Part shown: in pieces, positions 1-21,853 of the stretch
Layout of the letters: each line of letters starts with the position of its first letter
Position numbering within the stretch: position 1 is the stretch's first letter
Source of the DNA: a virus
Length of the DNA: 21,853 bases
Strand: one strand, 5' to 3'
IMG/VR virus record: IMGVR_UViG_3300021347_000603
Coordinates: 1-21,853 of that record
Notes under the pieces: model-generated
Told to the model about the DNA's origin: nothing
Database searches by the model: none
What the model saw: only the letters and a program-made list of their open reading frames with translations
Made by a program: the position numbers and the translations under genes

Positions 1-20
1 ACATTAGTACCCGAAGGCTC

Positions 21-26
21 TATAAT
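21..26 (+). promoter_or_regulatory. Probable early promoter -10 box (TATAAT)
   Basis: A perfect TATAAT lies 35 bases before the start of the AAA+ ATPase gene. A -35 element at the usual spacing would fall at or before the window edge, so only half of the promoter can be judged. A ribosome binding site (GGAG, 51-54) follows before the ATG at 62. The complete consensus promoter upstream of the next gene makes a sigma70-type early promoter plausible here too. Confidence 0.5.
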
Positions 27-61
27 ACATAGTATATTCAATAAAAGAACGGAGTTAAAAA

Positions 62-1159
62 ATGTCTCAATTAACTGAAAATCTGACTGTAACAAGTCAA
101 CAAGCAAAGCCCGCGATCAAAGCGGCCATGAAAGCAAATCGTCCATCATTCTTGTGGGGACCTCCCGGAGTTGGTAAGTCTGAACTTGTCGAGGAGATCA
201 CTAACGAGTTAGGTGGTCATATGATTGATCTGCGTATGGCGCAGATGGAGCCTACTGATATCAGAGGTATCCCTTTCTTCAACAAAGATTTAGGAGTTAT
301 GGATTGGGCTCCCCCAATCGAACTTCCAACTGAAGAACTTGCTTCTCAGTATCCATGTATTGTTCTTTTCTTAGATGAAATGAACTCAGCACCACCAGCA
401 GTGCAGGCTGCAGGTTATCAACTTGTTCTTAATGGACGTGTTGGTAAGTATGTTCTGCCCAAGAATGTTCATATTGTTGCCGCAGGTAACAGGGACTCTG
501 ACAAGGGTGTTACATATCGTATGCCGATGCCCCTTGCTAATCGTTTCATTCACTTAGAAATGCGTCCTGACTTTGCTTCTTGGCAGAACTGGGCTATTGA
601 GAATCAAGTGCATGAGGATGTAGTTGGTTACTTGTCATTTGCAAAGCAGGACTTGTATGATTTTGATGCTAAGTCTTCTTCACGTGCATTTGCTACCCCA
701 CGTACATGGACATTCGTATCTCAGTTACTGCAAGAGGACGATATGGATCCTGAGACTCTTTACAATCTAGTCGCAGGTACTGTTGGTGAGGGTCTTGCTA
801 CTAAGTTTGTAGCACATCGTAAGATTGCTAGTAAAATGCCCAACCCATCTGATATCTTGTCAGGTAAAGTCAAGGACTTAGATGTCAAAGAAATCTCTGC
901 AATGTATTCTTTGACTATCTCAATGTGCTATGAACTTAAGAGTGCCCTTGAGACTGATAAGGTCGATAACAAGAAGTTCCACGAAATGTGCGACAACTTC
1001 TTTGGCTACATCATGGCTAACTTTGAAACAGAGTTAGTGGTCATGGGTGCAAAAGTTGCACTGAAAACTTACAAGTTACCAATCGAACCTTCTCAATTGA
1101 AGAACTTTGATGACTTCCATAAACGTTATGGTAACTACATTGTTGAGGCTGGCAACTAA
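62..1159 (+). CDS. MoxR/CobS-like AAA+ ATPase
   Basis: Predicted cytoplasmic AAA+ ATPase of the MoxR/CobS type. Such ATPases act as chaperones or chelatase motors and usually work with a VWA-domain partner. Seen in the sequence: Walker A GPPGVGKS at residues 33-40, Walker B VLFLDE at 101-106, and a sensor-1-like AAGNRDSDKG near 140-150. A MPLANRF segment follows, as in MoxR proteins. The 365-aa length is normal for the family. The start is supported by GGAG seven bases upstream. The next gene encodes the expected partner, a metallopeptidase/VWA protein, although a terminator and a new promoter separate the two. T4-like cyanophages carry related genes often labelled cobS. Nothing here shows a real role in cobalamin synthesis, so the MoxR label is safer. 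Confidence 0.85.
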   Translation: MSQLTENLTVTSQQAKPAIKAAMKANRPSFLWGPPGVGKSELVEEITNELGGHMIDLRMAQMEPTDIRGIPFFNKDLGVMDWAPPIELPTEELASQYPCIVLFLDEMNSAPPAVQAAGYQLVLNGRVGKYVLPKNVHIVAAGNRDSDKGVTYRMPMPLANRFIHLEMRPDFASWQNWAIENQVHEDVVGYLSFAKQDLYDFDAKSSSRAFATPRTWTFVSQLLQEDDMDPETLYNLVAGTVGEGLATKFVAHRKIASKMPNPSDILSGKVKDLDVKEISAMYSLTISMCYELKSALETDKVDNKKFHEMCDNFFGYIMANFETELVVMGAKVALKTYKLPIEPSQLKNFDDFHKRYGNYIVEAGN

Positions 1160-1171
1160 AATTGCTGACCT

Positions 1172-1220
1172 GGGAGAGTGTAAGGTCCGAGACATTCCTT
1201 ACACTTTCCCAAACTTTTTA
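1172..1220 (+). terminator. Intrinsic terminator after the AAA+ gene
   Basis: A 14-bp stem (1172-1185 pairing with 1197-1210, with one G-U pair) encloses an 11-base loop and is followed by AAACTTTTTA. It begins 12 bases after the stop codon. Its tail runs directly into the -35 box of the next promoter, so the ATPase gene appears to be transcriptionally insulated from its partner. Confidence 0.8.
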
Positions 1221-1221
1221 C

Positions 1222-1250
1222 TTGACATGTCTCCCCAAAGGTGCTATAAT
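1222..1250 (+). promoter_or_regulatory. Perfect sigma70 consensus promoter
   Basis: TTGACA (1222-1227) and TATAAT (1245-1250) are separated by exactly 17 bp, matching the bacterial sigma70 consensus with no mismatch. It drives the metallopeptidase/VWA gene starting at 1283. Such promoters in T4-like phages are normally used by unmodified host RNA polymerase early in infection. Confidence 0.85.
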
Positions 1251-1253
1251 TAT

Positions 1254-1259
1254 TAAATA
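1254..1259 (+). promoter_or_regulatory. Late-type promoter box (TAAATA)
   Basis: ATTAAATAC lies four bases after the TATAAT of the early promoter and matches the TAAATA core found before seven other genes in the window. If used as a T4-type late promoter, transcription would start near 1265, upstream of the ATG at 1283. The gene could therefore be read both early and late. In AT-rich DNA a single copy is weak evidence. Confidence 0.4.
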
Positions 1260-1282
1260 CTTTAGACAACTGGAACTGACAC

Positions 1283-2575
1283 ATGACTAAGAATTCTTCA
1301 ACAACTAATAACGACAAAGAAAGCAAACTGGCGCATCTAATAGGTCCTACAGACCCTCAAGTAGATGCACAAGCCCGTGATCGTCTTATCACTGCCCGTA
1401 TTGCACTCTTACTCAGACATTCATTCTTTGGTAATCTTGCTACACGTTTGACACTCATCAATGCTGATGAATGGTGTCCAACTGCCGCAACTGATGGCAA
1501 GCATTTTTACTACAACTCACGTTTCATTATGATGCTAAAGAAAAAGGAAGTAGAATTTCTTGTAGCACATGAGGTACTCCACGTAGTTTATGATCACATG
1601 GATCGTAGAGGTACTAGGGATCCTCAACTATGGAACATTGCTGACGACTATTGTGTCAATGCAGACTTGAAAAATCACAACATTGGTGAGTTCATCACTA
1701 CTGTCCCTTGCTTGTATGACTACAAATATGACCGTATGTCAGCAGAGCAAGTCTATGACATTCTGTATGAGAATGCAGAAGTTATTGATATTGAGCAATT
1801 GCTTGACCAATTACTTGATGAGCATATCGATGGCGACTCAGCAGGTGCTGGTGATGGTGACGGCGAAGATGGTGACAAGCCCGGCCCAGTCAAAATGTCT
1901 AAAGAAGAAAAGGATGCTCTCAAGCAGGAGATGAAAGAAGCAATCATCAACGCCGCACAAGGCGCCGAAGCAGGTTCATTGCCCAAGGGTGTTGAACGTC
2001 TAGTTAAAGACTTAACTGCTCCTGTCATGCCCTGGGACGATATCATTCAGTCTAATTTGACTAGCACAATGAACAACGACTATTCATTTATTAAGCCTTC
2101 TCGTAGGGGTTGGCATCAGGATGCAATCATGCCAGGTATGACTCCCGGTGAAATGATTGATGTTGATGTGTTCTTAGATATGTCAGGATCTATTGGTTCT
2201 GAGCAAGGAACCTTTTTCCTTTCAGAGATTCAAGGTATCATGGAGACGTTTACTAACTACAAAATTCATGTACATTGTTTCGATACAGAAGTCTACAATC
2301 CACAGACATTCGACAGTGATAACTTAGATGAAATCACTGACTACGAAATCTATGGTGGCGGTGGTACTGACTTTGATTGTATCTTTAACTATTTGAAACG
2401 TGAAGGTCGTGTACCCAATCGTCTAATCGTATTCACAGATGGTTACCCGTTTGGTAGTTGGGGCGATGAAAACTATTGCGACACTACATGGATCATTCAT
2501 GGTGACCCTGAGCCGAATCCCCCTTTCGGCACATGGGCAATCTATGATGAACATAAACACAAACAGGCCGCATGA
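1283..2575 (+). CDS. Zinc metallopeptidase-like/VWA protein, partner of the AAA+ ATPase
   Basis: A 430-aa protein of the DUF2201-type arrangement, with an N-terminal metallopeptidase-like domain and a C-terminal VWA-like domain. The zinc-binding HExxH motif is HEVLH at residues 96-100, preceded by a hydrophobic strand. An acidic Gly/Asp-rich linker sits around residues 180-200. The VWA MIDAS metal site is DMSGS at 299-303, with a later GGGGTDFD (MIDAS threonine) and VFTDGYP (MIDAS aspartate). MoxR-type ATPases typically remodel targets through VWA proteins of this kind, so this and the upstream gene are probably one functional module. The substrate is unknown. The gene has its own consensus promoter and overlaps the next gene by four bases (ATGA), which suggests translational coupling. 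Confidence 0.8.
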   Translation: MTKNSSTTNNDKESKLAHLIGPTDPQVDAQARDRLITARIALLLRHSFFGNLATRLTLINADEWCPTAATDGKHFYYNSRFIMMLKKKEVEFLVAHEVLHVVYDHMDRRGTRDPQLWNIADDYCVNADLKNHNIGEFITTVPCLYDYKYDRMSAEQVYDILYENAEVIDIEQLLDQLLDEHIDGDSAGAGDGDGEDGDKPGPVKMSKEEKDALKQEMKEAIINAAQGAEAGSLPKGVERLVKDLTAPVMPWDDIIQSNLTSTMNNDYSFIKPSRRGWHQDAIMPGMTPGEMIDVDVFLDMSGSIGSEQGTFFLSEIQGIMETFTNYKIHVHCFDTEVYNPQTFDSDNLDEITDYEIYGGGGTDFDCIFNYLKREGRVPNRLIVFTDGYPFGSWGDENYCDTTWIIHGDPEPNPPFGTWAIYDEHKHKQAA

Positions 2576-2865
2576 GCAAAGATCATTTGGAACCTCACAG
2601 GCCTGCTAATGCAGGTCCAGAGGATAAGTTCATTTATGAATCACCAGACGGGGGCAACACAGTGTATGCAAGACCGTTAGGTGTACATGAAATGTCACAA
2701 AGAAAAAAGGTTTACGAAAACCCAGAAATGTTGGAAGAAAAGAAATTCTTTGAAAGATGGCACATGTATAGAAATATACTAGAAGTTTCTAAAAATAATC
2801 CTGCTCTAAGTAAGTTATTAGAACAAGTAGAGATTGTTTATAATTTAAGTGAGGATAGAAAGTAA
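2572..2865 (+). CDS. Hypothetical 97-aa protein
   Basis: No family recognised. The product is hydrophilic and charged, with no membrane segment, and a predicted helical second half (KKFFERWHMYRNILEVSKNN region). The gene starts in an ATGA overlap with the metallopeptidase/VWA gene and shares one base with the next ATG, so it belongs to the same transcription unit. The tight packing supports it as a real gene. No function can be assigned. Confidence 0.65.
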   Translation: MSKDHLEPHRPANAGPEDKFIYESPDGGNTVYARPLGVHEMSQRKKVYENPEMLEEKKFFERWHMYRNILEVSKNNPALSKLLEQVEIVYNLSEDRK

Positions 2866-3047
2866 TGGACGGTGGCACAAAAACGTTTTTAATAATATTA
2901 ACCGCAGGAATAATGTCAAGTTTGATTGCTATCGTTACTTTATTATTAAATGATAGTGGTGGTACTAAGGGTATCACTGGTGAGTATAAAACCAAAAGCG
3001 GTAAAGTACATACTGCTAAAAAATCTAGGGAGCAACACATCGTATGA
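2865..3047 (+). CDS. Small single-TM membrane protein (60 aa)
   Basis: One hydrophobic segment spans about residues 8-28 (FLIILTAGIMSSLIAIVTLLL). It is followed by a short basic, Gly/Lys/Thr-rich tail likely to lie in the cytoplasm. The start overlaps the previous stop in TAATG and the stop overlaps the next ATG (ATGA), so it is part of a tightly coupled cluster. Family unknown. Small membrane proteins in phage early regions often modify the host envelope or block superinfection, but nothing in this sequence shows that. Confidence 0.65.
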   Translation: MDGGTKTFLIILTAGIMSSLIAIVTLLLNDSGGTKGITGEYKTKSGKVHTAKKSREQHIV

Positions 3048-3301
3048 AGTTTGAGGACATCAATTTAGATACTTGGTACAACAATCGTATGTTGACTGAT
3101 CAAATCCCTGCTCATTTTACGATAGTAAAAACACGTGCTACCAGAGAAAACATGCAATGGGTATTAGAAAGAATGCATGGTCGATTTGCTATAGCCAGTA
3201 ACGTAAACCTCGATAACGATGATTTCATGTCATACTATCAAAAGACATTTGCGTTTGAAGATCCAAAAGAAGCAGTTCAGTTTGAACTCACTTGGTCGTA
3301 G
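3044..3301 (+). CDS. Hypothetical 85-aa protein
   Basis: No recognised family. The product is a small soluble protein with aromatic residues (DTWYNNR, MSYYQKTFAFED) and an acidic C-terminal half. It starts in an ATGA overlap with the membrane protein gene and ends in TAG directly before the ATG of the Bfd-like gene. Position and coupling support a real gene; function is unknown. Confidence 0.65.
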   Translation: MKFEDINLDTWYNNRMLTDQIPAHFTIVKTRATRENMQWVLERMHGRFAIASNVNLDNDDFMSYYQKTFAFEDPKEAVQFELTWS

Positions 3302-3460
3302 ATGTTTAAATGTCTCTGTCATGCTGTTAGAGAAGGCGAAGTTGACAGATACCATCTTATAGGAACCAAATGCGGTAAGTGTTTACTGCATCCTTTGCCA
3401 GATAAAAAACAAAAGAAGTTTAACAAGAAACATGCCAAGTTGATAAAACGGGCAAATTAA
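3302..3460 (+). CDS. Mini Bfd-like [2Fe-2S] ferredoxin (52 aa)
   Basis: A 52-aa product beginning MFKCLCHAVREGEVDR and containing GTKCGKCL. This is the signature of bacterioferritin-associated ferredoxin (BFD-like) [2Fe-2S] proteins: CxC near the N-terminus and CxxC later, here C4, C6, C24 and C27. In cellular Bfd about 31 residues separate the two pairs; here there are 17, so a helical part of the fold seems to be missing. The C-terminus is strongly basic. Cellular Bfd reduces and releases iron from bacterioferritin; a role in mobilising host iron is inference. The ATG directly follows the previous stop (TAGATG) with no clear Shine-Dalgarno, so translation is probably coupled. Confidence 0.72.
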   Translation: MFKCLCHAVREGEVDRYHLIGTKCGKCLLHPLPDKKQKKFNKKHAKLIKRAN

Positions 3461-3495
3461 ACCTCTAAAAATATTTTCATCACTTCATTTCGCAT

Positions 3496-3501
3496 TAAAT
3501 A
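3496..3501 (+). promoter_or_regulatory. Late-type promoter box (TAAATA)
   Basis: ATTAAATATT lies in the 80-bp gap before the gene at 3541 and fits the late-promoter core shared by other genes here. Predicted start of transcription is near 3507. A ribosome binding site AGGAG (3526-3530) follows, ten bases before the ATG. Confidence 0.6.
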
Positions 3502-3540
3502 TTATTGTTAATGTAAAAATCTTACAGGAGAAATTATATA

Positions 3541-4224
3541 ATGAGTTTTTTAAGACACGTAGGAAAACACGGTGATCGTAAGGTTGCAGTGATTTTCCGT
3601 GAAGTACCAAACGAAGAACATATGTGTTTAGTAGCATATACACAATTGTTGAATCAAAATATCCACGATCCATTGATGGAAACTATTGAAAGTGATATCG
3701 GTCAGAATAGTGAAGAACTTGCTGATGCGTTAAACAGACAATATACTAAGTCAGGTGATCGTATCCTTCAAGTATTACACTCAGAAGGAATGCTTAAGAA
3801 GATTAGAACAGAAGATGTTGTAATGACACCAGGTCCTAATCAATCAATTCGTTTAGATGAGTTGAATAAAATCTTAGGTGAAATGAAAGCAGGCGAAGAA
3901 GCAACTCGCAAACTTGCAGAAGCAGATGCATCAGCAGGTCTACAAGACCCAGCAGATGTTAGACGTAGAAAAGAAGGTCTAATTGGAGAACAAGTAAGAC
4001 CTGAGCCTACTATGGGAACTAATGTTGTTGACCCTAATATGGCAATTAATGACGATGTTCTAGCAAGAGATTTTATGGCACAAGCAGAACGCATGGAAGC
4101 AGAAGCCAAGGGTCTAATTGCCGAGTCTAAAAGGTTGATGAAAGAAGCAAAAGCAATGATGCCGAAACCAGCAAAGAAGACACCTGCAAAAAGAGCAACA
4201 CGTAAGAAAACAGCCGCAAAATAA
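3541..4224 (+). CDS. Conserved-looking phage protein with lysine/alanine-rich tail
   Basis: A 227-aa protein. Residues 1-130 look like a folded domain (SFLRHVGKHGDRKVAVIF at the start). A charged helical region of about 90 residues follows, with Ala/Glu/Lys-rich coiled-coil character. The end is an AKKTPAKRATRKKTAAK tail resembling histone H1 tails, suggesting contact with nucleic acid. The upstream late promoter box suggests a virion or late-acting protein. The N-terminal domain resembles uncharacterised proteins I associate with T4-like marine phages, but I cannot name it. It may form an operon with the 100-aa gene that follows 14 bases later. Confidence 0.7.
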   Translation: MSFLRHVGKHGDRKVAVIFREVPNEEHMCLVAYTQLLNQNIHDPLMETIESDIGQNSEELADALNRQYTKSGDRILQVLHSEGMLKKIRTEDVVMTPGPNQSIRLDELNKILGEMKAGEEATRKLAEADASAGLQDPADVRRRKEGLIGEQVRPEPTMGTNVVDPNMAINDDVLARDFMAQAERMEAEAKGLIAESKRLMKEAKAMMPKPAKKTPAKRATRKKTAAK

Positions 4225-4238
4225 CAAGGAGGTCTCCG

Positions 4239-4541
4239 ATGGGAGATAAATCTCGTTCAATACAGGACTGGGAACGACTCCTAGAAGATGTAGAAAAACA
4301 TAAAATACCTGTAGAATTTTTGCAGAAACTAGTCTTACGAATGACAGGACGTAAGCAAAAAACCATTAACATTGAAAAGTTCTTAAGACAAGGACTTGAC
4401 ACCGAAACAGTAGAAATTATAGTTGGTAAACTGTTAGAGGAGTATGAAGATGAAATCTTATCAATAGATTTTATTCTTAATATAGAAAGAATTGCAGATG
4501 CAGTTCAGCCTGAAACAGATAAACTACTAAGTGGTCTATAA
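4239..4541 (+). CDS. Hypothetical small alpha-helical protein (100 aa)
   Basis: No family recognised. It is acidic and almost entirely helical in character (DWERLLEDVEKHKIPVEFLQ; KLLEEYEDEILS), with no membrane segment. It has one of the best ribosome binding sites in the window (AAGGAGG, 4227-4233), so good expression is likely. It follows the gene at 3541 after 14 bases and is closed by a UUCG hairpin, so the two form a probable two-gene late operon. I considered a late-transcription accessory factor such as gp33 because of size, but saw no supporting motif. Confidence 0.65.
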   Translation: MGDKSRSIQDWERLLEDVEKHKIPVEFLQKLVLRMTGRKQKTINIEKFLRQGLDTETVEIIVGKLLEEYEDEILSIDFILNIERIADAVQPETDKLLSGL

Positions 4542-4558
4542 AATCTCTGTAAACTATA

Positions 4559-4578
4559 GAAGGGACTTCGGTCCCTTC
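4559..4578 (+). terminator. cUUCGg hairpin terminator
   Basis: GAAGGGAC and GTCCCTTC form a perfect 8-bp stem around a TTCG loop closed by C-G, the exceptionally stable tetraloop often used in T4-type terminators. It lies 18 bases after the stop of the 100-aa gene. The downstream tract (ACTCTATTAT) is only moderately T-rich, so it may instead act as an mRNA 3'-end stabiliser. Confidence 0.7.
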
Positions 4579-4602
4579 ACTCTATTATAATAAGGAACAA
4601 AC

Positions 4603-5304
4603 TTGAAAGTTAAACTAATTAGTCATTCACAAGCACCGGACTTTAATGAGTCAGCATTAGATTTAGTTGCATACTGTGCAAGAGTAAGTAATCCTGATAA
4701 TCAAAACAACAAAGAAACAAGTGAAAAACTTGTAAAGTATTTGATGAAACACAAACATTGGTCACCACTTGAAATGGTATCAGCATGTTTAGAGATTGAA
4801 ACTACACGTGATATTGCTAGACAGATTTTACGTCATAGATCATTTTCTTTTCAGGAGTTCAGTCAACGTTACGCAGACCCTACAAAAGACTTAGACTTTG
4901 AAGTACGTGAAGCAAGACTGCAAGACCCTAAGAATAGACAGAACAGTGTGGTTACTGATGATGTAGAGTTACAAGCAATGTGGGAAGACAAGCAACGTAG
5001 TGTCATCAATGCTTCACTAGATGCATACAACTGGGCTATCGATAACGGCATTGCTAAAGAACAAGCAAGGGCAGTACTACCAGAAGGAAATACTGTAAGT
5101 CGAATGTATGTAAATGGTACCTTACGTAGTTGGGTTCATTACATTGAGTTACGTGGTGCCAATGGTACACAACAAGAACACATTGAAATTGCTCATGCAG
5201 TAGCAAAAGTTATTTCTGATATATTCCCTATGCATGACATGTTAGGTACTGCACCCCCTCCACCGGGTATCCCTAAAATCAGTGAATATGATGATCGGTT
5301 TTGA
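4603..5304 (+). CDS. thyX: FAD-dependent thymidylate synthase ThyX
   Basis: ThyX methylates dUMP to dTMP using methylenetetrahydrofolate, FAD and NAD(P)H, supplying thymidine for phage DNA synthesis in the host cytoplasm. The diagnostic motif RHRx7SxR is complete at residues 77-89 (RHRSFSFQEFSQR). A second conserved stretch (EQARAVLPEG...RMYVNGTLRSW) lies in the C-terminal half. The 233-aa length is typical. The start codon is TTG at 4603, with AAGGA (4592-4596) six bases upstream; no ATG fits as well. It lies just after the UUCG hairpin, and a TATAAT at 4586-4591 could be a -10 box, although no good -35 is visible. Confidence 0.95.
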   Translation: MKVKLISHSQAPDFNESALDLVAYCARVSNPDNQNNKETSEKLVKYLMKHKHWSPLEMVSACLEIETTRDIARQILRHRSFSFQEFSQRYADPTKDLDFEVREARLQDPKNRQNSVVTDDVELQAMWEDKQRSVINASLDAYNWAIDNGIAKEQARAVLPEGNTVSRMYVNGTLRSWVHYIELRGANGTQQEHIEIAHAVAKVISDIFPMHDMLGTAPPPPGIPKISEYDDRF

Positions 5305-5358
5305 GAAATCTTTCCAATAAGTTTGCAAAATGAGTCTGTATAACGTACACTTATAGAT

Positions 5359-5616
5359 ATGAAAGAAGAATGGGAAGCAACTGAAGTAGACGTACATCAT
5401 ATTAATATGGGTGATGTCGAAGATCCGGATCTGATGGTAGCACCTGCTATATATGAATGGCAACAAACAGAAGCCGGCAAGTATGTTATGGAGAATAGTA
5501 ACCCAACTGCTAAGTGGGTAAGAAGTAATTCACCGAGTTATATGGGACATAAATATACGATAAAGGCATACTTCACAGACAAAGAAGTTACATATTGGAA
5601 ACTAAAATACGAGTAA
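5359..5616 (+). CDS. Hypothetical 85-aa protein
   Basis: No recognised family. It is soluble, acidic in the first half, and rich in Tyr, Trp and Lys in the second half (GHKYTIKAYFTDKEVTYWKLKYE), which looks like a small beta fold. No clear Shine-Dalgarno precedes the ATG. The 54 bases before it contain no convincing promoter. It ends three bases before the epimerase gene and may be expressed with it. Confidence 0.6.
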   Translation: MKEEWEATEVDVHHINMGDVEDPDLMVAPAIYEWQQTEAGKYVMENSNPTAKWVRSNSPSYMGHKYTIKAYFTDKEVTYWKLKYE

Positions 5617-5619
5617 ATT

Positions 5620-6720
5620 ATGGCATCAGAAAAGAAAAAATTAAACATTTGTGTTACCGGTGGATTAGGATTTATAGGTGCCCATGTCGTAGTTAAACTT
5701 ATTAACGAAGGACATGATGTTGCTATTTTAGATACCAAAACAGATTACGGTCTAATCGATGCACAAGAATTAGATGCTGTAATGAAAGAAAGATTTTATG
5801 GCATCGCAGGCAGAATGACAGGATCAGTAAAGTTAAACATCTACACAATTGATGTTGCTAATCCTGAGTTAAGTACTCTGTTTGAAAAAGAAAAGTTTGA
5901 TGCTGTAATTCATCTTGCAAGTTTCCCAAGACAAAAGGTAGTTAATTCAGACCCTACATCAGGCTCAAAAGTAATGAGTGAAGGATTGTTGAATCTATTA
6001 GAACTGAGTAGAAAGACGGGAGTAGATCGTTTTTGTTACATTAGTTCATCAATGGTGTACGGAGATTTTTCTGATGGAGTAGAAGAATGGGAAGACGTGA
6101 CACCGAAAGGTCAATACGCAATTATGAAGTATGCTGGAGAATTGCTTGTACAAGACTATACAAGACAATACGGCTTAAATCATACTATCATTCGTCCTAG
6201 TGCTGTCTACGGGCCCTTAGATGTCTGTGACAGAGTTATCTCTAAGTTCTTTCACAATGCAATTACAGATGAAAAGATTGTTGTCAATGGTAAGATGGAG
6301 AAACTAGACTTTACATTTGTTAATGATGTTGCTACAGGTATTGTTCAAGCAACTACAAGTGATAAAGCAAAGAATGAAACATACAATCTTACTAAGTCAA
6401 AAGGTGTAACACTTTATGATGCCGCAACAATGGTTAAACAGATTGTAGGAAAAGGAAATATCGAAGTCAAACAAAAAGACAAAGATTTTCCTAGTAGAGG
6501 ATCTTTAAGTATCGAAAAAGCACAAAAAGATTTTGATTATAACCCTGTAACTAATTTAAATGAAGGCTTAGTTATATACTTTAACTGGCTACAGAATTCA
6601 GCATACTGGCAAGAGCAATACAATCCTAAGCCGAAAGAAGAACCAAAGCCTAAAGCAAAACCAAAAGCAAAACCAAAGGCAACAAGAAAACCTAGAGCAA
6701 AAGCAAAGCCGAAAAAATGA
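5620..6720 (+). CDS. NAD-dependent epimerase/dehydratase (extended SDR) with basic tail
   Basis: A nucleotide-sugar epimerase or dehydratase of the extended short-chain dehydrogenase family, predicted to act on NDP-sugars in the cytoplasm. The NAD-binding motif GGLGFIG is at residues 14-20, the active-site serine region is ISSSMVYG, and the catalytic pair is Y166 and K170 (YxxxK). A ThrPhe...ValAsnAspValAla segment follows, as in the family. The core ends near residue 333. The last 32 residues are an unusual Lys/Pro/Ala-rich tail (KPKAKPKAKPKA repeats) not expected in this enzyme family. It shares four bases with the radical SAM gene and is followed by an aminotransferase, a layout typical of amino- or deoxysugar pathways. 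The exact substrate cannot be read from the sequence. Confidence 0.88.
   Translation: MASEKKKLNICVTGGLGFIGAHVVVKLINEGHDVAILDTKTDYGLIDAQELDAVMKERFYGIAGRMTGSVKLNIYTIDVANPELSTLFEKEKFDAVIHLASFPRQKVVNSDPTSGSKVMSEGLLNLLELSRKTGVDRFCYISSSMVYGDFSDGVEEWEDVTPKGQYAIMKYAGELLVQDYTRQYGLNHTIIRPSAVYGPLDVCDRVISKFFHNAITDEKIVVNGKMEKLDFTFVNDVATGIVQATTSDKAKNETYNLTKSKGVTLYDAATMVKQIVGKGNIEVKQKDKDFPSRGSLSIEKAQKDFDYNPVTNLNEGLVIYFNWLQNSAYWQEQYNPKPKEEPKPKAKPKAKPKATRKPRAKAKPKK
6622..6717 (+). repeat. Lys/Pro/Ala repeat encoding the epimerase tail
   Basis: Imperfect repeats of CCAAAAGCAAAA-type units encode KPKA motifs over the last 32 residues of the epimerase. The tail has about 15 basic residues and two acidic ones. 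It resembles histone H1-like tails and the end of the protein encoded at 3541-4224. Confidence 0.7.
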
Positions 6721-7934
6721 CGGAGTCGTTTTGTGTTTTGCCTTGGGTAAACATTACAGTTGACCCCGACGGTGCAATCAAGCCTTGTTGTATTTCACAT
6801 GACTATATTACAAAAGATGATGGTACTAAGTTTAACTTAGGCTACGATAATATAGATGATATCTACAACAGCAAAGACTTTGTTAATTTAAGACAAAAGA
6901 TGTTAGACGGAGAGTATATCTCTGGATGCGATGTATGTTATCACAATGAAAAGTATGGTCGTCAAAGTCGCAGACTAATCAACAACGAACAATACAAAGA
7001 CATTATTCCAACTACAACTAAAAGTGATCTTAAAATTAAATTTTTTGATTTGCGTTTTGGTAATCTATGTAATCTAAAATGTAGAAGTTGCAATCCTACA
7101 AATAGTAGTCAGATAGAAAAAGAAATCTTAGAAATTAATAATACAGAATACACTAGATTTTATCCGCAGTTTGATGTAGAAAGTAATTACTGGTGGGAAA
7201 CAGATACGTTTGATTCAAACATTAAAAGTCAAATAGATAATATCGATACAATTTATATGACAGGTGGAGAACCTACTGTCATCGAAAAGAACTTTGAAAT
7301 ATTACAGGAGTTAATAGAGTTAGACAAAAGTAAAGATATTACATTAATTATTAATACAAATCTTACAAACACTAATCCAAAATTCTATCAGTATTTGCCC
7401 AACTTTAAATCAGTCATACTACAATTAAGCATTGACGGATACGAAGGGGTACAAGAGTATTTGAGATATCCTAGCAAGTTCAGTCAGATTGATGAAAGCA
7501 TACAAAAACTAATTACAATGCCAAACGTTAAACTTTGGGCGACGCCAGTTATTCAAATAGGAAATTTAAACAAGATAGTTGATCTGTTTAAATACTTTGA
7601 AGACATCAACATTAAAGAAAACAAACCTTTGATTGATATAAGGCCGATATTATTACAAGACCCGCAACACTTGAATATCGATTATCTACCTAAAGACTTT
7701 AAACAAAAAGCCTTTGCAAAAATATTTATGTGGATGTTAAATGATTGTAAATGGCAATCACAGATTTTTAAAGATACAATAAATGCATTAAAAGATAAGT
7801 GCCAAGAAGAAAGCAAAGATATAAACATGTTACAAGAATATATTAAGTTTAATAATTTGTTAGACGAACATAGAGGACAAGCATTAGTTGATTGTAATGC
7901 AGAATTACATACAATGCTAAAAGAACATGATTAA
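6717..7934 (+). CDS. Radical SAM protein with N-terminal SPASM/twitch-like cysteines
   Basis: A 405-aa radical S-adenosylmethionine enzyme. The [4Fe-4S] cluster motif CxxxCxxC is C118, C122, C125 (CNLKCRSC) and the GGEP SAM-binding motif follows (TGGEPTVIE). Before the core, residues 6-72 carry a cysteine set (FCVLPW, PCC at 23-25, GCDVCYHNE) that looks like a SPASM/twitch auxiliary-cluster segment. This order, auxiliary part first, is unusual for textbook SPASM enzymes but is my impression of many marine phage versions. It overlaps the epimerase by four bases (ATGA) and the aminotransferase by eight, so the three are probably co-translated. The reaction is unknown; the neighbours suggest modification of a sugar or surface polymer. 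Confidence 0.85.
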   Translation: MTESFCVLPWVNITVDPDGAIKPCCISHDYITKDDGTKFNLGYDNIDDIYNSKDFVNLRQKMLDGEYISGCDVCYHNEKYGRQSRRLINNEQYKDIIPTTTKSDLKIKFFDLRFGNLCNLKCRSCNPTNSSQIEKEILEINNTEYTRFYPQFDVESNYWWETDTFDSNIKSQIDNIDTIYMTGGEPTVIEKNFEILQELIELDKSKDITLIINTNLTNTNPKFYQYLPNFKSVILQLSIDGYEGVQEYLRYPSKFSQIDESIQKLITMPNVKLWATPVIQIGNLNKIVDLFKYFEDINIKENKPLIDIRPILLQDPQHLNIDYLPKDFKQKAFAKIFMWMLNDCKWQSQIFKDTINALKDKCQEESKDINMLQEYIKFNNLLDEHRGQALVDCNAELHTMLKEHD

Positions 7935-9036
7935 GTATTTTGGATTAGATAGACAGTATGCAAATCTTAAAGATGAATTGCTGGATGCAACCGATTCAGT
8001 TCTTTCTAGTGGTAGTCTTAATGACGGTGAGTATTCAAAAAAATTTGCAGATTGGTTATCTATAAAAACAAAGGCACATTATGTCATACTGTGTCATAGT
8101 GGAACACAAGCATTAGAGATAATTGCACGTTATGAAAGAGATACGTCTCCAGACCAAGATCCTTACACATCATGGGAATATGATAAAGACGTTTACAGAA
8201 CAATCAGAGTTCCTAATCTGACATATCCTGCAACAATGAACGCATTCTTAAGTGCTGGATTAAACGTAGAACTTGTAGACACTGATAGAAATGGTATTAT
8301 CCTCCCACAACCAGAAGATGAATTACAAAAGATTGAATGTCATGTTGGTTTATTCGGAGCACCTACAGTAGCAGTTGAGAGTGATAATGGTGTAGCAGTA
8401 CTGAACAACAATATTGCAATTGTAGATGGTGCTCAACATTGGTTGATCGCAGACGGTAACATAGGAACTGCAATGGCAATTAGTTTTGATCCTACTAAAA
8501 ATTTAAATGCTTCAGGAAACGGTGGAGCCATCGTTACAAACAATCAAGCATTATATGAATTTGCTAGTCAATGGAAAGATAACGGAAAACCATACCATTT
8601 TTATTCTGGTACAAACTCTAAAATGAGTGAACTAGATTGTTCTCATTTGTTAGTAAGAACAAAGTATATAGATGAATGGCAAGCACGTAGAAAACAAATT
8701 AGAGAATACTACATAGACAGATTCAAACACATTCATCCATTAAGATGTTTAAGTGAAGGGTTTGAAACTCATGCCGATTCAAAGTTTGTAGTTAATGCAG
8801 GCGCAGAACGTCAGGAATTAGAAGCATGGTTGAATCATAAAGAAATACAAACCAAAATACATTATAAGACAGCACTAAGTGAACTTCCAATCGCAGAAAA
8901 TTTAGAGAAGCCTGATCTTATGTCTACTAGTACACTGCTTACACGATCACTATTAAGTTTGCCTATGTATCCGGAGTTAACTGACGCAGAGGTTGAGAAA
9001 GTTGCAAACGAAATTTGCGTCTTCTACGAGCCCTAA
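7927..9036 (+). CDS. DegT/DnrJ/EryC1-type PLP aminotransferase
   Basis: A 369-aa sugar aminotransferase of the DegT/DnrJ/EryC1/StrS family, which usually converts a keto-sugar nucleotide to an amino-sugar using PLP. Seen: the PLP-phosphate/substrate loop SGTQALE, the PLP aspartate motif VDGAQHW, and the Schiff-base lysine K191 in SFDPTKNLNASGNGG, matching the family's SFxPxKxxxxGxGG. The core is complete although slightly short. The start overlaps the radical SAM gene by eight bases. With the epimerase it forms a plausible NDP-aminosugar route feeding the glycosyltransferase-like protein downstream. A late promoter box begins immediately after the stop codon. Confidence 0.85.
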   Translation: MIKYFGLDRQYANLKDELLDATDSVLSSGSLNDGEYSKKFADWLSIKTKAHYVILCHSGTQALEIIARYERDTSPDQDPYTSWEYDKDVYRTIRVPNLTYPATMNAFLSAGLNVELVDTDRNGIILPQPEDELQKIECHVGLFGAPTVAVESDNGVAVLNNNIAIVDGAQHWLIADGNIGTAMAISFDPTKNLNASGNGGAIVTNNQALYEFASQWKDNGKPYHFYSGTNSKMSELDCSHLLVRTKYIDEWQARRKQIREYYIDRFKHIHPLRCLSEGFETHADSKFVVNAGAERQELEAWLNHKEIQTKIHYKTALSELPIAENLEKPDLMSTSTLLTRSLLSLPMYPELTDAEVEKVANEICVFYEP

Positions 9037-9042
9037 TAAATA
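9037..9042 (+). promoter_or_regulatory. Late promoter box with start predicted at the ATG
   Basis: AATAAATACTGTATG: the TAAATA core begins right after the aminotransferase stop and ends four bases before the ATG at 9047. T4 late promoters place this box at about -13 to -6, so transcription would begin at 9047-9049, on the start codon itself. No Shine-Dalgarno precedes the gene. Confidence 0.6.
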
Positions 9043-9046
9043 CTGT

Positions 9047-10381
9047 ATGAAAAATTTATCGCATGAAATCTTAGAGGAAAGAGAAGGTGTTGATATTTCA
9101 ACAGACAACAAAGATGATTTGTGGATTTGGGATAAACTACACTGGTTTTATTTTCCTGACTTAGCAGAAAGACCTGCATCACAAGACGAACATTTAAAAG
9201 AACGTATCTTACCTAGTGTAGACTATAACGATCATAAGCCGACATATGTGTATATGAAAAATGGTCGTATGCCAGAACTAGAAAGCATTAATCACACCCC
9301 AGAGACTGTAGAACAATTAAATAAAACAGGTGTCACATTCTATCTAAATGAACCTATGTGTATCTACAATGTTCTAAAAATAGGAATGGGTCATACATTG
9401 ACATTTTATTCAGAATTTACCGGCAAAGAAAATCCAGACTATTTGCGTAGTGATGAATTAGATTGTATACGTGATTACATTACTAGAAATAAACTTACAA
9501 ATGTTGAAGTAAAAACATGCGACTACGACTCAGAAAACATATTTCCTTATTATAAGGAATGGATGACAGTAACATGCGAAGATACTTTTATTAAAAATGC
9601 TGTGTTTGTTAATATCCATGATGATTCATATGAGAACGGAGACATCTTAGGTCTAGCCTCTAAAAACTTTAAAAAAAGGTTTATCAATTTAAATTGGAGA
9701 TGGACTCCGCATAGAAATCTTATCGCCGCATTTCTTGCTAATAGTGATGCAACTGTTAGTTTTGTTTTTAAAACCAATATGTCGATGCTACAGACTTTAC
9801 CTTGGTTCGATATCAGAAAGTGTCCTAAGAAATATAAAAGCCGTTTATATGAGGGTTTGGATACTATAGATAATGAAGGACCTTTAAACGTAGATGTATA
9901 TTTTGAAGAATTACTTGATATAGAAAAGACTCCATATCCAGTTAATACTACAATCGATGATCATTTTGATCCTTCTGTAGACGATCCATCTAACATGCCA
10001 CAAGGATGGCATCCTATAGAAAGAGATTATAAGAATTCATTTTGTGATGTTGTTACTGAATCTAGGTTTGCACAACCTACTGCCAACTATAGTGAAAAAG
10101 TACATCAACCAATGTGGTATCGAAAACCTTTTATTATTATGGCGCCCCCGGGTACATTAAAGTATCTACATGAACAAGGCTATAAGACTTTCAGTGACTT
10201 TTGGGACGAGTCATATGATGACTGTACTAACCATGAAGAACGTTTGTATAAGATATTTGAAGTTATAAAATACATCGAAAGTAAGACAATTACTGAATTA
10301 AGAGACATCTATAAAGACATGAGACCTATACTCGACCATAATCGTAAACACGTAGAAGACTCCATTTATAAGTGGCGATGA
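9047..10381 (+). CDS. Probable phage glycosyltransferase-like protein
   Basis: A 444-aa protein. An in-frame ATG at 8993 would add 18 residues, but that stretch overlaps the aminotransferase and lies upstream of the late promoter, so 9047 is the better start. The C-terminal third (ESRFAQPTANYSEKVHQPMW, then RKPFIIMAPPGTLKYLHEQG and KTFSDFWDESYDD) matches a pattern I associate with exostosin-like glycosyltransferases: a conserved SEK, a PFI strand, then a DExYD acidic motif. No signal peptide or membrane segment. Its position after three sugar-nucleotide-type genes supports transfer of a modified sugar to a phage or host target. The family assignment is by pattern only and could be wrong. Confidence 0.6.
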   Translation: MKNLSHEILEEREGVDISTDNKDDLWIWDKLHWFYFPDLAERPASQDEHLKERILPSVDYNDHKPTYVYMKNGRMPELESINHTPETVEQLNKTGVTFYLNEPMCIYNVLKIGMGHTLTFYSEFTGKENPDYLRSDELDCIRDYITRNKLTNVEVKTCDYDSENIFPYYKEWMTVTCEDTFIKNAVFVNIHDDSYENGDILGLASKNFKKRFINLNWRWTPHRNLIAAFLANSDATVSFVFKTNMSMLQTLPWFDIRKCPKKYKSRLYEGLDTIDNEGPLNVDVYFEELLDIEKTPYPVNTTIDDHFDPSVDDPSNMPQGWHPIERDYKNSFCDVVTESRFAQPTANYSEKVHQPMWYRKPFIIMAPPGTLKYLHEQGYKTFSDFWDESYDDCTNHEERLYKIFEVIKYIESKTITELRDIYKDMRPILDHNRKHVEDSIYKWR

Positions 10382-10387
10382 TAAATA
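10382..10387 (+). promoter_or_regulatory. Late promoter box (TAAATA) for the holin
   Basis: GATAAATAGTAGTAT overlaps the stop of the previous gene. It shares the extended sequence TAAATAnTAGTAT with the boxes at 14082 and 15662. Here the predicted start (about 10393) is followed by a leader with a strong GAGGAGG site, unlike the leaderless cases. Confidence 0.7.
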
Positions 10388-10413
10388 GTAGTATATTATA
10401 GAGGAGGTTTCTA

Positions 10414-10836
10414 ATGGGATTAGGAATTATTGAATCAGTTATCGGAGCCGCAAGCCCAATATTAGACAAATTTATTGTTGACAAAGACAAGAAAGCAGAA
10501 ATGGAACACGAACTTAAGATGGTGTTACATAATGCAAATCTACAACAAAATCAAATTAACTTAGAACAAGCAAAACATCCAAGCATTTTTGTAGCAGGCG
10601 CGAGGCCAGCAATCATGTGGATATGTGCATTTGGACTAGCATGGTCTTATGTTCTAGCACCAGTTGCCAACTGGGCAGTTGTAGTAAGTGGAGCAGATGT
10701 TACCCTACCAGTCATACAAACAGAAGGTTTGATGACACTTACATTGTCTATGTTAGGTCTAGGTGGTATGCGTAGTTTTGAAAAAATGAACGGATTAGCC
10801 AGAGAGAATATGAAGGCTACTCCACCAAAACAATAA
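10414..10836 (+). CDS. Holin of the 3-TM (GTA/phage) type
   Basis: Predicted inner-membrane holin that releases endolysin or collapses the membrane at lysis. The 140-aa product has a helical charged N-terminal half (residues 18-50), then the GARPAIMW motif at 62-69 typical of the GTA_holin_3TM family. A hydrophobic stretch at about 66-91 and another at about 105-119 follow. The start is fixed by GAGGAGG (10401-10407) six bases upstream, the strongest ribosome binding site seen here. It is preceded by a late promoter box, as expected for a lysis gene. No endolysin was recognised in this window. Confidence 0.75.
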   Translation: MGLGIIESVIGAASPILDKFIVDKDKKAEMEHELKMVLHNANLQQNQINLEQAKHPSIFVAGARPAIMWICAFGLAWSYVLAPVANWAVVVSGADVTLPVIQTEGLMTLTLSMLGLGGMRSFEKMNGLARENMKATPPKQ

Positions 10837-10858
10837 CATTGTTACATGCCCAATCGCA

Positions 10859-10864
10859 TAAATA
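10859..10864 (+). promoter_or_regulatory. Late promoter box (TAAATA)
   Basis: CATAAATACAATAT lies in the 51-bp gap after the holin gene, 23 bases before the ATG at 10888. The predicted start near 10870 leaves a short leader with a GGGA ribosome-binding sequence. Confidence 0.65.
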
Positions 10865-10887
10865 CAATATAAGACTGGGATAAAAAT

Positions 10888-11454
10888 ATGGCAGTAAATT
10901 ACGAAATTATTAACATTGGTGCATTACCAAACGACGGTTCTGGTGATCCGTTAAGAGTTGCCTTTGATAAGATCAATAACAACTTTGCAAACCTATATTC
11001 TACTGCTGTTATATCATCTAACACATATACAACAGGCAATACAGCACAACAAGTTATTTGGGAGTACCCAGCAAATGCATTTACATTGGGTTCATTTTTC
11101 ATTAAGTCTAATGATCCAGGTACAATAGACCAACAAGATGTGAGACTTGATGCTCAACTAAGTGCTAATTCAGCAAACATCAAGTTTTCAGCATACTCAT
11201 CTACACAATGGGGAAATGTGTTAATACCTGGAGACGGTTATGACATGGATGTCAACTCTGGCAATGTTAGAATCTTAATTGATCCTGATACTGCAAACGT
11301 TACTGGTTCACAAACACTATTTCATTTTATTAATTCTTCAGTTATGTTCCAAGGAGAAGCACCAGCAGGATTGCCGATCGCACTTGATGGTTATGTAGAT
11401 TCTGAACTTGCAACTGAAGTAGACGAAACAATTACAACTGAAGAAACACCATAA
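10888..11454 (+). CDS. Probable virion structural protein (tail/fibre-type)
   Basis: A 188-aa protein beginning MAVNYEIINIGALPNDGSGD and continuing PLRVAFDKINNNFANLY. This motif (NDGxGDPLRxAFxKINxNF) recurs at the start of phage tail, fibre and other virion-surface proteins. The remainder is Ser/Thr/Asn-rich with beta-type character and ends in an acidic Thr/Glu tail. Its late promoter and position in a run of late genes agree with a structural role. Which part of the particle it belongs to cannot be told. It overlaps the next gene by one base (TAATG), so the two are probably translated together. Confidence 0.65.
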   Translation: MAVNYEIINIGALPNDGSGDPLRVAFDKINNNFANLYSTAVISSNTYTTGNTAQQVIWEYPANAFTLGSFFIKSNDPGTIDQQDVRLDAQLSANSANIKFSAYSSTQWGNVLIPGDGYDMDVNSGNVRILIDPDTANVTGSQTLFHFINSSVMFQGEAPAGLPIALDGYVDSELATEVDETITTEETP

Positions 11455-11837
11455 TGAGAGCAAGAGAATTCTTAAACGAAGACAATGCACCTGGCAAACT
11501 AACTAAACGACAACGTTACGGTTCAAGAGGAATGCATAAGTTCCAAGACGAAGAAGGTAGAGATAGAATCTATGAATTAAATCGTGTAATGATGGCTCTT
11601 GCACAAGCAAACGGTGAATCAGACCATGAAAAGATTGATTTAGATTCAGAGAGTTGGATCGGCACAAGCAACATGGCTGTACCATATACTGAAGTAGAAG
11701 CAAACATGTTAAAGTCAGCATATAGAGCAGTAGGCTCTGAATGGGAAGATTTAAATGATGGTGATTTAAAATCTTCAGAACTACCTTCAATCAATAAACA
11801 AAGTCCAGTAGAAGGTTTCAAAGGGTATGAAAGATAA
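11454..11837 (+). CDS. Putative head-internal protein with capsid-targeting-like N-terminus
   Basis: A 127-aa protein beginning MRAREFLNED. T4 internal proteins IPI, IPII and IPIII begin MKTYQEFIAE, a capsid-targeting sequence cut after FIAE by the prohead protease gp21. The pattern M-basic-x-x-acidic-F-hydrophobic-x-E is reproduced here, so cleavage after E9 is predicted. The rest is hydrophilic and mixed-charge, with a basic KLTKRQRYGSRG segment just after the predicted cut, and has no known domain. The start overlaps the previous stop (TAATG) and the stop overlaps the next start in the same way, so it sits in a tight late operon. Function after ejection, if any, is unknown. Confidence 0.65.
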   Translation: MRAREFLNEDNAPGKLTKRQRYGSRGMHKFQDEEGRDRIYELNRVMMALAQANGESDHEKIDLDSESWIGTSNMAVPYTEVEANMLKSAYRAVGSEWEDLNDGDLKSSELPSINKQSPVEGFKGYER

Positions 11838-12391
11838 TGGCAGCCGTCAACGTACCAGTTAAAGGATTAACAGGATTAATAACAATCTTTAATTATGCTG
11901 ATGATGCGACAACTACTGTCGCAGATGTATTAGCATCAATCGTAGCATCTGATGGCATAGCCGCAGGCAACTATTATAACTTAGCATTAGTCAGAGATAC
12001 AAGTATTAATGATAACGATACTCCAACTGCTACACTTGCTTCAATGAACTTTGTAGGCGCTACAGGCACTGATCCTTTCGCCTCAGGCGCTATTGTTAGT
12101 GAGACATTTGACAATGCAACACAAACAACTATTCCAGCAACAGATATATTTCTTACTACACCAGCATCTACTGCAAGTGCTCCTGCTACGGATTTACAAT
12201 TCAGACAAGAATTAAGAGTAGCAAATATAGCACAACTAAACAGAAAGGGAGGTGCTACTGGCAATGTTAGTCTACCCGCATATAATGCATTAAACACTGC
12301 TGATTTAAACTTACTTCCTGCTAAGTATGTTGGAAATACAGCAACACCTACTTCAACAGTTCCATTAGCATCTAGCAGACCTTGGACATAA
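11837..12391 (+). CDS. Probable small virion protein (184 aa)
   Basis: No named family. The sequence is Ala/Thr/Ser/Asn-rich, has almost no charged runs, and lacks cysteine and tryptophan except for the Trp next to the C-terminal end (SSRPWT). This composition is typical of phage structural or decoration proteins. It is the third gene of a run joined by TAATG overlaps, all downstream of the late promoter at 10859, which supports a virion role. No membrane segment or signal peptide was seen. Confidence 0.6.
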   Translation: MAAVNVPVKGLTGLITIFNYADDATTTVADVLASIVASDGIAAGNYYNLALVRDTSINDNDTPTATLASMNFVGATGTDPFASGAIVSETFDNATQTTIPATDIFLTTPASTASAPATDLQFRQELRVANIAQLNRKGGATGNVSLPAYNALNTADLNLLPAKYVGNTATPTSTVPLASSRPWT

Positions 12392-12420
12392 AAAAATAAT
12401 TCTTAGACAGTTTCTGTCAC

Positions 12421-12426
12421 TAAATA
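12421..12426 (+). promoter_or_regulatory. Late promoter box (TAAATA)
   Basis: ACTAAATATTATCATAC lies in the 75-bp gap before the methyltransferase gene; the predicted start is near 12432. A small GACAG-TTT-CTGTC hairpin (12406-12418) comes just before it and could be a weak terminator for the structural run. GAAGGAG (12453-12459) follows as ribosome binding site. Confidence 0.65.
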
Positions 12427-12466
12427 TTATCATACTATTTCTTATATCTGCACGAAGGAGCAATGA

Positions 12467-13174
12467 ATGGAAATCCCATATGATATTAATAACACACTTG
12501 ATTTAGTCAAGTTAAAATTTTACAACGAGTGGCTATATACTGCTCACATTTACGATGAAGGGGACAGCCCATTTCATAAAGACCTAACAAAACAAGTAGT
12601 TGAAACTTATGTTGATCCACTAGCACTACCTAAAGATTCTAAAATCTTAGATTTAGGATGCGGCCCAGGATATTTCTTAGATGAAATGAAAGAAAGAGGG
12701 TTTGAAGACGTATTAGGTATCACATTGTCTCCTGGAGATATTAAACTATGTGAAGAAAAAGGTCATAAGACTGCAGGATATGATTTGTCATTCTTACCAC
12801 AAAAAGATGGTTACCATGATGAAAGTGTAGACTTTATTTTCTTACGTCACGCATTAGAACATTCTCCTTATCCCATCTTTAGTTTAATGGAATACAATCG
12901 TATTCTAAAGCAAGGTTCAAAGATTTATATTGAAGTACCTGCTCCTGATAATGATCGTAAACATGAATTTAACTTAAATCATTACAGTATCTTTGGTGCT
13001 ACACAATTAGCCGCACTCTTACAACGTACTGGATTTCAAATTGAGCAGTTTAACAACTTAGAGTTTGATTTGAATCATCAAAATCCTGAAGACCCAGAAG
13101 GTGAACCTATCGCAATGAGAGAACATTACTACTGTATTATAGCAACTAAGGCAAAAGGTCTTGATATCAAGTAA
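12467..13174 (+). CDS. Class I SAM-dependent methyltransferase
   Basis: A 235-aa Rossmann-fold methyltransferase. SAM-binding motif I is ILDLGCGPG at residues 60-68, followed by a short acidic loop. The motif II-IV region reads DESVDFIFLRHALEHSPYP, where the VDF...LRHALEH pattern resembles Methyltransf_11/23 enzymes acting on small molecules or sugars. The start at 12467 is preferred to the ATG four bases earlier, because that frame is short and GAAGGAG sits seven bases before 12467. The target is unknown; the sugar-gene block upstream and the SGNH protein downstream make a methylated glycan plausible. Its 3' end overlaps the next gene by 14 bases. Confidence 0.85.
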   Translation: MEIPYDINNTLDLVKLKFYNEWLYTAHIYDEGDSPFHKDLTKQVVETYVDPLALPKDSKILDLGCGPGYFLDEMKERGFEDVLGITLSPGDIKLCEEKGHKTAGYDLSFLPQKDGYHDESVDFIFLRHALEHSPYPIFSLMEYNRILKQGSKIYIEVPAPDNDRKHEFNLNHYSIFGATQLAALLQRTGFQIEQFNNLEFDLNHQNPEDPEGEPIAMREHYYCIIATKAKGLDIK

Positions 13175-13373
13175 GTTTACTTTTGTAAGATATACTCTGT
13201 CATGGATTAGTCAGCAATTGGCTATTCCATTTTGGGCAGTAGGACATTTGCATCTTAGTCTTAAAATGGATGTATACCAAGACATACACATGATCATTGC
13301 ATCATTAGGAATGAATATTTTAGTTGCTATAGGATTTTTCTTAGACTACCAAGACTATAAAAAATCACACTAA
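13161..13373 (+). CDS. Small two-TM membrane protein
   Basis: A 70-aa product read from a TTG at 13161, with hydrophobic segments near residues 10-27 and 43-61 and a short basic C-terminus (YQDYKKSH). The TTG start overlaps the methyltransferase by 14 bases. No good ATG would retain the first hydrophobic part, and the first internal ATG (13267) would cut it off. The ribosome binding site is weak (AAAGG, 13154-13158). Family unknown. It ends one base before the SGNH gene and so probably belongs to the same operon. Confidence 0.55.
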   Translation: MISSKFTFVRYTLSWISQQLAIPFWAVGHLHLSLKMDVYQDIHMIIASLGMNILVAIGFFLDYQDYKKSH

Positions 13374-14084
13374 ATGCGTTTAATTACTTTTGGATGCAGT
13401 TATACACAAGGCATCGGGTTAGATGGTCTTACTCACAAAGAACATGAGTATTATAAATCACCTCAAGATGCTATTCTTTATATTAAACCTGCAAGTGAAC
13501 ATGCATGGCCTCATTTGTTAGCCGACAAATTAAATTTAGAATGTATAAATTTAGGTAGGGGAGGCTCATCTCCAAAATTTGTATATCAAATGATTAAAGA
13601 ATTTCAATTTCAAACAAATGATATTGTAATTATACAGTGGCCTTCAGTTTCACGCAGAGTTGTTTGGGCAGAAGAATCTGCTATTAGCACTACTCCTCAT
13701 AATCCTAAAATACACATAGAATTTTCACCATATGATTCTATCGCCGAAGATTATTACAGAACATATCACACTGATTTTGATAGTTTATGGCATACAGGGT
13801 TATTAATTGAAAGTGCCCATAACCATTTAAAAGACATTACTAAAACAGTTTATTCTGTATCTGATGAGCCTAACTTGCGTAATAACGAGTTACTGCCTAG
13901 ATTTTTTCCTGTAATAAAAGACATCAAACCTTTTTTAAAAGAGCAACCGCACTCTTTAAATTTACCTGCATCTGAAATACATTTAAATGAAGATCAATTA
14001 ATAACATGCAATGATGGTCACCCGGGCAAGCAATTTCATATAGATTTTGTAGAAGATATGTTAAAGGAACTAAAACTCCACTAA
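13374..14084 (+). CDS. SGNH/GDSL-type hydrolase-like protein
   Basis: A 236-aa protein with the blocks of SGNH hydrolases: block I FGCSYTQGIG with the candidate nucleophile S9, a glycine/asparagine block NLGRGGSS, a hydrophobic strand DIVIIQWPS, and a C-terminal DGHPG at 214-218 carrying the candidate catalytic Asp and His. These enzymes remove or transfer acyl groups on lipids and sugars. Phage versions could deacetylate host surface glycans or act on virion decoration, but no signal peptide is present, so the product should stay cytoplasmic or be virion-associated. It follows the small membrane protein gene with no gap and ends eight bases before the terminase, whose late promoter box lies in that junction. 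Confidence 0.75.
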   Translation: MRLITFGCSYTQGIGLDGLTHKEHEYYKSPQDAILYIKPASEHAWPHLLADKLNLECINLGRGGSSPKFVYQMIKEFQFQTNDIVIIQWPSVSRRVVWAEESAISTTPHNPKIHIEFSPYDSIAEDYYRTYHTDFDSLWHTGLLIESAHNHLKDITKTVYSVSDEPNLRNNELLPRFFPVIKDIKPFLKEQPHSLNLPASEIHLNEDQLITCNDGHPGKQFHIDFVEDMLKELKLH

Positions 14085-14087
14085 ATA
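14082..14087 (+). promoter_or_regulatory. Late promoter box with start predicted on the terminase ATG
   Basis: ACTAAATACTAGTATG: the TAAATA core overlaps the SGNH stop codon and ends five bases before the ATG at 14093. With the T4 late-promoter spacing (last A at -6), position +1 is exactly the A of the ATG. No Shine-Dalgarno lies at a usable distance; the nearest AAGGA is more than 20 bases away. Confidence 0.7.
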
Positions 14088-14092
14088 CTAGT

Positions 14093-15655
14093 ATGAGCAA
14101 CTTTAATACAAGCGGAACGGGCGAATTAGTCAAACCTGCTTATAAGAAAACAGCATTTAAAAATCAAACAGAGATTGATGACTTTGTAAAATGTTGTGAT
14201 CCTGAAACTGGTTATCTATACTTTATGGATAACTTCTTTTATATTCAGCATCCAACGCAAGGTTCAATTCAATATCATCCTTATGAATACCAAGAACGTT
14301 TAATCGACACTTATCATAATTATAGATATTCAATTGCTCTTATGCCTAGACAGTCAGGTAAGTCTACATCAGCCGCAGGCTATTTGCTTTGGTATGCTAT
14401 GTTTGTACCTGATGCTACTATTCTAATTGCCGCACATAAGTACACAGGTTCACAAGAGATTATGCAACGTATCAGATATGCATATGAAAACTGCCCTACA
14501 CATATCAAAGCAGGTGTTGTTACATACAACAAAGGATCGTTAGACTTTGAGAATGGCTCTCGTATTGTGTCAGCAACGACTACAGAGAATACGGGTCGTG
14601 GTATGTCGATCACACTCTTGTATCTGGATGAGTTTGCATTCGTAAGACCTACAATTGCCGAACAGTTTTGGACTTCTATTACGCCAACACTAGCAACAGG
14701 TGGTAAAGCAATCATTACATCTACGCCGAACTCTGATGAAGATCAGTTTGCATTGATTTGGAAACAAGCAAATAAAAATATAGATGCTAACGGAGAAGAA
14801 ACAGAACTAGGTGTTAATGGATTCAAACCTTTTAGATCATACTGGCATGAACAGCCCGGTCGTGATGATAAATGGGCAGAAGAAATCAAAGCACAGTTAG
14901 GAGACGACAGATTTGCACGTGAAATCGGTTGTGAATTCTTAATTGCAGATGAAACATTAATCAATCCTAATACGTTAATCATGTTAGAATCAGTAGAACC
15001 TACAGATAGAATGGGTCAAGTCAGATGGTTTCAAAAACCCAAGAAAGGTATGGTATACTGTGTAGGACTAGATCCATCATTGGGTACAGGCGGAGATCCA
15101 GCCGCAATACAAATTTTTGAAGCAAACACTACTACACAAGTTGGTGAATGGAAAGACAACAAAACAGATATTCCTAGACAAATTAAGTTATTAGGACAAA
15201 TTACACAATACATAGCAGAAGAAACAGGCGAACCAAACAACATATACTACTCACTAGAAAACAATTCTATCGGAGAAGCCGCTCTAATCTCACTAGCAGA
15301 ATACGGTGAAGCAAATATTCAAGGTATTTTCTTAAGTGAAAAAGGTAAAAAACGTAGAGGATACAACACAACACAGAAAGTAAAACTAGCCGCATGTGCT
15401 AAGTTTAAAACACTGATGGAAAGCAAGAAAATGAATGTAAGAAGCAAAGCATTAATTAGTGAGTTAAAAACATTCGTTGCATCTGGTGGTAGTTATCAAG
15501 CAAAGATTGGTGATAACGATGACTTAGTGATGGCTACATTGCTTGTAGTACGCATATTACAAGACATTACAGACTTTCACAGTGACTTAACTGAACATAT
15601 GCGAGACCATGATGAGATGGTTGCTCCATTGCCGTTCTTTGCTGTGATTAACTAA
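14093..15655 (+). CDS. Terminase large subunit (T4 gp17-like)
   Basis: The ATP-driven DNA-packaging motor with a C-terminal headful nuclease, docking at the portal of the empty prohead. The N-terminal ATPase has a Walker A-type PRQSGKS at residues 85-91 and Walker B LLYLDE ending at D179-E180. The coupling region TSTPNSDEDQF follows. The RNase H-like nuclease domain starts with GLDPSLGTGGD (acidic D327) and contains the later acidic cluster DNDDL at 474-478. At 520 aa it is somewhat shorter than T4 gp17 (610 aa) and probably complete. The small terminase and gp18-20 genes that usually lie nearby in T4-like phages are not in the window. Its late promoter predicts a leaderless mRNA. Confidence 0.93.
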   Translation: MSNFNTSGTGELVKPAYKKTAFKNQTEIDDFVKCCDPETGYLYFMDNFFYIQHPTQGSIQYHPYEYQERLIDTYHNYRYSIALMPRQSGKSTSAAGYLLWYAMFVPDATILIAAHKYTGSQEIMQRIRYAYENCPTHIKAGVVTYNKGSLDFENGSRIVSATTTENTGRGMSITLLYLDEFAFVRPTIAEQFWTSITPTLATGGKAIITSTPNSDEDQFALIWKQANKNIDANGEETELGVNGFKPFRSYWHEQPGRDDKWAEEIKAQLGDDRFAREIGCEFLIADETLINPNTLIMLESVEPTDRMGQVRWFQKPKKGMVYCVGLDPSLGTGGDPAAIQIFEANTTTQVGEWKDNKTDIPRQIKLLGQITQYIAEETGEPNNIYYSLENNSIGEAALISLAEYGEANIQGIFLSEKGKKRRGYNTTQKVKLAACAKFKTLMESKKMNVRSKALISELKTFVASGGSYQAKIGDNDDLVMATLLVVRILQDITDFHSDLTEHMRDHDEMVAPLPFFAVIN

Positions 15656-15661
15656 AAGAGA

Positions 15662-15667
15662 TAAATA
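15662..15667 (+). promoter_or_regulatory. Late promoter box with start predicted on the ATG
   Basis: GATAAATAATAGTATG: the TAAATA core ends five bases before the ATG at 15673, so the T4-type +1 again falls exactly on the A of the ATG. The only purine-rich stretch upstream (AAAAGAG) lies before the promoter box and would not be in the transcript. Confidence 0.7.
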
Positions 15668-15672
15668 ATAGT

Positions 15673-18192
15673 ATGGCAATTGATCAGGAATCCTTCAATA
15701 AACGACTCTACGATATCTTAAAAACTCGTGGATACAAACCATCGCCTAAAGACTCAAAAAACGAAAGAACTAATCCAGAAACAGCAGATGTTTTTGAGTT
15801 TCAATTTATTAAAGACGGTGAAAACTACGGTAAAGCATGGGCAACTATTGATAAAACATCATCATTAAACCTATACTATGATGATAATCAAGCAGGCAGT
15901 CCTCCAGGACAAACAAAAGGCATGGATTATGATGATTCTTGGTCTGGATTACTAAAACATTTAAAGCAATGGGCATTATCTAAACAACTAAACTTTGGCT
16001 TACATGACAGTGATCGTTTAGGTGACGATATGCGTCAGAGGGATTATTATAAAATGAAAGAAAAGATGACAGAAGGTTATCATGCTGTTAATAAGATGAC
16101 ATCATATAACGATAACATACCTAACGTAAAAGTTGTAATTCAACATGACAGACAAATCGGTGAAGGAGAGCAACGTTGGAGAAACGTACACAAGATTTTT
16201 GTTGAAAATACTGAAGGCGAACGTTTTGCAGTCCCAACTAGAATGCCAGGCATTGCACGTGTATATGGTAGACACGTAGCAGAAGGTGGAACTCCATATG
16301 ATGAAAGAGGCAAGCACATTACTCAGTTAGTAGAAGAATATACTAAGATGGCTGGATTTATTCGTGCTACACGCAGAGGAGAATTTAATGAATCTGTCGC
16401 CCAACTCATAGCAGAAGGTGTCAAACATCATAGATCAATAAAAGAAACACTGCAAAAGATGCAAAGCCATAGAGGATACAACCACTATTTTGAGTCCTGG
16501 ACTCCTGCTCTTATGGAAGACGATGCTGATCATACAAGCATTGCAGAAATGTTTTCACAAGAATCAATCGACCCAAGAATTGAAAGTGTTTTACCTATCT
16601 TAAACAAACTTAATAGTAATATCATTAACGAAATCGAAGAAGTTAATGAGTTAGATCAATGGGCAAAGTCTATTACTGAAATGGAACAGATAGACGAAGG
16701 AAAAAGAGACACACATTGTTCAGATAAGTGCTGTGGTGCAGACGTAAAAGCAGAGGACTGCACATGTTCACCAGACTGTCCACATTGCAACTGTAATGCA
16801 AAATTAAAAGAAGAAAGTGAAAAGCAAGGTGGAATGGGTACTGAAGATGATGATTTAAGAGATGAAGAATCTGGCAAGAACCATGATCCAAAGACAGGCA
16901 AAAGAATTAGACCTCATCCGTTCGATCCAGATGATGAACACTTAGAAGAAGGCAAACATAATAAGTTAGTTGTAGATGCATTAGAAATGAGTGAGAAAGA
17001 ATTTGCTGAGAAGCATCCTACTATGGCTCATAGATATGATGACATTCTAGCCGCATTTAGTGAAGAAGACTTAAAAGATAAAATAGAAAGTCCTAAGCAA
17101 CAAGAATTAGATTTAACAGAAAATGATGACTGGAGAAGTTTAATTCATGCAGACATAAAGCAAATACAACAAGCCGCTGGAAATGCTAAATCATATGAAG
17201 AAGTAATTAAGCAAAGAATTAGAGATCGTAAACTGCAAATTCCAAAAGAAGCAGACCCAGTAAAACGTAAACAGTTAGGCTCAGAAATTAGAGAGTACGA
17301 AAAGTTCAAAAATCAATATGATTTTAATAAAGCCAGTTCAGCAAAAAATGCAAAAGATGCCTCAAGAATTGAAGCAGATAGAATATTAAACAAGAAATCT
17401 GAACCATACACAAGACCAGCAGATAAAGTAACTATCGGTACTGCTCTAGCAGGACTATTAGGTGAAGAGTCAGTTATTGATGAAAAAGATTTTTCAGATA
17501 AAGAAATTAAAATGGCATATGGCATTTTAAATGATCCTAGATATAAAGGCGGTAACCAAACCGGGGCAATTAAAGCAATCGAAGGTATCAAAGCAGGATT
17601 GTCTGAGCATCCAGGAGTTAAAAGAGCAATCTACAAAACACAGAACGAGCCTGATAATTTAGAAGAAAACATTGAGATTGGCGAAAAAGGTTTTTATGTA
17701 AACGTTGAAAACGGACAAGAACGACCTTTAACATGGCCACAGTTTCAAAGCACATGGTATGACGAATTTAGAGATGATCCTGTATCACGCAACATTTCAA
17801 CAAATGAGTTATCTCAGAAGTATCAAGTATACTTAGATCAGTTAGAGGAAGAACCTTACCTCGATGAAACTAAAGCAGGTGGATTTGATTTTGCCGGAGA
17901 CTATAAAACAGGTCAAGCCGGACAATGGAAAAACACAGGCAAGACTAAAGGAAGACCTGCAAAAGTAGGTGACTTAGTTGGCGCTGAAAGCAAACATGCA
18001 CATGATGAAATGTCTGTTAGTCAAATGTCTGATGAAGATTTAGCAGATTACCTGAATGTAGATGTTAAAGATGTTAAAGCAGATAGAGATCACGCAGAAG
18101 AAGTTGCAAACGACAAATCACGTGATCATGCACCTGACAATATGTTAGAAGATATCCTACGTCTAAGTGGATATGAGAAGTATCAGAGTTAA
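15673..18192 (+). CDS. Large late phage protein with an eight-cysteine cluster
   Basis: An 839-aa hydrophilic, acidic protein with no membrane segment; I do not recognise a named family. Residues 1-115 look folded, and 130-250 contain a conserved-looking stretch (VIQHDRQIGEGEQRWRNV; GGTPYDERGKHIT). Residues 349-374 hold eight cysteines with two histidines nearby (CSDKCCGADVKAEDC, then CTCSPDCPHCNC), a likely zinc or other metal site. Long charged helical and acidic regions follow (550-590, 770-839). Several LxE tripeptides could be prohead-protease sites. The late promoter and the terminase neighbour suggest a virion or head-internal protein. A 16-aa peptide gene with the same number of cysteines follows after 10 bases. 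Translation probably starts without a leader. Confidence 0.75.
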   Translation: MAIDQESFNKRLYDILKTRGYKPSPKDSKNERTNPETADVFEFQFIKDGENYGKAWATIDKTSSLNLYYDDNQAGSPPGQTKGMDYDDSWSGLLKHLKQWALSKQLNFGLHDSDRLGDDMRQRDYYKMKEKMTEGYHAVNKMTSYNDNIPNVKVVIQHDRQIGEGEQRWRNVHKIFVENTEGERFAVPTRMPGIARVYGRHVAEGGTPYDERGKHITQLVEEYTKMAGFIRATRRGEFNESVAQLIAEGVKHHRSIKETLQKMQSHRGYNHYFESWTPALMEDDADHTSIAEMFSQESIDPRIESVLPILNKLNSNIINEIEEVNELDQWAKSITEMEQIDEGKRDTHCSDKCCGADVKAEDCTCSPDCPHCNCNAKLKEESEKQGGMGTEDDDLRDEESGKNHDPKTGKRIRPHPFDPDDEHLEEGKHNKLVVDALEMSEKEFAEKHPTMAHRYDDILAAFSEEDLKDKIESPKQQELDLTENDDWRSLIHADIKQIQQAAGNAKSYEEVIKQRIRDRKLQIPKEADPVKRKQLGSEIREYEKFKNQYDFNKASSAKNAKDASRIEADRILNKKSEPYTRPADKVTIGTALAGLLGEESVIDEKDFSDKEIKMAYGILNDPRYKGGNQTGAIKAIEGIKAGLSEHPGVKRAIYKTQNEPDNLEENIEIGEKGFYVNVENGQERPLTWPQFQSTWYDEFRDDPVSRNISTNELSQKYQVYLDQLEEEPYLDETKAGGFDFAGDYKTGQAGQWKNTGKTKGRPAKVGDLVGAESKHAHDEMSVSQMSDEDLADYLNVDVKDVKADRDHAEEVANDKSRDHAPDNMLEDILRLSGYEKYQS

Positions 18193-18202
18193 GGAGATTG
18201 CT

Positions 18203-18253
18203 ATGAATTCTAAATGTAAATGTTGTTCATGTTGTAACTGCACTTGTTGCTAA
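18203..18253 (+). CDS. Cysteine-rich 16-aa micropeptide (metallothionein-like)
   Basis: The complete product is MNSKCKCCSCCNCTCC: eight of sixteen residues are cysteine, in C-x-C and C-C pairs like those of metallothioneins. It contains no hydrophobic core, so it could only be ordered by metal. The ATG has a strong AAGGAG (18191-18196) six bases upstream, overlapping the stop of the preceding 839-aa gene. This placement is hard to explain unless the ORF is translated. The preceding protein also carries an eight-cysteine cluster. No known family of this size comes to mind. Metal binding is inference from composition; a translated regulatory leader sensing cysteine supply is the main alternative. 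Confidence 0.6.
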   Translation: MNSKCKCCSCCNCTCC

Positions 18254-18269
18254 GAGATAATGATAGAAA

Positions 18270-18413
18270 GTGGAACTAATTTTTGTATTAATTCTAATGA
18301 TGCTACCGATGATCTGTGGTGGTTTTACCTTTGTAGTAAGTCAACAAGCAGTAGAGGGTAAATTCAATGGCGGACAAGAAAAAGAAACAATCAAAAATTT
18401 ATCTAATACCTGA
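18270..18413 (+). CDS. Putative small membrane-anchored protein (47 aa, GTG start)
   Basis: Reading from GTG at 18270 gives a 47-aa product beginning MELIFVLILMMLPMICGGFT, a run of hydrophobic residues like a signal anchor. A hydrophilic tail (QQAVEGKFNGGQEKET) follows. A hydrophobic run of this quality is unlikely by chance in a short gap. The ribosome binding site is weak, and the frame overlaps the bL33 gene by 47 bases, which lowers confidence. C16 is not in a good lipobox context. A spanin-like or envelope role is possible but unsupported. Confidence 0.4.
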   Translation: MELIFVLILMMLPMICGGFTFVVSQQAVEGKFNGGQEKETIKNLSNT

Positions 18414-18570
18414 AGGTGAAACTAGAGATCATCATACATATCATTACACCGCTATTAAAACAAAAAATTTAACTGTAAGTAATACTAAGTTGAAACTTAA
18501 AAAATACAATCCGGTTAAAAGAAAACATGAGTGGTTTGTAGAAGCAAAACTGCCCCCTCATTCAAAATAA
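18367..18570 (+). CDS. Ribosomal protein bL33 homologue, phage-encoded
   Basis: A 67-aa basic protein that lines up with bacterial ribosomal protein bL33 (about 55 aa). Seen: KIYLIPEG at the start, HYTAIKTKN (bL33: HFYTTTKNK), LKLKKYNPVKRKH (bL33: LELKKFDPVVRQH) and the ending EAKL (bL33: EAKIK). It has no cysteine, so it is the non-zinc form. An extra basic leader and a short insert after residue 16 explain the greater length. bL33 sits on the large subunit near the E site. Marine phages are known to carry ribosomal proteins, chiefly bS21 and bL12, thought to join host ribosomes. The start has GAGGG (18354-18358) upstream. The gene lies between the micropeptide region and a capsid-targeted protein. 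Confidence 0.82.
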   Translation: MADKKKKQSKIYLIPEGETRDHHTYHYTAIKTKNLTVSNTKLKLKKYNPVKRKHEWFVEAKLPPHSK

Positions 18571-18579
18571 GGATTTGTT

Positions 18580-19269
18580 GTGAGATTTAAAGATTTCTTT
18601 ACTGAAGAAAATGATCTGGAGAAAAAGAAAACAGTTCCTCCAATGGACATCAAATCCAGAGATGTCGTGTCAAAAGATGATACTGAAGATGCCATCGCAA
18701 ATGTAGATACAAGTGAGATACAGGGCATGGATGATCGTATGGCACAACTTGCTCAGAATAAAGATTTAATCTATCAATACACAGATGATGAAATGACTGA
18801 TCTTGTTCCTGTTGATGACGAAGAAGAGGAAGAAGGTGTAGGTGTAACAATCGAAGAACCAAATACACTACCACAAGAAATTAGACAAGACTTAAGAACA
18901 CATGGTGATGTGACAGCAAGGTTTCATTCTGTAGAGAATCTACCCGGTTACTTAGATGATGCTATTCGTATGATGGGTCAAAAAGTTTTTGCATCTTTAA
19001 CAGCAACTCCGATTGATGAAATTAATGTTCTTGCTAATTTAGGAAATCAAGGACCAAACGAGCAACGAGAACTAAATGCTGTTGCTGGTATGGTTGATAC
19101 ATATGGGCAACGAAGAGGAGACTATGAAATGAGATTCGATAGAATCCTCCCCGGATATGAAGCAGATATTCGTGTTTATGAGTATAAAGATCAAATCTTC
19201 TGCTTAGTAAAAGACTTTGCAGGCTCTTACATTTATAGTTGGCCAGCAGAGAATAAAAAACTTAATTAA
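18580..19269 (+). CDS. Putative head-internal protein with capsid-targeting-like N-terminus
   Basis: A 229-aa protein starting at GTG with AGGA six bases upstream. It begins MRFKDFFTEEND, matching the T4 capsid-targeting pattern (MKTYQEFIAE) and the other candidate at 11454 (MRAREFLNED); prohead-protease cleavage after E9 is predicted. An acidic linker (VDDEEEEEG) lies near residues 85-93. The C-terminal 110 residues look folded (LPGYLDDAIRMMGQKVFASL; LPGYEADIRVYEYKDQIFCL), with no family I recognise. It follows bL33 after nine bases. It ends at the exact base before the convergent minus-strand gene, so there is no room for a terminator between them. Confidence 0.65.
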   Translation: MRFKDFFTEENDLEKKKTVPPMDIKSRDVVSKDDTEDAIANVDTSEIQGMDDRMAQLAQNKDLIYQYTDDEMTDLVPVDDEEEEEGVGVTIEEPNTLPQEIRQDLRTHGDVTARFHSVENLPGYLDDAIRMMGQKVFASLTATPIDEINVLANLGNQGPNEQRELNAVAGMVDTYGQRRGDYEMRFDRILPGYEADIRVYEYKDQIFCLVKDFAGSYIYSWPAENKKLN

Positions 19270-19701
19270 TTATTCTACATCATTCAAAGGATTTTCTAAG
19301 ATCGTTTGAATTCTTTCTTCTAAGTCTTTTCTCATCTCACGCATTTCTTTGTCTTGCTCTTTGAAACGTTCTTGCATCTCACGTTCCATCTCATAGACAT
19401 CATCACGTACTTCACGTTGAGTTTTAGCAGATTCACTATCAACTCTACGTGCTAAACGAGAGGCTTCTGTAATTTCACCTTGCAGATTTTCTTTAATAAC
19501 TTCTGTAAGTTCAGTCAATCTAATAATTTCTTGTTCGATTGTCTCTGGTTGTAATGCTTCTAGTTTTTCTTCTGCTTCAAGTAGTCTATTGTAGAGTTCA
19601 AAGCCTCCCCATAAACCACCAATTAATGTACCTAATAAGGGTAAAATGAATAGCAGTTTGCTACCACTCATCTTTATTCCTTCATACTCTACACTTGCCA
19701 T
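19270..19701 (-). CDS. Membrane-anchored coiled-coil protein
   Basis: A 143-aa protein with one transmembrane segment at about residues 15-35 (KLLFILPLLGTLIGGLW). A nearly continuous charged helix from about 38 to 135 follows (REMQERFKEQDKEMREMRKD), very likely a coiled coil. The AGGAG seven bases before the ATG at 19701 supports that start over a second Met at residue 11. The topology, a short N-terminus, one TM and a long coil, resembles inner-membrane spanins, but no outer-membrane partner was found. It is the last gene of the minus-strand run and meets the plus-strand gene stop to stop. Confidence 0.65.
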   Translation of the reverse strand: MASVEYEGIKMSGSKLLFILPLLGTLIGGLWGGFELYNRLLEAEEKLEALQPETIEQEIIRLTELTEVIKENLQGEITEASRLARRVDSESAKTQREVRDDVYEMEREMQERFKEQDKEMREMRKDLEERIQTILENPLNDVE

Positions 19702-19710
19702 ATTATACTC

Positions 19711-20118
19711 CTATTGTTTACTGCTAAATGCTTTTCCTGCTTCAGCAATACCAAATGATCCTAATGTGACAACAACAAAAGACGTATAGATAAAGTCTGA
19801 TATAACTAAATCAGTGCCGTCTAATCCTGTCACTAAGTCTACGATACCAAACGCAACCATCATAAAGAACGATGCAAATCCAATGATTGATTTCTCATTG
19901 ATTTTGTTGTCGTCCATAAATAGATGACTTAGTTTGAATTTTTCTTTTGGTTTCACTTCATGGGAAACTTTTCTTAAGTCCTGAGTTAATGCTTCCATCT
20001 CTCTGATTTTGTCATTAGCCTCGTCTAGTTTTAGAAGTAGATCAGTATATTTGTCTAAATCTAAGTTTTGAACGACTCCGTCGCCGCCCTCAATTTCGAT
20101 GTTTTCTTTGTCACTCAT
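19711..20118 (-). CDS. Two-TM membrane protein, holin-like
   Basis: A 135-aa protein with an acidic, coiled-coil-like N-terminal half (about 22-52), a basic stretch (KPKEKFK), and two hydrophobic segments at about 77-97 and 105-125, ending in a short polar tail. Size and topology resemble phage holins or antiholins, yet a separate 3-TM holin is encoded at 10414, so this could be a second lysis regulator or an unrelated membrane protein. Its ATG overlaps the stop of the upstream acidic gene in TAATG with AGGAG before it, so the two are co-translated. Confidence 0.6.
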   Translation of the reverse strand: MSDKENIEIEGGDGVVQNLDLDKYTDLLLKLDEANDKIREMEALTQDLRKVSHEVKPKEKFKLSHLFMDDNKINEKSIIGFASFFMMVAFGIVDLVTGLDGTDLVISDFIYTSFVVVTLGSFGIAEAGKAFSSKQ

Positions 20119-21853
20119 TATTTTTGCTCCTGTGTTTCTTCATCTGGGTTTATTCCATATTGTATAAGTACCATCTTATACAACTTTTCTTGTGTATTGC
20201 CAGCCATACGATAGAATCCCATTTTGTTATCATCTATCTTACCGTCGGGCATTTGTTTATTGTCGTACCATTGATTTGTATTATTAGCATACACTTGTGC
20301 ACCTGTATACGCACTAAAGCCTGCTGTATAACCTATATAGGCAACAGCAACAGTTTGGTCTGCATATCCTCCATCTTCAGTAGGTCCCCCGTCCTGAATA
20401 TTTTGTAATTGCTCTTGTAAGTTTTGTTCAGCAACTTGCGACCCTACTTTGTCTGCTAGACTTTCGACTGCTTGAGTAGTACGTTGTTCTTGTACAGAAT
20501 TCTGTACCTCAAACCTTTGAAAGTTTGGTGTTTGTTGACTTAAAAACTCAGTCAACCCTGTACCTGTCGATAGTGCTTCAGTTAAACTGTCACCAAAATC
20601 AGCATCAGTCTGACTAATACCACTTGAACCATCATCAAATGATTCTACAAATAAAGGTTCTTCTTGCAATTGTTCTTGTTGCTGTTCAGCAACTTGGAAC
20701 GCAGAAGTTTGTACGACATCTACAGATGTATTAGCCGCATCAATTGATGTATCAACTTGACCAGTAACTTGTTCAAATTGTTGTTGGCTAGAATCATCTG
20801 CAATTACACCGGTTGACTCACTACCTGAGGAACCAGTGTTATTAAAACTACCATCGTCTTGTTGCATTGCAACACTTTGTGATCCTGAATCAACTTGAAC
20901 TGATCCAGCACTACCATCAGATATTACACTTTCAATGACGTTAGCGGTTTGTGTATCATCAGAGACCTCAGTCAGAACCTGTGCAATAGCAACAGATTGA
21001 GATGCTGGTTTCTTAGATGACGTTGAAGAACTGCTTTTAGCCTGTGCTACTTCTTTTTCAACCTTAGCAATTTCTTCTTTAATTTCTTCTTTAATTTCTT
21101 CTTGTTCTTCAGCAACGACAATTTCTTCGGCTTCTTCTTCTACTTCTTCAATAATTTCTTCAACAGATTCTTCTTCTATTAATTCTTCTAATTCATCTTC
21201 ACTAATTAATTCTGCTAAAGCCTCATCCTCGTCTGCTAAAACGTTAAACACTTCTTCCGACTCTACGAATATAGGTTCTTCGGAAACTTCTTCATTTGCT
21301 ACCCAAACTTCTTCTTCGGGTGCACCTGATACATAAAGTTCATAATCAACTGTATTTTCTTCTTGTTGGTATACTGTTGTTTCAACTTCATATGTTTCAA
21401 CTTCATATGTTTCTATTAATACGATTTCTTGTTCTGCTTGTTGCTGTTGAAATTCTTCAACAGGCATGTTCATTTCCATAATTGCATCGTCATCATCGTA
21501 ACCGGCGATTATGTCATCTATGCTACCTGCACTATTAACCTCAAATAATTCAACTCCAGAGTCTATTGATAAATCTTCTCCTGATATTGCAACTAGTTCG
21601 ACACCTGTCGATGTAAACATTTCCCCTGACATTTCTTCTTCAATATATAAACCATCATCAGATGTACCAGTATAATCATCTTCAAAAGTTTCGTTCCCGG
21701 TTATTGCTCCGTCATCTGACCCATCATTGCTTACAAAACCTAGATCAGAGCCGTCATCATTGTATTCACTGTATTCATCCTCGTAACCGTAATCGTCATC
21801 ATCATAACCATAATCGTCATCGTCATATCCGTACTCTCCTGTCGAAGAATCAT
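20118..21853 (-). CDS. Long acidic low-complexity phage protein, 5' end outside the window
   Basis: The frame is open from the stop at 20118 to the window edge, giving 577 visible residues. An internal ATG at 21632 is possible as a start, but the same acidic composition continues upstream of it without a stop, so the true start is probably outside. The N-terminal visible part has YGYDDDD repeats. The middle is Glu/Val/Ile-rich (KEEIKEEI, YEVETYEVET repeats), then Gln/Ser/Asp/Thr-rich. Only the last 90 residues look folded (VAVAYIGYTAGFSAYTGAQV, then QMPDGKIDDNKMGFYRM). Composition suggests a virion-associated or calcium-binding scaffold-like protein; I recognise no family. It is the first visible gene of a three-gene minus-strand operon. 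Confidence 0.65.
   Translation of the reverse strand, partial: DSSTGEYGYDDDDYGYDDDDYGYEDEYSEYNDDGSDLGFVSNDGSDDGAITGNETFEDDYTGTSDDGLYIEEEMSGEMFTSTGVELVAISGEDLSIDSGVELFEVNSAGSIDDIIAGYDDDDAIMEMNMPVEEFQQQQAEQEIVLIETYEVETYEVETTVYQQEENTVDYELYVSGAPEEEVWVANEEVSEEPIFVESEEVFNVLADEDEALAELISEDELEELIEEESVEEIIEEVEEEAEEIVVAEEQEEIKEEIKEEIAKVEKEVAQAKSSSSTSSKKPASQSVAIAQVLTEVSDDTQTANVIESVISDGSAGSVQVDSGSQSVAMQQDDGSFNNTGSSGSESTGVIADDSSQQQFEQVTGQVDTSIDAANTSVDVVQTSAFQVAEQQQEQLQEEPLFVESFDDGSSGISQTDADFGDSLTEALSTGTGLTEFLSQQTPNFQRFEVQNSVQEQRTTQAVESLADKVGSQVAEQNLQEQLQNIQDGGPTEDGGYADQTVAVAYIGYTAGFSAYTGAQVYANNTNQWYDNKQMPDGKIDDNKMGFYRMAGNTQEKLYKMVLIQYGINPDEETQEQK
21379..21408. repeat. 15-bp perfect tandem duplication
   Basis: GTTTCAACTTCATAT occurs twice head to tail on the plus strand. 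Being a multiple of three, it keeps the minus-strand frame and encodes a doubled YEVET unit in the acidic protein. Confidence 0.85.
21787..21828. repeat. 21-bp imperfect tandem repeat (YGYDDDD unit)
   Basis: Two 21-bp copies (21787-21807 and 21808-21828) with a partial third copy encode Asp-rich Gly-Tyr heptads on the minus strand. Differences between copies are mainly synonymous, suggesting selection on the peptide rather than a recent slippage event. Confidence 0.75.

Follow-up and report, generated by a model that had tools for sequence, protein, structure and literature searches.

A sixteen-residue, cysteine-rich peptide gene of phages as a putative metallothionein-like accessory gene

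The window, by which we mean the whole 21,853-base virus record that was analysed, belongs to a myovirus-like phage. Directly downstream of a large 839-aa gene it contains a very short ORF whose product, MNSKCKCCSCCNCTCC, has 16 residues, 8 of them Cys (Table 1); its plus-strand codons read ATG AAT TCT AAA TGT AAA TGT TGT TCA TGT TGT AAC TGC ACT TGT TGC TAA. The first-pass annotation had pointed to this ORF, to its well-spaced AAGGAG and to its position ten bases past the large gene, and we confirmed all of these at the coordinates of Table 1. The AAGGAG overlaps the stop codon of the 839-aa ORF (18190-18192), and a gap of ten bases separates that gene from the micropeptide ATG. The 839-aa gene has weak tblastn similarity (~28-30% identity over about one third) to large Pseudomonas phage genes, some of which are annotated as virion structural proteins. 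A frame resembling the GTG ORF that follows the micropeptide was seen by eye both where the peptide is present (L009) and where it is absent (L003 and L004). Elsewhere in the window, adjoining genes between 5620 and 7934 match the nucleotide-sugar epimerase and radical SAM (QueE-like) families.

Table 1. Features of the window discussed in the text.
Feature	Position	Strand	Basis or remark
Baseplate-wedge match, E 2e-8	10888-11454		Family match
Terminase large subunit	14093-15655		Family match
839-aa gene, upstream	15673-18192	+	Without PHROG match
Cassette, present or cleanly missing between the same two genes in relatives	18190-18260 (approximate)	+	Locus comparison, tree, alignment
Shine-Dalgarno AAGGAG	18191-18196	+	6 nt 5' of the ATG; kept in L002, L009, L015 and L016
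Cys-rich micropeptide gene, MNSKCKCCSCCNCTCC, motif CxCCxCCxCxCC	18203-18253 (stop included)	+	ORF reading, relatives, family scan
47-codon GTG ORF with a hydrophobic stretch	18270-18413	+	16 nt past the micropeptide stop
67-aa gene, downstream	18367-18570	+	Next long gene in most relatives, with or without the cassette

On both strands of the window and of 300 dinucleotide-preserving shuffles we counted ORFs of 10-60 aa in which Cys made up at least 40%. The real window holds one ORF with at least six Cys, the micropeptide gene itself, and since none of the 300 shuffles produced such an ORF we do not attribute it to chance. When at least five Cys were asked for, the window gave three ORFs against a shuffle mean of 0.01, namely the micropeptide gene and two starts of a single antisense frame. 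The latter (LLCCIACCICVR, 12 aa with 5 Cys, minus strand, ~11014-11052) lies inside the gene matching the baseplate wedge and is probably a chance frame. Around 55 related loci, which had first been gathered through the 839-aa upstream gene without use of the peptide motif, 858 kb of strand-bases were scanned for ORFs of 10-25 aa that are preceded by a Shine-Dalgarno and contain at least five Cys (at least 30%). Only five were recovered (in L002, L009, L010, L015 and L016), all of them copies of the micropeptide and each directly 3' of a homologue of the 839-aa gene. Judged from its sequence, the ORF has the appearance of a genuine phage gene that lacks annotation.

The five peptide-bearing relatives, whose products include MNTKCECCSCCNCTCC, MKCECCSCCNCTCC and MSKCTCCECCNCTCC, have both the Shine-Dalgarno and the ATG. 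In L003-L008, L011, L012, L014, L017 and L020, several of which are nearly copies of one another, the same two genes flank no peptide; it is also missing from L018 and from more distant loci, where the next gene is different too. Some of the 55 loci stop short of the junction. The conservation check proposed in the first-pass annotation favoured the gene: where it is present, neither the ATG nor the Shine-Dalgarno nor any of the eight Cys codons has been lost. Across the window, L002, L009, L015 and L016, three of the eight Cys codons vary, in each case through a synonymous T/C exchange at the third base, the first two bases being constant; the probability that all three changes would fall on third positions, calculated by hand, is C(8,3)/C(24,3) = 0.028. 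Two linker codons change residue among the same sequences. The alignment outlined a clean unit of ~70 bp that is gained or lost as a whole. A tree of 19 proteins, 17 of them different, needs five changes to account for the distribution of the peptide (bootstrap range 4-5), and 145 of 500 label shuffles need as few as these five; the well-supported branches force at least two. Presence of the cassette does not follow the tree, and we therefore consider that it was gained or lost more than once. Because many close relatives are without the micropeptide gene we regard it as an accessory cassette, and as they do without it, the gene is dispensable.

With repeats and five duplicate loci taken out and the window counted, 64 viral contigs carry a micro-ORF of 14-25 aa with the CxCCxCCxCxCC motif, giving 37 distinct viral peptides, and an SD-like sequence is found in 58 of the 64. 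The proposal that the gene could be widespread and unnoticed is thus borne out by an unannotated family of this extent, although many close relatives are without it. Scanning viral contigs for KCxCCxCCxCxCC returned 58 stretches, and a Shine-Dalgarno and ATG followed by CxCCxCCxCxCC returned 55. When the second half of the motif was left free (Shine-Dalgarno, ATG and KCxCCxC) there were 69 stretches, 61 of them in frame with the ATG; 54 of the 61 are peptides of at most 24 aa with at least five Cys, the non-peptides being 7 in-frame and 8 out-of-frame matches. Among the matches listed for the bare motif, most were TGC-repeat poly-Cys frames. The family list was restricted to ATG ORFs of 12-40 aa without a CCC run, a filter that missed a branch of 20-aa peptides ending in CCCK, which the free-half scan recovered; L192, at a locus end, is also absent from the list. 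Eleven ORFs (e.g., L253, L107 and L135) were removed by eye as non-members before context clustering, and motif occurrences inside longer frames (e.g., L216) were left out of the counts.

Six ATG-started bacterial peptides, described below, bring the distinct full-motif peptides to 43. In this set the Cys frame was imposed by the motif search, but the four linker positions were not; they are occupied by K, E, S, N, T, D or Q in 167 of 172 cells, and I, R, A, H and G each fill one of the remaining five. The Cys frame contains no aromatic residue in any of the 43, the peptide of L202 having two Tyr 5' of the frame, and the window peptide has neither aromatic residues nor His. Related variants of 12-24 aa also exist. 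The second branch, with 20-aa peptides such as MEKCECCGCTAPCGCDCCCK on contigs that reach 195 kb (L291-L333, e.g., L321 and L326), follows the pattern M(E/K/D)KCxCCGCxAPCxCxCCCK, while other contigs have at the matching position only 12-aa CxCCxCxCC forms such as MEKCDCCNCECC; length changes therefore respect the Cys modules. The neighbours of the 20-aa branch include PhoH-like genes (from clustering), UvdE (PF03851, in L324) and HNH genes (in L308).

Neighbour clustering, counted by eye, outlined at least 10 phage gene orders that carry the gene. Examples besides the position 3' of the 839-aa gene are full-motif peptides flanked by DUF6267 (PF19782) and cytidylyltransferase-like (PF01467) genes, which an NfuA-like gene accompanies in some loci; others are flanked by PhoH and an exonuclease, sometimes with one extra small gene, or adjoin an IscA-like gene, and in several neighbourhoods no gene was recognised. 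The relatives of the DUF6267 gene are mostly from cyanophages, with pelagiphage and methylophage ones among the rest, and the exonuclease too has close relatives in cyanophages, which suggests that the phages with these two contexts are T4-like and aquatic. Among 80 loci collected through the DUF6267 gene without use of the motif, some of which end soon after that gene, the full peptide was present in one (the already known contig of L178) and a looser form, MCKCESCKCDPCTCSN, in one more, so that here too only a minority carries this accessory gene. The representative phage neighbours that were annotated included no recognisable metal transporter or metal regulator. No isolate phage carrying the peptide was recovered: the junction gave no blastn match, and an 80-bp stretch over the cassette matched 109 records, none covering 80% of it; in the one of these records that was inspected, ACG-2014f, the match proved to be a different frame. 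Pattern scans of the whole records of C48C1, HTVC008M, Melnitz-3, AG-345-P14, XG4, S-PM2 (deletion mutant), P-RSM6 and ACG-2014f pointed to 23 places, and none of the 10 that were read was such a peptide ORF.

A scan of genomes in which Lys was required 5' of the first Cys gave 32 stretches, seven of them believable (L235, L240, L244, L245, L252, L258 and L261), and the remainder were judged to be repeats or frames within other sequence. Motif matches occurred in 8 of 112 genomes of the L244 family, 4 of 107 of the L245 family and 19 of 129 of the L235 order. Counted as members were 5 of the 112 Porticoccaceae (L240, L244, L258, L261 and G111, named from record titles), 2 of the 107 Woeseiaceae (the L245 family) and only L235 in its order. 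Among the non-member matches, L385, L413-L416, L419-L421 and L427 were opened and the rest judged repeats from the matched letters. The peptide of L240 starts with GTG. Most of the bacterial members come from metagenome-assembled or single-cell genomes, in which a prophage or a binning error is possible; by eye their neighbours look bacterial. In L244, L258 and L366, of the Porticoccaceae family, a hydrophobic micro-ORF of 28 aa (MEITTGTMVFTCVLLTAIFLSEFWLRDD in L244, near-identical in the other two) lies just 5' of the Cys peptide, and the pair is possibly a two-microprotein operon.

In the Oligoflexia member L235 the peptide starts 18 nt past an ArsR-family gene (PF01022). Searching the 129 genomes of its order for homologues of this regulator gave 20 at E 1e-12 or better, and in 15 of the 20 loci, L235's own included, an ORF of 12-60 aa with at least three Cys overlaps the regulator or lies just 3' of it; as a control, 2 of 57 other ORFs of at least 100 aa in the same loci have such a neighbour. 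Thus, L519-L538 present a recurring two-gene unit, an ArsR-type regulator followed by a Cys-rich microprotein, which may be metal-responsive. While L235 (L519 in this series) encodes exactly CxCCxCCxCxCC with no C-terminal extension, 13 of the 15 microproteins end in a VAxFLRHLAEFFDKK-like stretch, helix-like in appearance and absent from the phage peptides, and the ArsR evidence may therefore reach the phage peptide by analogy only.

The reading that we favour, with a probability of roughly 0.6, is that of a real accessory micro-gene, a moron-like cassette, whose product would be a minimal metallothionein-like peptide that binds metal through thiolates. We favour metal binding on account of the way in which the Cys are framed and of the polarity of the linkers; by analogy, the ArsR operon found for one bacterial member would lend it indirect support. 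In the mechanism that we propose, eight thiolates on the 12-residue frame, separated by polar linkers, would leave the peptide soluble in the cytosol and let it fold around soft metal ions in a small cluster, whereby metal in the infected cell could be buffered or sequestered. We infer translation, metal binding, a benefit to the phage and the candidate metals, which may be Cu(I), Zn(II), Cd(II) or Fe. Small, Cys-dense (CxC/CC) and free of aromatic residues, the window peptide falls within a broad sequence definition of metallothioneins. As it is below the length for a Pfam or NCBIfam search, longer members stood in for it: seven of 20-25 aa had no match at E up to 10 in these databases and two had none among PDB sequences, short Cys-rich queries being hard cases for such searches.

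The copper metallothioneins of Neurospora crassa and Agaricus bisporus, with 26 aa and 7 Cys in the arrangement X2-[CXC]-X5-[CXC]-X3-[CXC]-X2-C-X3, were once regarded as the shortest, as described in PMC4755600. The phage peptides resemble them in being very short and Cys-dense with CxC elements and in the proposed intracellular metal binding, but most of them have only 14-18 aa and contain 8 Cys, with CC pairs among these, and they have no recognised sequence relation to the fungal proteins. Bacterial metallothioneins of the SmtA/BmtA type are described in PMC10612145 as well folded, with a zinc-finger fold and commonly with His ligands, and an SmtB/ArsR repressor is described in PMC8790569 as controlling a metallothionein in Anabaena. 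Being Cys-rich is common to SmtA/BmtA and our family, and gene order suggests SmtB/ArsR-family control for the Oligoflexia member and its operon relatives; in contrast, the window peptide has only 16 aa and no His, and the longer members are without a family match. The ArsR-linked microproteins are likewise small ORFs with a Cys module, but they are found in bacterial genomes, and 13 of the 15 differ in having fewer or differently spaced Cys besides the C-terminal stretch.

Other readings of the same peptide were weighed against metal binding. An unlikely one is that it holds iron or an Fe-S cluster, or passes it on, together with phage-encoded NfuA, IscA or IscU. An NfuA-like gene (cluster c34) lies directly 5' of the peptide in seven loci (L219, L178, L183, L188, L190, L200 and L208), with fused Fe-S_biosyn and NifU domains in the L219 copy and a PHROG of unknown function as its best match. 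IscA-like genes lie directly 3' in L228 and L231, 1.5 kb 5' in L206/L207 and 4.2 kb 3' in L210, and IscU within 4.4 kb in L189, L193 and L210 (clusters c30 and c38, with a Pfam check on the L210 copies). By locus, Fe-S genes accompany the peptide in 14 of 80 cases and occur in 1 of 298 loci counted as peptide-free, but the 80 include five contigs entered twice and the 298 include ~17 loci of the 20-aa branch and L192. When whole contigs, picked for size, were searched for PF01521 (A-type carriers), it was present in 4 of 12 with the full motif, in none of the 9 from the variant branch and in 3 of 6 peptide-free controls, two of these three being probably near-copies; the carriers are thus no rarer in controls than in full-motif contigs. 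The contrast thus vanishes, and we do not rely on the Fe-S link, which stays suggestive; moreover, the lineages are not independent, and in the window, as in most contexts, the peptide has no Fe-S gene next to it. We consider it rather improbable that the peptide acts as a thiol or redox buffer, a reservoir of reduced Cys or a glutaredoxin-like thiol without a specific metal. Its composition, half Cys with polar linkers, would suit such a role, but the Cys spacing is kept while linkers vary in the copies found without the motif, which a simple reservoir would not need, and one bacterial form sits 3' of an ArsR-type regulator. The spacing argument is not strict, since variants with other spacings exist.

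Cys-rich leader peptides of sulfur genes occur in actinobacteria, and the first-pass annotation had offered a Cys-sensing leader, in which the ribosome's passage over the Cys codons would set expression of the following gene in cis, the product being inert. The gene is indeed very short, Cys-dense and just 5' of other genes, and in 16 of the 64 viral members the next ORF of at least 45 aa lies at least 40 nt away or was not found, so that an attenuator would fit there. In 43 of the 64, however, that ORF starts 0-9 nt past the stop (16 nt in the window), which leaves no space for an attenuator and makes a leader very unlikely. The downstream genes are also diverse (exonuclease, cytidylyltransferase-like, IscA-like and unknowns) and the linkers are confined to polar residues, so that this proposal is disfavoured. 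We give almost no credence to a chance ORF or untranslated sequence. Cys-rich frames do arise from TGC/TTG repeats, as in many of the matches to the bare motif and to the order scan, but the shuffles and the background scan argue otherwise, conservation over unrelated gene contexts contradicts it, and so do the in-frame placement of most free-half matches and the almost entirely polar linkers of the distinct peptides.

More tentatively, and at somewhat less than even odds, the peptides could form a new class of micro-thioneins of 12-24 residues, about half of them Cys, on a mobile cassette of T4-like (cyanophage- and pelagiphage-related) and other phages; they would serve to control copper, zinc or iron during infection, perhaps in connection with Fe-S assembly by the phage, and would have been exchanged with bacterial genomes. 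All metallothioneins known to us are longer. In literature on metallothioneins or Cys-rich metal-binding proteins together with phages or auxiliary metabolic genes, where subscription journals are thinly covered, titles and abstract openings contain no report of such a peptide. If translated and metal-binding, these peptides would be shorter than the 26-aa fungal metallothioneins and phages would handle metal thiolates directly; the family would also be a striking case of genes too short for ordinary gene callers to report. Since synthesis of such peptides costs little, metal binding can be tested directly. MSKCKCCKCCNCTCC is a second candidate metal-binding peptide alongside MNSKCKCCSCCNCTCC.
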